Origin: Corallococcus sp. AS-1-6
GTDB lineage: Bacteria; Myxococcota; Myxococcia; Myxococcales; Myxococcaceae
Direction of reading: 5' to 3'
Assembly (NCBI RefSeq): GCF_020037015.1
Contig: NZ_JAIQDE010000029.1
Location: 1 to 64,000, forward strand
DNA length: 64,000 nt
Position numbers and translations under genes: made by a program. Positions within the stretch are counted from its first letter, which is position 1, and the number at the start of each line of letters is the position of its first letter. Shown piece after piece: positions 1-64,000 of this stretch. The notes beneath the pieces were generated by a model. The model was given only the letters and a program-made list of their open reading frames with translations, ran no database searches and had not been told where the DNA came from.

Positions 1-2
1 CG

Positions 3-326
3 CCATGCCCGGAAGCGTCCGCCGCGCGCCGCTACGCCGGCAACCCCTCACGGCACGTCGTTGGCCGGACGGATACGGTGCTCCAGGCCGCGGCCAGCAA
101 GGAAGCGCTGAAGGAGAGGAGGCCGCGAGTGGACTGGGCGGGGTTGCTCAGGAGGACGTTCGACTTCGACAAGTTCGTCTGCGTGAGGTGTGGAGGCAGG
201 CGGCGGGTCTTGGCATATGTGAAGCAGGCCGCAGGGGTGCGAGCGATTTGGGAGCACCTGGGGTTGCCTGCGGCAGGTGCGAGCCTGCCCCCGGCGAGAG
301 GGCCACCCCTGGCTGCGGGGTGTTGA
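3..326 (+). pseudogene. 3' fragment of an IS91-type transposase (copy A)
   Basis: The reading frame is open from the window edge to a stop at 326. It encodes the C-terminal part of an IS91/Y2-type transposase: the Trp-Ala-Gly-Leu-Leu-Arg-Arg-Thr-Phe segment, a Cys-x-x-Cys-Gly-Gly-Arg motif, and the Ile-Trp-Glu-His-Leu-Gly-Leu-Pro segment. No catalytic Y2 region is present inside the window, and the first ~28 codons do not resemble the family, so this is at best a remnant. A second, more decayed copy lies at 3405-3760. The family call is from remembered C-terminal motifs, not a search. Confidence 0.6.
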
Positions 327-432
327 GTCTCAACGTGCGGCTCATGGGCTCCCCGTCAGCGTCCATCACCTCCCGCTCTGCTCCCGCCCGCTACGCCCAA
401 GAGGGCTCCTGTTCTTCCTATGTTCTTCCGCA
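88..432 (+). repeat. Direct repeat, IS91-like end, copy A
   Basis: This stretch matches 3528-3870 in the same orientation, covering the last transposase codons and about 110 bp of downstream non-coding DNA. By eye most bases agree, with scattered substitutions and small indels. Homology stops near 432/3870, which probably marks the original right end of the insertion sequence. The pair brackets the two-gene defence operon at 568-2972. Confidence 0.75.
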
Positions 433-448
433 CAGGCCTGGATGAGGG

Positions 449-471
449 CGGCCCAGTTTCTTGCTGGGCCG
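449..471. other. Perfect 8-bp inverted repeat downstream of the IS end
   Basis: CGGCCCAG (449-456) and CTGGGCCG (464-471) are perfect inverted repeats around a 7-nt loop. There is no T-tract on either side, so an intrinsic terminator is not well supported. It lies about 100 bp past the 3' end of the DUF4435 gene and just outside the IS-like repeat. It could be part of an IS terminus or simply slow transcription. Confidence 0.35.
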
Positions 472-567
472 ATGTCAGGCAGCGGCGCCACGCGCTGCAA
501 GCAGGCGTCGGGAAAGAGTTCGCAGACCATGCTCTTCAAAGTGAAGATGGCCCTTGCTGCTAACGAT

Positions 568-1560
568 TCAACCTTGCACTTTCGTTTGGTGCTTCAAATT
601 ACAGCAAGCAGTCTCCGCGCCTCTCCGGCAAACCCCTTCAAGGAATCGAATAAGGCAGCTTGGCGTATCGGCATATTGGGATAGCTGTGATAGTGCAGTT
701 TTTCGCTGCACCCCCAACGCAACATGCCGCGCAGCCGGAAAGTACTTGGGCGGCTGACTGTTAATGCCCTCGACGAGAATATTAATAAACTTACACAGAA
801 AGTCGATCAGAAACTTCCCCCTGTATGCAACTGCAGGGGGGTTGGATGTGATATCGGCAACCCAATCGCGTATCGCATCGACATCAACATTGTTAGATTC
901 TCGCCCAAAGCGCTGATCTAAAGTGCTAATTGAGTAATTCTCTGCGCAGTGGGGAAATTGCATGTCGACGAACTCCCAGGCCTGTAGGCTCTGTAACTTC
1001 AATACGGAAACTTTCTCCCCTTTTGGTTTTGACTGGGCCTCCTTTTTTCTCTGTTGCTGAAGCCAGCCATTCAACTCCCCTGTTGCGCGATAGAACTCGC
1101 CTGCGGCTGTATCGTAAAGACCGAGCGCAACACCCATGGCCGTCTCCCCTTGTGTAAGACCAAACTCACTCTCGAAAATGCGCTCAATTGCTGTGCGGGA
1201 GACATACATATTCTCAATGGAGTAGCACGGAGTCACATATAGACGCTCGTCAGAGGCCTCCGGGGGAATGAAGTCCCTGTCAACAAAGAACGCGCTCCTC
1301 AGTTTCGCGTATCGCCCCCCATCGGCATTGAGCACCAACTGAAGGAGGTGCACAACGCCATCGCGTCCTCCTACAGCAAAAGAACGACACTTTTCCGGCC
1401 TTGCTATGAGGTTGATCCTTATGGAGTAATATTTAAGGTCCTCACCCTCGAAAAAGCAAAACAGGGCATCTGGCTCGGTCGCTACTGCCTTTATAAAATT
1501 CCGCCAAGCAACAGCGTAGCTTTCCCGAGCAAACCTCAACTCTCCCGCCCGGTCGCTCAC
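568..1560 (-). CDS. DUF4435 TOPRIM-like protein, AriB-like subunit of a PARIS defence system
   Basis: A 330-residue protein. In PARIS systems the DUF4435 partner (AriB) is held by an ATPase and released as a toxic TOPRIM nuclease when a phage anti-restriction protein is sensed. Motifs seen here: Phe-Phe-Glu-Gly-Glu-Asp at 36-41 (the acidic first TOPRIM-like strand), Val-Asp-Arg-Asp-Phe at 93-97, and Tyr-Ser-Ile-Glu-Asn at 113-117, all hallmarks of DUF4435. It starts with GTG and overlaps the stop of the ATPase gene by 4 bp (GTGA), indicating translational coupling. Base composition is visibly more A+T-rich than the surrounding chromosome, suggesting transfer. The family call is firm; the PARIS assignment is inference from the gene pair. 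Confidence 0.78.
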   Translation of the reverse strand: MSDRAGELRFARESYAVAWRNFIKAVATEPDALFCFFEGEDLKYYSIRINLIARPEKCRSFAVGGRDGVVHLLQLVLNADGGRYAKLRSAFFVDRDFIPPEASDERLYVTPCYSIENMYVSRTAIERIFESEFGLTQGETAMGVALGLYDTAAGEFYRATGELNGWLQQQRKKEAQSKPKGEKVSVLKLQSLQAWEFVDMQFPHCAENYSISTLDQRFGRESNNVDVDAIRDWVADITSNPPAVAYRGKFLIDFLCKFINILVEGINSQPPKYFPAARHVALGVQRKTALSQLSQYADTPSCLIRFLEGVCRRGAETACCNLKHQTKVQG

Positions 1561-2972
1561 TCGCCCCCCTCCTTAGCCTCTTCGGCATTGGTTCCCGGGA
1601 AGGGGCTTACATTCAGTTCGCCGGCGAATTGGTCCAAACTATTTTCAAAGATGAACGGGGAGTGTGTCGCGACAACCAGCAGTCTGCAGCGTCGCGACGC
1701 CACGATATCCTCAAGGAGTCGACGCTGCCATTCAATCGAAAGAGACAGTTCGGGCTCATCGAAAATCACTACATATTCATGCTGGGCATCCAGGTATAGT
1801 CGTGAGAATATTGAGACAATCTGTTTTTCTCCTGAGGATAGTCGCTCAAGTTCAACAGGGCGCCCCGTTCGCCTCTGGATGATGCCGATGTTTAACTTGC
1901 TTTCGTTGTATATTACCTCCTTGTCTTCGAGCAGGTAATAGTTGACGACCCTGACGAATTCCTTGATTGTGTTGTCCTTCTCTCGCTGCTGTTCATACAC
2001 TTTTCCGAGATTCGAGAGAAAATATACGAGTGGAGAGTACTGTTCTCCGTGTATTCGCCCTGACTTGATTAATTCAAGGATGTGGTTTTTGTGTCGCTCG
2101 TCAATGTTTTCCCCTACTCGATCGAGAACAATGCGCAGAGTATCTGCATCTTGAATGCTATCTCGCATGTCTGGGGTGACCTGAATGCCGTCAATTAATT
2201 CTGTAAGAATCCGCCCGTTCACTTTTGAATACCACTCAATGGATGAGTCGCGAATCTGCGTCGTAATCCTGTCTATTCGCTGTTGCACATCGCCCATGCC
2301 GAATTGAATCAACTGCTCAGCATGGGGCAGGCTCGATTCCAGATAGCCCAGCGTATGGAGGTCTTCCTCAATGCGGCGATATGTTGGAAAATACAAAACC
2401 GGATGCGGGTAGAGGGTGCGCAACTCCTGAAGCGGATTTGCGGACACTCCGGACATTCGCGGCCCCATTTCATCTCGCGCAAACTGCCTAAGTCGAAAGG
2501 CGAGTTCATCCCGCGCAATCCCTGTTGCCTTGCTTGCTAATATCAGTTGAGGCAGTTCAGCCAGCGCGGAACGGGGGAGTCCTCTTTGGGCAATCTCAAG
2601 TAGATTCTGAAAGCCACTCTCGCCAATCGCATCGAAAATGCGAGCAAGCCATCTATACGGACCGCGACTGGCTTCTTCAAGTAGTTCCAGTTGCGCAATA
2701 AGTGGATGCTTGAACCTTGAGTATGGGGCCGAGACTTTTTCACCCGAGTCAAACTCAACAATGATCTCTTCAAACTCTAGCCGCCCCAGGCGACTAGTCT
2801 TCCCTGTCAGGGCGTTGTAGAGTGCATTGAGAACAGTGGTCTTGCCCGAGCCGTTTGAGTCAATCAGGATTTTGACTTGGCTGTCGATTTCGAGGCAGAC
2901 ATTTCTGTCGCCGTGTAGGCCTCTGATTTTAAATCTCCTCAGTTGCCGGCCTTCTGCTTTTGGAATGCTCAT
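1557..2972 (-). CDS. AAA/ABC-type ATPase, AriA-like subunit of a PARIS defence system
   Basis: A 471-residue ATPase of the SMC/OLD/AAA_15-like class. Residues 38-46 form the P-loop (Asp-Ser-Asn-Gly-Ser-Gly-Lys-Thr-Thr), residues 378-382 the ABC signature Leu-Ser-Ser-Gly-Glu, 405-408 the Walker B Asp-Glu-Pro-Glu, and His437 the switch histidine in Ala-Thr-His-Ser-Pro. The central ~300 residues are helical, as in coiled-coil insertions. The first P-loop glycine is Asp, which is unusual. The ATG is preceded by GGGAG at normal spacing. The downstream DUF4435 gene overlaps by 4 bp. No TOPRIM or nuclease domain is fused, which argues against an OLD/GajA nuclease. An AAA_21 protein with DUF4435 outside PARIS remains possible. 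Confidence 0.78.
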   Translation of the reverse strand: MSIPKAEGRQLRRFKIRGLHGDRNVCLEIDSQVKILIDSNGSGKTTVLNALYNALTGKTSRLGRLEFEEIIVEFDSGEKVSAPYSRFKHPLIAQLELLEEASRGPYRWLARIFDAIGESGFQNLLEIAQRGLPRSALAELPQLILASKATGIARDELAFRLRQFARDEMGPRMSGVSANPLQELRTLYPHPVLYFPTYRRIEEDLHTLGYLESSLPHAEQLIQFGMGDVQQRIDRITTQIRDSSIEWYSKVNGRILTELIDGIQVTPDMRDSIQDADTLRIVLDRVGENIDERHKNHILELIKSGRIHGEQYSPLVYFLSNLGKVYEQQREKDNTIKEFVRVVNYYLLEDKEVIYNESKLNIGIIQRRTGRPVELERLSSGEKQIVSIFSRLYLDAQHEYVVIFDEPELSLSIEWQRRLLEDIVASRRCRLLVVATHSPFIFENSLDQFAGELNVSPFPGTNAEEAKEGGE

Positions 2973-3404
2973 TTTTCTCCCGTGAGTTTGGCAACAATGG
3001 CGTATCGACTGAGCTTAGGGTAGGCCCGCAGAATGGTCATCTTCGCATTGGCTCTGCAGCCGGAGTTTGAGCCCCTCGCCCCAAGCTTTGTTGTGACATA
3101 GCATGGCGACGACCTTCCGATGGCGTCACCAGCGACTCCTCTGAAGTACGTGCGCGAGTGTACCCACGGTCCGTCGTGGGCGTGAAAGCAGGATCCTGCG
3201 CACTTCCTGTACGGAGTAGCGGACGGCGGGCGATAGTGAAGGCCGCGCCGGGCGGAGAGTGCGCGCATGGTCCATCGGCTACTCATCAGGCTGCTCACTT
3301 TGGGGTAAGTCCTACAGAGACGGAGATTGTGCCATGGCACATACAGTGTGAGAGCAACCGAGAAGTCCTGGGTCGTACTCGCCACGCGGTTTCGAGTAGG
3401 GCGT
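2973..3404. other. Intergenic stretch upstream of the defence operon
   Basis: No convincing gene is visible. The stretch should contain the promoter of the minus-strand operon, but no clear -35/-10 pair stands out. An open minus-strand frame runs through it and ends in an ATGA overlap with the ATPase start, but its sequence is antisense to the IS remnant and has no recognisable domain. Confidence 0.4.
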
Positions 3405-3760
3405 GCGACGGTGGTGCCTGCGCCTCGGACAAACCTCACGAGGTTCCACGGCGTCTTCGCTCCAGGCGCGCAACCGCGGCCATTTCTGCTCCCCCAAGCA
3501 GAAGAGGAGGAGGCGAGCGTGGCGCCCCAGGCAGCGGCCAGCAAGGAGCCGCTGAAGGAGAGGAGGCCGCGAGAGGACTGGGCGGGGTTGCTCAGGAGGA
3601 CGTTCGACTTCGACATGTTCGTCTGCGTGAGGTGTGGAGGCAGGCTTGAGGGTGTTGGCGTAAGTGAAGGCAGAAGGATGGGTGAGAGCGATTTTGGAGC
3701 ACCTGGGGTTGCCCACGGTGAGTGCGCACCTGCCCCTGCGCGAGGGCCACCCCAGAGCGG
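3405..3760 (+). pseudogene. Decayed IS91-type transposase fragment (copy B)
   Basis: The frame starting near 3411 encodes Val-Pro-Ala-Pro-Arg-Thr-Asn-Leu then Thr-Arg-Phe-His-Gly-Val-Phe-Ala-Pro-Gly, a characteristic C-terminal stretch of IS91-type transposases, and continues to the Cys-x-x-Cys-Gly-Gly-Arg motif. A frameshift after Gly-Gly-Arg (near 3641) and an in-frame TAA in the resumed frame (near 3660) break it. The resumed frame again gives Ile-Leu-Glu-His-Leu-Gly-Leu-Pro up to the TGA near 3760. No N-terminal HUH/Y2 region is found upstream. Confidence 0.7.
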
Positions 3761-3870
3761 GGTGTTGAAGCTCAACGTGCGGCTCATGGGCTACCCGTCA
3801 GCGTCCATCACCTCCCGCTCCGCATCCGCCCGCTACACCCAAGAGGGCTCCTGTCCTTCCCATGCTCCGC
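3528..3870 (+). repeat. Direct repeat, IS91-like end, copy B
   Basis: Partner of the repeat at 88-432, same orientation. It covers the transposase 3' end and about 110 bp beyond it. Past 3870 the two flanks have nothing in common. Confidence 0.75.
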
Positions 3871-4013
3871 AAGACGACGAGGACGAACCAACGCAGGTGC
3901 TTGATCCGGGGCGCCACCTCCAGGGGGGCGGCGAAGCTTTCGAGCCCCGGGGCAGAGGGCATGTCAGACCGGTGAGCTGCAATCTCCCCGGCGGAGGCGA
4001 GCGGCTGCGCCAC
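3866..4013 (-). pseudogene. Possible 5' remnant of a gene cut by the IS-like element
   Basis: From a GTG at 4013, about 48 minus-strand codons read as ordinary protein and then run straight into the IS-like repeat at about 3870, where the sense becomes antisense IS DNA. The divergent oxidoreductase begins 12 bp away. This fits a neighbouring gene truncated by the insertion, but it is too short to assign to a family. Confidence 0.25.
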
Positions 4014-4024
4014 GACATGAACGC

Positions 4025-5482
4025 TTGGAGGCCTGGGACGTGGAAACCCCTGGACGCAGATTCGGAAGCGCCGTGGTCATTGGCGGCAGCATGGCGGGGC
4101 TCCTGAGCGCGCGGGTGCTCGCGGACCACTTCGACAAGGTGACGCTGGTGGAGCGGGATGTCCGGGGGGAGGGGCCCGCCGCGCGCAAAGGTGTTCCGCA
4201 AGGGCCACACATCCACGTGCTGTTGGACACGGGCCGGCGCATCCTCGACACGTACTTCCCGGACCTGTTCGAGCAACTCCAGGTCCAGGGCGCCGAGCTC
4301 ATCGACTCGAGTGGAGACCTCGCCTGGCACCACTTCGGGGTGTGGAAGCTGCGCCACACCAGCGGCATCCCCGGGCTGCTGTGCACCCGGCCCCTGCTCG
4401 AGTGGAACGTCCTGCGCCGGGTGAAGGCGCGGCCCAACGTCGCGGTGCGCGAGGGCTGCTCCATCGAAGGGCTCATCCGCGACGAGAAGGGCACGGGGCG
4501 CATCACGGGCGTCCGGGTCAAGACACCCCAGGGCGAGGAGTCGTGGGAGGCGGACCTCGTCGTGGATGCCAGTGGCCGGGGCTCGCGGATGCCTCAGTGG
4601 TTGGAAGCCATCGGCTACGCGCGCCCGGAGGAAGAGCAGGTCATCGTGGACCTTTCCTACACGACGTGCCTGCACGAGCCGCCGCCCCACTTCCAGAAGG
4701 AATGGAAGGCGCTCTTCCTCTATCCAAGTCCTCCCAAGGCCTGGCGCGCGGGTTTCATCTCACACGTCGAGGGAGGCCGGTGGCTCGTCACCCTCAATGG
4801 CTACTTCGGGGAGCACGCGCCCACCGAGTACCAGGGGTTCCTCGAGTACGCGCGCTCACTGACGCGTCCGGACCTGTACAACTATCTGAAAGAGGCCACG
4901 CCGATAGGGCCCATCTCCCAGCACAAGGTGAAGGACTGCCGGTGGCGGCACTACGAGAAGCTGGCCCGCTTTCCCGAGGGGCTGGCCATCCTGGGAGACG
5001 CCGCGTGTGCCTTCAACCCCCTCTACGGGCAAGGCATGTCAGTGGCGGGGCTTGGCGCCGAGCTGCTGGACACCTGCCTTCGCGAGCAGGCCGAACGAGG
5101 CGAGCTCTCGGGCCTGGCGCAGCGCTTCCGCGAGCGGCTGCCTGAAGTCATCCGGCTCCCGTGGCTGTTGGGCACGGGCATGGACCTGCTGTATCCGCAG
5201 GCCGTGGGGAAGCGGCCCTTCGGGCTGGGCTTGCTGCACTGGTACCTCCTGCGGCTGATGGAGCGCACGTCGACCGACGCACACGTCCATCGCCAGTTCT
5301 ACCGGATCCTGCACCTGCACGCGGGGCTGGAGGCGGTTCTCCAGCCCTCCGTGGCCTTGCCCGTGTTGGGCCATGGCGTCATGTCGCTCCTGCGCCCTCT
5401 CGAGCGGCTGGCGAATACCGAGACACGGCCTCCTCCTCTCACGCGTCCAGGCCCTGTCCCGGTCCAGAAGTCCAGGTCGTAG
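4025..5482 (+). CDS. FAD-dependent oxidoreductase / monooxygenase
   Basis: A 485-residue flavoprotein of the group that includes aromatic hydroxylases and geranylgeranyl-reductase-like enzymes. The N-terminus has the dinucleotide-binding fold Val-Val-Ile-Gly-Gly-Ser-Met-Ala-Gly with an acidic end to the second strand (Val-Glu-Arg-Asp). Near residue 327 is the FAD-ribityl motif Gly-Asp-Ala-Ala with Asn-Pro and Gly-Gln-Gly-Met. No halogenase Trp-x-Trp-x-Ile-Pro motif was seen. The substrate cannot be told. The annotated start is TTG; a GTG at 4040 is an alternative that keeps the whole Rossmann motif. It lies downstream of the IS remnant with no obvious operon partner. Confidence 0.8.
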   Translation: MEAWDVETPGRRFGSAVVIGGSMAGLLSARVLADHFDKVTLVERDVRGEGPAARKGVPQGPHIHVLLDTGRRILDTYFPDLFEQLQVQGAELIDSSGDLAWHHFGVWKLRHTSGIPGLLCTRPLLEWNVLRRVKARPNVAVREGCSIEGLIRDEKGTGRITGVRVKTPQGEESWEADLVVDASGRGSRMPQWLEAIGYARPEEEQVIVDLSYTTCLHEPPPHFQKEWKALFLYPSPPKAWRAGFISHVEGGRWLVTLNGYFGEHAPTEYQGFLEYARSLTRPDLYNYLKEATPIGPISQHKVKDCRWRHYEKLARFPEGLAILGDAACAFNPLYGQGMSVAGLGAELLDTCLREQAERGELSGLAQRFRERLPEVIRLPWLLGTGMDLLYPQAVGKRPFGLGLLHWYLLRLMERTSTDAHVHRQFYRILHLHAGLEAVLQPSVALPVLGHGVMSLLRPLERLANTETRPPPLTRPGPVPVQKSRS

Positions 5483-5580
5483 GTGTTCAATGACATCCAG
5501 GTTCGACGCCTTGGGCGCGCCGGTTTCTGGAACGGGCAGATGTTGCTGACCGTCGGGGGCGCTGTGAAAGTCGACAGGCG

Positions 5581-6897
5581 TCAGCCACACGCCTCGCACA
5601 ACTGATTGAGCAGGGGGACGACACTCCTGGGCTCATGGGGGGCCAGCGCCCAGAGGGAGGGCTGGCACATCTTGCCGTCGCAGATGTGGGCTGCGATGCC
5701 TCGGCACTTGCGACAGGTGACGGTGCGACTGGCGGGGTGGTCGCAAATGGCGCACCGCTTGACCCGCGAGGCCGCGTGGAGGGGACGCGGGGGCCGCTTC
5801 GAATCCTCCAGCTCCTCCTCGAAGGCCTTCATGCCTTCGCGCACGGCGTCCACCAGATCATACATCCGCAGGGCGCCTCCGAAGATGGCGGTGTCGAAGA
5901 GGATGACGGGCGAGAAGCCCTCCTGGAGGAGCAGGTAGTTGAGGAGCAGCATGGTGTTGAGGCGGCCGTTGGCGTCCGCGTAGAAGTGGCCCACGTGGAG
6001 CGCTCGGATGACGCGCACGATGGCACGCAGCTTCAGCTCCTGCTTCGCCTCCTTGGCGCTCTGCTGCGCGGCCTGGTCCCGCTCCAGGTAGTAGCGCGCG
6101 AAGAGGGCGTTGACCTTGCCCTTCGCCTCCCGGGGTTCGTAGGCGGTGCCCCAGAGCAACTGGCTGCCCCGGCTGCGTGTGAGCAGGCTGGTGGCCCAGT
6201 CTCGCTCTACCCAGTGCTCCAGCACGTCGCGGGGCGCGCCCAGGTCCTTCATGATGGTCTTGAAGGTCCCGATGTCGCCATCGTTGCTCAGCTCCAGCAG
6301 GCTCTCCCAGTCCACCTCGTGGCCCTGCACGTCGATGGGGAAGTTCGTGTAGTGGCTGAGCTCGTGCGGCACGGGGACGAAGCGCTGGCGGGCGCGTTCG
6401 GACACCACGTCGTTGAGCTTGAGCACACCCCTGGTCACGGCGGCGTGCATCTCGTGGTAGCGGTCGAAGTCCACCCGGTCATCGGGCGCGGCCGGGTGCT
6501 TGAGCCAGGCGGTGAAGGCCTTGGTCATGGCGTTGTAGAAGCCCGGGGACTGTTGCCGGTCGAAGATCATCGCCTGGTGTGTATTGCTGCTGCCGTGGTG
6601 GCGGCCCTCGATGAAGAGCTTCCACCAGCGGTCGCGCGGCAGCTTGAAGACCGCGGAGGAGCCTTCGGCGGAGGCGTTGGGCTCCAGCTTGTCCAGGGCG
6701 CAGCGGACCTTGCTCGCGGCGATGACGACGTCGAAGGCGGGCCGCTTCGCGGCGACCGCCTTCTCCAGGAACATCGCGGAAATGACCTTCAGGTCGCTCG
6801 TCTTGCGCTGGGCGACGAGCGTGTCCACCCACGTGCTGAAGCCGTCGAGGTCCGTGGTGTCATGGGTCACGTCGGCATCGGGGTCTGGAATCAGCAT
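5581..6897 (-). CDS. Fic-domain-like protein with C-terminal Cys-rich (zinc-finger-like) tail
   Basis: A 438-residue protein. Residues 304-312 read His-Phe-Tyr-Ala-Asp-Ala-Asn-Gly-Arg, matching the Fic motif HPFx(D/E)GNGR with the catalytic His, acidic residue, Asn, Gly and Arg kept, and Pro and the first Gly changed. A helix-rich region follows, as in Fic folds. Fic proteins usually transfer AMP or another phosphate-containing group onto target proteins. The last ~60 residues hold seven Cys plus several His (Cys-x-x-Cys pairs near 395 and 410), likely a zinc-binding module. The N-terminal ~290 residues are unfamiliar. ATG 6897 is chosen because GAGG sits 6 nt upstream; a GTG at 6963 would add 22 residues. 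It is transcribed divergently from the deiminase. No antitoxin gene is adjacent. Confidence 0.65.
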   Translation of the reverse strand: MLIPDPDADVTHDTTDLDGFSTWVDTLVAQRKTSDLKVISAMFLEKAVAAKRPAFDVVIAASKVRCALDKLEPNASAEGSSAVFKLPRDRWWKLFIEGRHHGSSNTHQAMIFDRQQSPGFYNAMTKAFTAWLKHPAAPDDRVDFDRYHEMHAAVTRGVLKLNDVVSERARQRFVPVPHELSHYTNFPIDVQGHEVDWESLLELSNDGDIGTFKTIMKDLGAPRDVLEHWVERDWATSLLTRSRGSQLLWGTAYEPREAKGKVNALFARYYLERDQAAQQSAKEAKQELKLRAIVRVIRALHVGHFYADANGRLNTMLLLNYLLLQEGFSPVILFDTAIFGGALRMYDLVDAVREGMKAFEEELEDSKRPPRPLHAASRVKRCAICDHPASRTVTCRKCRGIAAHICDGKMCQPSLWALAPHEPRSVVPLLNQLCEACG

Positions 6898-7022
6898 GCG
6901 CAGCCTCGAGGAGGGATGTCGCGGAGCCTGGAAGGTGTAGCCGGATTGTGGGAATCCCTCCACGGCCCATAGCGTCGGGCCCGGTCGCCCAACTCCGCGC
7001 GGTCCCGTCTCCAGGAGAACCG

Positions 7023-9209
7023 ATGTCCCGGCGAGTCACCGTTCAACTGATTGACGAGCAATATGAGCCCGTCGCCAACGAGGCGGTCCGCTTCGTGGAG
7101 ACAGGCCTGACGCTGCGCACGAACGACCAGGGCGAGGCGGTCTTCGAGTACGCCACTCCGACGGCCACGCTGGAGTACCGCTTGCGCTCGGGGGCCGTGG
7201 CGACGCACCGGTTGAAGGAGCCGCTCTCCCGGGAGACGACGGTGGTGCTGGGCGTTGAGGCGCTCGTGTACGCGACCCTGTTCCTCGACGCGGACCGCGA
7301 CGGCACGTTGACCTCGGCGGGGCTCGACCGCTGGGACTGGGGGCCGGGGGAAGGGAAGAAGGGCGCCATCGTCCTGTGCAACCTGGACGCGGACAACGGC
7401 AACCCACGGGTCGCGGACAACGCGGATGACGTCATCAACGGCGGGGACGATGAGCAGGAGATCGCCCCCCTGGAGGTCCGCAGGCAGACCCGCTACCGCG
7501 CGGAGGTGACGTGCACGCTGTCCCTACAGAAGCCGGGCGACAAGAACCGCTTGCGCATCTTCAACGGACGCACCCGGGGGGCCCGGGCCCTCATCGGTCC
7601 GAGCGCCGGCGCGTCGTGCGTGCTCGACCTCCAGAACGCCGTGCTCCGACTGGGGATGGAGGCCGTGCGCTTCGACGAGTCGTTGAAGGAAGAGGACATC
7701 GTCTTGCTGCTGACGACGACCTCCCCCGAGGGCACCGTGGTGCAGCGCGCGCGTGTGCGGGTGGCGCCCTGGATGATGCAGCATCACCTGGAGGCCCCCG
7801 AAGCCGTCTATGTCATCCAGCTCTCCGGCCAGAACAACACCACCTTCCGCTCGGACCTGAAGGTCATCCTGGAGGGGGTAGGGCTGCCGCTGGAGGAGAT
7901 TCCTACCGTCCTCGGGGATCGCTGGGGGCAGGACAGCCTGGAGATCGGCTCCTCCAACCTTCCCCGGCGCGGAATGCACGCGATGCTCGGCGCGACGCGA
8001 AGGAGTGGGATGATCCAGTATTTCAAGACGCAGGGTCGTGGCGTCGGGATGGGCTACTTCGACTTCCACCACCGGCAAATCAGCCATTCCGCGTCCGACA
8101 GCGACATGAACAAGCTGGGCAACCTGGAGGTGACGCCTCCAGTGAGGGACGCACGGGGGCGGGCCTACCCTTGGGGACGCATCTATTACGGCACGGACGT
8201 GCGCAACGAGCGCCGCCAGCTCGACCCGAACATCCGCGCGTTCCTCGCGGCCCAGCGGGTGCAGGCCCCCATCGTCATCGACACCAGTTGGCTGGACGTG
8301 GGGCACGCGGACGAGCTCCTCTCGTTCGTGCCCGCGGAGGATGGGGGCTGGCTCTTGTGTCTGCCCAGCCCTGAGCTGGCGCTGGACATGCTTCAAGGCG
8401 TGATGGAGGTCGCGCCGCAATCCGTGATGCTGGAGGGGCGGAGCATCCAGGGCGTGGAGGGGGAGGGCTTCGATGAGCCCGTCAACACCACCGTCAAGGC
8501 GTTCTTCGAGGGGGCGGAAGGCGGGGGGGCTCCGGCGCGGAGGCCGCACGGGATGTCTTCATTATTCTCGGGCCCGCCGCCGCGCATGACCGGGGTGTCC
8601 TCCATGCGTCCCATGGGCGGAATGCCCTTTCCGGGCCGGACAGGGGCCCCACCAGGATTCATGATGGGCGAGGGGGCGATGCACGGCTTCTCAGGAGGCA
8701 TCTCCGAAGCGCCGACGCTCAAGGCGACGCTGCGCTTCAACGAGACCGCTGCCAAGGGCATCCATGGGCTGGTGGAGCAATTGAAGAGCGAAATCGGTCT
8801 GACCGAGGAGCGGATCCTCTATCTGCCCATGCTCTACCGGCAGGGGCGGATGAAGGGGGCGACGACCGTGTTCGCGAACATGGTGAACATGCTCGTGCTG
8901 GGGCGGACCTGCGTCATGGCGAAGCCGTTTGGCCCCATGCTGGATGGCGCTCAGCGCCTGCAAGGGCCCTACGCGAAGCTTCTGGGGAAGTACAAAATCG
9001 AAGCGACGGACGTGCCGATGAACGGCACGTTCGACCTGTTCGAGGTCTACGTCCGGACCCTGTTCCGCCGGAACGGGCTTACCGCGCGCTTCATCGACGA
9101 CTGGAGCGCGTACCACAACAAGGGGGGTGAGGTGCACTGCGCCACCAACACCCGGCGAGCCCTGACGCTCAAGCGCTGGTGGGAGTACGTGCCGGGCGAC
9201 ACGCATTGA
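7023..9209 (+). CDS. Protein-arginine deiminase, eukaryotic-type three-domain architecture
   Basis: A 728-residue protein expected to convert peptidyl-arginine to citrulline with calcium. The N-terminus is a beta-sandwich-like domain. Around residues 90-125 is a middle domain with Asp-Ala-Asp-Arg-Asp-Gly and Trp-Asp-Trp-Gly-Pro, like the PAD_M calcium-binding domain. The catalytic domain keeps the PAD active-site residues: Asp304 in Arg-Trp-Gly-Gln-Asp, His428 and Asp430 in Val-Gly-His-Ala-Asp-Glu, and Cys706 in Gly-Glu-Val-His-Cys-Ala-Thr-Asn. Stretches such as Asn-Met-Val-Asn-Met-Leu-Val-Leu-Gly and Lys-Pro-Phe-Gly-Pro match vertebrate PADs. A Gly/Met/Pro-rich insert of about 60 residues (near 500-560) splits the catalytic domain. 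No signal peptide is visible. ATG 7023 has AGGAG at good spacing. Confidence 0.93.
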   Translation: MSRRVTVQLIDEQYEPVANEAVRFVETGLTLRTNDQGEAVFEYATPTATLEYRLRSGAVATHRLKEPLSRETTVVLGVEALVYATLFLDADRDGTLTSAGLDRWDWGPGEGKKGAIVLCNLDADNGNPRVADNADDVINGGDDEQEIAPLEVRRQTRYRAEVTCTLSLQKPGDKNRLRIFNGRTRGARALIGPSAGASCVLDLQNAVLRLGMEAVRFDESLKEEDIVLLLTTTSPEGTVVQRARVRVAPWMMQHHLEAPEAVYVIQLSGQNNTTFRSDLKVILEGVGLPLEEIPTVLGDRWGQDSLEIGSSNLPRRGMHAMLGATRRSGMIQYFKTQGRGVGMGYFDFHHRQISHSASDSDMNKLGNLEVTPPVRDARGRAYPWGRIYYGTDVRNERRQLDPNIRAFLAAQRVQAPIVIDTSWLDVGHADELLSFVPAEDGGWLLCLPSPELALDMLQGVMEVAPQSVMLEGRSIQGVEGEGFDEPVNTTVKAFFEGAEGGGAPARRPHGMSSLFSGPPPRMTGVSSMRPMGGMPFPGRTGAPPGFMMGEGAMHGFSGGISEAPTLKATLRFNETAAKGIHGLVEQLKSEIGLTEERILYLPMLYRQGRMKGATTVFANMVNMLVLGRTCVMAKPFGPMLDGAQRLQGPYAKLLGKYKIEATDVPMNGTFDLFEVYVRTLFRRNGLTARFIDDWSAYHNKGGEVHCATNTRRALTLKRWWEYVPGDTH

Positions 9210-9250
9210 CGGCCTCCGCGCTCAATCCGCAGAGGAGCCTGAAAACACCA

Positions 9251-9287
9251 AGGCCGGAAACCGCTGGGTCTCAGCGGCTTCCGGCCT
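9251..9287 (-). terminator. Terminator hairpin of the displaced tRNA-Glu end
   Basis: Two 16-base arms (AGGCCGGAAACCGCTG and CAGCGGCTTCCGGCCT) pair with one G-U or mismatch around a 5-nt loop. Read on the minus strand it is followed by TTGGTGTTTT. A related hairpin follows the intact tRNA-Glu at 16195-16232, so this is probably the original chromosomal tRNA terminator. Confidence 0.6.
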
Positions 9288-9295
9288 CGATCCTT

Positions 9296-9324
9296 CAGTG
9301 TCCCCGACGGGATTCGAACCCGTG
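9296..9324. repeat. Attachment site, left (displaced tRNA-Glu 3' end)
   Basis: These 29 bp are identical to 16239-16267 and include the T-arm and acceptor 3' strand of tRNA-Glu. The sequence diverges immediately after 9324, where no D-arm or anticodon arm follows, so this is not a tRNA gene. Confidence 0.9.
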
Positions 9325-9448
9325 GAGGAGGGGTACCCTAAACCCGCGACGGCACACGCCTTTCGCTGAATCGTGAGTGAATCCGGGCACTTCGAATCCA
9401 CGGGGCAGTTCCCGCCAGTCCCGCCTGTTGCCCGGAGTCCCCTCCAGT

Positions 9449-9469
9449 CTTGGAGACATTTTGGAGACG
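9449..9469. promoter_or_regulatory. Candidate integrase arm-binding site, left arm
   Basis: The 21 bp hold two TTGGAGAC units separated by ATT. The same arrangement with one mismatch occurs at 16153-16173, just inside the other element end. Arm-type sites of tyrosine integrases are typically short repeats on both sides of the core. The match is seen directly; the role is inference. Confidence 0.5.
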
Positions 9470-9625
9470 GCACCGGAGGCGGCGCGCTATCGATGTGAGC
9501 CTGCCTTGTCTCATTGCCGCCTGAATCCGGCGAGCGATGATCGTTTGGAGGGCATGAAGCGGCTGCTCGCGAGGCGTTCCTGCCCTGATGCCGCCGAGAC
9601 TCACACGGGTGAGACGGCTGGACGT

Positions 9626-9961
9626 CTAGAAGTGCTTGTTGGGTATCAGCCAGTCATCGCTCGGGGAAGCGCCCTGCTTCAGCGCGTTTCCGTAGTACGA
9701 GGTCAGGCTCGTCACTGCGAGGTGCAGAGCATACGCCTCGTCGTCCCCCCAGGGGCGGCTTGGGCAGTACTCATCGCCCATGCCGGGGGTCTTGATGTAA
9801 TGACTTTGCTCCCACCAAACCCCCTTCCCGCCTACGCTTTCATACAGTCGAATGGTGATCCGGGGGGTAAGCGTACCAAGCTGAAATTCATACTGGCTGA
9901 GCAGCTTGCGAGTCTGGGAGAGGTACTTGTCTTCGAGTGCCGTTTCGATTGTCCATGGCAT
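9626..9961 (-). CDS. Hypothetical protein, 111 aa, island cargo
   Basis: A soluble 111-residue protein starting at ATG 9961, rich in aromatic residues (Trp-Trp, several Tyr) and without a recognised motif, signal peptide or membrane span. Codon positions look like real coding sequence and base composition is less GC-rich than the core genome. Only a weak purine stretch precedes the start. It lies on the opposite strand to the large cargo gene. Function unknown. Confidence 0.55.
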   Translation of the reverse strand: MPWTIETALEDKYLSQTRKLLSQYEFQLGTLTPRITIRLYESVGGKGVWWEQSHYIKTPGMGDEYCPSRPWGDDEAYALHLAVTSLTSYYGNALKQGASPSDDWLIPNKHF

Positions 9962-10088
9962 AATTTTATCTTATCTTTCTTTCTCCCCTCATAAGGGCGA
10001 GGGGACTGTGCTGACGACCCGGATCAAGCGATCCTGACTTGCGTTGCCCCCGCAGGCGCTCGCGGGGGCAAGGAGCCCATGGTTGGTG

Positions 10089-10346
10089 CTACTGGGGTGG
10101 GATAGGCCCCTCAAACTCCAGGAAGATCTCCATGGCAGTTTCCTCAATGCCCTGCGTCACTTCGATCATATTGACGACCCTGTAGGTGCCCGAGCCTCGA
10201 AGCAGAAGGCGGGTGTTCTCAGGGTCGCGGACGAAGTTCCTGTCCGCGATCTGGGCTCTGGTTCGGACCAGACTGTAGGTTCCTGGTCCTTGCCACGCAT
10301 GGATTCGGGCTCTGATCTCTCGGCTCCGCAACTCGATGGGCTCCAA
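10089..10346 (-). CDS. Hypothetical protein, 85 aa, possibly 5'-truncated
   Basis: The frame encodes an 85-residue protein from a TTG at 10346. It stays open about 27 codons further upstream, to a TGA near 10425, without any ATG or GTG, yet those extra codons read as plausible protein (Leu-Asn-Pro-His-Tyr-Arg). The real gene may therefore have lost its 5' end, or TTG is used. No domain is recognised. It is convergent with nothing and divergent from the large cargo gene at 10450. Confidence 0.4.
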   Translation of the reverse strand: MEPIELRSREIRARIHAWQGPGTYSLVRTRAQIADRNFVRDPENTRLLLRGSGTYRVVNMIEVTQGIEETAMEIFLEFEGPIPPQ

Positions 10347-10449
10347 CCGGTAGTGGGGGTTGAGGGGGGCACAGTGGGATGTGGCGGGAGCGGGGGCGCC
10401 TCATCAAGGTGCTGCAACACCACCGCTGTACTACGCTGTGTGTGGAGGC

Positions 10450-12228
10450 ATGATGCGCGACCACGCTTGGTTCGAGATGAGGGACATCCGGAAGCGCTGG
10501 CTCTCTAAATTGGTGTGGATTCCGCTGCGCGCATACGAGGAGAGCCGTACCGGCGAGCACGGGCACGTCGGCTGTGAAGAGGAGGTCTTCGCCTTGGGCT
10601 CGGTGGCAGTTCCCACCAAGCACCGTCAAAGGGCTGAGGCGCTCGATTGGTCGGACATCGCCCTCGGCCACACACAGCGCTCTCTTGTGCTTGCAGCCGG
10701 ATACAAGCCCGCCGACGTATTCCAGGAACCGGAGGGGGTCGACCTAGGCATCGACCTGGTCTTGGACCAGGGGTTCGACGGTGCCGAGAAGCACGTGTGG
10801 CACCTCCACCAGGACCTTGTCATCGCCCTCGGTCTCCTGCGCGAGGGGGACAACTGGGTGTGCCCTCAGGAGGGCTACAACGAGGTTGCACACCTGAAGC
10901 GGAGCGCGTCAGGAGCGCCGGTGCGGCTTGAGATTCGTGCGGAGCACCTCGGCGACTATCTGGCGGCACGCGACATGGCCCTTTGGGTGGCGACGTACCG
11001 CATTCGGAGCACCGTCGTGGAGGACGCAAGCCACATCCCGTGGCACTCAGAGGATCTGCGGGAAACGGCGGGTGGGGACAGGTTCGAGGCGCGCGTTCGC
11101 GCAATCCATGAAGGCGGCTCCTTGTTCGGGGCGACGACGGCCGTCTTCCACATGGGGCGGACGGACGTCGATGCGGAAGAGGACGTGCCGGTTCTTGGCG
11201 TCCCCGACGCATCGAGCATTCGGACGCGCTCGTGGAGTGTGAAGTCTCGGCGGCGCAAGGTCTTCGACGTCTCGGGCGAACTCTGGCGCACGGAGTGGTT
11301 CGAACCTGCGGCAGCGAGCCCTCGCGTCCGGGGCGACAAGGTCCCATCGGCGTGCTTCTTCATCACAGACCCGTCGGGGAGGCGGACGCCCGCCGACGAC
11401 CTCCGGAACCGGAACGACGAGGAGAGTCGGTGGTTATGGTTCCGGCCGGCTGTCATCGGAGAACTCGCACAGCGCCGTGGTGGCTCGTTGCGGTGGTACA
11501 CGCGCGACACAGGGGAGGTCGCCCCCGTCCACGGTTACGGCATCCACTTCGGAGTGAACCAGAAGGAGTTGATCAACGCCTACGCGCCCGACATCGCCCG
11601 TCTCCCGGAGTGGCAGAAGGTCATTTGGATGGGGTTCAACATTGCTCCGGACGGGAAGGTGAGCGAGGAGTTGCTCGACTCGCAGATGCGAGCGGAGCCC
11701 GCCGAGACGAGTGCGCCGGAGGAGCGGTTCGCGATGGCGCTCACTCGTCTTGACGCGGCTTGCAGGGTCCGCTGGAAGGCCCCGCTGTTGCGGCAGCATC
11801 CCCAAGCCCCAAGCATCCTTCTCGCAATTCACCGGTTTCGCGCCCTGAACCCCGAAGGGTTGCTGGCCCTCGCCAAGGACATCGCGCGGCTGACGGCGGA
11901 TAGCATTGATGTTGGCCCCTTGCAGGCGCTGGTCCCCTTAGCGAAGGGAGAGAAGCGCAGTTCCATCAAGTCTCTGGAGCGTGCTCTCGCTACCATTGTT
12001 CCGCCCGAGGAAGCGAGGCGCCTGACGAGTCCGCTCGTAGGCGTATACGAGCTTCGGCTGGGCGATGCCCACCTGCCGGCCGCCGACATGAACAACTCCT
12101 TTACGCTGGCAGGCATTGACCCTTCGGTCTCCACCATCCGTCAGGCCATGCAGATGATGGAGACGATCGCGAAGACCTTCGACGCGATGTCGGACGTGCT
12201 CGCGAAAAGCACGCTGGCGCCTGCGTAA
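10450..12228 (+). CDS. Unknown 592-residue protein, main cargo of the tRNA-Glu element
   Basis: I do not recognise this family. The protein is soluble, without signal peptide or membrane spans. Residues ~1-230 look mixed alpha/beta with many Trp, His and acidic residues (for example Asp-Asn-Trp-Val-Cys-Pro). A middle part has a Trp-Leu-Trp-Phe segment and a conserved-looking Gly-Tyr-Gly-Ile-His-Phe-Gly. The C-terminal ~150 residues are helical. ATG 10450 or 10453 follows TGGAGG; the longer frame from 10360 has no better start. Being the largest gene in a minimal integrative element with no structural genes, it is a candidate defence or conflict protein by context only. Confidence 0.7.
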   Translation: MMRDHAWFEMRDIRKRWLSKLVWIPLRAYEESRTGEHGHVGCEEEVFALGSVAVPTKHRQRAEALDWSDIALGHTQRSLVLAAGYKPADVFQEPEGVDLGIDLVLDQGFDGAEKHVWHLHQDLVIALGLLREGDNWVCPQEGYNEVAHLKRSASGAPVRLEIRAEHLGDYLAARDMALWVATYRIRSTVVEDASHIPWHSEDLRETAGGDRFEARVRAIHEGGSLFGATTAVFHMGRTDVDAEEDVPVLGVPDASSIRTRSWSVKSRRRKVFDVSGELWRTEWFEPAAASPRVRGDKVPSACFFITDPSGRRTPADDLRNRNDEESRWLWFRPAVIGELAQRRGGSLRWYTRDTGEVAPVHGYGIHFGVNQKELINAYAPDIARLPEWQKVIWMGFNIAPDGKVSEELLDSQMRAEPAETSAPEERFAMALTRLDAACRVRWKAPLLRQHPQAPSILLAIHRFRALNPEGLLALAKDIARLTADSIDVGPLQALVPLAKGEKRSSIKSLERALATIVPPEEARRLTSPLVGVYELRLGDAHLPAADMNNSFTLAGIDPSVSTIRQAMQMMETIAKTFDAMSDVLAKSTLAPA

Positions 12229-12400
12229 GGCGCTGAGCCAAGGCCGCTCGCTGGGGGAGGAGCATCTGCGGCTGCGCTGCGTCTCGAACAGGAAAATCTC
12301 CTGGCCCTGGCGGGATAAGGGCAGAGGAGAAGGCTTCGTCCCCGTACCTGTCACGGTGCGGGCGAGGCGTGATCAGTCGGGCGGGAAGGGGGTGAACGCC

Positions 12401-12514
12401 ATGCTGAGCGCCGTGAGGAAGCTGCTGGCCTCGACACTCACCCGAAAGATGATGGCGGCCGTTGTCTTCGCGCTGGCCGAGCATCTTCGGGAACGGGTGA
12501 GGCGCGGGCAGTAG
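12401..12514 (+). CDS. Possible 37-residue protein
   Basis: ATG 12401 follows a GGGAAGGGGGTGA purine run and encodes a short amphipathic, Arg-rich helix with a hydrophobic middle (Met-Met-Ala-Ala-Val-Val-Phe-Ala). It may be a small membrane-associated or phage-derived protein. There is no family evidence. Confidence 0.3.
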   Translation: MLSAVRKLLASTLTRKMMAAVVFALAEHLRERVRRGQ

Positions 12515-12623
12515 TGCCCGGAGAGGAGCCCGGCTGCGGATGGAGCTGGGCTCTTCTCGCCCTTGGAGAAGGTCGCATCGTCGAGGTGCGGCTACGTCAC
12601 TCACCCCAGGGGGGAATTTCACG

Positions 12624-12815
12624 ATGACCAAGGCCATCAGCCTCACCGCCGAGCTGGCTGAGGTGAGGTGCGCCATTGAGGGGGCGCGCTTCATCGCGGA
12701 TGCACTGGCCACGCACTCGCTGGACAGCCGAGAGCAGGAGCTACAAGCGCCCGTCTCCATCACCGCCATCCTCGTGCTGGCGGCCGCTCGGCCTCCAGCA
12801 CCTTTCTTCAGCTAA
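12624..12815 (+). CDS. Possible 63-residue protein
   Basis: ATG 12624 is preceded by AGGGGGGAA at reasonable spacing. The protein begins with an Ala/Glu-rich helix (Ala-Glu-Leu-Ala-Glu-Val-Arg-Cys) and looks genuinely coding to about residue 53. The last residues turn Pro-rich, and a +1 frame there reads Leu-Gln-His-Leu-Ser-Ser, so a 3' frameshift is possible. Function unknown. Confidence 0.4.
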   Translation: MTKAISLTAELAEVRCAIEGARFIADALATHSLDSREQELQAPVSITAILVLAAARPPAPFFS

Positions 12816-12928
12816 TTAGGGACACCCCCTAGGGTTCGCGGCCCGAACGGCCGTCTTCCTCGGCGGCCTGCCCCGCCTTCAACGAGGATCGCCGCGCCCA
12901 TCCGGGCGTACGAGGAGGCGAACGCAAG

Positions 12929-13738
12929 ATGAGCACCGCCCGTACATCCAAAGGCCCCTCACCCACCAAGCCGCTGAAGCGCATCAAGGACGAGAACGAG
13001 GCCAGGAGCTACTTGCTGCGGCGGGTGAAGGGGAAGGATGGGATGGAACAGCGCACCGAGGAGCAGTTCGTTGAACTCCTCAGGTACACGGACACGGCCG
13101 CAGCGCTGGCCTCTACCACCAGCGCGCTCTACCCCGTGCTCAACTGGTTGATGTCGGGGGCGATCCTGAGCACCAGGGTCCCCGAGCAGGCCCTGAACGA
13201 CTACGCCATGCCGCCCCAGCCACTTCCCGAGGAGCTTCAACGCCTGGCCCCGTACCTCCACGCCTCCAAGCAGGTCCTGGATAAGCTCCATGCCTTGATG
13301 CGCGCAGTGGAAGAGCTGGCCTGGAGCTTCATCGCCCTGCGTCACGTCTGCGAGGAACTGGGCATCGACCGACAGCTCCTTCGAGGATGGACAGGGGAGC
13401 ACCAGGTGCTCGCAGCCATTGCGCAGCTCGCGGAGAAGAAACTGGAACTGAAGCCGAAGCTGGGGCCCAAGGACCTGGAGGTCCTGGTGCAGTTCGCGGG
13501 GCTGCGTCCAGCGAGCATCGACTTTATGACCGAGCCCAAGGGGCTCGACCTGCGACGCGAGGCGTGGAGCGTCGAGCTGAAGAAAGTGCGCAAGGCCTTT
13601 CTCTCGCGACTCCGGAGCTTCCTCGCCGGGAAAACATCTGGCTCTGGCCTGGAGGTCCACGACCCGAAGCGACACCGTGTACACCGTAACCGCCCCGTGA
13701 AGACGACGAAACGGCGTAGGCGGGCAGCCTCCAAGTAG
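12929..13738 (+). CDS. Hypothetical 269-residue helical protein with basic tail
   Basis: ATG 12929 follows GAGGAGGCG at good spacing. The protein is mainly alpha-helical and leucine-rich, with no membrane span or signal peptide. It ends in a strongly basic tail (Lys-Thr-Thr-Lys-Arg-Arg-Arg-Arg), suggesting nucleic-acid contact. No family is recognised. It is on the same strand as the 592-residue cargo gene, 700 bp downstream. Confidence 0.6.
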   Translation: MSTARTSKGPSPTKPLKRIKDENEARSYLLRRVKGKDGMEQRTEEQFVELLRYTDTAAALASTTSALYPVLNWLMSGAILSTRVPEQALNDYAMPPQPLPEELQRLAPYLHASKQVLDKLHALMRAVEELAWSFIALRHVCEELGIDRQLLRGWTGEHQVLAAIAQLAEKKLELKPKLGPKDLEVLVQFAGLRPASIDFMTEPKGLDLRREAWSVELKKVRKAFLSRLRSFLAGKTSGSGLEVHDPKRHRVHRNRPVKTTKRRRRAASK

Positions 13739-13771
13739 GTAGGGGCGGTGCCGACTTCAAGCAGCCCGGAA

Positions 13772-13861
13772 CCCATCGGCCAATTAGAGTCCTCACCGGC
13801 CCGGGACCACCCCGCACTCCGTCACATCCGCGCCCATCGGCCAACAAGAGGCTTCACCGGC
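13772..13861. repeat. Pair of 29-bp imperfect direct repeats
   Basis: CCCATCGGCCAA followed by AGAG and TCACCGGC occurs at 13772-13800 and 13833-13861 (25 of 29 bases identical, 61 bp apart). A weaker third copy (TTCCATCGGCAA...AGAGAG) starts near 13888. They lie between the convergent 269-residue gene and the HNH gene. They may be protein-binding iterons. Confidence 0.55.
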
Positions 13862-13976
13862 GTTCTCGGCTACGTGACGGCGCACGTTTCCATCGGCAAC
13901 CGCAGAGAGACAGTAACCAGCAGCCATCAGGAGGTCAGCGGGGAGCAGGTCATCTACAGGACCAACTCGACTCCCC

Positions 13977-14480
13977 TCAGCCCACTCCCTCACCTTTGTT
14001 GTTGGTCTCCACTACCTTCACCGCTTTGCTGGTTGCCCAATCCTTCAGGCGGCTCTTAATCATGTGGCAATTTCCGCAGAGAAAACGAAATGTCGAGAGG
14101 GGCACCTTCCGTCCTTCGACATGGTCGAGGTGCCAGCACCGCACGTCCGGGAACCCACAGTCTTCGCACCGGTACCGTGCGCGCCTTGCTGCGTGCAGAG
14201 CGTTCTTCCCATAGTTTTTGCGCTCCGACCCATTGGTCCGCGTATAGAGCTGCCGAGCGACAAGCCGTTCGCGCGCCTCAAGATGAGGCTCTGCCGCTTT
14301 CAGGCGAGCCCGCGGGAGATTCGTGGGGCCCTGGGTTTCGTAGAGGTAGCACAGCGCCGTCTTGAGACTGCCCTGCACCGCAGATGGTGCGGCCTCAACA
14401 CGGCCCTTGATGAACGACGGGTTGTCGAACCGCTCAGATGGAATCACGAACTCATCAGGTACCTCGATTCGATGCTCCAC
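13977..14480 (-). CDS. HNH endonuclease domain protein
   Basis: A 167-residue protein. The C-terminal half has a treble-clef HNH module: Cys-Glu-Asp-Cys-Gly, then His-Leu-Asp-His-Val-Glu-Gly, then Cys-Gly-Asn-Cys-His. HNH proteins are metal-dependent DNA nucleases found in phage packaging, restriction and homing. The N-terminal half is unfamiliar. GTG 14480 is chosen because GGAGGAGAG lies immediately upstream with ideal spacing; longer frames to 14591 lack support. It may be a defence nuclease or an element maintenance function. Confidence 0.8.
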   Translation of the reverse strand: MEHRIEVPDEFVIPSERFDNPSFIKGRVEAAPSAVQGSLKTALCYLYETQGPTNLPRARLKAAEPHLEARERLVARQLYTRTNGSERKNYGKNALHAARRARYRCEDCGFPDVRCWHLDHVEGRKVPLSTFRFLCGNCHMIKSRLKDWATSKAVKVVETNNKGEGVG

Positions 14481-14551
14481 GGCTCTCCTCCTGGGGCAAT
14501 ACCGGGCTTCCAGCGGTTGAAGTGCTCTGCGCCTCGCCCTCTTGCCACAGC

Positions 14552-14689
14552 TCAGTCTGAGGGCGGCAGCGAAGATGGCCCAGGAGCACATTCGTCAGCG
14601 ATGAAGATCTCCTCCGGCTGCCGCTCATCCAGCAACACCGCCACCATGAGCCTCGTCTTCATGAGGTTCTGATGCAGGACGGGATTCAT
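14552..14689 (-). CDS. Possible 45-residue protein upstream of the HNH gene
   Basis: ATG 14689 opens a short minus-strand frame ending at 14552, 71 bp before the HNH start. The middle (Leu-Met-Val-Ala-Val-Leu-Leu) and an acidic segment look protein-like, but the ribosome site is weak and no family is recognised. Confidence 0.28.
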   Translation of the reverse strand: MNPVLHQNLMKTRLMVAVLLDERQPEEIFIADECAPGPSSLPPSD

Positions 14690-14715
14690 TCCAGCAGTGA
14701 CGATGGGAGGCCGCT

Positions 14716-15054
14716 GTGTCCAGCGTAGAGGCCGGGCTGCGTGACCTCATCCGCACCCTGGTGCGCGAGGAGCTGGTGGCGCTCAACGGGGATGCAGCTC
14801 ACCGCGAGCTGGTGCAGGCGGGGCCTCCCGGGAGTACCAGCCCGGACGGCCAGCCTCCGCTCGACAAGGCCATCTACACCGCCGAGGAGGTGTCCCGCCT
14901 TCTCGGGTGCAGCCTCAAGGCCGTGTATGCGAAGGCCTCGCGCGGCCAGCTTCCAGGCGTCTTCCGCGTGGGCCGCTCGCTGCGATTCCGTGGGCGCGAG
15001 TTGTTACCGTTCATTCTCGAAGGGCGTGTGCCGTCGCCGAGGAGGTCTCGGTGA
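14716..15054 (+). CDS. Excisionase-type helix-turn-helix protein
   Basis: A 112-residue protein. From residue ~53, Tyr-Thr-Ala-Glu-Glu-Val-Ser-Arg-Leu-Leu-Gly then Val-Tyr-Ala-Lys-Ala-Ser-Arg-Gly and Phe-Arg-Val-Gly-Arg-Ser match the MerR-like DNA-binding fold of AlpA/Xis proteins (helix_turn_helix_17). The N-terminal 50 residues are a predicted helix plus linker. It starts at GTG 14716 after GGGAGG. Its TGA overlaps the integrase ATG (TGATG), so the two are translationally coupled. Likely role: directing excision and/or regulating the integrase. Confidence 0.82.
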   Translation: MSSVEAGLRDLIRTLVREELVALNGDAAHRELVQAGPPGSTSPDGQPPLDKAIYTAEEVSRLLGCSLKAVYAKASRGQLPGVFRVGRSLRFRGRELLPFILEGRVPSPRRSR

Positions 15055-16211
15055 TGAGCGTGAAGGTCAGGGAGTACAAGAAGCGCGGCAAGAGCGGATG
15101 GGAGGTGGACATCATGTTCAAGTGGCCCGATGGCGAGCTGTACCGTGAGCGCGTGAAGGCTCCGGTGGGCTCCAAGTCGGGCGCGAAGGTGTGGGGCGAG
15201 CGGCGGCAGGCGGAACTGCTCACTCGCGGTAAGCAGGTCAAGGAGGAGATGAAGACGAAGCGGGAGGTCCCCACGGTGGAGGAGTTCTTCCCCCGGTTCA
15301 TCGAGGGCTACGCGAAGGCCAACCGGCAGAAGCCGTCCGGGGTGGACAGCAAGGAGTCGCATTTCCGCAACCACCTGCTGCCCCGGTTCGGGACGAAGCG
15401 GCTGGACGCCCTCGCTGACGAGGACGTGCAGAAGCTCAAGGCGGCTCTCCAGGACCGCAGCGTGAAGACGGTGAACAACTGCCTCTCCACGCTCTCGACG
15501 ATGTTGAAGGTCGCGGTGAAGTGGAAGGTCATCGAGCGGATGCCGGTGGAGGTCGAGCACCTCAAGGCGGCGGACAGCACCGTCGATTTCTACGAGGTGG
15601 AGGATTATGAGCGACTGGTACAAGCCGCCGAGAAGCTCGGCCCGGCGCAGCAGCTCGCAGTACTGCTCGGCGGTGACGCGGGCCTGCGCATGGGGGAGAT
15701 GATCGCGCTGGAGTGGAGCGACGTGGACCTCAAGCGCGGGCTACTCAAGGTGCAGCGCTCAGACTGGAAGGGGCACGTCAATCTCCCCAAGGGCGGGCGG
15801 CCCCGTGAGGTGCCGCTGACACGCGCCCTGGCGTCGGCGCTCGTGCGTGCCCGTCACCTCCGAGGTGAGCGGGTGCTCTACCGCGAGGATGGGACGCCGG
15901 TGTCCCAGCAGACGGTGCGGAGCTGGATGTCCGCAGCGCAGAAGCGGGCCGGGCTCAAGGTGACGGGGGCGCTCCACATCCTCCGCCACACCTTCTGTAG
16001 CCACCTGGCCATGCGGGGCGTGCCTCCTCTCTCGATCAAGGAGCTGGCAGGCCACCGCAGCCTCCGCACCACCATGCGGTACATGCACCTGGGGAAGGGG
16101 GAGAAGCACCTCGCTATCCAGATGCTGGAGGAGGGGCGGGATGCGTCTCCGGCTTGGAGACATTGTGGAGACGAGAAGGAGCCAGAAAGCACCAGGGCCG
16201 GAAACCGCTGA
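15054..16211 (+). CDS. Tyrosine recombinase (integrase) of the tRNA-Glu element
   Basis: A 385-residue phage-type integrase. It has an N-terminal arm-binding region (1-70), a SAM-like core-binding domain (about 73-165) and a catalytic domain (about 180-350). Catalytic residues are visible: Arg212 in Gly-Leu-Arg-Met-Gly-Glu, Lys246, His308-x-x-Arg311, His334 in Ala-Gly-His-Arg-Ser, and nucleophile Tyr343 in Met-Arg-Tyr-Met-His. The set is complete, so it should be active. ATG 15054 overlaps the excisionase stop. The stop codon is 27 bp from the attachment core, and a candidate arm site lies inside the 3' coding end. Confidence 0.93.
   Translation: MSVKVREYKKRGKSGWEVDIMFKWPDGELYRERVKAPVGSKSGAKVWGERRQAELLTRGKQVKEEMKTKREVPTVEEFFPRFIEGYAKANRQKPSGVDSKESHFRNHLLPRFGTKRLDALADEDVQKLKAALQDRSVKTVNNCLSTLSTMLKVAVKWKVIERMPVEVEHLKAADSTVDFYEVEDYERLVQAAEKLGPAQQLAVLLGGDAGLRMGEMIALEWSDVDLKRGLLKVQRSDWKGHVNLPKGGRPREVPLTRALASALVRARHLRGERVLYREDGTPVSQQTVRSWMSAAQKRAGLKVTGALHILRHTFCSHLAMRGVPPLSIKELAGHRSLRTTMRYMHLGKGEKHLAIQMLEEGRDASPAWRHCGDEKEPESTRAGNR
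16153..16173. promoter_or_regulatory. Candidate integrase arm-binding site, right arm
   Basis: TTGGAGAC-ATT-GTGGAGAC, a one-mismatch copy of 9449-9469 in the same orientation, placed within the integrase 3' coding end and 66 bp inside the core repeat. Confidence 0.5.
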
Positions 16212-16232
16212 AGTTTCAGCAGCTTCCGGCCC
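16195..16232 (-). terminator. Terminator hairpin after tRNA-Glu
   Basis: Arms of about 18 bases starting GGGCCGGAA pair with a few mismatches around a short loop. On the minus strand GGTGCTTTCTGG follows. It is the element-borne counterpart of the hairpin at 9251-9287. Confidence 0.5.
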
Positions 16233-16238
16233 CAGTTA

Positions 16239-16267
16239 CAGTGTCCCCGACGGGATTCGAACCCGTG
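16239..16267. repeat. Attachment site, right (within tRNA-Glu 3' end)
   Basis: 29 bp identical to 9296-9324. It covers the acceptor 3' strand and T-arm of the intact tRNA-Glu and three bases beyond the tRNA end. Confidence 0.9.
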
Positions 16268-16314
16268 TTACCGGCTTGAAAGGCCAGCGTCCTGGGCCTC
16301 TAGACGACGGGGAC
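16242..16314 (-). tRNA. tRNA-Glu (anticodon TTC)
   Basis: Seventy-three nucleotides fold as a cloverleaf: acceptor arms GTCCCCG/CGGGGAC, T-arm with GGTTCGAATCC, and anticodon loop CTTTCAA with TTC at 16278-16280. CCA is not encoded. It is the integration target of the element and lies 12 bp downstream of tRNA-Lys, so the two are probably cotranscribed. Confidence 0.95.
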
Positions 16315-16326
16315 GTCGTCACTGCT

Positions 16327-16399
<73 letters not shown>

Positions 16400-16584
16400 G
16401 CTATTCTTTTTTGCACCGGCTGCGGATCCGCCAGCGGCCCCGCGAGGCGCTTCCTACCAGCAGCGCCCGGGGAGTTCCACTGGCGATCGCAGTCGCCCCT
16501 TCCTGACACCGTCCGTCCTGGCCCTGGTGAACATCCGCCCCCAGCGCCCCTCCGCCCGTCAGGGCTCGGCGCTATACAAGGGGC

Positions 16585-17124
16585 ATGTCCCAGGAAGTCT
16601 CCGAACCGCCCGACGACAGCCCCGAGGACGAAGAGGCAGGGGAGCAGGCCCCGTTCCGCCGCTACCTCACCCGCACGGGCGCCGAGCGCATGCACCGCGA
16701 ACTGCTCCAGCTCCTCAACGAGGCCCGCCCCAAGGTCACCGCCGAGGTCTCCGCCGCCGCCGCACAGGGCGACCGTTCAGAAAACGCCGAATACATCTAC
16801 GGCAAGAAGCGCCTGAGGGAGATCGACCGGCGCATCCGCTTCCTCTCGAAGCGTCTGGATACCGCCACCATCGTCACCCCCTCGGAACAGGGGGATCGCT
16901 CGAAAGTCTACTTCGGCGCCACCGTCACCCTGGAGGACGAGGCCGGAAGCCGCAGCACGTACCAGATTGTCGGTTCGGACGAGATCGACGCCTCCGGAGG
17001 CCGCATCAGCGTCGAGTCACCCATGGGCCGCGCGCTCCTTCGCAAGGCCCTGGGCGACACCGTGGAGGTGCGGCGCCCACGGGGTGAGATTGAACTCACC
17101 CTGGTGGACATCCGCTACGACTAG
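16585..17124 (+). CDS. greB: Transcription elongation factor GreB
   Basis: A 179-residue GreA/GreB-family factor that stimulates RNA polymerase to cleave backtracked transcripts. It has the N-terminal coiled coil (about 25-100), with the highly conserved Gln-Gly-Asp-Arg-Ser-Glu-Asn-Ala-Glu-Tyr at the tip, and the C-terminal FKBP-like domain with Ser-Pro-Met-Gly-Arg-Ala-Leu-Leu. Tyr-Ile-Tyr-Gly-Lys-Lys-Arg after the tip is typical of GreB rather than GreA. An acidic extension of about 20 residues precedes the coil. The next gene begins 10 bp downstream. Confidence 0.92.
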   Translation: MSQEVSEPPDDSPEDEEAGEQAPFRRYLTRTGAERMHRELLQLLNEARPKVTAEVSAAAAQGDRSENAEYIYGKKRLREIDRRIRFLSKRLDTATIVTPSEQGDRSKVYFGATVTLEDEAGSRSTYQIVGSDEIDASGGRISVESPMGRALLRKALGDTVEVRRPRGEIELTLVDIRYD

Positions 17125-17133
17125 GACGCCCCC

Positions 17134-18129
17134 ATGCCCCGGACACCCGAGCTCAGCGCCCATGCCCGCCGCACCTATTCGCGCCTGAACAGCGCGGACC
17201 TGGCCGCGTCCGCGGAGGAGTCCCTGTCCCTGGATGACCTGGGCCTGGAGGCCGGTGGCGACCGCGTGAGCCTGGCGTTCGGCACCTACAGCCGCGAGGG
17301 CCTGGAGCACGCCCTCCAGGCCTACGGCTTCGCGCAGCGCCTGGAAGAGCGCGTGGGCCCTGTCGAGCTGCGCCTGTCCTGCCAGGACCCGTTCCAGCCG
17401 CGCATCACCGTCCTGAGCCGCCGCTACCACTCGCCCGTCGTGGACCTGTCCCTGCGCCAGGCCGCGGGCGCGGAGGTCGGCTTCACCCGCACAGCGGCGG
17501 AGGCCCGGCTGCTCTTCGTGGACAGCCTCCTGCTGCAACACCCGGGGCGCCCCTTCGACTGGAACCGCCCGCCGCTCCCCGGACAGCTCCACCCCGGACT
17601 CTCCCTGTCGCGCGACCTGCTGGAGCTGCTGCACCTCATGGCCCGCCGCATCGGCGCGGAGGGCGTGGCGCTGATGCCCGCGACCTTCTCCGCCGCTTGC
17701 GTCTACGAGCGGAGCTTCACCTTCGCGGACGGCGCCGCGCAGGGGCACTTCAGCGCCCTTCGCCGCGCGGGCCGCGGCTGGCCCCGCTGGCTCCTGGCGT
17801 GGGCGGTGGAGCTGGGCTGCATGCGCGACGCCCAGGGACAGCCGGCCCTCTTCACGCCCAAGCCGATGATCAGCCCCCTGTCCCGGCGGGTGGCCCGTCG
17901 GCTCGACACGCGCGGCTGGCAGCGCGCATGGCGCTTCCACTCGAAGCAGGTCCTGTCGCTGGACGAAGAGTCGCTCCAGGCGCGCTTCCCCTGGGCCCGC
18001 ATGCCCCCCGGCCCTCCGCCGGAGAGGGTGGTGGAGGTCCTGGGGTATGATCCGCTGGCGCCCGCGTCGCCGTACCAGGACGCCTGCGAGCCCGCGCCCG
18101 CTCCGCTGCGCACGGCCGCGACCTCCTGA
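17134..18129 (+). CDS. Hypothetical protein, 331 aa
   Basis: A soluble protein without signal peptide or membrane helices, 10 bp after greB and probably cotranscribed. It is rich in Arg, Leu and Pro. A central segment (Ala-Arg-Arg-Ile-Gly-Ala-Glu-Gly-Val-Ala-Leu-Met-Pro-Ala) faintly resembles CoA/acetyl-transferase-like folds, but I cannot place it. No catalytic motif is evident. Confidence 0.65.
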   Translation: MPRTPELSAHARRTYSRLNSADLAASAEESLSLDDLGLEAGGDRVSLAFGTYSREGLEHALQAYGFAQRLEERVGPVELRLSCQDPFQPRITVLSRRYHSPVVDLSLRQAAGAEVGFTRTAAEARLLFVDSLLLQHPGRPFDWNRPPLPGQLHPGLSLSRDLLELLHLMARRIGAEGVALMPATFSAACVYERSFTFADGAAQGHFSALRRAGRGWPRWLLAWAVELGCMRDAQGQPALFTPKPMISPLSRRVARRLDTRGWQRAWRFHSKQVLSLDEESLQARFPWARMPPGPPPERVVEVLGYDPLAPASPYQDACEPAPAPLRTAATS

Positions 18130-18319
18130 GGGCCCGCTGTAGCGCCCTGTTCCCCTCGCCGGAACGGCCGTGCTGTTTCGGACGGACCTTCGCGCTTTCA
18201 GACGGGAATGCGGCTGGTGGCCCCTCGTTCGGTGCCTATATTGAGCGGCGTTGGTCCTCCATGGTCGTCGCTCGCCGTCAGCAATCGCACCCGAACCAGG
18301 TCAGGTCGCGAAGCCCTCG

Positions 18320-19639
18320 ATGCGAAAGAACTTCATCCTCGACACGAACGTCCTCCTCCATGACCCCCGCAGCATCTACGGGTTCAAGGACAACAACGTC
18401 ATCATCCCCATCTACGTCATCGAGGAGATCGATCAGTTCAAGCGCGATCTCTCCGAGCTGGGGCGCAACGCGCGGCTGGTGGCGCGCTACCTGGACTCCT
18501 TCCGCGCCGAGGGCTCCTTGAAGGAGGGCGTCCCGCTGCCGCACGGCGGGATGCTCCGCGTGGCCTTCACCGACCGTTCGCTGCCGTCCTCCATGGCGGA
18601 CGGCAACCTGGTGGACAACCGCATCCTCGCGGTGGCCCTGGACATGATGGAGACCGAGCCGGAGACCCAGGCCGTCTTCATCACCAAGGACACCAACCTG
18701 CGCATCCGCGCCGACGCCCTGGGCCTGTCCGCCCAGGACTTCGACACCGAGCGCGTGGAGATCACCGACCTCTACACCGGCTTCACGGAGCTGCTCGTCC
18801 CCACGGAGATGGTGGATCAGCTCTACAAGCCCGGCGGTGAGGTGGAGGTGCCCGCCCAGGACCGGCTCTTCCCCAACCAGTTGGTGCTGCTCAAGGACGA
18901 GCTGAACCCGTCCCACACCGCCATGGCCCGCTTCAACGGCGCCAAGGCGCGGCTCGTGCCGCTCGCGCGCAACAGCAAGGAAGGCACCTGGGGCATCCGG
19001 CCGCGCAACATGGAGCAGGCCTTCTGCCTGGACCTGCTGCTCAATGACGACATCAAGCTCGTGACGATCGTCGGCAAGGCGGGCACGGGCAAGACGCTGC
19101 TCGCCATCGCCGCGGGCCTGCAGAAGGTGACGGAGGAGGGGCTGTACCACAAGCTGCTGGTCAGCCGTCCCATCTTCCCCCTGGGCCGGGACATCGGCTA
19201 CCTGCCCGGCAGCGTCGAGGAGAAGCTCAACCCCTGGATGCAGCCCATCTTCGACAACGTCGAGTTCCTCATGAACCTGAGCCGCGCGGACAAGAAGGCC
19301 GGGCGCGGCCACCATGAGCTCATCGACCTGGGGCTGATGGAGATCGAACCGCTCACGTACATCCGCGGGCGCAGCATCCCCAACCAGTTCATCATCGTGG
19401 ACGAGGCGCAGAACCTCACCCCGCACGAGGTGAAGACCATCCTCACCCGCGTGGGCGACAACACGAAGATCATCCTCACCGGCGACCCGTTCCAGATCGA
19501 CAACCCGTACGTGGACTCCACGAACAACGGGCTCGTCCACGTGGTCAACCGCTTCAAGAACGAGAAGATCGCCGGCCACATCACCATGGCCAAGGGCGAG
19601 CGCAGCATGCTGGCCGAGTTGGCGGCCAACCTGCTGTAG
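18320..19639 (+). CDS. PIN-PhoH fusion ATPase (PhoH2/YlaK type)
   Basis: A 439-residue fusion. Residues 4-140 are a PIN ribonuclease-like domain starting Phe-Ile-Leu-Asp-Thr-Asn-Val-Leu with further acidic residues (Glu-Glu-Ile-Asp, Asp-Asn-Arg-Ile). Residues ~230-439 are a PhoH P-loop domain with Walker A Gly-Lys-Ala-Gly-Thr-Gly-Lys-Thr near 250 and Walker B Ile-Ile-Val-Asp-Glu-Ala-Gln-Asn. PhoH2 proteins are known as RNA-unwinding and RNA-cleaving enzymes, sometimes with a small antitoxin; no antitoxin ORF is seen upstream. ATG 18320 is chosen because the protein then begins at the PIN domain; the GTG/ATG starts near 18251 add unlikely sequence. Confidence 0.9.
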   Translation: MRKNFILDTNVLLHDPRSIYGFKDNNVIIPIYVIEEIDQFKRDLSELGRNARLVARYLDSFRAEGSLKEGVPLPHGGMLRVAFTDRSLPSSMADGNLVDNRILAVALDMMETEPETQAVFITKDTNLRIRADALGLSAQDFDTERVEITDLYTGFTELLVPTEMVDQLYKPGGEVEVPAQDRLFPNQLVLLKDELNPSHTAMARFNGAKARLVPLARNSKEGTWGIRPRNMEQAFCLDLLLNDDIKLVTIVGKAGTGKTLLAIAAGLQKVTEEGLYHKLLVSRPIFPLGRDIGYLPGSVEEKLNPWMQPIFDNVEFLMNLSRADKKAGRGHHELIDLGLMEIEPLTYIRGRSIPNQFIIVDEAQNLTPHEVKTILTRVGDNTKIILTGDPFQIDNPYVDSTNNGLVHVVNRFKNEKIAGHITMAKGERSMLAELAANLL

Positions 19640-19673
19640 AGCGCCGAAGGCCCTCGCCTGATAGAGACGTGTC

Positions 19674-19991
19674 ATGACCCAGGACGGCACCGACAAGCCC
19701 GACACCCCCGCCGAGGAGAAGAAGCCCCTCGTCGAGTACCCCTCCGTCTACGAGTACAAGGTGATGGGCAAGGCGACGGTCGAGGAGACGCCCGGCTTCG
19801 AGGAGCACGTGCGCTCGATCTTCCGGCGGAAGCTCGGCTCGGAGGTCTCCCCGGACTCCATCCACGTGCAGCACAGCCGCAAGGGGAAGTTCGTGTCCCT
19901 GAGCGTGTCCGTGCTGCTCCTGTCCGAGGAGCAGCGCCGGGCCATCTACGCCGAGCTGCACCAGGATCCGCGCATCGTCTACTACCTGTGA
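19674..19991 (+). CDS. DUF493/YbeD-family protein
   Basis: A 105-residue protein with a disordered acidic N-terminus and an alpha/beta domain of the YbeD/DUF493 type: Tyr-Pro-Ser-Val-Tyr-Glu-Tyr-Lys-Val-Met-Gly near 22-32, then Val-Ser-Leu-Ser-Val-like strands and Gln-Asp-Pro-Arg-Ile-Val-Tyr-Tyr-Leu at the end. YbeD is an ACT-like small regulator whose partner is not settled. It is 34 bp downstream of the PhoH gene, so possibly one operon. Confidence 0.8.
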   Translation: MTQDGTDKPDTPAEEKKPLVEYPSVYEYKVMGKATVEETPGFEEHVRSIFRRKLGSEVSPDSIHVQHSRKGKFVSLSVSVLLLSEEQRRAIYAELHQDPRIVYYL

Positions 19992-20078
19992 GGCAGGCGG
20001 TGCGCGGGCGGATGCCCCAGGGTGCCCGGAGGCCGCCGGCGGCTGGAAGTCCGGCCGGGGTGCGTATATGAGGGTGGA

Positions 20079-20840
20079 ATGAGTCCCGCCGAGCACTTCC
20101 CGCTGTACCACCCGCCGGGGGCGCAGCGCGCGTTCGGATCAGACGACGCCACGCGCCGCTTCGCCAAGGTGGCCCAGTTGGAGCAGGGCTCCCGCGTGCT
20201 GGTGCTCGGCTGTGGTCCGGAGGGCCACGCCGCCGTGCTGCTGGCCCAGGAGCTCAAGTGCTCCGTGGTGGCCGTGGACACGGACGAGGCCCTGGTGTCT
20301 CCCATCCGCGAGCGCGTGCGCACCCAGGGCCTGGCGGACCGCATTGAAGTGCGCCGCGTGGCGCCGGACGCGCTGGGCATGCTGGACGGCCCCTTCCACG
20401 GCATCCTCGTGCCGGGGCGCGTGCAGTACCCGCTGGACGTGGCGCTGCGCACGTTCCGCCCGCTGTTGGGCAAGCGCGGCCGCGTGGGCTTCACCTTCCC
20501 GGCGCGCGTGGGCCGCTTCACGCCCAAGCCCGTGCTGGACTTCTGGGAGAAGCGCCTGGGCGCGCCGCTGCTGTTGCCGCGCGAGCTGCTCCAGGCGCTG
20601 GAGAACGCCGGCTTCGAGCCGGAGTCCGTGGAGTCACTGCACGACACGGAGCTGGACGCGCTCTACAAGGACATGGAAGCGCACCTGCCGGAAGGCGCCG
20701 CGCCGGAGAGCGCCACCTTCCGCGAGGAGCTGGCCCTGCACCGCGAGCACAACCAGAAGCCGGGCGTCAGCTACGCGTTCGCCGTGGGCCGCCGCAAGGA
20801 GCCGGGCGAGAAGCCCCCGGCGTCGCGCGACCGCGGCTGA
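20079..20840 (+). CDS. SAM-dependent methyltransferase
   Basis: A 253-residue class I methyltransferase. Motif I is Val-Leu-Val-Leu-Gly-Cys-Gly-Pro-Glu-Gly (about 44-53), followed by an acidic second-strand end Ala-Val-Asp-Thr-Asp. Later segments match the Rossmann core, but the substrate is unknown. ATG 20079 follows GGTGGA; the upstream frame from 20022 is less likely. No neighbour explains the substrate. Confidence 0.75.
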   Translation: MSPAEHFPLYHPPGAQRAFGSDDATRRFAKVAQLEQGSRVLVLGCGPEGHAAVLLAQELKCSVVAVDTDEALVSPIRERVRTQGLADRIEVRRVAPDALGMLDGPFHGILVPGRVQYPLDVALRTFRPLLGKRGRVGFTFPARVGRFTPKPVLDFWEKRLGAPLLLPRELLQALENAGFEPESVESLHDTELDALYKDMEAHLPEGAAPESATFREELALHREHNQKPGVSYAFAVGRRKEPGEKPPASRDRG

Positions 20841-20906
20841 AGTCCGCTGGAGTCTTGATGCGTGGGGGAGGGCCCGGGATGCCTGGGCCCTTCAACCGCC
20901 AGGGGA

Positions 20907-21995
20907 CTACTGCACGCCGTTGAAGTCGAGCAGCTCGATGGACTCGGGCGCCACGGACAGGGTGACCTGCTCGCGGTAGCCGGCCGCGTCGCCGCCGACC
21001 TGGAAGGGCATGGGGCGCGCGAAGCGGATGGTGACCTCGCGGGCGTGGAAGTCGTGCAGGCCTTCCGGCGCCCAGCGGCCGTTCCAGAGGCGGGGCAGGT
21101 TGGCCAGCACCTGCGTGGGCGACACCTGGCCCAGGCGCAACTGCAGGAAGCCCCGGCGGTCATTCGCGTGGGGGAACATGCGGAAGCCGTAGCCGTAGAA
21201 GGGCATGGTGCCCGCGGCGGCCATCATCAGCTTGCCCCGGAAGAGCACCGCGCCCGGCGCCAGCGGCGCGCCCACCGTCTGGCCCTCCGCGCCCAGGCGG
21301 TAGGCCTCCGACGCACCGTTGACGACCTCGCACTCCACCAGCACGGAGCTGGTGAGGTAGTGCGGCACCGTCTTGAAGGCCACCGCGGAGAAGTAGCCGC
21401 CACCGCCGGACATGACCCGCTTGAACATGCCCTTGCCCAGCGACTCCTTCACGGAGATGTAGTCGTTGAGCACCTTGCCGTCCACGCCCAGGCCCGCGAA
21501 GGGCGCGCGCTGGCCGTCCACCTGCACCAGGTCCATGGTGCGCACGCTGGGGAACTCCGCCGCGCGGGCGCGCACCACGTCGTTGAGGATGCCGTCGCCC
21601 CGGGTGCTGGAGGCGTTGACGAACGCCGCGATGCCGTTGCCCGTGCCCAGCTTGAGGATGCCGAAGCGCGGCGCGGCCTGGCCGGCGAACTTCCCGCGCG
21701 GGCCCACCTGCTGCAGCACCTCGTTGACGAAGCCCATGAAGGTGCCGTCGCCGCCGCCGGTGAAGACGGTGGGGTAGCCCCGCTCCAGCACCGTCTGCGC
21801 GATGCGCCGCGCGTCCAGCGGCGAGCGCGACAGGAACAGGTCCTCCTCCGGCACCACGTGCGACAGCAGCTTGACGACCCGGGCGTCCACCTTGCGGGCG
21901 TTCGCGTTCAGCAGCACCGCGACCTTCGGTTCGGCGGACGGGAGCGCCGCGGGGGAGCGGCGGAAGTCCGTGGAACGCAGGGGCTGAACCAGCAT
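20907..21995 (-). CDS. Diacylglycerol-kinase-family lipid kinase
   Basis: A 362-residue protein of the DAGK catalytic family (YegS/DgkB/sphingosine-kinase-like). The nucleotide-binding signature is Gly-Gly-Gly-Asp-Gly-Thr-Phe (80-86), preceded by the Leu-Leu-Asn-Ala-Asn-Ala strand (28-33) and followed by Lys-Leu-Gly-Thr-Gly-Asn. It should phosphorylate a lipid at the membrane surface. ATG 21995 has CTGGAG upstream; the frame to 22067 adds 24 unconvincing residues. It is transcribed away from dnaK. Confidence 0.85.
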   Translation of the reverse strand: MLVQPLRSTDFRRSPAALPSAEPKVAVLLNANARKVDARVVKLLSHVVPEEDLFLSRSPLDARRIAQTVLERGYPTVFTGGGDGTFMGFVNEVLQQVGPRGKFAGQAAPRFGILKLGTGNGIAAFVNASSTRGDGILNDVVRARAAEFPSVRTMDLVQVDGQRAPFAGLGVDGKVLNDYISVKESLGKGMFKRVMSGGGGYFSAVAFKTVPHYLTSSVLVECEVVNGASEAYRLGAEGQTVGAPLAPGAVLFRGKLMMAAAGTMPFYGYGFRMFPHANDRRGFLQLRLGQVSPTQVLANLPRLWNGRWAPEGLHDFHAREVTIRFARPMPFQVGGDAAGYREQVTLSVAPESIELLDFNGVQ

Positions 21996-22400
21996 GGACG
22001 ACTCCAGAGGGGCGGGGAGCGGTATGACAGCGATGACGCGGTTCAGACTGTGCACTTTTCTCGCCAACCCCTGACGCGGGGTGTCAGGGCGGCGGGTTGA
22101 AGTGATTCCGAGGGGTTGAACGGTCCGCTGGTGTCCAAAATGCCCGCCCGGTTGCTACCGCGGGGTGACGGCGGTGTAGAGCGCGTTACGCACCCGTGGC
22201 GTCCGGATGGCGTTCCGGTGACGCGGGGGCGGCCGGGCCTGCGCACTGCGCTACGCAGCAGCCGTCATCACCTTTGCGCTGGGTGCCCGGGCCTACGGGG
22301 AAACCCGCCCTCGCGTTTGACAGGCCGGGGGGGGTGGTTACGTTGGGCTTACATCGGGATTTCGCAGGAAAAACGCAGTCTTTTCCAGAGGATGGGAACC
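21996..22400. other. 405-bp divergent upstream region of dnaK and the lipid kinase
   Basis: Non-coding in both directions apart from antisense-like frames. It contains the candidate dnaK promoter at 22317-22344. I see no clear CIRCE-type inverted repeat. Confidence 0.5.
22317..22344 (+). promoter_or_regulatory. Candidate promoter of dnaK
   Basis: TTGACA at 22317-22322 and TACGTT at 22339-22344 with 16-bp spacing, 57 bp before the chosen GTG. The -35 is perfect and the -10 weak. No convincing sigma-32 consensus was seen. Confidence 0.38.
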
Positions 22401-24314
<1,914 letters not shown>

Positions 24315-24358
24315 CGACGTGAGCCTCCCGCCCCTCGGCGGGGGCTGAAGTCCCAAGG

Positions 24359-24397
24359 GCCGGTGCTCCGACGAGGGGCGCCGGCCTTCTTCTTTTC
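24359..24397 (+). terminator. Intrinsic terminator after dnaK
   Basis: GGCCGG (24359-24364) pairs with CCGGCC (24382-24387), with further G/C-rich pairing inside, and is followed by TTCTTCTTTT. It is 45 bp after the dnaK stop. Confidence 0.7.
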
Positions 24398-24534
24398 TCC
24401 GCGGCGGTGGACGGGTGTGCCGCGCGCGGGATGAGGGCCGGGAGCAACCCCGCGAATTCACGCGGGCCCGGGGTGGCGGAGGCGCTGCAAGGGGAGGGCG
24501 GGTTCCTCGCAGTCCACCCCGAAGGTGTCCCGCC

Positions 24535-25395
24535 ATGTCCCGCATCGACTCCCTGCTGTCCGGCGTCCTCCCTGAACTCGTCGCGCCCGAGGGCGCATCG
24601 CTTCCCCTGGCCCCGCGCGCGGAGGCGCCTTCACGGACGTCGGCCGCTCCGGCCAACTCCGTGGAGGTGTTTCGGGGGACCGGCGCGCCGGCCACCGCGA
24701 CCTCCACGCGGGCGACTCAGGTGGCGCCCCGGGCGCGGGAGGGCAACGGCTTCGACTTCGGCGTGGGCGGCGCGTTCCCGCCGAAGCCCACGGGCTCCAT
24801 CCAGGAACAACTGAAGCAGGGGGCGCGGCTCCTGGAGCAGACCCAGGCCGCCGCCTTCAGCGTGACGTTGGACAAGGGCGCCTCGATGGACGCCTACGCG
24901 CGCAAGCAACTGGGGCACCTGGACCCGAGCCCGCCCATCGCGGGGGCTCCCACGGCGCTCACCGACTACACCAGCACCATCCCCGGCGTGTCCGCGAGGG
25001 ACGCCTTCGAGGCCTTCGTCAGCAACCCGGAGCTGCTCTTCGGCGCGGCGGGCATCTCGCTGCGGCCGGCGGCGAGCGCGCTGACGGACGGCGCCCGGCT
25101 GTTCCTGGAGGAGCAGGGGCCGCCGCCGGTGTGGGCGCCCATCACCGTGAAGCTCAACGAGACGGAGCGCGTCGTCCACATCACCACCCTGGACGGACAC
25201 CCGCTGCGCGGCACCAACCAGTTCGTCTTCGACGACGACGGCAGCGGCGGCACGCGCATCCGACAGTATTCGGCCTTCCAGGGCAGCTCCCCGGCGACGT
25301 CGGTGGGCCTGGCGCTGATGGATCCTATTGAACGGCAGCACGACATCTGGCGCAGCGTGCACGGGCAACTGCATGAGATGCTCAAGCCGCGTTGA
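24535..25395 (+). CDS. Hypothetical protein, 286 aa
   Basis: A soluble protein with a Pro/Ala/Thr-rich, probably disordered first ~75 residues and a folded C-terminal half rich in beta strands (His-Ile-Thr-Thr-Leu-Asp-Gly-His-Pro-Leu-Arg-Gly, then Phe-Asp-Asp-Asp-Gly-Ser-Gly-Gly). The C-terminal half faintly recalls lipid- or ligand-binding beta folds, but no family is assigned. ATG 24535 starts it; longer frames upstream are Arg-rich antisense-like sequence. Confidence 0.6.
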   Translation: MSRIDSLLSGVLPELVAPEGASLPLAPRAEAPSRTSAAPANSVEVFRGTGAPATATSTRATQVAPRAREGNGFDFGVGGAFPPKPTGSIQEQLKQGARLLEQTQAAAFSVTLDKGASMDAYARKQLGHLDPSPPIAGAPTALTDYTSTIPGVSARDAFEAFVSNPELLFGAAGISLRPAASALTDGARLFLEEQGPPPVWAPITVKLNETERVVHITTLDGHPLRGTNQFVFDDDGSGGTRIRQYSAFQGSSPATSVGLALMDPIERQHDIWRSVHGQLHEMLKPR

Positions 25396-25423
25396 CATAC
25401 TGGGTGTAAGGGGGAGGTGACCC

Positions 25424-25831
25424 ATGACGACGCTCCAGACGACACCGCCGGGCCATGACGTGGTGCTCTACGACAGCCACTGCCGCGTGTGCAGCGGCGC
25501 CGCGCGGGAGATGCGCAAGCTGGTGGGAGGGCAGGGCACGGAGCTGCTCTCGTTCCGCGACGAGGGCGTGCTGGACGCCTTCCCGGGGGTGAGCTTCGAG
25601 CGCTGTGAGAAGGCCATGCAGCTCATCCAGGCGGACGGCCGGGTCCTGGAGGGCGCGGAGGCCATTGTCCGCGCGCTGGGCCGGCGGCCGTTGGGGCGGC
25701 TGTTCTACGTGTACTACGTCCCGGGACTGCGGCAGTTGGCGGACGCGGTGTACGGCGTGGTGGCCCGCTATCGCTTCCGCATCGCGGGTCGCAACTGCCC
25801 CGACGGGGCCTGCGCGGTGCACTTCAAATAG
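25424..25831 (+). CDS. DCC-family (DUF393) thiol-disulfide oxidoreductase
   Basis: A 135-residue protein with the family hallmark Leu-Tyr-Asp-x-x-Cys-x-x-Cys (Cys20 and Cys23) near the N-terminus and a conserved Arg-rich helix downstream. DUF393 proteins have a thioredoxin-like fold; their partners are mostly unknown. GGGGGAGGTGA immediately before ATG 25424 is a strong ribosome site. It precedes the MoxR/VWA genes by 54 bp and may be cotranscribed. Confidence 0.85.
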   Translation: MTTLQTTPPGHDVVLYDSHCRVCSGAAREMRKLVGGQGTELLSFRDEGVLDAFPGVSFERCEKAMQLIQADGRVLEGAEAIVRALGRRPLGRLFYVYYVPGLRQLADAVYGVVARYRFRIAGRNCPDGACAVHFK

Positions 25832-25885
25832 GGGGAGGGGCGCGGGTAGCATGCGGCCTTCCCCGCCTCCTCCTCTGGCCCTTTC

Positions 25886-28417
25886 GTGACTTCGCCTCCT
25901 CCCAACCTTCAGGCCGCCCAGTCCTTTCGCCGCTTCTTCGGGGAGCTGAGAGAGACGTACCTGGAGCGGGAAGCGCTGTTCACGCAGATCGAGCTGGCGC
26001 TGCTCTGCCGCGAGCACGTGCTGGTGGTGGGGCCGCCCGGGACGGCGAAGAGCGCGGTCGCCAGCGCCGTCCTGGGGCGCATCACCGACGAGGTGTCCGG
26101 GCTGCCGTCGCTGTTCTCCAAGCAGATCGCGGAGACGACGCTGCAGACGGACCTCATCGGTCCGGTGGACTTCAAGGTGCTCACGGAGACGGGGCGCACC
26201 GAGTACCTCACCGACGAGGGCATGCTGGGCGCGGTGCACGCGTTCCTGGACGAGGTCTTCGACGGCCGGGACATGCTGCTGCGCTCCATCCTCAACGTGA
26301 TGTACGAGCGGGAGCTGAAGCACGGCCGCAAGGTGACGGCCGGCCGCACCGAGTGCGTGGTGATGACGAGCAACCGGTACCTCACGGAGGTGCTCGCGCG
26401 CTCGCCGGAGCTGCTCCTGGCGTTCGCGGACCGGCTGAGCTTCATCAGCTTCGTGCCCAAGGCGTTCGCCCGGCGGGAGAGCCGGGCCGCCATGCTGCAC
26501 CGCTTCGTGCACGGGACGCGGCCGGACCTGCGCGCCACGCTGACGCTCCAGCAGTTGGACCTGCTCCAGGACGCGGTGGCCCAGGTGAAGGTGCCCGGCC
26601 ACGTGCTGGAGGGCGTGGAGATGCTCACGGACGCGCTGGAGCGCGCGCTCGTGGCGCAGGTGTCGAAGCTGCCGGACTACGTGCCCACGAAGTACTTCTC
26701 CCAGCGCTCCGTGGTGAAGGCGCTCTGGACGCTGAAGGCGGCGGTGGTGCGCGATCAGATCTACCGCCGTCCGGACCGGTCGCTCGAGGCGACGGTGGAG
26801 GACCTGGACGCGCTGCGCTGGTTCTTCCTGCTGGGCGGCCCGCCGGCGGCGGAGGCGGACGCGCTGCTCAAGGCGGCGGTGGACCCGCGCGAGCGGGCGC
26901 AGTTGGAGATCGTCCGGCTGGAGCAGCGCACCTTCGACGAGGTGCTGGGCAAGGTGCGCCAGGAGCTGGGCGGCGGCGTGGAGCGCGAGGCGACGACGCT
27001 CGCGGCCGCGGACGACGTGAACGCGGCGGAGGGCCTGAGCCGCAACTGGCAGGCGGGCGTGGTGTCCACCACCGCGCGCGGCGTGCTGGGCAAGCTGGTG
27101 CCAGGGCCTCGCCACGGCCAGAACCGGGCGCCGCTGCTGGTGGCGGCGCGCGCGCTGGTGGCGGCCCTGGAGCAGCGCCTGTCGCGGGGCATGGCGGCGG
27201 GGCAGGGCGAGGGGCGCGGCGGCGTGGCGCTGCTCATCGCCATCCGCGACGTCCTGGAGCTGAGCCGGGCCGTGCCGGAGCTGAAGCCAGGCTACCCCGC
27301 GCTGTGCGAGTCGGCCGCGCGGTTCCTGGAGCAGGCGCTGGAGATGAGCGCGTCCGCGGCGGAGGGGCTCGCGTTCGAGGACAGCGTCAAGATGGAGTGG
27401 CTGGTCGGGCTCGCGGAGAACCTGGAGGAGGAGCTGGGCGTGATGGGCTCGCTGGCGGCGATGCTCAGCGAGGCCGTGCCCTCCCTCCACGCGCGGCTGC
27501 GTGACGCGGACCAGGACACGCGCCGCCGGGTGGTGGCCGCGCTCCGGCGCCGCGTGTCGGCGGCGTTCCCCGCGCAGGCGCCCCGGGGCCGCAAGGATCC
27601 GCTGGACGCGCTGTCCGCGGACTCGCGGCGGCTCACCCAACTGGAGAACGCCCTGACGGCGTTGGACCCGTCCCAGGCGGGGCTGAAGCAGGAGCTGCTC
27701 CGGCCGCTGAGCGTGGCGTATGCGCGCGAGGTGCTGGGGGCGACCCCGTTCGAGCGCATCGAGCAGTACGGTCGCGCGGTGCAGGCGGTTGCGGAGAACC
27801 TGCGGCGCGAGGGCGTGACGGCGGAGCCGGTGCTCGCCGAGTGCCGCGACCTGATGGAGCACCGCCTGCGCGAGCATGCCCGGGTGCTGTCTCGCGAGGT
27901 GGCCAGCCCGCCGCCCGCCCCCAACGCCGTGCTCAACGGCGACGCGTACACCTACTACCGGGGCGAGCTGTCCGCGCAGGCCCCCGACGGCGAGCTGTCC
28001 GCGCTCGTGGGCCTGGACGGACAGTTGATGGCGGCGCGTCCCCCGTCCGCCTCCGCGTTCCTCTCCGACACGGTGCGCGCGGCCGTGGCCGAAGCGGAGC
28101 TGTCCTTCCTCCTGTCGCGCATCAAGTACCTGCGCAGTTGGCTGACCCAGCTCCTGTCCGCGCTGCCCGCCCCGGAGGCGCTCAACGGCCGGGCCGACGC
28201 GGAGCGCACCTTCGAGCGGCTGGTGCGCAGCCGCTTTCCCCAGCTCGCGCTCAAGGAGGGGGAGCTCGTGCGGCTCAAGTCCTCGCTGGGCATGCTGGAG
28301 ACGCTCCCGGGCGAGCTGGGAGAGAGCGCGCGCAGGCTGTCCGCCCAGCTTCGCGGCATCGACGAGGACTTCGGACACTTCAGCCGGCAGGTGCTGGAGC
28401 GGCGGACCGCGCCGTGA
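25886..28417 (+). CDS. MoxR-family AAA+ ATPase with long C-terminal extension
   Basis: An 843-residue protein. Residues ~10-320 form a MoxR/RavA-type AAA+ domain: Walker A Gly-Pro-Pro-Gly-Thr-Ala-Lys-Ser (49-56), Walker B Ala-Phe-Leu-Asp-Glu-Val-Phe and the sensor Met-Thr-Ser-Asn-Arg. The remaining ~500 residues are helical and Ala/Arg/Leu-rich, much longer than typical MoxR proteins (about 320). MoxR ATPases act as chaperones with VWA partners in protein or metal-centre maturation. The start is GTG 25886 with no obvious ribosome site. The VWA gene follows 35 bp downstream. Confidence 0.85.
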   Translation: MTSPPPNLQAAQSFRRFFGELRETYLEREALFTQIELALLCREHVLVVGPPGTAKSAVASAVLGRITDEVSGLPSLFSKQIAETTLQTDLIGPVDFKVLTETGRTEYLTDEGMLGAVHAFLDEVFDGRDMLLRSILNVMYERELKHGRKVTAGRTECVVMTSNRYLTEVLARSPELLLAFADRLSFISFVPKAFARRESRAAMLHRFVHGTRPDLRATLTLQQLDLLQDAVAQVKVPGHVLEGVEMLTDALERALVAQVSKLPDYVPTKYFSQRSVVKALWTLKAAVVRDQIYRRPDRSLEATVEDLDALRWFFLLGGPPAAEADALLKAAVDPRERAQLEIVRLEQRTFDEVLGKVRQELGGGVEREATTLAAADDVNAAEGLSRNWQAGVVSTTARGVLGKLVPGPRHGQNRAPLLVAARALVAALEQRLSRGMAAGQGEGRGGVALLIAIRDVLELSRAVPELKPGYPALCESAARFLEQALEMSASAAEGLAFEDSVKMEWLVGLAENLEEELGVMGSLAAMLSEAVPSLHARLRDADQDTRRRVVAALRRRVSAAFPAQAPRGRKDPLDALSADSRRLTQLENALTALDPSQAGLKQELLRPLSVAYAREVLGATPFERIEQYGRAVQAVAENLRREGVTAEPVLAECRDLMEHRLREHARVLSREVASPPPAPNAVLNGDAYTYYRGELSAQAPDGELSALVGLDGQLMAARPPSASAFLSDTVRAAVAEAELSFLLSRIKYLRSWLTQLLSALPAPEALNGRADAERTFERLVRSRFPQLALKEGELVRLKSSLGMLETLPGELGESARRLSAQLRGIDEDFGHFSRQVLERRTAP

Positions 28418-28452
28418 GCGCGGGGGCCCTGGCCGGAAGGCGGCGCTGAGCC

Positions 28453-30735
28453 GTGCTGGCGCGTCGGCTCACTCCCCTGCGGCAGCGCCTGGATGCGCTC
28501 CGCCAGCCCGCGGCGGCCCGGGGGGGCGCGTGGTCCTGGCCCTTCGGCCGCAAGCTGAAGGGGCCGGAGGACCTGGGCCTGCCGGTGCTCGTGGCGCTCG
28601 ACCGCGAGCTGGACCGCGTGGGCATCCACACCGCCGCGGATGCCCGGCTGCTGCTCGCGCTGGGCACCCAGCGGGGCAGGGCGGGGGCGCTCGCGCAGGG
28701 GCTCGCCACGCGCGCGAACCAGGCCCTGGAGGAGTACGAGGCGTGCCTGCGCCTCGTGGAGAAGGCGCACCGCTCCGGGGAGATGCCTTCGGGGGCCCTC
28801 ACCGCGCTGGACCGCGGCTTCGTGCGGCTGGCCCGCGCGGTGAAGGTGGCGGATCTCTTCAGCCGCCCACTGGAGGCCGGGGGCGGTGAGGACGCGCCAT
28901 TCGAGATCTTCGAGCGCCCGGCGGGGACGACCCGGGAGCGTCCGCCGGCCAACGCGCGCCTGGCCGTCGCGGAGCTGCTGGCCGCTCGCGCGAGGGACAA
29001 CGTCATCGACCTGGTGCAGAAGCGGCGCGACCTGGACCTGGCCCACGAGATGCTGCTGCGCCTGGGCACCACGGACGCGGACCGCGCGCGGAGCATGGCG
29101 CTGCGCAACGACGTGGCGGAGGCCCGCGAGCGGGTGCGAGAGGTGCCTCCCACGCGCTCCCTGGAGGCGCTGGTGCGCGGCGTGCGGGAGACCGCCCAGA
29201 AGGACCCTCGGGGCGCCTACCGTTCGTTGCAGGGCCTCTACGAGCGCGCCATCGAAGCGGGGGACGCGGAGCTGGCCTCGGCGGCGCGGCGCGCGTTGAC
29301 GCCGCTGCTCCCTGCGGAGTCCCGGCTGACGCGGATGGTGGAGGAGGCGGAGGCGGGCACGCGGCTGCAATGGCTGGGGGAGGCGGATGCCGAGGCGGAC
29401 TCCGGGCGTCAGGCGGAAGATTCGCCGGATGAGCAGCTCGCGGACCTGGCGTTCTCCCTGAAGCCGGAGCAACTGGCCACGTTCGACCTGGCGGCGGGGT
29501 GCGCGCGCTACTTCGACGTGGAGGACTCGCTGTCGGAGGAGATCGTCGAGAAGGACGCCGCCGCCGCGCGGGCCGTCCCCCGGCAGGTGCCCTACCCGAC
29601 GCAGACCATGTCGTTCGCCACGACGGGCAGCCTGGATGAGGTCCACCACTTCGTCATCACGGATCCCCGGCGCCTGCTCCAGGACCTCGCGGGGCACCGG
29701 CAGCTCGTGCGCACGTACCTGGACGACGCGCCGCCCCCCAAGCCGCGCAAGGTGAAGCGCACCGCCGTGCGCGTCTACGTCTGTGACGCCTCCGGCTCCA
29801 TGCACGGCGCGCGGGCGCGCTTCCGCGACGCGTTGATCATCGCGGAGCTGAACAACCTGCGTGTGAAGGCGCGGCGCGGAGAGACGTTCGATCCGCTCTA
29901 CTTCAGCTTCTTCAACGACGTGCCCACGGAGCTGGCCCGCGTGGACACCGCGGCGGAGGCGACCCGGCAGATCGAGAAGCTCTTCCGGGACTCGCCCGCG
30001 GAGGGGCAGACGGACATCTCCCTGGCCCTGCTGTCCGCCTTCGACTCCATCCGCGCCGCGCAGGGGCGCGACCCGTACCTCGCGCGCGCCACGGTGGTGC
30101 TGATCACCGACGGCGAGGACCGCGTGGACCTGGACCTCATCCGCCGCACGCGCGCGCCCATGGGGGCCCTGGACATCGCGCTGAGCTTCATCTCGCTGGG
30201 CGAGGAGAACCCGGACCTCAAGTCCCTGGTGCTGGAGCAGCGCGCCGCCGGAGGCCGCGCCTTCTACCACCCGCTCTCCGACGAGGAGATCCGCTGGGCG
30301 CGCACGGAGTTCGACACGCCCTGGCGCACGCTCCTTCCTCGCGACGTGCCGGCCTCGCTGGAGGCCCTGGAGGCCCTGGCCCCGCACCTGGACGCGCTGG
30401 AGGCGGTGGCCGCGGGCCGCGCGCCCGGGGCGGGCGTGGCCGTGGAGGCCTCCTTCGACGCGCTCTTTCCGTCCACGCCCGCGGCGTCCTCCGTGCCGGA
30501 GACGCCCGGCGCGGAGCTCGTGGCGCGGGTGACGGACATCCTGGAGGCGGTGGGCGAGGCCGCGTCGCTCGCCTCCACGGACCGCCGCGCGACGGAGAGC
30601 GTGGTGCTGCTGCAGCACCTGCTGTCCGTCTACGGACTCACGCCCGCGCGGTACCTGGCCGTGCTGTCCGGCGGCGGGCGTCCGGTGGCCGAGGCGCTGG
30701 AACGGGTGCGGCTGCTCTGCCGCCCGTTCGGGTAG
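28453..30735 (+). CDS. VWA-domain protein, partner of the MoxR ATPase
   Basis: A 760-residue protein. A von Willebrand A domain begins near 440 with the MIDAS motif Asp445-Ala-Ser-Gly-Ser449, followed by Thr-Asp in Gly-Gln-Thr-Asp-Ile-Ser and Ile-Thr-Asp-Gly-Glu-Asp, all expected metal ligands. The first ~430 residues are helical with no known domain. No signal peptide or membrane span, so cytoplasmic. MoxR-VWA pairs are widespread chaperone modules; here both members are greatly enlarged. GTG start. Confidence 0.85.
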   Translation: MLARRLTPLRQRLDALRQPAAARGGAWSWPFGRKLKGPEDLGLPVLVALDRELDRVGIHTAADARLLLALGTQRGRAGALAQGLATRANQALEEYEACLRLVEKAHRSGEMPSGALTALDRGFVRLARAVKVADLFSRPLEAGGGEDAPFEIFERPAGTTRERPPANARLAVAELLAARARDNVIDLVQKRRDLDLAHEMLLRLGTTDADRARSMALRNDVAEARERVREVPPTRSLEALVRGVRETAQKDPRGAYRSLQGLYERAIEAGDAELASAARRALTPLLPAESRLTRMVEEAEAGTRLQWLGEADAEADSGRQAEDSPDEQLADLAFSLKPEQLATFDLAAGCARYFDVEDSLSEEIVEKDAAAARAVPRQVPYPTQTMSFATTGSLDEVHHFVITDPRRLLQDLAGHRQLVRTYLDDAPPPKPRKVKRTAVRVYVCDASGSMHGARARFRDALIIAELNNLRVKARRGETFDPLYFSFFNDVPTELARVDTAAEATRQIEKLFRDSPAEGQTDISLALLSAFDSIRAAQGRDPYLARATVVLITDGEDRVDLDLIRRTRAPMGALDIALSFISLGEENPDLKSLVLEQRAAGGRAFYHPLSDEEIRWARTEFDTPWRTLLPRDVPASLEALEALAPHLDALEAVAAGRAPGAGVAVEASFDALFPSTPAASSVPETPGAELVARVTDILEAVGEAASLASTDRRATESVVLLQHLLSVYGLTPARYLAVLSGGGRPVAEALERVRLLCRPFG

Positions 30736-30752
30736 GCTTCGGGGCACGCGCC

Positions 30753-31322
30753 ATGTTCGGCTTCCTCAAACGCAAGAAGGCACCCGCCGCGCCCGTGGAC
30801 CCGCTGGCCACGTTCGACCGGCTCATCGAGGACCTGGAGCGCCAGGCGGCCGAGGTGCGCAAGTCCGCCGCCACGCTGCTGGCTCTCAAGGGCGAGCTCT
30901 CCCGCGCGGCGGCGCGCTACACGGCCCGCCTGGGCGACATCGCCGGACGGCGCCAGACAGCGCATGACCGGGGGGACGCGAAGGGCGTGGGCGTGCTGGA
31001 GCGCGACCGCGTGCAGACCGAACGCCTGCTGGAGTCCACGCGGGAATCGCTGCGGCGCGCGGAGCGGGACTCGGAGCTGCTGCTCGGCGCGGCCGGCGAG
31101 CTGGGCGAGCGCGTGGCGGACCTGCGCATCGAGCGGGAGAGCGCGTCCGCGCGCATGGCCGCGGGCGGCGTCGTCACGGAGGCGCTGCGCGAGCAGGTGG
31201 AGCGCTTCGACCGGGTGATGGCGCTGGAGGCCGCGCGTGATGAAGTGGAGAAGGCGCACGCCCTGGCGGACATCTACCGCGAGGAGCACCAGCCCCACGC
31301 CGCGCCCGAGCGCGTGAAGTAG
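30753..31322 (+). CDS. Coiled-coil protein, third gene of the MoxR/VWA operon
   Basis: A 189-residue, almost entirely helical protein with long charged heptad-like stretches (Arg/Glu/Ala/Leu-rich), resembling PspA/phage-shock or structural coiled coils in composition only. It begins Met-Phe-Gly-Phe-Leu-Lys-Arg-Lys-Lys, an amphipathic basic start that could touch membranes. It starts 17 bp after the VWA stop, so it is very likely in the same operon. Confidence 0.7.
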   Translation: MFGFLKRKKAPAAPVDPLATFDRLIEDLERQAAEVRKSAATLLALKGELSRAAARYTARLGDIAGRRQTAHDRGDAKGVGVLERDRVQTERLLESTRESLRRAERDSELLLGAAGELGERVADLRIERESASARMAAGGVVTEALREQVERFDRVMALEAARDEVEKAHALADIYREEHQPHAAPERVK

Positions 31323-31336
31323 GGCAGGGCGCTCTG

Positions 31337-32218
31337 TCAGGTCCGCCGCGCCGTCTGGTGCAGCTCCAGCACGATGTTGCCGCCCTTGAAGAGCCGCACC
31401 GCGCCGGACGTCTGGCTCACCGTGAGCGCGATGCAGTGCGTGGTGGACGTGATGCCCGCGGAGGCAGCGTGGCGAGCGCCCAGCCCCAGCGGAATCTTCA
31501 CCGTGTCGTCGTTGGAGGACAGGTAGCGGCCGGCGGACAGCACCACGCCGTCCTCGCGGATGACGAACGCGCCGTCCAGCACGGAGAAGTTCTTGATGGC
31601 GTCGCGGATCTTCGGGTCGAGCACGTTGCGCTCGGACTCCGACAGGCCCTGGAACGGGTTGATGGTGAGCTGCCGGCTCTTCTCCAGCACGCTCGTGTGG
31701 TCGCCAATCGTGATGATGGTCCCGATGGGGTGGCCCTCGAAGCCCTCCTGGCCAATCTGCAGCGCCAGTTGGATGAGCGCGTCCACCACCTGCGAGTTGA
31801 ACTCCTCGCCCAGCTTCACGCCCTCGATGGCCAGCCGGTCGTCCAGCGACCCGCCGATGCGCATCTGCATCAGCGTGTCCGGCGCGCGGCCCACCTTGCC
31901 CGTCATGCAGAGGACCAGGTCGCCCTCCTTGAACGCGCCCTGGGACAGCGCGGACACGAGCGCCACCTTCACCCGCTCCGTGCGCGAGTAGTCGTACGCG
32001 GGGATGACCAGCGCGCGGACCTTCTTGCGCAGGAGCTCCTGCGCCAGCGGCTCCAACGTCACCGCGTACACCAGCTTCTTGCGCGCGGGCTTACCCCGGA
32101 GGTCCTCCGGCGCGATGGGCGTGTCGCAGATGTAGAGGAAGTGGTCGACCTCGCTCTTGGCGGCCAGGGAGAGCGCCGAGCGTAAGAATTCCCGATCGAA
32201 CTTCGTGTTGTCGCTCAA
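31337..32218 (-). CDS. Diadenylate cyclase (DacZ-like), c-di-AMP synthesis
   Basis: A 293-residue protein. The C-terminal ~110 residues are a DisA_N/DAC domain with Asp-Gly-Ala at 215-217 and Gly-Ala-Arg-His at 247-250, the two motifs that bind ATP and metal. The classical Arg-His-Arg is here Arg-His-Ala-Ala, and the rest (Thr-His-Cys-Ile-Ala-Leu-Thr-Val-Ser then Gly-Ala-Val-Arg-Leu-Phe) is DAC-like. The N-terminal ~200 residues form an alpha/beta domain as in archaeal-type DacZ. No membrane helices (unlike CdaA) and no DisA DNA-binding domain. It is convergent with the coiled-coil gene and divergent from the DksA-like gene. Confidence 0.8.
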   Translation of the reverse strand: MSDNTKFDREFLRSALSLAAKSEVDHFLYICDTPIAPEDLRGKPARKKLVYAVTLEPLAQELLRKKVRALVIPAYDYSRTERVKVALVSALSQGAFKEGDLVLCMTGKVGRAPDTLMQMRIGGSLDDRLAIEGVKLGEEFNSQVVDALIQLALQIGQEGFEGHPIGTIITIGDHTSVLEKSRQLTINPFQGLSESERNVLDPKIRDAIKNFSVLDGAFVIREDGVVLSAGRYLSSNDDTVKIPLGLGARHAASAGITSTTHCIALTVSQTSGAVRLFKGGNIVLELHQTARRT

Positions 32219-32257
32219 GGCGCCCCTCGTGCACCCTTCGTTTTAAAGCAGGTCAGC

Positions 32258-32285
32258 TTGACACTGGGAACTGCATGAATAAAGC
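32258..32285 (+). promoter_or_regulatory. Candidate promoter of the DksA-family gene
   Basis: TTGACA at 32258-32263 with a weak -10 (TAAAGC, 32280-32285) 16 bp later, in the divergent interval before the GTG at 32346. Confidence 0.3.
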
Positions 32286-32345
32286 TTTCGGGCCCTTTTT
32301 TTCGGGGGCAGGCCCCCTCTACCCGTCCAACTGGAGCCGCAGGCT

Positions 32346-32708
32346 GTGAACCAGAAAGATCTCAAGCGTTACAAGAAGATGCTCGAGGACAGCAAAGCGA
32401 GCCTGCTCGAAAGCGCGAAGAAGACCCTGGTGGAGGAGTCGTCCTTCGACACGGACGACCTGCCTGACGAAATCGATCAGGCCGCCTCCGAGTACACCCA
32501 GTCCATGGTCTTCCGCCTGAGGGATCGCGAGAAGTTCCTGCTGCAGAAGATCGACGGTGCGCTCAAGCGCGTGGAGGACGGCACCTTCGGCATCTGCGAG
32601 CGTTGCGAGGAGGACATCTCCCCCAAGCGCCTGGATGCGCGTCCGGTGACGACGCTCTGCATCCGTTGCAAGGAAGAGCAGGAGAAGAAGGAGAAGTCCT
32701 ACGGCTGA
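32346..32708 (+). CDS. DksA/TraR-family zinc-finger transcription factor
   Basis: A 120-residue protein. The N-terminal coiled coil carries Asp41-x-x-Asp44-x-Ala46, the DksA tip motif that reaches into the RNA polymerase secondary channel. A four-Cys zinc finger follows (Cys84, Cys87, Cys105, Cys108). DksA potentiates (p)ppGpp effects; a rel gene lies 4 kb downstream. It starts at GTG 32346. It is shorter than E. coli DksA (151), but the functional motif is present. Confidence 0.88.
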   Translation: MNQKDLKRYKKMLEDSKASLLESAKKTLVEESSFDTDDLPDEIDQAASEYTQSMVFRLRDREKFLLQKIDGALKRVEDGTFGICERCEEDISPKRLDARPVTTLCIRCKEEQEKKEKSYG

Positions 32709-32783
32709 GGCCGTGGCTTCACCGGGCCGCACGGGGCTCCCATGCCCGTGCGGTCCGCGTCTCGGAGGCGAAGGGCCGCTGCT

Positions 32784-33551
32784 TCAGGCCGCCACGGGCT
32801 GGATCTCCACCCGCAGCAGTTGCCGGCCGATGAGGAAGTGATCGCCGTTGTCGACGAAGGTCGGCCCCGCCAGGCGGATGAAGGTGCCGTTGGACGAGCC
32901 CACGTCGCGCACCATCAGCCGGTCCCCCCGCACCTGCAGGAGCGCATGCCGCCCGGACACGAAGCCGTCCGTGGGGAAGGCGATGTCGCCCTGCTCGCGA
33001 CCCAGCAGGTTGTCGCCGTCCTTGAGCGGGTAGGCCGCGCCGCGCAGGCCACCCTCCAGGAGCTGGATGAGCCGCAGCCGGTAGCCGGGATCCGGCGAGC
33101 CCCACACCTGCGTGCCACCGGGCCCCAGCGCCGCGGCGGGGATGGGCTCCAGCACCAGGCGCTGGCGGCCCAGGCGCAGCTCTCCGCCGGCGGGCAGCTC
33201 GCGCTCATTGCGCAGGCGCACGAAGACGCCGTTGGCGCCGCCCACGTCCTCGACGGCGAGCCTGGCGCCGGAGAAGAAGAAGCGCGCCTGCACGGGCATG
33301 ATGAAGGGGTCGTCCGTGAGCGCGATGTCCGCCTGCTGGCCGCAGGTGAGCGTGTCGCGCTGCATGCGCACGAGCGCCTCGGGGCCGCCGTCCGCGCGCA
33401 CCACGCGGATGGACACCTGCGGGCGCGACGAGATGTGCGCCACGGCCATCACCATGGTCCCGGAGCGCAGCGCCGAGCCGCAAGCTCGGCAGACAGTGGC
33501 ATCCCGGGAATTCTCGGTGTCACAGCGGGGGCAATAGTCCACGGCGTCCAT
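32784..33551 (-). CDS. Zinc-ribbon protein with two FHA domains
   Basis: A 255-residue protein: an N-terminal zinc ribbon (Cys-Pro-Arg-Cys ... Cys-Arg-Ala-Cys, residues ~7-25) and two FHA phosphothreonine-binding domains. The second is classical (Leu-Leu-Gly-Arg-Glu, Ser-Gly-Arg-His-Ala, Gly-Ser-Ser-Asn-Gly-Thr-Phe); the first is diverged (Ala-Asn-Gly-Val-Phe-Val). It probably reads phosphorylation by the adjacent divergent Ser/Thr kinase. ATG 33551 starts at the zinc ribbon; the frame to 33629 is unsupported. Confidence 0.85.
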   Translation of the reverse strand: MDAVDYCPRCDTENSRDATVCRACGSALRSGTMVMAVAHISSRPQVSIRVVRADGGPEALVRMQRDTLTCGQQADIALTDDPFIMPVQARFFFSGARLAVEDVGGANGVFVRLRNERELPAGGELRLGRQRLVLEPIPAAALGPGGTQVWGSPDPGYRLRLIQLLEGGLRGAAYPLKDGDNLLGREQGDIAFPTDGFVSGRHALLQVRGDRLMVRDVGSSNGTFIRLAGPTFVDNGDHFLIGRQLLRVEIQPVAA

Positions 33552-33663
33552 GCGAGCGTCCCTTCTAGCAGGCCCGCGCCGCGTTGGGGGGCCCGACAGC
33601 GCACGGCTTGCTCCCCACCCGAAGGGCATGGTGAAGTCCCGCCCCCACTGACTGGACGCTGAC

Positions 33664-35340
33664 GTGTACTGCCCTTCCTGCGGCGCCGACGCCGAAGACT
33701 CCTCCCGTTACTGCCCCGCCTGCGGCGCGACGCTCCTGCGCTCGGCGGAGGGCGGCGACGAATACGTGGGCAAGACGATTGCCTCCAAGTACCGGGTGGA
33801 AGCCCTCATCGGCGAGGGCGGCATGGGCAAGGTGTACCGCGCCCGTCAGCTCGCGCTGGACAAGGTGGTGGTGCTGAAGGTGCTGCGCCACACGCTGCTG
33901 TCGGACGAGCGCACCGTCGCGCGCTTCCAGCGCGAGGCCAAGGCCGCCAGCCGCTTGAACCACCCCAACTCCATCAGCGTGTTGGACTTCGGTCAGGCGG
34001 ACGACGGCGCGCTCTTCATCGCGATGGAGTACGTGGCCGGGCAGGACCTGCATCAGATCCTCAGCCGCGAGTGGCCGTTGGGCGAGGCGCGCGTGGTGCG
34101 CATCGCCCTCCAGATCCTGAGCGCGCTGTCGGACGCGCACGGCGCGGGCGTCATCCACCGGGACCTGAAGCCCGAGAACATCATGGTGGAGCAGCGCCGC
34201 AACGAGCCGGACTTCGTGAAGGTGCTGGACTTCGGCATCGCGAAGATCACCGACTCGCAGGACGAGGGCCCGGCCCTCACGCGCGCGGGCTTCGTGTGCG
34301 GCACCCCCGAGTACATGTCGCCCGAGCAGGCGCGGGGCGCGGTGCTGGATCACCGCTCGGACCTGTACGCGGTGGGCGTCATCCTCTACCAGCTCATGAC
34401 GGGGCTGCTCCCCTTCGAGTCCGACTCGGCGGTGGGCTTCGCCACCAAGCACCTCACCGAGGAGCCGCCTCCGCCCACGCGCCGCCGTCCGGACGCGCGC
34501 ATCTCCCCGGGCATGGAGCGGCTCATCCTCCGCGTCCTGTCCAAGGACCCGGATGACCGGCCGGCCAACGCCGCGGCCTTCAAGGCGGAGCTGCTCGCGG
34601 TCGACAAGGAGCGCCGTCGCGGAGGGGCCGCCGCCAACGAGACGAGCGGGCGCCGTCCGCAGGCCTCGGGCGTGCTGGCCCCCATCCCGCGCAAGTCCCA
34701 GGCCGCGCAGAACTCCGCGCGCAACAACACGGCCTGGAACGACGTGACCGTGGAGGCCACGGTGCAGGGCCTGCCCCACTCGCGCACGCCGGTGTCCGAA
34801 GAGGCCACGCTCGCGCGCGAGGGCACCCAGACCTCCGTGGTCGCGCCCGCCTCGGGTGGCGGCGAGGGCATCATCCTCTTCTTCAAGGCGCTCACCACCG
34901 TGCTGGTGCTGGGGGCGGTGGGCTTCTTCGTCTACTACTTCGGCATTGGCGCGGGCAGCGGCTCCGAGGGCAACCAGTACGTGGCGCCGCCCAACGCGCC
35001 CCGCCTGCTCACCTCCGGTTCGGATCAGCCGGACTACCTGCGGCAGATCCCCAGCAACGCGCGCAACGTGGACAAGGCGCGCAAGCTGACCCAGGACGGG
35101 GACCGCGACGTGCTGGCCGGGGAGCTGGTCCGCGCGACCTCCAGCTACAAGGAGGCCTTCAACTTCAACCCGGAAGCGGAGCTGGCCCTCAAGCTGGGCG
35201 AGCTGTACTGGCAGCGCGACAACACCGACGAGGCCCGCGGCTGGTGGGTGCGCCACCTGACCGACATGCCCGACTCGCGTGCGCGCGCCTACATCGAGGT
35301 CCGGCTCGGCAGCCCGGTGGCGCGGCCCTCGTCGCCCTGA
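33664..35340 (+). CDS. Zinc-ribbon Ser/Thr protein kinase, membrane-anchored
   Basis: A 558-residue Hanks-type kinase. A zinc ribbon (Cys-Pro-Ser-Cys, Cys-Pro-Ala-Cys; 3-20) precedes the kinase domain (about 44-310) with Gly-Glu-Gly-Gly-Met-Gly loop, Lys72, catalytic His-Arg-Asp (166-168) and Asp-Phe-Gly (190-192), so it should be active. A single membrane helix near 405-425 leads to a C-terminal domain with TPR-like helices. GTG 33664 starts at the zinc ribbon. FHA genes lie on both sides, on the opposite strand. Confidence 0.93.
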   Translation: MYCPSCGADAEDSSRYCPACGATLLRSAEGGDEYVGKTIASKYRVEALIGEGGMGKVYRARQLALDKVVVLKVLRHTLLSDERTVARFQREAKAASRLNHPNSISVLDFGQADDGALFIAMEYVAGQDLHQILSREWPLGEARVVRIALQILSALSDAHGAGVIHRDLKPENIMVEQRRNEPDFVKVLDFGIAKITDSQDEGPALTRAGFVCGTPEYMSPEQARGAVLDHRSDLYAVGVILYQLMTGLLPFESDSAVGFATKHLTEEPPPPTRRRPDARISPGMERLILRVLSKDPDDRPANAAAFKAELLAVDKERRRGGAAANETSGRRPQASGVLAPIPRKSQAAQNSARNNTAWNDVTVEATVQGLPHSRTPVSEEATLAREGTQTSVVAPASGGGEGIILFFKALTTVLVLGAVGFFVYYFGIGAGSGSEGNQYVAPPNAPRLLTSGSDQPDYLRQIPSNARNVDKARKLTQDGDRDVLAGELVRATSSYKEAFNFNPEAELALKLGELYWQRDNTDEARGWWVRHLTDMPDSRARAYIEVRLGSPVARPSSP

Positions 35341-35389
35341 GTGCCGCCGGTAGCGCCCGGCCCGCTGCCTTGAGGCGGGCCGACTGCCG

Positions 35390-36571
35390 TCAGCCCAGCG
35401 TCTCCACCTGCATGACGTGCTGGCCCAGGCGGACGCGGTCACCCGGACGCAGGGGGCGCTCCGTCGCGGGCGGGATGCGCACGAAGGTGCCCAGGCCGCC
35501 GGAGAGGTCTCGCAGCATCGCGCCGGTCGCCGTGGGGCTCAGCTCGCAGTGCCGGCCGGCGAGCCCCTCGTCGTTCGGGTACGCCAGGTCGCAGTGGGCC
35601 TGTCCGATGGTGAGCAGTGCGGCGGCCGTCACCACCGCGCGGCCCGCCCTGCCGCCCATGTGCACCTCCTCCACGCCGTACAGCGCCTGGCCGAGCGGCA
35701 CGGGCGAGCCATACGGGGTGGGGCGGCCCGCCACGGGCGCGGGGGCCTCCACGCGGCCGGTGAAGCGGAACAGCCGCTGGCCGGCGCTGAAGAGGGCGCG
35801 CGGCGCCAGCGGCTCCGTGCCGGCGAAGGTGACGTAGACGCCCGACGCGCTGGACTCGTCGCGCACGTAGAGGGCGCCGTCCTTCACGAGGAAGGTGGCG
35901 TGCAGCGGCGACACGAAGACGTCGTCCGGGAAGAGGATGGCGCCGCGCTGGCGGCCCACCACGCAGCCCGTCACCGGCAGCTTGTAGCGCTGGCCGCGCG
36001 TCGTCCCGGCGATCACCGCCAGCCCGAAGCGCGAGGCCACCGGCGCGGGGCGGGCCGTGGCGCCCGTGGGAGAGGGAGGCGTGCCGGGCACCGGGGCCGT
36101 GCCCCCCGTCCCGCCGCGAGGGGGCAGGGCGTTGTCCGGCACGGGCGGGGGCGGGCGGGTGTTCGCGGGCGGCAGGGCCGGCCCGTACCCCGCGCGCGGA
36201 GGCGGAGGCGTCCCCGCGGGCGGCTGCGCGGCCCGGCGGGCCTCCACCATCAGCCCCTGGGCGGCGGTGGGCGGCGGGGTGCGCGCGGAGGGCTTGAGCC
36301 CGGGCGGCACGGCGCTGGGGGGCGGAGGCGGCGTGGGCGGCGTGGTGGGCTCGCCCGGGCGCGGGAAGCTGGCGACGGCGGCGGGACGGCCAGGCCCCGC
36401 GGCGGGGGGCGGCGTCACCGGCCGGGGCGGGGTCGCGGCCGCCGGACGGGGGGCGGGGGCAGCCTCTTCCAGCGCCTGGCCGCACAGCACGCAGGTGACC
36501 GAGCGTGGCGGGTTGAAGCCGTCACAATTCGGGCAGACCACCGGGAGCGCGGACAGCAGAAGCTGAGACAT
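35390..36571 (-). CDS. Zinc-ribbon, proline-rich protein with FHA-like domains
   Basis: A 393-residue protein. The N-terminal ribbon (Cys-Pro-Asn-Cys ... Cys-Val-Leu-Cys-Gly) is followed by ~160 residues of Pro/Ala/Gly-rich linker and then two FHA-like domains: one with Gly-Arg-Gln-Arg and Ser-Gly-Val-Tyr-Val, one ending Gly-Gly-Leu-Gly-Thr-Phe-Val-Arg-Ile. It shares its layout with the FHA protein at 32784-33551. It is probably a phospho-dependent scaffold for the kinase between them. Convergent with the kinase gene. Confidence 0.8.
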   Translation of the reverse strand: MSQLLLSALPVVCPNCDGFNPPRSVTCVLCGQALEEAAPAPRPAAATPPRPVTPPPAAGPGRPAAVASFPRPGEPTTPPTPPPPPSAVPPGLKPSARTPPPTAAQGLMVEARRAAQPPAGTPPPPRAGYGPALPPANTRPPPPVPDNALPPRGGTGGTAPVPGTPPSPTGATARPAPVASRFGLAVIAGTTRGQRYKLPVTGCVVGRQRGAILFPDDVFVSPLHATFLVKDGALYVRDESSASGVYVTFAGTEPLAPRALFSAGQRLFRFTGRVEAPAPVAGRPTPYGSPVPLGQALYGVEEVHMGGRAGRAVVTAAALLTIGQAHCDLAYPNDEGLAGRHCELSPTATGAMLRDLSGGLGTFVRIPPATERPLRPGDRVRLGQHVMQVETLG

Positions 36572-36730
36572 GGGCGGAGGGCCAATCTAGGGGGGCGTGA
36601 AACGCCGGGTCAACGAAAGCCTCGGACCATTTCCGAGGCGCCCGGGCCTCCCGGGGCCCGGCGGGGCACGCGATGTTCCAGGGTAACGTTGCCCCTGCTG
36701 TTTGAGGCAGTTACGATTGTCACCGCCTCG

Positions 36731-38944
36731 ATGATTCGCCTGAACGACATCCTGCAGCGGGTTGCGTCGTACCACCCGGACCCCGACCTGGACATCATCA
36801 AGAAGGCGTACGTCTACTCGGCCAAGGTCCATCAGGGGCAACTCCGCAAGTCGGGAGAGCCCTACCTCATCCACCCGCTGGAGGTGGCGGGCATCCTGGC
36901 GGAGCTGAAGCTGGACGAGGCGTCCATCGTCACCGGGCTCCTCCACGACACCATCGAGGACACGCTCGCCACCGCGGAGGAGCTCACGGAGCTCTTCGGG
37001 CCGGAGGTCGCGCAGTTGGTGGACGGCGTGACGAAGCTGTCCAAGTTCTCCGCGTCCGCGACGCTCTCCCAGGAGGAGAAGCAGGCGGAGAACTTCCGCA
37101 AGATGATCATCGCGATGGCGCAGGACATCCGCGTCATCCTCGTGAAGCTGGCGGACCGCACGCACAACATGCGGACGCTGGATCACATGTCCGAGGAGAA
37201 GCAGGCCCGCATCGGACAGGAGACGCTGGACATCTACGCGCCCCTGGCCAACCGCCTGGGCATCTCCTGGATAAAAACGGAGCTGGAGGACCTGTCCTTC
37301 CGCTACGTGAAGCCGCAGGAGTTCTTCGCGCTGGAGGAGCAGCTCAACAAGCGCAAGAAGGAGCGCGAGAAGTACATCGAGGACACCTGCGACCTGATGC
37401 GCGAGAAGCTCCAGGAGCGCGGCCTCAAGGGCGACGTCAGCGGGCGCTTCAAGCACGTCTACAGCATCTGGAAGAAGATCAAGTCGCAGGGCATCGACTT
37501 CGATCAGATCCACGACATCATCGCGTTCCGCATCATCGCGCCGTCGGTGCCCGCCTGCTACGAGGCGCTGGGCATGGTGCACCAGATGTGGAAGCCGGTG
37601 CCCGGGCGCTTCAAGGACTTCATCGCCATCCCGAAGCCCAACATGTACCAGTCCCTGCACACCACGGTGATTGGTCCGTTGAGCGAGCGCGTGGAGGTGC
37701 AGATCCGCACCGCGGAGATGCACAAGATCGCGGAAGAGGGCATCGCCGCGCACTGGGCCTACAAGGAAGGCCGCGCGCCCATCTCCAAGGACGACGAGAA
37801 GTTCGCCTGGCTGCGCCAGTTGATGGAGTGGCAGCAGGACCTCAAGGACCCCAAGGAGTTCCTGGAGACGGTGAAGGTGGACCTCTTCACCGACGAGGTC
37901 TTCGTCTTCACGCCCAAGGGCGACGTGCGCAGCCTGCCGCGCGGCGCGACGCCGGTGGACTTCGCGTACGCCATCCATAGCGACGTGGGCGGCCGGTGCG
38001 TGGGCGCCAAGGTGAACGGGAAGATCGTCCCCCTGCGCTACAAGCTGAAGAACGGCGACACGGTGGAGGTGCTCACCAGCCCGCAGGCGCACCCGTCCAA
38101 GGACTGGCTCACCTTCGTCAAGACGAGCCGCGCGCAGCAGCGCATCCGCGGCTTCATCAAGCAGCAGCAGCGTGACAAGAGCCTGCAACTGGGCCGCGAG
38201 CTGGTGGAGCGCGAGTTCAAGCGCTTCCAGCTCAACTTCAACAAGCTGATGCGCTCCGGCGAGGTGAAGAAGGTCGCCGAGGAACTGGGCTTCCGCGTCG
38301 AGGACGACATGCTGGTCGCCATCGGCTACGGGAAGGTGACGCCGCAGCAGTTGGTGCAGCGCATCGTGCCGCAGGAGAAGCTGGCGCAGGCGGAGCCGCG
38401 TCCGTCGGACGGCGGTGGGTCGGGCGGCGGGTCGGGGGCGAACGCCTCCATGCTGCCGGGCCTGTCGCGCATGACGGACCTGGCCAAGCGGCTGGTGGGG
38501 CGCAACAACCGCAGCGGCGTCCAGATTGGCGGCGTGGACGACGTGCTGGTGCGCTTCGGGCGCTGTTGTAACCCCGTTCCCGGGGACCCCATCGCGGGGT
38601 TCATCACCCGGGGGCGGGGTGTGACGGTGCACACGGTGGGGTGTGAGAAGGCCCTGGCCACGGACCCCGAGCGGCGCGTGGACGTGTCCTGGGACGTGAA
38701 GGGCGACTTCAAGCGGCCCGTCACGCTGCGCGTGCTGACGGCGGACCGGCCGGGCCTGCTGGCGGACATCACCAACACGTTCTCCAAGAAGAGCGTCAAC
38801 ATCTCCCAGGCGAACTGCCGGGCCACCGGTGACGACCGGGCCGTCAACACCTTCGAGGTCACCATCTCCGACCTCAAGCAGTTGACGGACCTGATGCGCT
38901 CCATCGAGCGGTTGACGGGCGTCTACTCGGTCGAGCGAATCTAG
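36731..38944 (+). CDS. rel: Bifunctional (p)ppGpp synthetase/hydrolase RelA/SpoT
   Basis: A 737-residue long-RSH protein. The N-terminal hydrolase HD domain is intact (His72-Asp73 in Leu-Leu-His-Asp-Thr-Ile-Glu-Asp), so it can degrade (p)ppGpp. The synthetase domain has Phe-Lys-Asp-Phe-Ile-Ala and Gln-Ser-Leu-His-Thr-Thr. TGS, a conserved-cysteine stretch (Arg-Cys-Cys-Asn-Pro-Val-Pro-Gly-Asp) and a C-terminal ACT domain follow. ATG 36731 is chosen; the open frame reaching back to 35417 is antisense to the FHA gene. It works with the DksA-family factor upstream in stringent control, which in myxobacteria triggers fruiting-body development. Confidence 0.96.
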   Translation: MIRLNDILQRVASYHPDPDLDIIKKAYVYSAKVHQGQLRKSGEPYLIHPLEVAGILAELKLDEASIVTGLLHDTIEDTLATAEELTELFGPEVAQLVDGVTKLSKFSASATLSQEEKQAENFRKMIIAMAQDIRVILVKLADRTHNMRTLDHMSEEKQARIGQETLDIYAPLANRLGISWIKTELEDLSFRYVKPQEFFALEEQLNKRKKEREKYIEDTCDLMREKLQERGLKGDVSGRFKHVYSIWKKIKSQGIDFDQIHDIIAFRIIAPSVPACYEALGMVHQMWKPVPGRFKDFIAIPKPNMYQSLHTTVIGPLSERVEVQIRTAEMHKIAEEGIAAHWAYKEGRAPISKDDEKFAWLRQLMEWQQDLKDPKEFLETVKVDLFTDEVFVFTPKGDVRSLPRGATPVDFAYAIHSDVGGRCVGAKVNGKIVPLRYKLKNGDTVEVLTSPQAHPSKDWLTFVKTSRAQQRIRGFIKQQQRDKSLQLGRELVEREFKRFQLNFNKLMRSGEVKKVAEELGFRVEDDMLVAIGYGKVTPQQLVQRIVPQEKLAQAEPRPSDGGGSGGGSGANASMLPGLSRMTDLAKRLVGRNNRSGVQIGGVDDVLVRFGRCCNPVPGDPIAGFITRGRGVTVHTVGCEKALATDPERRVDVSWDVKGDFKRPVTLRVLTADRPGLLADITNTFSKKSVNISQANCRATGDDRAVNTFEVTISDLKQLTDLMRSIERLTGVYSVERI

Positions 38945-39024
38945 CCTCAGGCTGTGCTACAGCGCGCGGCGGACCCGCGGCCCCCGTCCCCTTTGGGGGG
39001 CCGCCTCAACGCGAGGTGTGCTGC

Positions 39025-39411
39025 ATGGCGCGCAAGGCAATCCACTCCGACGACGCCCCCAAGGCGATTGGCCCCTACTCCCAGGCCGTGCAGGTGGACG
39101 CCGGGAAGATGACGTTCCTGTCCGGCCAGATTCCCCTGGACCCGAAGACGATGGAGCTGGTCCCCGGTGACGTCGTCGCGCAGGCCGAGCAGGTGATGAA
39201 GAACCTGAAGGCCGTGCTCGCCGCCAGCGGCCTGGACTTCAGCCACGTCGTGCGCTGCACCATCTTCCTCACCGACCTGGGCGACTTCGCCAAGGTGAAC
39301 GAGGTGTACGGCCGCGCCTTCGCGGGCGCCCCGCCGGCCCGCGCCACCGTGCAGGTGTCCGCGCTGCCGCGCGGCTCCAAGGTGGAGATCGACGCCATCG
39401 CCGTCTCCTGA
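39025..39411 (+). CDS. ridA: RidA-family enamine/imine deaminase
   Basis: A 128-residue YjgF/YER057c/UK114 protein that hydrolyses reactive enamines such as 2-aminoacrylate. It shows Ala-Ile-Gly-Pro-Tyr-Ser-Gln-Ala, Ser-Gly-Gln-Ile-Pro, the arginine in Val-Arg-Cys-Thr-Ile-Phe-Leu, and the closing Leu-Pro-Arg-Gly-Ser-Lys-Val-Glu-Ile-Asp. ATG 39025 fits the family start. It is 80 bp after rel. Confidence 0.93.
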   Translation: MARKAIHSDDAPKAIGPYSQAVQVDAGKMTFLSGQIPLDPKTMELVPGDVVAQAEQVMKNLKAVLAASGLDFSHVVRCTIFLTDLGDFAKVNEVYGRAFAGAPPARATVQVSALPRGSKVEIDAIAVS

Positions 39412-39438
39412 CGCACGCGGCGGTCGCTGGAAACACGA

Positions 39439-39473
39439 AGGCCGCCGGTTCCCGCTGTGGGAGCCGACGGCCT
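39439..39473. terminator. Bidirectional terminator between ridA and the DsbA-like gene
   Basis: Inverted repeat AGGCCGCCGGTTCCC (39439-39453) and GGGAGCCGACGGCCT (39459-39473), two mismatches, 5-nt loop, placed between convergent genes. T-tracts are poor on both sides. Confidence 0.5.
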
Positions 39474-39497
39474 GGGTGCTTCAGGAGCGGGGGAGGG

Positions 39498-41477
39498 CTA
39501 CTTCGCTTCCGCCGCCATCGCCACGCCGGCCTTCTTCAGCTCCTCGTCGATGACCTTCTTGAAGGCATCGAAGGGCTGCGCACCCACCAGCGTGCGGCCG
39601 TTGATGAAGAACGTCGGGGTGCCGTTGGCGCCCTTGGCGGAGCCGTCCGCCATGTCGGACTCGATCTGCTTGTCGAACTTGCCCGAGTCCAGGTCCGCCT
39701 TGAACTTGTTCATGTCCAGCTTCAGCTCCTGGGCGTACTTCTCCAGGCTCTCGCGGTCCAGCGCGCGCTGGTTGGCGAAGAGCTTGTCGTGCATCTCCCA
39801 GAACTTGCCCTGCTCGTTCGCGGCCATGGAGGCCACGGCGGCGAGCTTCGCGTGCTGGTGGAAGGGCAGGGGCTGGTGCTTGAAGGCGAACTTCACCTTG
39901 CCCTTGTAGGCCTTCTCCACCTGCTCGATGGTCGGCACGGCGCGGCCGCAGAAGGGGCACTCGAAGTCGGACCAGGCGACGATGGTGATGGGCGCGTTCT
40001 TCGGGCCGCGCACCGGCGCGTTGCCCAGCTCCACCTTCTGCACGGCCGGCTCGGCGGGCGCCGCGGGGGCGGCCGGAACGGCGTTCACGTTGTCCTGGTT
40101 CAGCTTGGCGTAGAGGTCCTCCGCCTTGGTGCCGGCGGCGAGCGCCTTGTCGGCCTTGGCGATCTCCTGGTCGATGAGGGGCTTGAAGGCCTCGAAGGGC
40201 TGCGCGCCGGAGAGGAAGCGGCCGTTGATGAAGAAGGCCGGGGTGCCGTTGGCGCCCACTGCGTTGCCCGCGGAGGAGTCCGCGTCCACCTTGGCGGAGA
40301 TCTTGCCGGACTCCAGGTCGGCCTTGAACTTGTTCATGTTCAGGCCCAGCTCATGGGCGTACTTCTCCAGGCTCTCGCGGTCCAGCGCGCGCTGGTTGGC
40401 GAAGAGCTTGTCGTGCATCTCCCAGAACTTGCCCTGCTCGTGGGCGGCCATGGAGGCCTGCGCGGCGAGCTTCGCGTGCGAGTGCATGGGCAGCGGCTGG
40501 TGGCGGAACACCACGCGCACGTCCTTGCCGTAGGTCTCCTTGATCTTGTTGAGGGTCGGCACCGCGCGGCTGCAGAACGGGCACTCGAAGTCCGACCACT
40601 CGACGATGGTCACCTTCGCGGTGGCCGGGCCGAAGGAGGGGGAGTCCGCGGGGATCTCGATCTTCTTCGCGGCGGCGGCGGGCTCCGCCTGCGGCTGGGC
40701 GGCGCGGGACGGGGCGCGCTCGACGCCCTTCTCGATGATGCGCGCGTACACCTGCGACGGCGCGACGCCGCTCTTCACCAGGCCCTCGGCCTTGGCGAGC
40801 TCCTCGTCGATGAGGGCCTTGAAGTTTTCGATGGGCTGCGCGCCGGACAGGAAGCGGCCGTTGATGAAGAAGGCCGGCGTGCCGCTGGCGCCCATCTGCT
40901 GGGCCAGGGCCTGATCCTTGTCGATGGTGGCGCCCAGGCGCGCATCCGCCATGTCCGCCTTCCACTTCGCCACGTCCAGGCCGAGCTGCTTGGCGTAGCC
41001 CTCCAGGCTCTCCCCATCCAGCTTCTTGTTGTTGGCGAAGAGCAGGTTGTGCATGTCCCAGTACTTGCCCTGCTCACCGGCCGCGAGCGCCGCGAGGGCC
41101 GCGGGCCGGGCGTGCGGGTGGAAGGACAGCGGGTTCTGGCGCATCACCACGCGCAGCTTGCTGCCGTAGTCCTTCTGGAGCTGCTCGACGGTGTTGTGCG
41201 CGCGGCTGCAGAACGGGCACTCGTAGTCGGAGAACTCCACGATGGTGACCAGCGCGTTGACGCTGCCCTTCGTGGGGGCGCCGTCGACGGGCACCTTGAA
41301 GACGGTGGGGTCCACGGCGCGCGCGGGCTTGTTGGCCGCCTGCGCGACGGAGGGCGTGTTGCCGGGGGTGGCTTTCGAGCCGGTGGCGGCACGGCCGCCA
41401 ACGAACCCGAGCACCAGGCCGACCAGCAAGGCCACGATGACATTGGGCTTCATGGGTTGGGAATGCTCCTGCGCCAT
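39498..41477 (-). CDS. Triple DsbA-like thioredoxin-fold protein
   Basis: A 659-residue protein with a single N-terminal membrane helix (about 11-28) that anchors it or acts as signal, and three tandem DsbA/DSBA-like (Thioredoxin_4) domains. Each has Glu-Cys-Pro-Phe-Cys (Cys pairs at 87/90, 299/302, 507/510) and the cis-proline segment Gly-Thr-Pro-Ala/Thr-Phe-Phe-Ile-Asn-Gly-Arg. It should act on thiols in the periplasm. Domains 2 and 3 share an 86-bp identical DNA stretch, so the third arose by duplication. ATG 41477; Met at 41453 is an alternative. Confidence 0.9.
   Translation of the reverse strand: MAQEHSQPMKPNVIVALLVGLVLGFVGGRAATGSKATPGNTPSVAQAANKPARAVDPTVFKVPVDGAPTKGSVNALVTIVEFSDYECPFCSRAHNTVEQLQKDYGSKLRVVMRQNPLSFHPHARPAALAALAAGEQGKYWDMHNLLFANNKKLDGESLEGYAKQLGLDVAKWKADMADARLGATIDKDQALAQQMGASGTPAFFINGRFLSGAQPIENFKALIDEELAKAEGLVKSGVAPSQVYARIIEKGVERAPSRAAQPQAEPAAAAKKIEIPADSPSFGPATAKVTIVEWSDFECPFCSRAVPTLNKIKETYGKDVRVVFRHQPLPMHSHAKLAAQASMAAHEQGKFWEMHDKLFANQRALDRESLEKYAHELGLNMNKFKADLESGKISAKVDADSSAGNAVGANGTPAFFINGRFLSGAQPFEAFKPLIDQEIAKADKALAAGTKAEDLYAKLNQDNVNAVPAAPAAPAEPAVQKVELGNAPVRGPKNAPITIVAWSDFECPFCGRAVPTIEQVEKAYKGKVKFAFKHQPLPFHQHAKLAAVASMAANEQGKFWEMHDKLFANQRALDRESLEKYAQELKLDMNKFKADLDSGKFDKQIESDMADGSAKGANGTPTFFINGRTLVGAQPFDAFKKVIDEELKKAGVAMAAEAK
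39731..39816. repeat. 86-bp exact direct repeat inside the triple DsbA gene, copy 1
   Basis: Identical to 40355-40440, offset 624 bp (208 codons). It encodes the same segment of domain 3 as the partner does in domain 2. Confidence 0.85.
40355..40440. repeat. 86-bp exact direct repeat inside the triple DsbA gene, copy 2
   Basis: Partner of 39731-39816, within the second thioredoxin domain. Confidence 0.85.
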
Positions 41478-41697
41478 AGGTCCGACTCCGGGCCCCAAGC
41501 GGGTGTCTGGGTAGGGAAAGGGCGGGGTACTTAACAGAGGGAATTCCAGACACGCAAGCCGCGATGACCGCCTGCGTCCGCCCGATATCCAGAGGCCTCG
41601 AAGGGGCGGACAACGACGCTGGGGACACCAAAATTCCCTCTCAGCGCGCGTGTCGTGACGCTTCGTCCGTTTGGGTTCCGTGCCAGGATGCGCGGCC

Positions 41698-41928
41698 ATG
41701 GAAGCCGGTGTGCGCGTGGATACGTCCGGGGCCCTCTGCCCGGTGCCCATCCTGGAGATCGCCAAGGCGATGCGCCGCCTCGCGCCCGGGACGCTGGTGG
41801 AGCTCGTCTCCACCGACCGCGGGCTGGAGGCGGACCTGCCCGCGTGGTGTGACGCGACGGGCAACGAGCTCGTCCGCATGGAGCGCCGGGGCGCCCACTA
41901 CGTGGGCTGGGTGCGCAAGGCGGGGTGA
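41698..41928 (+). CDS. TusA-family sulfur carrier protein
   Basis: A 76-residue protein with the TusA signature Cys14-Pro-x-Pro followed by a long helix, the expected single-domain length. TusA proteins carry persulfide sulfur for tRNA thiolation or molybdenum cofactor synthesis. No sulfurtransferase partner lies next to it. ATG 41698 has AGGATG-type sequence upstream; a longer frame from 41671 is less likely. Confidence 0.85.
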   Translation: MEAGVRVDTSGALCPVPILEIAKAMRRLAPGTLVELVSTDRGLEADLPAWCDATGNELVRMERRGAHYVGWVRKAG

Positions 41929-41947
41929 GCGCCCGTGGGGCGAGGGC

Positions 41948-42859
41948 CTACAGCAACTGGAGGACGCGGTCCTCCAGGCGGCGGCCGCGGCTGACGCCGA
42001 GGATGAGCACCTGGTGCTGGAGGAGGTGGCCGACGGTGCGGCTGATGACCTCCTCGGCCTTGTAGGCCTGTCCGTCGAAGCGCACGCGCAGCACGTCCGT
42101 GCCCTCCATGCGCGCGTCGGTGACGCCGGGCAGGGAGGTGATTTCGGGGATGATGACGTCACCCCGGGCGATCTGGACGCGGAACTCGGCGCCCTGGCCG
42201 GTGAGCTCCGACATGGTGCCGGACTGCGCGAGCGTCCCCTTGTCGAGGATGGCGGCGGCGTCGCACAGCTCCTCCAGCTCCTGGAGGTTGTGGCTGGAGA
42301 CGACCACCGTCTGCGTGCCCTTCATGTCCTTGATGATCTGGCGCACCTGCGCGGCGATGCGCGGATCCAGGCCGGCGGTGGGCTCGTCCAGGAGGACGAG
42401 CGGCGGGCGGCCCATCAGGGCCTGGGCCATGGCGGCGCGCTTGGCCATGCCGTGGCTGAGCGCCTGCGTCTGGACCTTCCAGGCCTCCATCAGGCCCACC
42501 TTCTCCAGGGCGCCGCGGGCCTCGTGCTCGGGCTGGGGCAGGTCCGACAGGCGGGCCCAGTAGGTGAGCAGCGCGCCCACCTCCCAGCCGGGGGGCAGCA
42601 CCGCGTCCTGGGGCAGCGCGCCCACGCGGCCCTTGAGGGCGCCGGGCGTGGTGGGGGAGACGCCCATCACCTGGAGCGAGCCCTCGGACGGGTAGAGGTA
42701 GCCGCACATCATGGAGAAGGTGGTCGTCTTGCCGGCGCCGTTGGGGCCGATGAGGCCGAACACCTCGCCCTGGCGCACCTGGAGGCTCACCGCCTTGACG
42801 GCGACCTTGGGGCCGAAGTGCTTGGAGACGTTGTTCAACTGGATGGCCAGGTCGCTCAC
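41948..42859 (-). CDS. ABC transporter ATP-binding protein
   Basis: A 303-residue ABC ATPase: Walker A Gly-Pro-Asn-Gly-Ala-Gly-Lys-Thr (38-45), a non-standard signature Leu-Ser-His-Gly-Met, Walker B Leu-Val-Leu-Leu-Asp-Glu-Pro-Thr-Ala-Gly, and the switch His in Val-Val-Ser-Ser-His-Asn. The C-terminal ~80 residues form a DUF4162-like regulatory tail. GTG 42859 overlaps the permease stop by 4 bp (GTGA), so the two are coupled. CcmA/NatA-like exporter; substrate unknown. Confidence 0.9.
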   Translation of the reverse strand: MSDLAIQLNNVSKHFGPKVAVKAVSLQVRQGEVFGLIGPNGAGKTTTFSMMCGYLYPSEGSLQVMGVSPTTPGALKGRVGALPQDAVLPPGWEVGALLTYWARLSDLPQPEHEARGALEKVGLMEAWKVQTQALSHGMAKRAAMAQALMGRPPLVLLDEPTAGLDPRIAAQVRQIIKDMKGTQTVVVSSHNLQELEELCDAAAILDKGTLAQSGTMSELTGQGAEFRVQIARGDVIIPEITSLPGVTDARMEGTDVLRVRFDGQAYKAEEVISRTVGHLLQHQVLILGVSRGRRLEDRVLQLL

Positions 42860-43755
42860 AGGTCCCTCGCGCGCAGGACGCCGTAGGCGCCGAAGAGGAA
42901 GAGGGCCGCGAAGGCCGCGTAGGCCGCGCCGCTCATGGCGAACTCCGCGAGCTTCGGGTGCAGCAGGTTGCCCGAGTAGTACGACGGGGACAGGTAGCGC
43001 AGGAAGCGCAGCACGTTGTCCTCGCTCACGGCGCGCCCCACGGAGTCCATCAGCCAGAAGACGAAGAGCAGGATGAAGTTGAAGACGAGGCTCACCGCGG
43101 GGACGCGGAAGAGGCTGGAGCACAGGGTGGTGAGGGACACGTACGCCAGCGAGAAGACGATGGTGGCGCTCCAGAACTTCAGGAGGTTGAGCACCAGCAC
43201 CCCGAAGGCGAAGTCCTCGTTGATGATGCGCGCGTAGATGAAGATGGCCAGGTCGATGATCAGCACCAGCCCCACCAGCAGCGTGGCCTGGGAGAGGAAC
43301 TTGCCCAGCAGTACCGAGGAGCGGCGCGCGCGCACCGTGAGGTAGCGCATGGAGCGCGGGCCGACTTCGCCGCTCACCTGGTCGAAGCCCATCAGCGCGA
43401 CGTAGGCGGGCAGGAAGAAGAGGGTGATCTTGAAGACGATGAGCACCACGATGGGCACCTTCGCCAGCGCCTCCATCATCGCGGCGTCGTTGCTGGCGAG
43501 GAAGCCCAGCACTCCCTGGCGCATCTGCTCCGCGGCCTGCGTGGCCATCTCCGAGTCGCCGCCGGATTCGGCGAGCTTCGCGTTCACCTGGGCCTGCAGC
43601 TCCCGGGTGACGAAGCCCACCACGAGCAGCACCAGCGCGGAGAACATGCTGTAGAGCCCGAGCAGCACGATGGCCCGGCCGCTTCGCACGGCCCGGCGCA
43701 GCTCGGCTCCCCAGATCACCAATGTCTCTTTGAGTCCGTCCAAGGTGCACAGGAC
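42856..43755 (-). CDS. ABC transporter permease
   Basis: About 299 residues with six predicted membrane helices: one near the start (Ile-Val-Leu-Leu-Gly-Leu-Tyr-Ser), then a large extracytoplasmic loop, and five later. This is the ABC-2 type layout. A GTG at 43755 and a TTG at 43743 are both possible starts, neither with a strong ribosome site. It forms an exporter with the overlapping ATPase gene. Confidence 0.82.
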   Translation of the reverse strand, partial: VLCTLDGLKETLVIWGAELRRAVRSGRAIVLLGLYSMFSALVLLVVGFVTRELQAQVNAKLAESGGDSEMATQAAEQMRQGVLGFLASNDAAMMEALAKVPIVVLIVFKITLFFLPAYVALMGFDQVSGEVGPRSMRYLTVRARRSSVLLGKFLSQATLLVGLVLIIDLAIFIYARIINEDFAFGVLVLNLLKFWSATIVFSLAYVSLTTLCSSLFRVPAVSLVFNFILLFVFWLMDSVGRAVSEDNVLRFLRYLSPSYYSGNLLHPKLAEFAMSGAAYAAFAALFLFGAYGVLRARDL

Positions 43756-43893
43756 CCTACTGGACCTCCGGGCACCTTCCCAGGTTTCTCGCGGACGAAG
43801 GCAGCAGTCGAGGAGGCAAGCCGTGGACAGCGCGCCCTCAGCGACTAGGATCCGGCGGCCTGCTCCCTGCCCCCCCAAGGAGAGCCCCGAAGC

Positions 43894-45537
43894 ATGACGA
43901 AGCGCCGCCTCCTCGCCGCCCTGCCGCTGTTCCCCCTCACGCTGCTCCTGGGCGCCTCCGCGCCCGGGCCGGACGCGAACACCGCGCCGTCACCCGCCGC
44001 ACCGTCGGATGCCCAGGCCCTGGCGCAGTCGTTGAGCGCCCTGGGAATGGACGCGGGGCCCGTGGGCGCCCGTGCGCTGGTGGAGAAGGTGGAGGCCGAG
44101 CAGCGCGGCGCCCAGGCTTCGGCCTCCCCGGACGCCGGGGCCTCCGCGAGCGTCGCGAAGGCGCCGGGCGCTCCGGCCGAGCCCTCGTCGAGCGGGGCCG
44201 CCAGCGCGCAGGCTTCGGGTGCGACCGCGGCTCCCGCGTCGAGCGAGGCCGCCACCGCGCAGGCTTCGGGGGCGGCTGCCGTGGCGGGGGCGGAGGAGGC
44301 CTCCGTCGCGCAGGGCCCGGACACGCGCCCCGTGGATGCCCGCGCGCTGGCGGAGGCGCTGGCCGCGAAGGACGCCGCCGCGCTGGAGCCCGGGATGGTG
44401 CCTCCCATGCCGGTGCCGTCGCGGGAGAAGGCGCCGCCGTTCGGCAAGCTCCAGGGGCTGCCTCGCGCGCAGGACCTGGTGGCCCGCGCGAAGCTGGAGG
44501 GCAACAAGCTGGTGGTGAAGGGCGGCAAGAGCGCGCCGGATCAGGTGCTCACCATCGACCCCGGCCTCCAGGCGTCCCTCACGAAGATCATGCAGAACTA
44601 CCAGGTGCCCTACGGCGCCGCGGTGGTGCTGGAGCCCTCCACCGGCCGCGTCCTCGCGATGGCGGAGCACTCGGAGGCGAAGCCGGAGCTGCGGGGGCTC
44701 CCCATCCGCGCGGTGTACCCGGCCGCGAGCATCTTCAAGATCGTCACCGGCAGCGCGCTCCTGGAGGCCGGCGTGTCGCCCGACACCGAGGCGTGCTTCC
44801 ACGGCGGCAAGCGCCGCCTCAACGAGCGGCAGTTGGAGGACACCGACCGCGATGGCGCCTGCTATTCGCTGGCGCTGGCCATGGGCAAGAGCGCCAACGT
44901 CATCTTCGCCAAGATGACCAGCAAGCACCTGACCGCGGAGTCCCTCAAGCGCATGGCGGCGCGCCTGCGCTTCAACCGCGAGATCCCCTTCGCCCAGCCG
45001 CTGGACGTGTCGCTCGCGTACATCCCGGAGGACGGCTTCGCGCTCGCCAACACCGGCGCGGGCTTCGGTGACGTGTACCTGTCCCCGCTGCATGGCGCGC
45101 TGCTGGCCGCCGTCGCCGCCAACGACGGCCGCTGGGTGGCCCCCGTGCTGGTGGAGCCGGAGCCCTTCATGCCCCTGCCGGAGCCAGAGCCCGTGCTCAC
45201 CCCCACCGCCGCGCACGAGCTCACGCGGATGCTGGAGGAGACCGTCACCCACGGCACCGCGCGCGGCGTCTTCCGCGAGCGCGGCTTCCAGGTGAAGGAC
45301 GCGGTGGGCAAGACGGGCACGCTCGCGGACCGCGAGCCCTTCCGCGACTACTCGTGGTTCGTCGGCTTCGCGCCCAAGGACAACCCGCGCGTGGCCGTGG
45401 CCGCCCTCATCGTGAACGACCCGAAGTGGCGCATCCGCGGCTCCTACCTGGGCCGCGAGGCCCTGCGCCTGGCGCTGGAGCGCATCCCCGCGCCGGTGGA
45501 GCTGACGGCCCCCGCGGGCGCCGCCGGCAAGCACTGA
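43894..45537 (+). CDS. Penicillin-binding transpeptidase-domain protein
   Basis: A 547-residue protein with an N-terminal signal peptide or anchor (about 5-22), a long Ala/Ser/Pro-rich linker (30-180) and a transpeptidase domain. Active-site motifs are Ser279-Ile-Phe-Lys282, Ser333-Ala-Asn335 and Lys473-Thr-Gly475. It should cross-link periplasmic peptidoglycan. The usual PBP dimerisation domain is missing, so it is a stand-alone transpeptidase rather than a classical class B PBP. ATG 43894 follows AAGGAGAG. Confidence 0.9.
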   Translation: MTKRRLLAALPLFPLTLLLGASAPGPDANTAPSPAAPSDAQALAQSLSALGMDAGPVGARALVEKVEAEQRGAQASASPDAGASASVAKAPGAPAEPSSSGAASAQASGATAAPASSEAATAQASGAAAVAGAEEASVAQGPDTRPVDARALAEALAAKDAAALEPGMVPPMPVPSREKAPPFGKLQGLPRAQDLVARAKLEGNKLVVKGGKSAPDQVLTIDPGLQASLTKIMQNYQVPYGAAVVLEPSTGRVLAMAEHSEAKPELRGLPIRAVYPAASIFKIVTGSALLEAGVSPDTEACFHGGKRRLNERQLEDTDRDGACYSLALAMGKSANVIFAKMTSKHLTAESLKRMAARLRFNREIPFAQPLDVSLAYIPEDGFALANTGAGFGDVYLSPLHGALLAAVAANDGRWVAPVLVEPEPFMPLPEPEPVLTPTAAHELTRMLEETVTHGTARGVFRERGFQVKDAVGKTGTLADREPFRDYSWFVGFAPKDNPRVAVAALIVNDPKWRIRGSYLGREALRLALERIPAPVELTAPAGAAGKH

Positions 45538-45546
45538 GGCGCGACG

Positions 45547-46743
45547 TCAGGACAGCGGACGCGCGGTGAGCTTCACCAGCCCCGTGTCCACGAAGCCCTG
45601 GAAGAACTTCAGCGCCTCCAGCTCCTGGAGGGGCGACACGTGCACGATGGCGGCCACGTCCCGCCGCCCGTCGATGCGCGACAGCAGGTAGCGCTCCGGT
45701 GACGTGAGGGGCAGCGTCTTCAGGTGCGCGGGCGTCACCATCAGCGCCGGCACCCGCGACGGCTCCATCAGCGCCTTGCGCAGCTCCGCGAGCAGCCGGC
45801 CTTCCGCGTCGCGCAGCAGCTTCGTGGTGTGCTCGGTGGGCGCGATTTCATGCGCGCGCCGGGCCAGCGCCTCGCCGTCGCGCAGGTTGCCCGCGTCCAG
45901 GAAGAGCTGGGCGGCCTGGAGCACCTCGTCGGAGGAGGACTCGGAGCCGATGACGCCGCCCGCGTTCAGGTCGTCCTCGTCGTCGTCCTCCACCACGACG
46001 ACGGTGTGCGCGCCGGGGTCCGGGGCGGGCAGGGGGGCTTCGTCCGACACCCGCAGCGCGTCCTGGCGGTAGAGCGCGTACAGCCGCTGATAGAGGAAGA
46101 AGTCGGTGGCGTGCAGCGCCAGCGCGATGCCGTCGATGCTGAGGCCGTCCTTCGCGAGCTGCACGATGCGCTCGTCCATGCTGCCGGCCTTGCGGTCCGT
46201 CAGCTTGCGCTCGTCCACCTCCAGGCGCACGCGGCCGGAGGGGAACACCGCGCGGATGGCCTGCCACGCCGTCTCGCGGAACTCGCCCTCGCGGCTGACG
46301 TCCAGCAGGTCCACGCTGACGTCCAGGCCCTCCAGCTCCGGCGCGGCGTCCGTGGGCCGGAAGTCGAAGCCGCCTTCCTCCCACGTGAAGGCATCCAGCA
46401 GCATCTCCCGGAACTTGTGGGAGAGCACCGTGCGCACGGTGGCCTCGGACACCGTGCCCGTCATGATGAGGATCTTCCCCAGCAGGATGTGCGTCTCCGC
46501 CTGCGTGGCGAACGCGCGCTCCAACTGGTCCTCCGTCAGGTGACCCTGGTTGATCAGGAACTGGCCGAAGTACTCGCGCGGCTGGTTGGAGCTGGCGGTG
46601 ATGACGTTGCCGTCGCGCAGGAGCAACTGCTTGCGCACGTCTCCCCGCTCCACGTTCAGGGTGCCGGTGGCCCGGCGATTCCCGAGGTGGACGACCAGGT
46701 CCTTGAGGGGCATCGTCGAAAAATCACCACACACGCCGCGCAT
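45547..46743 (-). CDS. DUF4388 (PATAN-type) regulatory protein
   Basis: A 398-residue protein. The N-terminal DUF4388 domain begins Gly-Asp-Phe-Ser-Thr-Met-Pro-Leu-Lys-Asp-Leu with the Thr-Gly-Thr-Leu strand. A middle acidic stretch (Val-Val-Glu-Asp-Asp-Asp-Glu-Asp-Asp) separates it from a TPR-like and winged-helix-like C-terminal part (Asp-Gly-Arg-Arg-Asp-Val-Ala-Ala-Ile). DUF4388 proteins are common signalling adaptors in deltaproteobacteria. ATG 46743 includes the whole domain. Confidence 0.82.
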   Translation of the reverse strand: MRGVCGDFSTMPLKDLVVHLGNRRATGTLNVERGDVRKQLLLRDGNVITASSNQPREYFGQFLINQGHLTEDQLERAFATQAETHILLGKILIMTGTVSEATVRTVLSHKFREMLLDAFTWEEGGFDFRPTDAAPELEGLDVSVDLLDVSREGEFRETAWQAIRAVFPSGRVRLEVDERKLTDRKAGSMDERIVQLAKDGLSIDGIALALHATDFFLYQRLYALYRQDALRVSDEAPLPAPDPGAHTVVVVEDDDEDDLNAGGVIGSESSSDEVLQAAQLFLDAGNLRDGEALARRAHEIAPTEHTTKLLRDAEGRLLAELRKALMEPSRVPALMVTPAHLKTLPLTSPERYLLSRIDGRRDVAAIVHVSPLQELEALKFFQGFVDTGLVKLTARPLS

Positions 46744-46764
46744 CGAGCGCCCATCCTGCAACGC

Positions 46765-47043
46765 ATGCGAGTCGATATCTACTCGAAACCCCGGTGTTCC
46801 CTCTGTGAGCAGGCCCTCGCCGTGGTCACCGAGGTGCAGGCCCGGCTGCCGTTCGAGCTCTACGTCACCGACATCCTCCAGAGCCCGGACCTCTTCGAGA
46901 CCTGGCGTTACGACATCCCCGTGGTCCTCCTCGACGGGGTGCCCGCCTTCAAACACCGCGTCGACGCGGAGACCCTGGAAGTCCGGATCCGCGAGGTGAT
47001 GAATGGCATACCCATTGCTAAAACCGTGGGCCAGGATGGGTAA
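46765..47043 (+). CDS. Glutaredoxin-like protein (DUF836 type)
   Basis: A 92-residue thioredoxin-fold protein with Tyr-Ser-Lys-Pro-Arg-Cys-Ser-Leu-Cys (a Cys-x-x-Cys pair at the start of helix 1) and the cis-Pro segment Asp-Ile-Pro-Val-Val-Leu-Leu-Asp-Gly. It matches DUF836/NrdH-like glutaredoxins. It is divergent from the DUF4388 gene with 21 bp between starts, so their promoters overlap each other's coding regions or are shared. Confidence 0.85.
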   Translation: MRVDIYSKPRCSLCEQALAVVTEVQARLPFELYVTDILQSPDLFETWRYDIPVVLLDGVPAFKHRVDAETLEVRIREVMNGIPIAKTVGQDG

Positions 47044-47163
47044 CGGAGTGCCCTTCCCTAAGAAATCCAAGGGGATACGTAGGGCGCGAAAGTAGCGGGG
47101 CTGTAAATCTGGGCAGGCGGGCAGGGTGGTGGGGAAGAAAATGCTGGAAGGGAGGGCACGGCG

Positions 47164-48117
47164 GTGGGTGTGAAGCGCAAGCGAGCGGGAAGGTCGGGCC
47201 AGCCTCCCACGGTGCTGCTGGTGGAGCCGCGGGCGGAGGACCTGGAGCGCACCCGGGCGCTCCTGGGCGAGGCCGGCTTCCGCGTGGTGCCGCTGACGCG
47301 CTTCGACGCGGCGGTGCCCCTCTTCGAGGTGATCCGTCCGGATGCCGTCCTGCTGGCCGCGCAGCCGCCGGACTTCGCGGCCATCCAGACGGCGCGGCGC
47401 CTGCGCCAGGTGGGCAAGGGCACGGTGCCGATGATGTACCTGGTGGATTCGCACGACCGGGACGCGTGGAAGTTCTGCGTGGAGAAGGGGCAGTGCGTGG
47501 ACGTGGTGCCGCGCACGGTGGATGGCGCGGAGCTGTCCATGAAGCTGCACGCGCAGATGCGGCTCAAGCAGTCGGTGGAGCGCGCGGCCTCGGGTGAGGA
47601 GGCCGGCACGGCGCTGGCGCTGCACGACCCGGTGACGGGGCTCTACAACCGGCCCTTCCTGCTGGCCCTCATCGGCCTGGAGGCCCGGCGGACGGAGCGC
47701 TACGGCGGGACGTTCTCGGTGGTGGCGGCGGAGGTGACGGGGTGGAGCGCGCTTCGCAAGGAGCACGGCAAGAGCATGGCGGAGCGGCTGCTCGTCTACA
47801 GCGCGGTGGTGCTGGGGCAGACGGTGCGCGAGGCCGACGCGGTGGCGCGGGTGGGGGACAGTCAGTTCGCCATGCTGCTGCCGGGCACGCCCGCGGAGGC
47901 GGTGCCGGAGGTGCTGGCGCGGGTGGAGGCCCGGTTCGAGGCCGCCCGGTTCCAGATGGAGGGTCGGGTGGTGCGCACGGGGCTGGAGCTGGGGGCGGTG
48001 AGCTTCCCGGACACGGTGGGGGCTCCTACCCAGTTGCTGGGCGCGGCACTGCAGACCTTGAGGCGTACACGCGAGCTTCGGCGGGCGGCCGGTCCAGCCC
48101 GTCTGATGTCGGTTTGA
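47164..48117 (+). CDS. Degenerate receiver-GGDEF protein
   Basis: A 317-residue protein. Residues ~15-130 are a receiver-like fold, but the phosphoacceptor position reads Val-Leu-Leu-Ala-Ala (Ala for Asp, near 64). Residues ~150-300 are a GGDEF domain that begins Asp-Pro-Val-Thr-Gly-Leu-Tyr-Asn-Arg, with an active-site loop of Arg-Val-Gly-Asp-Ser-Gln-Phe (229-235) instead of Arg-x-Gly-Gly-Asp-Glu-Phe. Both sites look inactive, so it is probably a binding or scaffold protein. GTG start. The NtrC-type gene follows closely and may be its partner. Confidence 0.85.
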   Translation: MGVKRKRAGRSGQPPTVLLVEPRAEDLERTRALLGEAGFRVVPLTRFDAAVPLFEVIRPDAVLLAAQPPDFAAIQTARRLRQVGKGTVPMMYLVDSHDRDAWKFCVEKGQCVDVVPRTVDGAELSMKLHAQMRLKQSVERAASGEEAGTALALHDPVTGLYNRPFLLALIGLEARRTERYGGTFSVVAAEVTGWSALRKEHGKSMAERLLVYSAVVLGQTVREADAVARVGDSQFAMLLPGTPAEAVPEVLARVEARFEAARFQMEGRVVRTGLELGAVSFPDTVGAPTQLLGAALQTLRRTRELRRAAGPARLMSV

Positions 48118-48163
48118 TTCAGTTCACGAGGGTTTGATGCACAGGGCGAGCGGAGGCGTGGGG

Positions 48164-49828
48164 ATGGATCGGATCGCGGTGCTGGTGGTGGATGACGAGG
48201 AGTCGGTGCGCACGTTCCTGTCCGAGCTGCTGGGCAGCTCGGGGTACCAGGTGCGCTGTGCGTCGAGTGGTTCGCAGGCGCTGGAGATGCTCTCTGGTGG
48301 CTCGTTCGACGCGGTGCTGCTGGACGTGGTGATGCCGGAGATGAGCGGGCTGGAGGTGCTGCGCCGCTACCGGAGCACGGGCGGCACGGCGCCGGTCATC
48401 GTGTTGAGCGCGCTGTCGGGCGCGGACGACGCGGTGCGCGCGCTGAAGATGGGCGCCTCCGACTATCTGGCGAAGCCCTTTGGCAACGACGAGCTGCAGG
48501 ACGTGCTCGCGCGCGCCCTGGGGACCCGCGTGCCGGAGCGGCAGGCGACCGCGCCCGCGCCCCGCGTGGTGTTGACGCCCGCGGAGGCCGCGGCGGAGGC
48601 CCGCGTGCTCATCTCCACGTCGCCGGCCATGCGCCGCGCGCGTGCGCTGGTGGAGCGCATCGCGGACACGGACGTGCCGGTGCTGCTGCTGGGGGAGTCC
48701 GGCACGGGCAAGGAAGTGATTGCCCGGGAGATCCACGCGCGCAGCCAGCGCCATGGCCGGCCGTTCATCAAGGTGAACTGCGCGGCGCTGCCGGGTGAGC
48801 TCCTGGAGAGCGAGCTGTTCGGCCACGAGCGCGGCGCCTTCACGGGCGCCACGGCGGAGAAGCCGGGCAAGTTCGAGCTGGCGGACCAGGGCACCATCTT
48901 CCTGGACGAGATTGGCGAGATGGCCATCCGCCTCCAGGCGAAGCTGCTCCAGGTGCTGCAGGACGAGGAGTTCTTCCGCGTCGGCGGCAAGAAGAGCGTC
49001 CGCGTGGACAGCCGCGTGGTGGTGGCGACGAACCGCGACCTGGAGAAGGAGATCGCGCTCGGCAACTTCCGCGAGGACCTGTACTACCGCCTCAACGTGG
49101 TGGCCATCCGCCTGCCGCCGCTTCGCGAGCGCCGCGAGGACGTGGTGCCGCTCACCGACCACTTCCTGAAGAAGTACGGCCGGGGCTTCATGACGAACGT
49201 GTCGGAGCTGCCCTCGGAGGTGCTCCACGCGTTCAGCGACTACGAGTGGCCGGGCAACGTGCGCGAGCTGGAGAACATGGTGCGCCGGCTGTGCGTGCTG
49301 AAGGACCCGACCCTGGTGCTGGATGAAATCCACGCCGGTGGCCGTGCTCCGGCGAGCGCGCCGTCGCTGCCCACGTCGTTCGGCGGTGGGGACGAGTACA
49401 TGCCGCCCCAGTCGCGCCACGTGGAGGAGTCCGCCCGCGTCTTCGCGGCGCCGCCGTCCTCGCTCGCGACGTCTTCGGGCGCGGGTGTGCAGGTGCTGGA
49501 GATGCCCGCGCGCGGCGTGTCGATGACGCCGCCTCCGGTGATGACGGAGGCCACGCCGTTCAACGCCGTGGCGCCGCAGCGGTACGCGAACCCGTTCGAC
49601 GCGCCGCAGCCTCCGCCCCCGCCGCCTCCGGCCGGGGAGCTGTCGCTCAAGGACATCGGCAAGCGCGCGGCGATGCTCGCGGAGCGCGAGGCCATCCTCG
49701 CGATGCTTCAGCGCACCGCGTGGAACAAGCGCCGCGCGGCGGGCAAGCTGCGCATCAGCTACAAGGCGCTGCTCTACAAGATCAAGGAGTGCGGCATCAT
49801 CGACCCTCGCGCGAGCGCGGAGTTCTGA
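48164..49828 (+). CDS. Sigma-54-dependent response regulator (NtrC type)
   Basis: A 554-residue activator. Receiver with Asp10/Asp11, phosphoacceptor Asp54 and Lys104; AAA+ domain with Walker A Gly-Glu-Ser-Gly-Thr-Gly-Lys-Glu (177-184) and the sigma-54 contact Gly-Ala-Phe-Thr-Gly-Ala (224-229) intact; a ~110-residue Pro-rich linker; and a C-terminal Fis-type helix-turn-helix. ATG 48164 is preferred because GGAGG lies 7 nt upstream; ATG 48137 adds nine residues. No histidine kinase gene is adjacent. The gene is 46 bp after the degenerate receiver-GGDEF gene. Confidence 0.95.
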   Translation: MDRIAVLVVDDEESVRTFLSELLGSSGYQVRCASSGSQALEMLSGGSFDAVLLDVVMPEMSGLEVLRRYRSTGGTAPVIVLSALSGADDAVRALKMGASDYLAKPFGNDELQDVLARALGTRVPERQATAPAPRVVLTPAEAAAEARVLISTSPAMRRARALVERIADTDVPVLLLGESGTGKEVIAREIHARSQRHGRPFIKVNCAALPGELLESELFGHERGAFTGATAEKPGKFELADQGTIFLDEIGEMAIRLQAKLLQVLQDEEFFRVGGKKSVRVDSRVVVATNRDLEKEIALGNFREDLYYRLNVVAIRLPPLRERREDVVPLTDHFLKKYGRGFMTNVSELPSEVLHAFSDYEWPGNVRELENMVRRLCVLKDPTLVLDEIHAGGRAPASAPSLPTSFGGGDEYMPPQSRHVEESARVFAAPPSSLATSSGAGVQVLEMPARGVSMTPPPVMTEATPFNAVAPQRYANPFDAPQPPPPPPPAGELSLKDIGKRAAMLAEREAILAMLQRTAWNKRRAAGKLRISYKALLYKIKECGIIDPRASAEF

Positions 49829-49938
49829 GCCGCGACTGACGAAGTGAGGTGACGGCCCTTCTTCCGGATGACGGGAGGAGGGTCGTTCTCTTCGTGCGGT
49901 CTTGCGTGGAGCGGGCGTTGCCCGGTATCGCGGGGGCC

Positions 49939-50742
49939 ATGACCGCTCCGCTCCTTCTGCTTGGCTGTGGCTATACGCTGACGCGGCTCGCGGTGGCGGA
50001 GGCCCGCGCGGGCCGGGAGGTCCTGGCCACGACCCGGGATGCTGCTCGGCGCTCGGTGCTGGAGGGCGCGGGTGTCCACGTGGTGTCCATTGACGACGCG
50101 CTGTCGCGGGCCGGGGGCGCGCACGTCGTGGACTCCGTTCCTCCGGATGCCGGGCTGGATGCCCGCCTCGCGGAAGCGCTGTCCCGCGCTCGTCCCTCCC
50201 GGCTCGTCTACCTGTCGTCCACGGGCGTCTACGGCTCCGCTCGCGGACACGTGGACGAGTCCACGCCGGTCGACAGGACCTCACCTGCCTCCCGCGCGCG
50301 CCTTGAGGCGGAGGCACTGTTCCTTCCCCTCGGCGCGAGCGTCATGCGCATCGCGGGCATCTACGGCCCGGGGCGCGGGACTTCCGGCCGCTTGAAGGCG
50401 GGCACGCTGCGCATCCCGGAATCGGGTGGGGGGCGGCTGTCGCGCATCCACGTGGACGACCTGGTGGACGCGGTGCGCGTGGTGCTCGAACGCGGCGCGC
50501 CCGGTGAGGTGTACTGCGTGGCCGACCGCCGGCCCGCGACCCAGGAGGAGACGGCCTCCTGGCTCTGTCAGCGGCTGGGCCTCCCCATGCCGCCGCGCGT
50601 GCCCCTGGAATCCCTCCATGAGTCCCTGCGCGGCGACCGCGCCATCCGCGCCGCGAAGCTGGAGGCCCTGGGTTGGACGCCGCGCTACCCGGACTTCACC
50701 ACCGGCTTCCTCGCGGCGATGGAGGAGGAGGCGCGCGGCTGA
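49939..50742 (+). CDS. NAD(P)-binding SDR/epimerase-like protein (YeeZ type)
   Basis: A 267-residue extended-SDR-like protein. It has a Rossmann start Leu-Leu-Leu-Gly-Cys-Gly-Tyr, the Tyr-Leu-Ser-Ser-Thr-Gly-Val-Tyr-Gly strand and Arg-Ile-Ala-Gly-Ile-Tyr-Gly-Pro-Gly-Arg, as in NAD-dependent epimerases. The usual Tyr-x-x-x-Lys catalytic pair is not obvious, and the glycine motif is atypical, so the reaction is open. ATG 49939 is chosen; the frame from 49849 adds unsupported sequence. Confidence 0.75.
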   Translation: MTAPLLLLGCGYTLTRLAVAEARAGREVLATTRDAARRSVLEGAGVHVVSIDDALSRAGGAHVVDSVPPDAGLDARLAEALSRARPSRLVYLSSTGVYGSARGHVDESTPVDRTSPASRARLEAEALFLPLGASVMRIAGIYGPGRGTSGRLKAGTLRIPESGGGRLSRIHVDDLVDAVRVVLERGAPGEVYCVADRRPATQEETASWLCQRLGLPMPPRVPLESLHESLRGDRAIRAAKLEALGWTPRYPDFTTGFLAAMEEEARG

Positions 50743-50746
50743 AGCA

Positions 50747-52357
50747 CTACCCGGGTGACTCCGCCCGCAGGAGCTGTTGCAGGTCGAGCTCCGACCAGTC
50801 CAGCTCCTGCTCCACCTGCTGGAACGCCGCGTCCCCGATGGTGCCGTTCGCCCGGAGCTCCGCCAGCTTCCGCCGCCCCGCGGCCATCGCTGCACGCACC
50901 GTCTCCGCGTCCGCAGTGGGCGGCCCCCAGGGGGAGGCGCTGGGGCTCCTGGAGCTCGTGAGGGTGTGCTCGTCCAGGAGCTGCCTCGCGCGCCGCAGTT
51001 GCAGCTCGTACCGGCGCCGGACCAGCGTCGCCATCTCCGTGCCCGGTGAGTCCTGCGTGGCCTCCAGCCCCGCGCGCAGCGTCTCCACCCGGGCGAGCCG
51101 CACCTCGTGGTCCACCTCGCCGTCATCGTCCAGCTTCAGCCGCGTCATCAGCGGCCGGAGCGTCATCCCCTGCACCACGAGCGTCCCCAGCACCACGGAG
51201 AACGACGTGAAGAGGATGAGGTCCCGGTAGGGGAAGGCCGCGACCCCGTCATGCCCCGTGGGCAGCGCCAGCGCCGCCGCGAGCGTCACGATGCCCCGCA
51301 TCCCGCACCAGCCCACCAGCACGGCCGCGCCCGGCGAGAGCGTGACAGGGCTGGACTTCGACCTGCGCTGCCTCCAGCGGTTGACCGCCGCCGCCCCCAT
51401 CACCCAGGCGATGCGCGCGAGGATGGCCGCCCCCGTCACCACCGCCGCGATGGCCGTGTATTCCCACCACGTCTCCCGGTCGAAGCGCGCGACGATGCCC
51501 TTCAACTGGAAGCCCACGAGCACGAAGGCCAGCACGTTCAACACGAACGTCGCCACCTCCCATACGGCATAGGACGGGATGCGGATCCGCGCGGGCGTCA
51601 CCACGGAGGCCGTGCGGGAGATGGTCATCGCGTACACCACAGTCGTCAGGATGCCGGACAGGTGCAGCCGCTCCGCGAGCATCCACACCGCGAACGTGCT
51701 GCCGAACTGGGTGATGACGGCCGTGGACACGTCCTCGACGCCGGCGTTGATGCGCAGGCTCACCCGGGACAGCACCACGCCCAGCAGCACGCTGCCCACC
51801 GTGACGACGAGCAAGGTGGGCACCGCGCTCCAGCCCAGCACGCCGCCCGCGGCCACGGCCCCCAGCGCGAGCCGGTAGATGAGCAGGGCGCTCGCGTCGT
51901 TGAAGAGGCTTTCGCCCTCCAGGATGACCATCAGCCGGTGCGGGGGCTTGAGCTGCTTCAGCACCGCCGTGGCCGCCGCCGCGTCCGGAGGCGCGACGAT
52001 GGCGCCCAGCGCGATGGCCGCGGCCCAGGGCATCTCCGGCACCATTGCCTTCACCACCACCGCGACGGCGATGACCGTGAGCACCACCGCCCCCAGGGCC
52101 AGGCTCGCCACCGGCCGCCAGTTCGCGCGCAGGTCGCGAGGGGACGCGTCGAACGCCGCGTCCAGCAGCACCGGCGCGACGAACAGGGTGAGCGCCAGCT
52201 CTGGATCCAACACCAGATCCGGGCTGCCCGGCACGAGCGCCAGCACCGCCCCGGCGAGCGCCACCAGCGCGGGGTAGGGCGTGCCCACCCGCCGGGACAG
52301 CGCCGCCAGTCCCGCGCCTCCCAGCAGGAGCGCGATGACGATCTCGAACACCAGCAT
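50747..52357 (-). CDS. CPA1-family Na+/H+ antiporter
   Basis: A 536-residue membrane protein with 11-12 predicted helices over the first ~400 residues and a cytoplasmic tail. Diagnostic residues: Pro-Pro-Asp-Ala-Ala-Ala-Ala-Thr (ion-binding Asp in helix 5) and Leu-Glu-Gly-Glu-Ser-Leu-Phe-Asn-Asp, the conserved NhaP/NHE motif, then Trp-Cys-Gly-Met-Arg-Gly. It exchanges protons for Na+ (or K+) at the inner membrane. Convergent with the SDR gene, with only 4 bp between stops. Confidence 0.92.
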   Translation of the reverse strand: MLVFEIVIALLLGGAGLAALSRRVGTPYPALVALAGAVLALVPGSPDLVLDPELALTLFVAPVLLDAAFDASPRDLRANWRPVASLALGAVVLTVIAVAVVVKAMVPEMPWAAAIALGAIVAPPDAAAATAVLKQLKPPHRLMVILEGESLFNDASALLIYRLALGAVAAGGVLGWSAVPTLLVVTVGSVLLGVVLSRVSLRINAGVEDVSTAVITQFGSTFAVWMLAERLHLSGILTTVVYAMTISRTASVVTPARIRIPSYAVWEVATFVLNVLAFVLVGFQLKGIVARFDRETWWEYTAIAAVVTGAAILARIAWVMGAAAVNRWRQRRSKSSPVTLSPGAAVLVGWCGMRGIVTLAAALALPTGHDGVAAFPYRDLILFTSFSVVLGTLVVQGMTLRPLMTRLKLDDDGEVDHEVRLARVETLRAGLEATQDSPGTEMATLVRRRYELQLRRARQLLDEHTLTSSRSPSASPWGPPTADAETVRAAMAAGRRKLAELRANGTIGDAAFQQVEQELDWSELDLQQLLRAESPG

Positions 52358-52615
52358 GAGGGCCTCGGGAGCAGTCCACCCTGGACTTCCGGCGACCTAG
52401 CGCAGGAGGGCCTGCGGGGGACAGTGGCGAATTCCGGACGGCGGAACCCCGCGTCCCACGGGAGGCCGGCCGCGTCATCAGCCGAACGCGATGGGTGCCA
52501 TCAGCCGGGGAAGGGGCGCGCCTTTGCGAGGCGTGGGCCCCCGGTGACAGGCTTGCGCTTTCGGGCCGCGTGAAGTGCGCGGCCTTGCGAACCCTGTCCC
52601 AGGGGGGAACCGAAG

Positions 52616-53182
52616 ATGTCCAGGTCGTTGCTGTTGGCGTCGTTCAACGAGGGCGTCCACCGCTCCATGGCCGGCCACCACGAGGCCGCGCTCCAGTCGT
52701 TCGACCAGGTCCTCGCCGTGGATCCACGCCACTTCCCCGCGCTCACCGCGAAGTCCTTCGCCCTCAAGCAACTGGGGCGGACCGAGGAGGCCCTGAAGGG
52801 CTTCCAGCGCGCCATCGAGCTGGACCCCACCGCGGCGGACCCCCACCGCGAGGCCGCGCTCTGCCAACTGGAGCTGGGGGAGCCGGAGGCCGCCGCCCTG
52901 CTGATGAACCGGGCGGTGCAGCTCAACCCCACCCCCGGCTACCGCGAGGCCGCCGCCATCGAGGTCTACCATCTGGGTAACGCGCTGCTGACCCAGGGCC
53001 GGCGGCCGGACAAGGCCCGCTACCGGCTGGCCCGTCAGGTCTTCGAACTGGCGCTGGAGCTGTCGCCTGCCTACGTGGAGGCGGCCAAGGCCCTGGCGGA
53101 CGTGTGGGAGCACCTGGGCGACCCTACCCAGCGGGAGCACTACACCCAGCTAGCGACCCGGCTGCGCCCCGCCTCCTCCTGA
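52616..53182 (+). CDS. Tetratricopeptide-repeat protein
   Basis: A 188-residue protein with three to four TPR units, for example His-His-Glu-Ala-Ala-Leu-Gln-Ser-Phe-Asp-Gln-Val-Leu and Glu-Glu-Ala-Leu-Lys-Gly-Phe-Gln-Arg-Ala-Ile-Glu-Leu-Asp-Pro. No signal peptide. A protein-protein interaction role is likely. ATG 52616 is preceded by GGGGGGAA. Confidence 0.85.
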   Translation: MSRSLLLASFNEGVHRSMAGHHEAALQSFDQVLAVDPRHFPALTAKSFALKQLGRTEEALKGFQRAIELDPTAADPHREAALCQLELGEPEAAALLMNRAVQLNPTPGYREAAAIEVYHLGNALLTQGRRPDKARYRLARQVFELALELSPAYVEAAKALADVWEHLGDPTQREHYTQLATRLRPASS

Positions 53183-53278
53183 GTCGCCCCGCGTCAAATT
53201 CCATACAAATGCGGAGGGAAAGGGCGGTGTGCCGGTGTTGAATGCCGAAGTGGCCCCCCCACCAGGAGAACCCTTCGC

Positions 53279-54415
53279 ATGATCGTGATGCTCGAGCCGG
53301 ATTCCCCCGAATCCGTCGTGAACGCCGTCCTCCAACTCGCTTCGCAGTACGAGGGCGTCACCCCGCGTGCCCACGTGGTCCAGGGCGCCGAGTCCACCAT
53401 CACCGAGCTGTACCTGCTGGGCTCCACGTCGCAGGTGCCGCTGGAGCCGTTCCAGCAACTGCCCGGCGTGCGCCAGGTGGTCCGCGTCTCGCAGAAGTAC
53501 CGCATCATCGGCCGGCACGGCGGTCAGCGCACCACGGCGGGCTTCGAGTACAACGGCGTCACCTTCGACGACAACTCGGTGAACCTCTTCGCGGGCCTGT
53601 GCGCGGTGGATTCGCTGGAGAGCGTGGACGCGATGATGGCGGCGCTCGCCCGCTGCGGCATCAACACCACGCGCATGGGCGCGTACAAGCCGCGCACCAA
53701 CCCGTACGAGTTCCAGGGCCTGGGCGCGAAGTGCCTGCCCTGGGTGTTCGACTCCGCGGGCAAGCACGGCATCAAGGTCATCGCGATGGAGGTGACGCAC
53801 CCGCGCCACATCGACGAAATCAATGACGCGCTGAAGAAGTCGGGGGCCCCCACGGGCGTGATGCTCCAGGTGGGCACGCGCAACGCGCAGAACTTCGAGC
53901 TGCTCAAGGTGATTGGCCAGCAGCGCACCTTCCCGGTGCTCTTCAAGCGCGGCATGGGCATCACGCTGGAGGAGTCCCTCAACGCGTGCGAGTACGTGGC
54001 GAGCGAGGGCAACCCGAAGATCGTCTTCTGCCTCCGCGGCGTGAAGACGCACCTGGGCGACCCGCACCGCAACATGGTGGACTTCGCGCACGTGCCGGTG
54101 GTGCGCCGCCTCACGCGCATGCCGGTGTGCGTGGACCCCTCGCACGCGATTGGCCGCGCGGAGGCCCCGCCGGACGGGCTGCCGGACATCTTCCACGCCA
54201 TTGGCCAGGGCCTCATCGCGGGCGCGTCCATGGTGCTGGTGGACTTCCACCCGACGCCGGAGAAGGCGCTGTGCGACGGGCCGCAGGCGCTGCGCCTGGA
54301 GCAACTGGCCGCGCTCCAGCGCTACACGAGCATCGTGCGCTCCGCGTACACGGAGGCCGTGCGCAACGGCGACGGGACGCAGGCCGCCGCTCCGGCCAAG
54401 GCCGTCAGTCGCTGA
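53279..54415 (+). CDS. Divergent class I-beta DAHP-synthase-like protein
   Basis: A 378-residue protein with the N-terminal ferredoxin-like regulatory domain (1-75) and a TIM barrel of the AroF/DAHP synthase type. Kept: Cys108, Lys-Pro-Arg-Thr (137-140), Asp-Pro-Ser-His (286-289), Asp333. Changed from the usual enzyme: Ala-Gly-Pro-Cys-Ala-Val-Glu-Ser is Ala-Gly-Leu-Cys-Ala-Val-Asp-Ser, Cys-Glu-Arg-Gly is Cys-Leu-Arg-Gly (251-254), and the metal-ligand Glu in Glu-Val-His-Pro is Asp322. It may be a true DAHP synthase of a divergent clade or a paralog with another substrate. It is convergent with two prephenate dehydratase genes, which supports a link to aromatic amino acids. Confidence 0.8.
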   Translation: MIVMLEPDSPESVVNAVLQLASQYEGVTPRAHVVQGAESTITELYLLGSTSQVPLEPFQQLPGVRQVVRVSQKYRIIGRHGGQRTTAGFEYNGVTFDDNSVNLFAGLCAVDSLESVDAMMAALARCGINTTRMGAYKPRTNPYEFQGLGAKCLPWVFDSAGKHGIKVIAMEVTHPRHIDEINDALKKSGAPTGVMLQVGTRNAQNFELLKVIGQQRTFPVLFKRGMGITLEESLNACEYVASEGNPKIVFCLRGVKTHLGDPHRNMVDFAHVPVVRRLTRMPVCVDPSHAIGRAEAPPDGLPDIFHAIGQGLIAGASMVLVDFHPTPEKALCDGPQALRLEQLAALQRYTSIVRSAYTEAVRNGDGTQAAAPAKAVSR

Positions 54416-55238
54416 GCGCGTAGCTGCCCAGCACCCGGAGCGACGTGCAGGCGCTCCGGGCTTCCGCCAGGGCCGCCTTCACGGGCGCGGACGTCAGCGC
54501 GCCCTCCACGTCCAGGCACCAGCGGTAGTCCCAGGCGCGGACGCCGCCGGGCCTCGACTCCAGCCGCGCGACGTTCACCCCGTGCGCGGCGAAGGCCGTG
54601 AGCACGCCCGCGAGTGCGCCAGGGCCGTTGTCGAGCGTGAGCACCAGGGACGTCTTCCACCGCGAGCCCAGATTCGGCGGCACGGCCGGGCCCACCGCGA
54701 GGAAGCGGGTGGCGTTGTCCGGCGAGTCCGCGATGCCCTCCGCGAGCACGGCGAGGCCGTAGAGCTCCGCCGCGGTCCGGCTGGCGATGGCGGCCGTGCC
54801 CTCCAGCGCCTCCTGCGCCACGCGCCGAGCCGCCACGGCGGTGTTCGCCTCGGGCACGGGGTGCAGGTGGTGCTTCCTGAGCCAGCCTCCGCACTGCGCC
54901 AGCGCCTGGGGATGTGACAGCGCGCGCGTGAGCCCCTCCAGCGTGCGGCCCGGCGGCGCGAGCAGGCAGTGGCGCACGGGCAGGCGCAGTTCGCCGGAGA
55001 GGGTGGGGGTGAACTCCAGGAGCAGGTCCACCACCTCCGCCACCGGCCCCGCGAGCGCGCTCTCCATGGGCACCACGCCGCCGTCCACCGCGCCCCGGGC
55101 GACGGCCTCGAAGACGTCGCGGAAGGTGGGGCAGGGGATGCGCGTCACGGAGGCGCCGAAGAGGGCGCCCGTGGCCTCGTCGCCGTACGCGCCGCGCTCG
55201 CCCTGGAAGGCGATGCGGCGGGGGGCGGCGTCAGCCAT
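54405..55238 (-). CDS. Prephenate dehydratase with ACT domain (second of two)
   Basis: A 277-residue protein. The prephenate dehydratase domain (1-185) keeps the catalytic Thr177-Arg178-Phe179, and the C-terminal ACT domain has Gly-Ala-Leu and Glu-Ser-Arg-Pro for phenylalanine binding. The Pro-Ile-Glu-Asn segment of the family is Pro-Met-Glu-Ser here. No chorismate mutase domain. It overlaps the upstream fused enzyme by 8 bp and overlaps the DAHP-like gene end by 11 bp on the other strand. It is a paralog of its neighbour; both look catalytically competent. Confidence 0.88.
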   Translation of the reverse strand: MADAAPRRIAFQGERGAYGDEATGALFGASVTRIPCPTFRDVFEAVARGAVDGGVVPMESALAGPVAEVVDLLLEFTPTLSGELRLPVRHCLLAPPGRTLEGLTRALSHPQALAQCGGWLRKHHLHPVPEANTAVAARRVAQEALEGTAAIASRTAAELYGLAVLAEGIADSPDNATRFLAVGPAVPPNLGSRWKTSLVLTLDNGPGALAGVLTAFAAHGVNVARLESRPGGVRAWDYRWCLDVEGALTSAPVKAALAEARSACTSLRVLGSYALSD

Positions 55239-56370
55239 CGATGGGCTCCGCGCGCGGGTAGGTGCCCAGCACGCGAAGGGACGACGTGAGCGGGCGCAGG
55301 TCCTCCAGCGCCGCCGTCACCGCGGCGGACGCGGCGTGGCCCTCCACGTCCAGGTAGAAGCGGTACTTCCACGGCGAGCCCGGGATGGGGCGCGACTCCA
55401 GCTTGGAGAGGTTCACCCCTCGCTGCGTGAGCCGCTGCAGCACCTGGCCCAGCGCGCCCGGGCGGTGCTCCAGCACGACGAGCAGTGACGTCTTGCACGG
55501 CACGTCTGGCGCGAGCGGCGTGGGCTGGCGCGACACCTCCACGAAGCGCGTGAAGTCCGAGCCGGGCTGAAGGTCGCTGGCGAGCACCACGAGCCCGAAG
55601 CGGCCCGCCGCGGACTCGCTGGCGATGGCGGCCACGGTCGGGTCGTTGCGGTCCGCGACCATCTGCGCCGCGATGGCGGTATCCGGTCCCGGCACGGCGC
55701 GGGCCCGGGGCACGTGCGTGCTCAGGAAGTCCTCGCACTGCGCCAGGGCCTGCGGATGGGACAGCACCTCGCGCAGGTCCTCCAGCTTCGAGCCCTTCAC
55801 GCCCAGCAGCCGGTGGTCCACCTGGCTCACCACCTCGCCGGTGATGACGGCGTCGCCCGCGGCGAGCACGTCGTACGTTTCATTCATGCTGCCGGCGGTG
55901 GTGTTCTCGATGGGCAGGAGCAGCACGTCCTGCTCGCTCTGCTTGAGGGCCTCCGCGGCCTGGCGGGCGGTGTCGAAGCCGGTGAGGAGCACGCCGCCCG
56001 GCCGGTGGCCGTAGCGCTGGCGGGCGGCGAGGTGGCTGTAGGAGCCCTCGACGCCCAGGTAGCCCACGCGCAAGGGCGTGGTGTCCAGGCGGGTGACCAG
56101 GGCCTGCTGGCGGGCCACGGACATGTCCAGGATGACGCGGTAGAGGCGCTCCACCTCATGCGGGTCCAGGCCGCGGTCCGCCGCCCGGCCGCGCAGCTTG
56201 CGCAAGAGCAGGTCCTCGCGCTGCGGGTCCCGGAAGGGCCAGGCCGTCACCAGCTTGGCGCGCGCGACGTCGTCGGCCAGGGCCATGCGCCGCTGGAGGG
56301 CATCGAGGACGTCCTCGTCGATGCGTTCGATTTGCGTCCGCAGGGTCTCCAGGGAGGGGATGTCCGCCAT
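55231..56370 (-). CDS. pheA: Chorismate mutase/prephenate dehydratase (P-protein)
   Basis: A 379-residue fused enzyme for phenylalanine synthesis: chorismate mutase (about 5-90, AroQ helix), prephenate dehydratase (98-285) with Pro-Ile-Glu-Asn (153-156) and catalytic Thr274-Arg-Phe276, and ACT domain with Gly-Ala-Leu-Gly (305-308) and Glu-Ser-Arg-Pro (325-328). It is first in the operon; the second dehydratase overlaps its end by 8 bp. Confidence 0.93.
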   Translation of the reverse strand: MADIPSLETLRTQIERIDEDVLDALQRRMALADDVARAKLVTAWPFRDPQREDLLLRKLRGRAADRGLDPHEVERLYRVILDMSVARQQALVTRLDTTPLRVGYLGVEGSYSHLAARQRYGHRPGGVLLTGFDTARQAAEALKQSEQDVLLLPIENTTAGSMNETYDVLAAGDAVITGEVVSQVDHRLLGVKGSKLEDLREVLSHPQALAQCEDFLSTHVPRARAVPGPDTAIAAQMVADRNDPTVAAIASESAAGRFGLVVLASDLQPGSDFTRFVEVSRQPTPLAPDVPCKTSLLVVLEHRPGALGQVLQRLTQRGVNLSKLESRPIPGSPWKYRFYLDVEGHAASAAVTAALEDLRPLTSSLRVLGTYPRAEPIDG

Positions 56371-56422
56371 GCCCGGAACATAACAACTCGCGTCGAAGGC
56401 GCGGACTCCTCTGACGCGCCGT

Positions 56423-57013
56423 TCACATTCCCAGGCGCCGGGCGAGGTCCGAAGGGACCGGGTAGACGGACTCCTTCGGCAGGTGGCGCGTGGCCTGGTC
56501 GGAGCGGCCGTCGTCCAGGTGCTTGCGCAGCTTCTGGACCAGGGGCGTGAGGTCGGTGATGGACACGGTCCAGTCGTCCACGAAGCGCTGGATGACGGCG
56601 CGGCTCAAGCCCACCTGGATGCTGTCGTGGGGCAGGCCCGCGCCGCGCAGGCTGCGCTCCGGGTCCCACTGGATGTGGACGGGCGCGGAGTCGAAGGCCT
56701 TGCGCCACGCGTCCGGCGAGCCGTGGGCCTTCGGCTCGAAGCCGGTGAGGACGCCGGCAGCAAGTGCTTCCTCCCAGCCGGAGCGTTTGATGCGCACCGC
56801 GAGCGTGCGCTCCTGGCCGCTCTTGCGGCCCCAGTTGGAGCGGTGCATGAGCCACAGGAAGCTGGGTTTGATCCACGTCATCCGGCCCACGGAGAACGGC
56901 GGGCCGAACTTCTGCTGCTTCACGGCCACGTCCGCGATGGCGTCGGAGTAGGCCTGGTACACGACGATGGTGGCTCGGTCGAAGTCGGCGCGGACTTCGC
57001 GGGCTGCGCTCAT
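56423..57013 (-). CDS. DUF4291 protein
   Basis: A 196-residue protein with the DUF4291 hallmark [16 protein letters not shown] and the later Gln-Val-Gly-Leu-Ser. The function of the family is unknown. ATG 57013 overlaps the end of the EVE gene by 4 bp, so they form an operon. Confidence 0.85.
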
Positions 57014-57486
57014 GGGCGGGCTCTGGGCCTGGCCTTCGGCTTGGGTGTGGCGGTGGTGGCCTTGGGGAGCTTCGTCTTGCCCATCTTGAGGACGAGCTCG
57101 AAGTGCTCCACGGGGGTGGGGGTGACGCTGAGGCGGCTGCGGGTGAGCAGGGGGAAGTCCTTGAGCGCGGGGGTGGCCTTGATGCTGGCCAGCGTCACCG
57201 GCGTGGTGAACGCGACCACGGGGCCCACGTCCACGGAGGCCCAGTCCTCGCCGGGAGCGGTGGGGTCGGGGCCGGGCTTGGAGAGGACGCGCGCCACGCC
57301 GACGACGGCCTTGTCCTCATTGGAGTGGTAGTAGAGGCACAGGTCCCCGGGCGTCATGGCCCGCAGGTTGTTGCGCGCCTCGAAGTTGCGCACGCCCGTC
57401 CACTCCGTCCTGCCATCCTCCTCCAGCTTCGCGTACGCGTAGACGGAGGGCTCGCTCTTGATCAACCAGTACCGCGGAGTCGCCAT
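57010..57486 (-). CDS. EVE-domain protein
   Basis: A 158-residue protein with the EVE (PUA-like) domain: Tyr-Trp-Leu-Ile-Lys-Ser-Glu-Pro, Trp-Thr-Gly-Val-Arg-Asn, Ala-Arg-Asn-Asn-Leu-Arg, and Gly-Asp-Leu-Cys-Leu-Tyr-Tyr-His-Ser. EVE domains read modified bases in nucleic acids. A Lys/Pro/Arg-rich basic tail follows. ATG 57486 begins the domain; the frame from 57525 adds 13 residues. Coupled to the DUF4291 gene. Confidence 0.9.
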
Positions 57487-57497
57487 GGCGGCGCACC

Positions 57498-58490
57498 CTA
57501 GCTCAGGGCTGACTCGGTGCTCCACAGACCCACGGTTCCATCCCCCTGGGCACAGGCGATGAGGCGGCCATCGGGTGAGGAGATCGCATCACCTGTAGGA
57601 AGCTCACTGTCGTCCGAGTGGCTGAACAGCACCTCGCCGGTATCGAAGTGGTAGAGCGCGAAGCCATGGTTGTCAGAGGCGGAGACCATCCACTCCCCAT
57701 CCGGGCTGAAGTCGACGTTGCTCACGTAGTGAGTGTCGTCGGTGAACGTCCTCAAGACGCGACGCTCATGCACATCCATCACCACGACCTCGTGGACACC
57801 TCTCGCGACGAGCAGGGGCCGCGTGGGGTGGAATGCAACGCCCGCCGCGAACTGAAACCCAAGGGGATGAACCCAGGGATGGGAGCTCGCCTTCAGGTCC
57901 CAGAGGTAGAGCGCCGCCTGGTCATGGTCGTAATACGTCACGATCACCGCCGCGAAGCGTGAGTCACGGGAGAATGCACACGCCTTGACCGAGGCCTGCC
58001 ACTGAACGCCGAGCAGGTCACGAATCCGCTTCCAGCCCGCCACGTCCCAGAGGAGGGCCTCTCCACGTTCGAGGATGGCCAGCAGCATGCCGTCCCGGGA
58101 CATGGCCAGCCCGATGGCGGGCGCGGAGAGGGTCTCCTCCCGCCAGAGTGAACCGTCCGTCGTGGAGAAGGCCATGAGCCGGGGCCGCCAGGTGACAGCG
58201 GCCTCCGCGACCGGCGGCCCCGCGGTCACGATGTGATTCGAGCCGTGGAAGAGGGCCTCGATGGGCTCCATTTTCAGTTCCACCGAGCCGCTGGGGACGT
58301 CCGTGGCCGCGTCCAGGTTCCACCACCGCAGGCGGGAGTCGGCTTTCGCGAGCAGCCGGGCGCCTGAGGGGTCGAAGCAAAGCTTGTCCCAGAGGACGGA
58401 GCTGAGCTGGGAACCCAACTGCCGCACACGCTTCAGGCCGGGCGCATTCGTCGGGGTGATGACCGCACGGGTCAGGTCTGTCTGGCTCAT
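57498..58490 (-). CDS. WD40-like beta-propeller protein
   Basis: A 330-residue protein with several WD40-type repeats: Leu-Trp-Asp-Val-Ala-Gly-Trp, Leu-Tyr-Leu-Trp-Asp-Leu-Lys, Phe-Ser-Pro-Asp-Gly-Glu-Trp-Met-Val-Ser-Ala-Ser-Asp, and Ser-Pro-Asp-Gly-Arg-Leu-Ile-Ala-Cys. It should fold as a propeller scaffold. ATG 58490. Divergent from the Sel1 gene 15 bp away. Confidence 0.8.
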   Translation of the reverse strand: MSQTDLTRAVITPTNAPGLKRVRQLGSQLSSVLWDKLCFDPSGARLLAKADSRLRWWNLDAATDVPSGSVELKMEPIEALFHGSNHIVTAGPPVAEAAVTWRPRLMAFSTTDGSLWREETLSAPAIGLAMSRDGMLLAILERGEALLWDVAGWKRIRDLLGVQWQASVKACAFSRDSRFAAVIVTYYDHDQAALYLWDLKASSHPWVHPLGFQFAAGVAFHPTRPLLVARGVHEVVVMDVHERRVLRTFTDDTHYVSNVDFSPDGEWMVSASDNHGFALYHFDTGEVLFSHSDDSELPTGDAISSPDGRLIACAQGDGTVGLWSTESALS

Positions 58491-58505
58491 GTCGTGTAGG
58501 CCGGA

Positions 58506-59339
58506 ATGGAAACGCGTATGCGAAGGAAGGCTCCAACCGTCAGGTCCCTGGCGGACGCGGCCATGGACCGGGCGTGGACGATCGAGGAGACGCGGCCTGA
58601 CGACCGCAAGGCCCTCTTCGAGGCCTACCTCGCGGCGGCGCGGCTCGGGAAGATGGAGGCCATGACGAACGTGGGGCTCCATTTCCTCTACGGAGACGGC
58701 GTCCGGCGTGACCCGAAGCGCTCCCGGATGTGGACGGAAAAGGCAGCCGCCCTGGGAGACGACGTCGCTGCCTTCAACCTGGGCCTCGCCTATGACAATG
58801 GACGGGGAGCCCGGAAGAACAAGACCCTCGCGGAGGCGTGGTATCGCCGGGCCGCCAACATGGGGTTCGCCGTCGCCGAGGGAAACCTGGCTTATCTCCT
58901 GTTCGAAAGCACCGAGTCCCATCTGCAGCAGGAAGCGGTCCGGATCTACCGGAAGCACGCTCGGCAAGGACACCCGATCCCGGCATACAACGTTGGGCTT
59001 GCGTATGAGCTGGGAAAGGGCGTCCGCAAGAACCTGAAGCGAGCCAATGCGTATTACGAAATGGCCGCGAAGGGTGGCTACGCGGAAGCCCAGTTGGCCC
59101 TGGGCTACAACCATTCCAACGGCGTGGGCCTTCCTACGAATGCCTTGTGTGCCTTTGGTTGGTTCCGGCTGGCAGCGCAGCAGGGGAACGCCAGCGCATC
59201 CTTCAATCTGGGCTTGATGTTCGCGAACGGAGAGGGCGTGCCCCAGTCCAAGGCGCGCGCCATGCGTCACTTTCGTGATGCCGCGAGCCAGGGACATGCG
59301 AAGTCCGCCAGATGGCTGCGGAAGCTTGAGAAAGCCTGA
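58506..59339 (+). CDS. Sel1-repeat protein
   Basis: A 277-residue protein with about six Sel1-like (SLR) repeats, such as Phe-Asn-Leu-Gly-Leu-Ala-Tyr-Asp-Asn-Gly and Tyr-Asn-Val-Gly-Leu-Ala-Tyr-Glu-Leu-Gly-Lys-Gly-Val. No signal peptide; cytoplasmic interaction scaffold. It ends directly at the debranching-enzyme remnant. Confidence 0.88.
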   Translation: METRMRRKAPTVRSLADAAMDRAWTIEETRPDDRKALFEAYLAAARLGKMEAMTNVGLHFLYGDGVRRDPKRSRMWTEKAAALGDDVAAFNLGLAYDNGRGARKNKTLAEAWYRRAANMGFAVAEGNLAYLLFESTESHLQQEAVRIYRKHARQGHPIPAYNVGLAYELGKGVRKNLKRANAYYEMAAKGGYAEAQLALGYNHSNGVGLPTNALCAFGWFRLAAQQGNASASFNLGLMFANGEGVPQSKARAMRHFRDAASQGHAKSARWLRKLEKA

Positions 59340-59460
59340 GCACCACTCCAGACCTGGGCGAAGCAGCCTCGTGGACGGTAGGACTCGGTCGCGCGAGGAG
59401 TTCCAAAAATCTGTCCAATCCTCGCATGCGACAAGGGGTCCTCCATTCCCAACAGCACGT
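59340..59460 (-). pseudogene. Displaced 3'-end remnant of the glycogen debranching enzyme gene
   Basis: On the minus strand this reads Gly-Met-Glu-Asp-Pro-Leu-Ser-His-Ala-Arg-Ile-Gly-Gln-Ile then Tyr-Arg-Pro-Arg-Gly-Cys-Phe-Ala-Gln-Val-Trp-Ser, matching the last ~45 residues of the enzyme at 60283-62313 (Gly-Met-Glu-Asp-His-Leu-Ser-His-Ala-Gly-Ile-Gly). The DNA matches about 60326-60440 with many substitutions and small indels. It abuts the DUSAM gene stop. It marks the insertion of 59460-60280. Confidence 0.82.
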
Positions 59461-59834
59461 CACGGCTCGTCAGCCATGTCGTCAAGCTGCCCCTGTGCCG
59501 TCTCACGATAGAAGGGCACGACTTCGACGGCGATCACGTCGCGCATCTCCTGACGCGCGCCCTCCCAGTCGCCCGAGTCCTGGAGCCGGTGCATCCGATA
59601 GAGTGCGTCCACGAGTCGGTTGGAGCCGTCAGTGATGCGGCGGGCACACTCGCGGAGGAGCGCAAGAGCCCCTGCTTCCGTTTGCAGTGCCGCGGCGGCG
59701 TCTGAGACGGCCACTTCATCGGCGGTCCGGAGCAGGAGCGCGCGCACGTCGTCGGTGACGACCAGTGGGGCGCCCTCACGGAGCACTCGCCGTGACAGGT
59801 TGCGGATCTCATCCCAATTGGGGTGGGTGGCCAT
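59460..59834 (-). CDS. DUSAM-domain protein
   Basis: A 124-residue helical protein matching the myxobacterial DUSAM domain as I remember it: Trp-Asp-Glu-Ile-Arg, Val-Leu-Arg-Glu-Gly-Ala-Pro-Leu, Asp-Asp-Val-Arg-Ala-Leu-Leu, Ile-Thr-Asp-Gly-Ser-Asn-Arg-Leu and Met-Arg-Asp-Val-Ile-Ala-Val-Glu-Val-Val-Pro. The function of DUSAM is unknown. The gene begins directly after the lipoprotein gene stop, so the two form an operon. Confidence 0.8.
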   Translation of the reverse strand: MATHPNWDEIRNLSRRVLREGAPLVVTDDVRALLLRTADEVAVSDAAAALQTEAGALALLRECARRITDGSNRLVDALYRMHRLQDSGDWEGARQEMRDVIAVEVVPFYRETAQGQLDDMADEP

Positions 59835-60221
59835 CTAACGCCTCCTCTTCGGACCGCACATGTCGATGGGCCATTCGTGCTGGCCTTCGCATCGTCGCAA
59901 GCAGGCGGTGCAGTCGCCGCCATATCGGCCGTCAGCGCACTCGTTCCAGGTTCGAAGGCATCTGTTCTTCCAGTCGGGAAGGCGCGGGTCGTCAACGTAG
60001 TCGCTTGCGTTCGCGCTGGAGTGTGCGCCCGTGGCCCCGACGGCAGCGGCCATGAGGGCGGCGGCCTCGGCGGCGGTGAGCCCGCATGCTTCCGGGAGGC
60101 CGGGGTGTCGCTGGATGCAGTCGGTTTTGGTGTCCATGGCGACGGTGGCGCATCCCAGGCTCAAGGCCGCGAGGATGGGGGCGAGGTGCCGCCGCCAGTG
60201 GGCGTGCTTCGGGGCTGTCAT
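59835..60221 (-). CDS. Cysteine-rich lipoprotein, possible toxin or effector
   Basis: A 128-residue protein with a signal peptide and lipobox Leu-Ser-Leu-Gly-Cys24. The mature part has eight further cysteines (35, 46, 88, 95, 104, 107, 111, 122) and ends in a basic, Cys-rich segment with Cys-Glu-Gly-Gln-His-Glu-Trp-Pro. It would be anchored to the inner or outer membrane. Myxobacteria exchange outer-membrane lipoprotein toxins (Sit type); this protein has the right type of N-terminus, but no Sit family was recognised. It is the first gene of the inserted cassette and precedes the DUSAM gene without a gap. Confidence 0.65.
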   Translation of the reverse strand: MTAPKHAHWRRHLAPILAALSLGCATVAMDTKTDCIQRHPGLPEACGLTAAEAAALMAAAVGATGAHSSANASDYVDDPRLPDWKNRCLRTWNECADGRYGGDCTACLRRCEGQHEWPIDMCGPKRRR

Positions 60222-60282
60222 GGCGCGCGCACCCTACAGCATGCCATGCGCCTTCCATCAGGCGAGCACCTCCTGTGACCGC

Positions 60283-62313
60283 TCAACCCACGTTGGTCTT
60301 GCTGAACACCCGCAGGGCCTCCGCGACGCTCCAGGCCTGGGCGAAGCAGCCTCGCGGACGGTAGGGCTCTGTCGCGTCGAAGATCTCCGAGATCTGTCCA
60401 ATCCCCGCGTGCGACAGGTGGTCCTCCATTCCAGACAGCAGGGCCCTCGCGGCCTTGAGGTTCGGGGACACCTTCAGCGTCGCGTCCACGTAGTGGCCCA
60501 TCAGCCAGCCCCACACCGTGCCCTGGTGATAGGCCGCGTCGCGGGCTCGCAGGTCTCCGTCGTACTTCGGTTTGTAGTCCTTGCTCCCCGGCGCGAGGCT
60601 GCGCAGGCCCACCGGCGTCACCAGTTCGCGGCGCACCACCTCCAGCACCTGCGCCCACTTGTCCCGCTTGAGCACTGGATGCTTCAACGAAATGGCGAAG
60701 ACCTGGTTCGGCCGCACGCTCGCGTCCTCGCGGCCGTCCTCTCCGTCCACCACGTCGTAGAGACACCCGGCTGCTTCGTTCCAGAAGCGCCGGTTGAAGC
60801 TGCCCTGCGCCTTCTCCGCCGCGGCCCGGTACGGCCCTGATTCCAATCCCAGCCGCTCCGCCCAGCCCGCCATCAGCCGCAGGGCGTTGAACCACAGCGC
60901 GTTGATCTCCACCGCCTTGCCCCGGCGCGGCGTCACCACCCAGCCCTCCACCTTCGCGTCCATCCAGGTGAGCTGGTAGCCGTCCTGCCCCTGCCTCAGG
61001 AGCCCGTCCGCCGGGTCCACTCCAATGTGGAAGCGCGTGCCCTTCTGGTGGTGCGCCACGATGTCCTGCATCGTCGGGAACAAGTCCCGTAGCAGCGCCT
61101 CGTCTCCCGTCTCCTCCAGGTAGCGGTCCACCGCGTGGAAGAACCAGAGCGTCGCGTCCGCCGTGTGGTAGACGCCCTCGTTCTCTCCGTCCGGGAAGTA
61201 GTTCGGAATCAGCCCGTCCCGCACGTAGTGCTGGAACGTGCGCAGGATGGCCGCCGCCTCGCGGTAGCGCCCCGTGGCCAGCGTCAGCCCGTCCAGGCTG
61301 ATCATCGTGTCCCGGCCCCAGTCCGTGAACCACGGGTAGCCCGCGATGACGCTCCTTGCGTCCAGACCCATCGACCGCGCCCACGCGGCGTCCGCGGGCC
61401 TTGGCGGGTCGATGATGAACTGGTCCGCCGCCAACACCAGCCGCGCTGGCACCCCCGTGCGCGCATGCTCCGGGGCGCGCTCCAACAGGCGCTCCTGCCT
61501 CCCCAGCTCCCGCTCGAAGACCTCCTGGGGGTTCCGCTCCAACAGGTGCCCCGGCGCCTCCACCGTGAGCCCGAAGTACAGCGTGCCCCCCGGCTTCAGC
61601 GTCGCCGTGAAGTAACCCGGCGAGTGCTGCACCTCCGTGAAGTCGTAGCCGCGCGCCTTCTCCGTCCGCAGGTGCTGCGGCCGGGACGTCTCCGCCAGGC
61701 TCACGTACGGCGTGGGCCCGTCCGAATACAGCCGCATCCGCTGGAGCGGGCCGTCCTCGCCATTGCGCAGCTCCACCAGCGGGCCTCGCAGCGTGACGAT
61801 GGGCGCTCCCACCTCCTTCAACAGCGGCCCGTCATGGGGGCGCAGCACCGGGTACGGCCGCAGGTGCAGCGTCACCTCCGGACCGGACAGGTGCTCCCAC
61901 TGGAGGAACACCGTGTCCTCGCCATGCACCATCACGCAGCGGCGCCTCAGCCGCGCACGCCCCACCGCGTACTCCCAGACGGGAATCAGCCCCTCCAGGT
62001 GGAAGTGCCGCAGGTGCCTCGCGCCGTCCTCCCACGCGCCGTCGTCGTGCTCCTCGGACGTGAGCCGGTAGCGCTCCCCGTCCACCAGCGCCGTCTCCTC
62101 CAGCCTGGCCATCAGCACCGTGCGCCCCAGCTTCTCCATCGTGGGGATGAACAGGCCGTGGTAGCGGCGCGTGTTGCAGCCCACCACCGTGCCGGAGGCG
62201 TAGCCTCCTCGGCCATTGGTCAGGAGCCACTCGTGGTGCACGCTGTCGCTGAAGTCGGCGCCGTCCGGGAAGTCGAACGACAGGCGGGGCAGGGCAGGGG
62301 CTGGTTCATTCAC
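60283..62313 (-). CDS. Glycogen debranching enzyme (amylo-alpha-1,6-glucosidase type)
   Basis: A 676-residue protein. The N-terminal domain has the bacterial GDE_N motif Leu-Thr-Asn-Gly-Arg-Gly-Gly-Tyr-Ala and Asn-Thr-Arg-Arg-Tyr-His-Gly-Leu. The catalytic (alpha/alpha)6 domain has Pro-Trp-Phe-Thr-Asp-Trp-Gly-Arg-Asp-Thr near 345. It removes alpha-1,6 branches during glycogen breakdown. GTG 62313 is chosen because GGAGGAGA lies 8 nt upstream. The 3' end is paralogous to the remnant at 59340-59460. Confidence 0.92.
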   Translation of the reverse strand: MNEPAPALPRLSFDFPDGADFSDSVHHEWLLTNGRGGYASGTVVGCNTRRYHGLFIPTMEKLGRTVLMARLEETALVDGERYRLTSEEHDDGAWEDGARHLRHFHLEGLIPVWEYAVGRARLRRRCVMVHGEDTVFLQWEHLSGPEVTLHLRPYPVLRPHDGPLLKEVGAPIVTLRGPLVELRNGEDGPLQRMRLYSDGPTPYVSLAETSRPQHLRTEKARGYDFTEVQHSPGYFTATLKPGGTLYFGLTVEAPGHLLERNPQEVFERELGRQERLLERAPEHARTGVPARLVLAADQFIIDPPRPADAAWARSMGLDARSVIAGYPWFTDWGRDTMISLDGLTLATGRYREAAAILRTFQHYVRDGLIPNYFPDGENEGVYHTADATLWFFHAVDRYLEETGDEALLRDLFPTMQDIVAHHQKGTRFHIGVDPADGLLRQGQDGYQLTWMDAKVEGWVVTPRRGKAVEINALWFNALRLMAGWAERLGLESGPYRAAAEKAQGSFNRRFWNEAAGCLYDVVDGEDGREDASVRPNQVFAISLKHPVLKRDKWAQVLEVVRRELVTPVGLRSLAPGSKDYKPKYDGDLRARDAAYHQGTVWGWLMGHYVDATLKVSPNLKAARALLSGMEDHLSHAGIGQISEIFDATEPYRPRGCFAQAWSVAEALRVFSKTNVG

Positions 62314-62603
62314 GCCGTCGTCTCCTCCGCTCCCGTCTCCCTGGGCGGAGACGCGCGGGAAAGGGTAGGAAGCAGGAATCCGTCGGACATCGCCCTCGCG
62401 GAGAGGTTGCTCATGCAGGCCCGCGCCACAAAGCGCATCCCCCGGCCCCGGGGCTCGAGGGGAGGACAGCCGGGCAGCCAGGCCCTCGACGCCAGCGCGA
62501 GCGCGCTGGAGTCCCTTCACGCAAAACCCTTGCGACCGTCCCCAGGGGACCGCACTTCACCCAGAGCCTTCGGGCGCGCCCCGATTTCCCGAGGAGACAC
62601 GCC

Positions 62604-64000
62604 GTGGCCATCGTGAAGTCGTCGGGCATCAGCGGCCGGCAGCACAACCTCGCTGAACAGGTCTTCTCCCGCGCCGCGGGCGCACCGCTCGTGCCGGGCA
62701 ACGACGTGCGCCTGCTGCGCGACGCGCGCGAGAACTACCCCGCGTGGCTGAGCGCCATCCAGCAGGCCCAGCGCTCCATCCTCTTCGAGAACTACATCAT
62801 CGAAGACGATGACGTGGGCCGCGCCTTCGCGGACGCGCTGGCCGCCCGCGCCCGCGACGGCGTGCAGGTCCGCGTCCTCTATGACTGGCTGGGCTGCCAG
62901 GGCCCCGCGTCCCGCCGCTACTGGCGCTTCCTGCGCGACGCGGGCGTGGAGGTGCGCTCGTTCAATCCCTTCCAGTTCGACCGGCCCCTGGCGTGGCTGG
63001 GCCGCAACCACCGCAAGACGCTCACCGTGGACGGCGAGGTGGGCTTCGTCTCCGGCCTGTGCGTGAGCCACAAGTGGGTGGGCGACGCCCAGAAGGGCGT
63101 GGCCCCGTGGCGCGACACCGGCCTGGAGATTCGCGGCCCCGCCGTGGCGGACCTGGTGCGCGCCTTCGCCCAGGGGTGGAGCACCGTGGGCCCTCCGCTG
63201 GACGAGGAGGGCTGCCTGTCCGCTCGCGCCTCCCAGCCCATGGGCGACGTGTCCCTGCGCGTGGTGGCCGGCGTGCCCTGGAGCGCGGGCCTCTTCCGCG
63301 TGGACCAGCTCATCGCGTCGCTCGCGCGCAAGCGGCTGTGGCTCACCGACGCGTACTTCGTGGGCACCGCCACCTATGTCCAGGCGCTCCGGGCCGCGTC
63401 TCGCGACGGCGTGGACGTGCGGCTGCTCGTGCCCGGCAGCAGCGACATCCCCGCGCTGCGCCCGCTCACCCAGGCCGGCTACCGCCCGCTGCTGGAGGCC
63501 GGCATCCGCGTCTATGAATGGAACGGCACCATGCTCCACGCCAAGACGGCGGTGGCGGATGGCACCTGGGCGCGCGTCGGCTCCTCCAACCTCAACCCCG
63601 CCAGTTGGCTGGGCAACTCCGAGATCGACGTCGCCGTGGAGGACGCCCCCTTCGCCCGGTGCATGGAGGACATGTACCTCCAGGACCTGGAGCACGCGAC
63701 GGAGGTGGTGCTCAGCGGAAGGGAGCGCCGCCTGGTCGCAGCGCCCGCGCTGCCTCGCGCGCGAAGGGGGGCTCCCGGACGGCGGGGCAGCATGAGCCGC
63801 GCGGCCGCGGGCGCGGTGCGCCTGGGCAACACCGTGGGCGCCGCCGTCACCAACCACCGCGAGCTGGGCCGCACCGAATCCAAGGTCGTCTTCGGCGCGG
63901 GCGTGGTGCCGCTGGCCCTGGCGGGCGTGGCGCTCTACTGGCCCCACGTCGTGGCCGTGCCGGCGGCGCTCCTGGGGGCGTGGGCCGGCATCGCCTTGTG
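62604..64000 (+). CDS. Phospholipase D/cardiolipin-synthase-type protein, cut by the window end
   Basis: GTG 62604, with GAGGAGA 6 nt upstream, opens a frame that runs off the window without a stop (at least 465 residues). It has two HKD motifs, His-Arg-Lys-Thr-Leu-Thr-Val-Asp and His-Ala-Lys-Thr-Ala-Val-Ala-Asp, each followed by Gly-Ser-like segments (Val-Gly-Ser-Ser-Asn-Leu-Asn). It begins without a membrane helix, but the visible C-terminus has hydrophobic segments near the edge. Likely a cardiolipin synthase or PLD-like phosphatidyltransferase; a nuclease-type PLD is less likely given the spacing. Confidence 0.88.
   Translation, partial: MAIVKSSGISGRQHNLAEQVFSRAAGAPLVPGNDVRLLRDARENYPAWLSAIQQAQRSILFENYIIEDDDVGRAFADALAARARDGVQVRVLYDWLGCQGPASRRYWRFLRDAGVEVRSFNPFQFDRPLAWLGRNHRKTLTVDGEVGFVSGLCVSHKWVGDAQKGVAPWRDTGLEIRGPAVADLVRAFAQGWSTVGPPLDEEGCLSARASQPMGDVSLRVVAGVPWSAGLFRVDQLIASLARKRLWLTDAYFVGTATYVQALRAASRDGVDVRLLVPGSSDIPALRPLTQAGYRPLLEAGIRVYEWNGTMLHAKTAVADGTWARVGSSNLNPASWLGNSEIDVAVEDAPFARCMEDMYLQDLEHATEVVLSGRERRLVAAPALPRARRGAPGRRGSMSRAAAGAVRLGNTVGAAVTNHRELGRTESKVVFGAGVVPLALAGVALYWPHVVAVPAALLGAWAGIAL

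What the first reader, a model, noticed from the sequence alone, without database searches (positions are those of the whole stretch)
7023..9209. Complete three-domain protein-arginine deiminase in a myxobacterium
It has the PAD N-terminal-like, calcium-binding middle and catalytic domains, with Asp304, His428, Asp430 and Cys706 all present and strong similarity to vertebrate PADs. Published work proposes that vertebrate PADs came from bacteria by horizontal transfer. A myxobacterial member could inform that history and give a bacterial citrullinating enzyme.
Basis: partly seen in the sequence, partly recalled or inferred. Interest (0 to 1): 0.72.

Follow-up and report, generated by a model that had tools for sequence, protein, structure and literature searches.

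The report
Non-exported myxobacterial arginine deiminase
A predatory soil bacterium carries a rare relative of the animal enzymes that turn arginine into citrulline; it lacks the export signal of its bacterial cousins, has a different front domain, and may be a weapon rather than the three-domain animal-type enzyme it was taken for.

Summary
The gene is real (7023-9209, 728 aa): PAD catalytic domain, PAD middle domain and all four catalytic residues (D304, H428, D430, C706). It is not shown to be a three-domain PAD. Residues 1-80 fold as a transthyretin/carboxypeptidase-regulatory-like domain; nothing identifies them as PAD_N, though my sequence control for PAD_N had no power. Ligands of calcium sites 1 and 3/5 are kept; those of site 2 and the site-4 switch Asp are lost.

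It is not an ordinary myxobacterial PAD. 49 of 49 assessable canonical rows have lipoprotein signals; this protein, its one close relative (Corallococcus praedator, 60-62%) and two divergent ones have none. Trees (UFBoot/SH-aLRT 97-100/94-97) put the pair on the cyanobacteria+animal side, away from 32 or 33 canonical myxobacterial PADs (long branch, attachment unresolved).

It is divergently paired with a Fic-like gene in a 3.7-kb strain-specific insertion. The one close Fic homologue found lies beside a truncated copy of this PAD. A remoter one carries an eCIS_core domain; another signal-less myxobacterial PAD is fused to an Ulp1-type protease. Best reading: an active deiminase used as an injected effector. 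Activity is likely; delivery is inference. New variant of a known kind.

The parts
7023..9209 (+). protein-arginine deiminase gene, 728 aa plus stop
   Evidence: AGGAG at 7013-7017
7023..7262 (+). residues 1-80: seven-stranded transthyretin/CarboxypepD_reg-like domain, no signal peptide found
   Evidence: models; fold matches; Pfam (weak); signal heuristic
7263..7748 (+). residues 81-242: PAD middle domain (PAD_M); ligands of Ca sites 3/5 kept
   Evidence: Pfam; ligands
7749..9194 (+). residues 243-724: PAD catalytic domain
   Evidence: Pfam; VIA Z 48.8 over 82-724
7932..7934 (+). catalytic Asp304 (PAD4 D350)
8304..8312 (+). His428 and Asp430 (PAD4 H471, D473)
9138..9140 (+). nucleophile Cys706 (PAD4 C645)
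8517..8708 (+). residues 499-562: Gly/Pro/Met-rich insertion, predicted disordered; among the rows displayed only C. praedator shares it
   Evidence: (12 rows displayed in each)
8949..9032 (+). about residues 643-670: second insertion, shared with C. praedator; G056 has a longer one at this place
   Evidence: rows displayed
5581..6897 (-). divergent partner gene, 438 aa, Fic-like motif HFYADANGR (residue 304); Pfam Fic only E 0.2, under cut-off
6898..7022 (.). 125-bp divergent intergenic region between the Fic-like gene and the PAD gene
5483..9232 (.). segment not found in genus relatives between the FAD-oxidoreductase gene and the tRNA-Glu terminator (7 relatives assessable): strain-specific insertion holding both genes

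Best explanation
A protein-arginine deiminase of a divergent type, made in the cytosol without a Sec or lipoprotein signal. Most likely it deiminates peptidyl-arginine through C706 with D304, H428 and D430 (likely, not shown). Calcium, if used, would act through sites 1 and 3/5 without the site-2/site-4 switch of animal enzymes (inferred from residues). Most likely it is an effector delivered into other cells (prey or competitors) by a contractile injection system or another non-Sec route, possibly with the N-terminal transthyretin-like domain as docking part, and with a divergently encoded Fic-like protein as second effector (inferred). Delivery, target and the role of the Fic-like protein are not shown.
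For: Enzyme: Pfam, PDB, fold and catalytic residues. Not exported like its canonical cousins: a lipobox signal in 49 of 49 assessable canonical myxobacterial rows against 33 of 980 shuffles; none in this protein or in C. praedator's. Distinct lineage; AU rejects joining the pair to the 26-row group (p 0.024) or the 10-row group (p 0.013). Pairing: G025's Fic homologue (70%) lies divergently beside a PAD start (31 residues, 22 of 31 identical to C. praedator's, tblastn 2.6e-8), with no further PAD sequence found in the 11-kb stretch examined. Effector company: G003's homologue of the Fic-like protein carries eCIS_core at 4.1e-24; the G068b PAD, with no lipobox signal, is fused to Peptidase_C48 (26.2 bits, cut-off 20.7); the G056 PAD lies between a peptidoglycan-binding-domain gene and a HEAT-repeat gene. 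The genome holds two TssC/VipB (T6SS sheath) loci. A transthyretin-like domain of a T6SS VgrG binds an effector (PMC10433429, two passages read).
Against: No injection-system gene among the 9 nearby window ORFs scanned with Pfam. No Fic-like match in the C. praedator genome, so pairing rests on two genomes, one with a truncated PAD. The two genes are divergent, not one operon. The transthyretin-like fold is widespread and shows no function. The cyanobacterial rows that I take as three-domain type also lack a lipobox (5 of 5), so lack of export alone fits an ordinary cytosolic enzyme. Grouping with G056 and G068b is weak (91/70) and joins long branches; with PAD_C alone G068b does not join the pair. 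No paper on PAD effectors showed in the listings.
Confidence: 0.42

Rival explanations
1. An ordinary intracellular PAD that modifies the cell's own proteins or is a regulator. The lack of a signal reflects a cytosolic role as in three-domain cyanobacterial and animal PADs, and the Fic-like neighbour is incidental or regulatory.
For: The cyanobacterial rows that I take as three-domain type show no lipobox in 5 of 5, and after C. praedator they are the nearest rows by path. The Fic-like gene is not found in C. praedator.
Against: Presence in 2 of 16 genus genomes, within a strain-specific insertion next to mobile DNA, fits cargo better than housekeeping. The fastest-changing parts are the N-terminal domain and the loop (45% identity each, against 61-68% elsewhere).
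Confidence: 0.33
2. A fast-evolving canonical two-domain myxobacterial PAD that lost its signal peptide; its place near cyanobacterial and animal PADs is a long-branch or composition artefact.
For: The branch to the pair is long (1.0-1.3 changes per column), the groups of the AU tests were named after the tree was seen, and the p values are modest. It shares the His pair in the domain linker with most canonical rows displayed.
Against: The split holds with long branches removed (99/97) and with PAD_C alone (97/94). It shares VNMLVLG and KPFGP with PAD4, found in none of the 9 canonical rows displayed, and NLEV, found in 1 of those 9.
Confidence: 0.17
3. A catalytically impaired or decaying PAD whose lost calcium ligands make it inactive.
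For: Site-2 ligands and the switch Asp are missing. A remnant exists in G025. PAD-like rows with altered catalytic Cys exist: 9 of 15 cyanobacterial second-type rows read Ser.
Against: Open frame, intact tetrad, GC3 0.89, ribosome site; NG86 dN 0.33 against dS 0.71 to C. praedator, where high GC3 may depress dS (the YN00 estimate failed).
Confidence: 0.08

Closest known systems
Human PAD4 and other vertebrate PADs
   Same: Catalytic tetrad, PAD_M and PAD_C folds (Z 48.8, 32% identity over 518 residues); Ca1 and Ca3/5 ligands
   Different: No recognised PAD_N; Ca2 ligands and switch D388 lost; two insertions; transthyretin-like N-terminus
   Same: No lipobox; nearest rows by tree path after C. 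praedator; 32-33% identity
   Different: They keep site-2 ligands (D369 in 5 of 5) and mostly D388 (4 of 5), and their N-terminal region has no match to ours
Canonical two-domain myxobacterial and actinobacterial PADs
   Same: PAD_M plus PAD_C, site-2 ligands not conserved, His-rich linker in most displayed rows
   Different: Lipobox signals (49 of 49 assessable canonical myxobacterial rows), first large loop absent from the rows displayed, separate side of the tree
G068b PAD-Ulp1 fusion and G056 PAD (unnamed Myxococcaceae genomes)
   Same: No lipobox signal, same side of the tree, effector-like company
   Different: Ca1 ligands lost; no Pfam hit like our N-terminal domain; very long branches
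Porphyromonas gingivalis PPAD (recalled)
   Same: Bacterial citrullinating enzyme
   Different: Recalled as a different deiminase family without PAD_M; not compared here

Membership tests
Protein-arginine deiminase (PAD, PF03068) | PAD catalytic domain over the curated cut-off | tested here: met
   259.2 bits against 25
Protein-arginine deiminase (PAD, PF03068) | Asp-His-Asp-Cys catalytic residues | tested here: met
   D304, H428, D430, C706
Protein-arginine deiminase (PAD, PF03068) | PAD_M domain | tested here: met
   35.4 bits against 24.8
Protein-arginine deiminase (PAD, PF03068) | Calcium-dependent citrullination of protein arginine | not testable with these tools
   needs an assay
Three-domain animal/cyanobacterial PAD (clade Ai of PMC8826395) | PAD_N cupredoxin-type domain | tested here: inconclusive
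   No Pfam or profile match, but the control with cyanobacterial N-termini also found nothing; the domain alone matches transthyretin-like folds. Leans against.
Three-domain animal/cyanobacterial PAD (clade Ai of PMC8826395) | Calcium site 2 ligands and switch Asp (PAD4 D388, PAD2 D389) | tested here: not met
   E351 to S, D369 to G, S370 to A, N373 to R (gapped at 369-370); D388 to G342 in both alignments
Three-domain animal/cyanobacterial PAD (clade Ai of PMC8826395) | Branches within the cyanobacteria+animal clade | tested here: not met
   PAD4 plus cyA is a clade without the pair, 100/100 and 100/99; the pair as their sister is not rejected, p 0.18
Canonical exported two-domain bacterial PAD | Signal peptide (lipobox in 49 of 49 assessable canonical myxobacterial rows) | tested here: not met
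   none found in this protein; home-made heuristic, control 33 of 980 shuffles
Canonical exported two-domain bacterial PAD | Groups with canonical rows | tested here: not met
   split 100/97, 99/97, 97/94; AU p 0.024 and 0.013, groups named after seeing the tree
Fic/DOC family, for the partner gene | Pfam Fic over cut-off | tested here: inconclusive
   13.0 bits against 24; motif HFYADANGR present (motif pattern recalled)
T6SS/eCIS effector | Delivered by a contractile injection system | not testable with these tools
   only indirect signs

The most novel reading that the evidence does not exclude
Citrullination as a bacterial injection weapon: some myxobacteria keep a non-exported class of PAD effectors (this one with a transthyretin-like loading domain and a Fic-like partner; a relative fused to an Ulp1-type protease), and this class branches nearer to the animal/cyanobacterial PADs than any canonical myxobacterial PAD sampled here.
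Probability: 0.3. Interest if true: 0.82.

Novelty: new variant of a known kind. Interest (0 to 1): 0.56.

Why it matters
PMC8826395 describes two PAD types: three-domain in animals and late cyanobacteria, two-domain in fungi and other bacteria. This protein fits neither well: on the cyanobacteria+animal side of the tree, without a recognised PAD_N, without calcium site 2, with a new front domain, and outside the animal/cyanobacterial clade. If active, it shows which calcium sites are dispensable; if injected, it makes citrullination a tool of bacterial conflict and gives a testable reason why such genes move between lineages.

Tried and rejected
Three-domain reading: dropped for lack of any support, though PAD_N is not formally excluded (control failed).

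PAD on plasmids, phages or viral contigs: the same four Streptomycetaceae plasmid records in two searches, no phage match, no viral contig (the pattern-based first step can miss relatives). The Fic-like protein has no plasmid match.

N-terminal domain as a shared sorting tag: a search of 92 family genomes gave, besides itself, only the C. praedator copy with strong support (3.1e-12); the rest were 0.008 or worse. The true G025 remnant scored only 0.237 there, so this search is weak. No tag family shown.

Is the PAD inside the integrase element? No: the 29-bp direct repeats at 9296-9324 and 16239-16267 bound it downstream of the PAD.

PAD4 R374 (substrate-backbone contact, recalled): the column differs between my two alignments, so I make no claim.

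Rows left out: broken or fragment rows L040, L138 and L172 and remote rows L168, L169 and L170 before the tree; then 27 of 83 rows, mostly near-copies, of my choice. G060 and G186 fragments were not fetched. A script failed (redone), one search stopped at IQ-TREE, and an IQ-TREE run hit its time limit and was not used. No fungal PADs and only one animal PAD (pieces of human PAD4) were used. The signal count leaves out four rows cut at contig ends (L006, L016, L033, L167), broken rows, three Streptomycetaceae rows, G284 and the two divergent myxobacterial rows G056 and G068b, which have no lipobox.

Full report
What is there. The ORF 7023-9209 encodes 728 aa. Pfam finds PAD at 8.3e-77 in three pieces and PAD_M at 1.1e-8. 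phmmer against the PDB gives human PAD4 at 1.5e-57, then other PADs. D304, H428, D430 and C706 match the PAD4 tetrad (PAD4 numbering set from recalled residue numbers, as chain index minus 3). The AlphaFold model (44 rows, pLDDT 86.4, pTM 0.81) superposes residues 82-724 on PAD4 with Z 48.8 and rmsd 2.0. Residues 499-562 are predicted disordered.

The front domain. Residues 1-80 are not matched by PAD_N in Pfam or by a profile of cyanobacterial PAD N-termini. Modelled alone (two rows, pLDDT 82.7) they match transthyretin-like and similar domains: 9hfj Z 11.0 and 5aq0 Z 10.6. The C. praedator copy hits CarboxypepD_reg at 9.4e-5, under its cut-off; our own copy reaches only Big_1 at 0.14. A control profile of cyanobacterial N-termini found no PAD chain in the PDB, so sequence absence proves little. 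The claim of a three-domain PAD is unsupported, not excluded.

Calcium. Kept: Q303, E307 and E369 of site 1; N120, D122, D124, D132, D135 and D143 of sites 3/5, with E146 at D179. Lost: E351 (S305), D369, S370 and N373 of site 2, and D388 (G342) (ligand lists partly recalled). PMC8826395 (section 7) reports loss of sites 2 and 4 and switch Asp to Gly in fungal and actinobacterial PADs. In my alignment 40 of 53 canonical myxobacterial rows keep D at the switch column, against that pattern.

Distribution. PF03068 is found in 40 of 96 family genomes; in the genus in 2 of 16, G000 and G023. It rings in 58 of 384 relatives and in 22 of 339 genomes of the phylum of G240, which is cyanobacterial by PsaA/PsaB (1 of 80 handles). 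By protein, 54 of 195 phylum genomes match at E <= 0.001; the G023 copy is 62% identical over the whole length, and the other long matches are 26-36%.

Cyanobacterial rows. I call six loci cyA (491-535 bits; L133-L138) and fifteen cyB (190-242 bits; L139-L153). I take cyA as the published three-domain type because of these scores and because its five intact rows keep the site-2 ligand D369; PAD_N was not shown in them.

Export. A lenient home-made heuristic finds a lipobox signal in 49 of 49 assessable canonical myxobacterial PADs, against 33 of 980 shuffles. It finds none in this protein, C. praedator, G056, G068b or the five intact cyA rows.

Phylogeny. With 56 rows, {this pair, G056, G068b, cyA, PAD4, cyB, G409} is split from 37 rows (33 myxobacterial, 3 actinobacterial, G284) at 100/97. 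Without three long-branch rows (53 rows) the split is 99/97, and with PAD_C only (54 rows) 97/94. The attachment within that side is unresolved: sister of cyA+PAD4 with G056/G068b at 85/61; outside cyA+PAD4+cyB at 94/80. AU tests: pair plus 26-row group p 0.024, pair plus 10-row group p 0.013; pair plus cyA+PAD4 p 0.18, not rejected. Groups were named after the tree was seen. cyA with PAD4 stands at 100/99 or better, so the donor question is unchanged.

Neighbourhood. The divergent gene 5581-6897 is Fic-like (HFYADANGR; Pfam Fic 13.0 bits, under cut-off). Seven of 189 phylum genomes match it, the own one included, and only G025 closely (70%). There a 31-residue PAD start lies 185 bp away, divergently, with no further PAD sequence in the 11-kb stretch. 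G003's homologue has eCIS_core at 4.1e-24. C. praedator has no Fic-like match, but its PAD starts at base 177 from a contig end. Of 15 other genus genomes, 9 hold the FAD-oxidoreductase gene at 95-96% identity and 7 of these have the tRNA-Glu terminator on the same contig, from 25 bp (G018) and 52 bp (G016) to about 2.1 kb (G028) beyond the match, with other short cargo in some. None of the 7 has the PAD, and none matches the Fic-like protein, so 5483-9232 is a strain-specific insertion.

Company of related PADs. G068b: PAD, PAD_M and Peptidase_C48 in one 884-aa protein; G056: PAD between PG_binding_1 and HEAT_2 genes. Both keep the tetrad and lack site-1 ligands.

Verdict. Enzyme likely, calcium mode altered, delivery inferred. 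Literature: no paper holding 'protein-arginine deiminase' with 'myxobacteria' or with 'type VI secretion' was found; the listings showed no PAD effector (46, 83 and 90 list only part of the papers found). PMC8826395: abstract, passages, sections 6, 7, 9 and part 1 of 10 read. PMC10433429: two passages read. Other papers: search listing only.

Noticed in passing
window 568-2969 (-): AriB (DUF4435, 3.7e-27) and AriA-like ATPase (1.2e-34): a PARIS-type defence pair at 50-51% GC in a 69% GC window; a G017 locus matches both window 130-336 and 3575-3778, which suggests flanking repeats.
   Followed up: partly
window 9296-16267: About 6.9-kb element with a tyrosine integrase (14907-16211) integrated at tRNA-Glu: 29-bp perfect direct repeats at 9296-9324 and 16239-16267, plus a duplicated terminator.
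   Followed up: partly
L176:10290-12944 (unnamed Myxococcaceae G068): PAD fused to an Ulp1-type C48 protease domain, no lipobox signal, site-1 calcium ligands lost.
   Followed up: partly
L177:8075-12190 (G056): PAD gene between a PG_binding_1 gene and a HEAT-repeat gene, an effector/immunity-like layout.
   Followed up: no
L124:5815-7800 (G003): Homologue of the Fic-like partner with an N-terminal eCIS_core domain (4.1e-24).
   Followed up: partly
L139-L153 (cyanobacterial second-type PADs): 9 of 15 rows read Ser at the catalytic Cys column, and several have changed His or Asp: probably inactive PAD-like proteins.
   Followed up: no
L109-L113 (genus relatives): The FAD-oxidoreductase/tRNA-Glu interval carries different short cargo in different genomes: an insertion hot spot.
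   Followed up: partly
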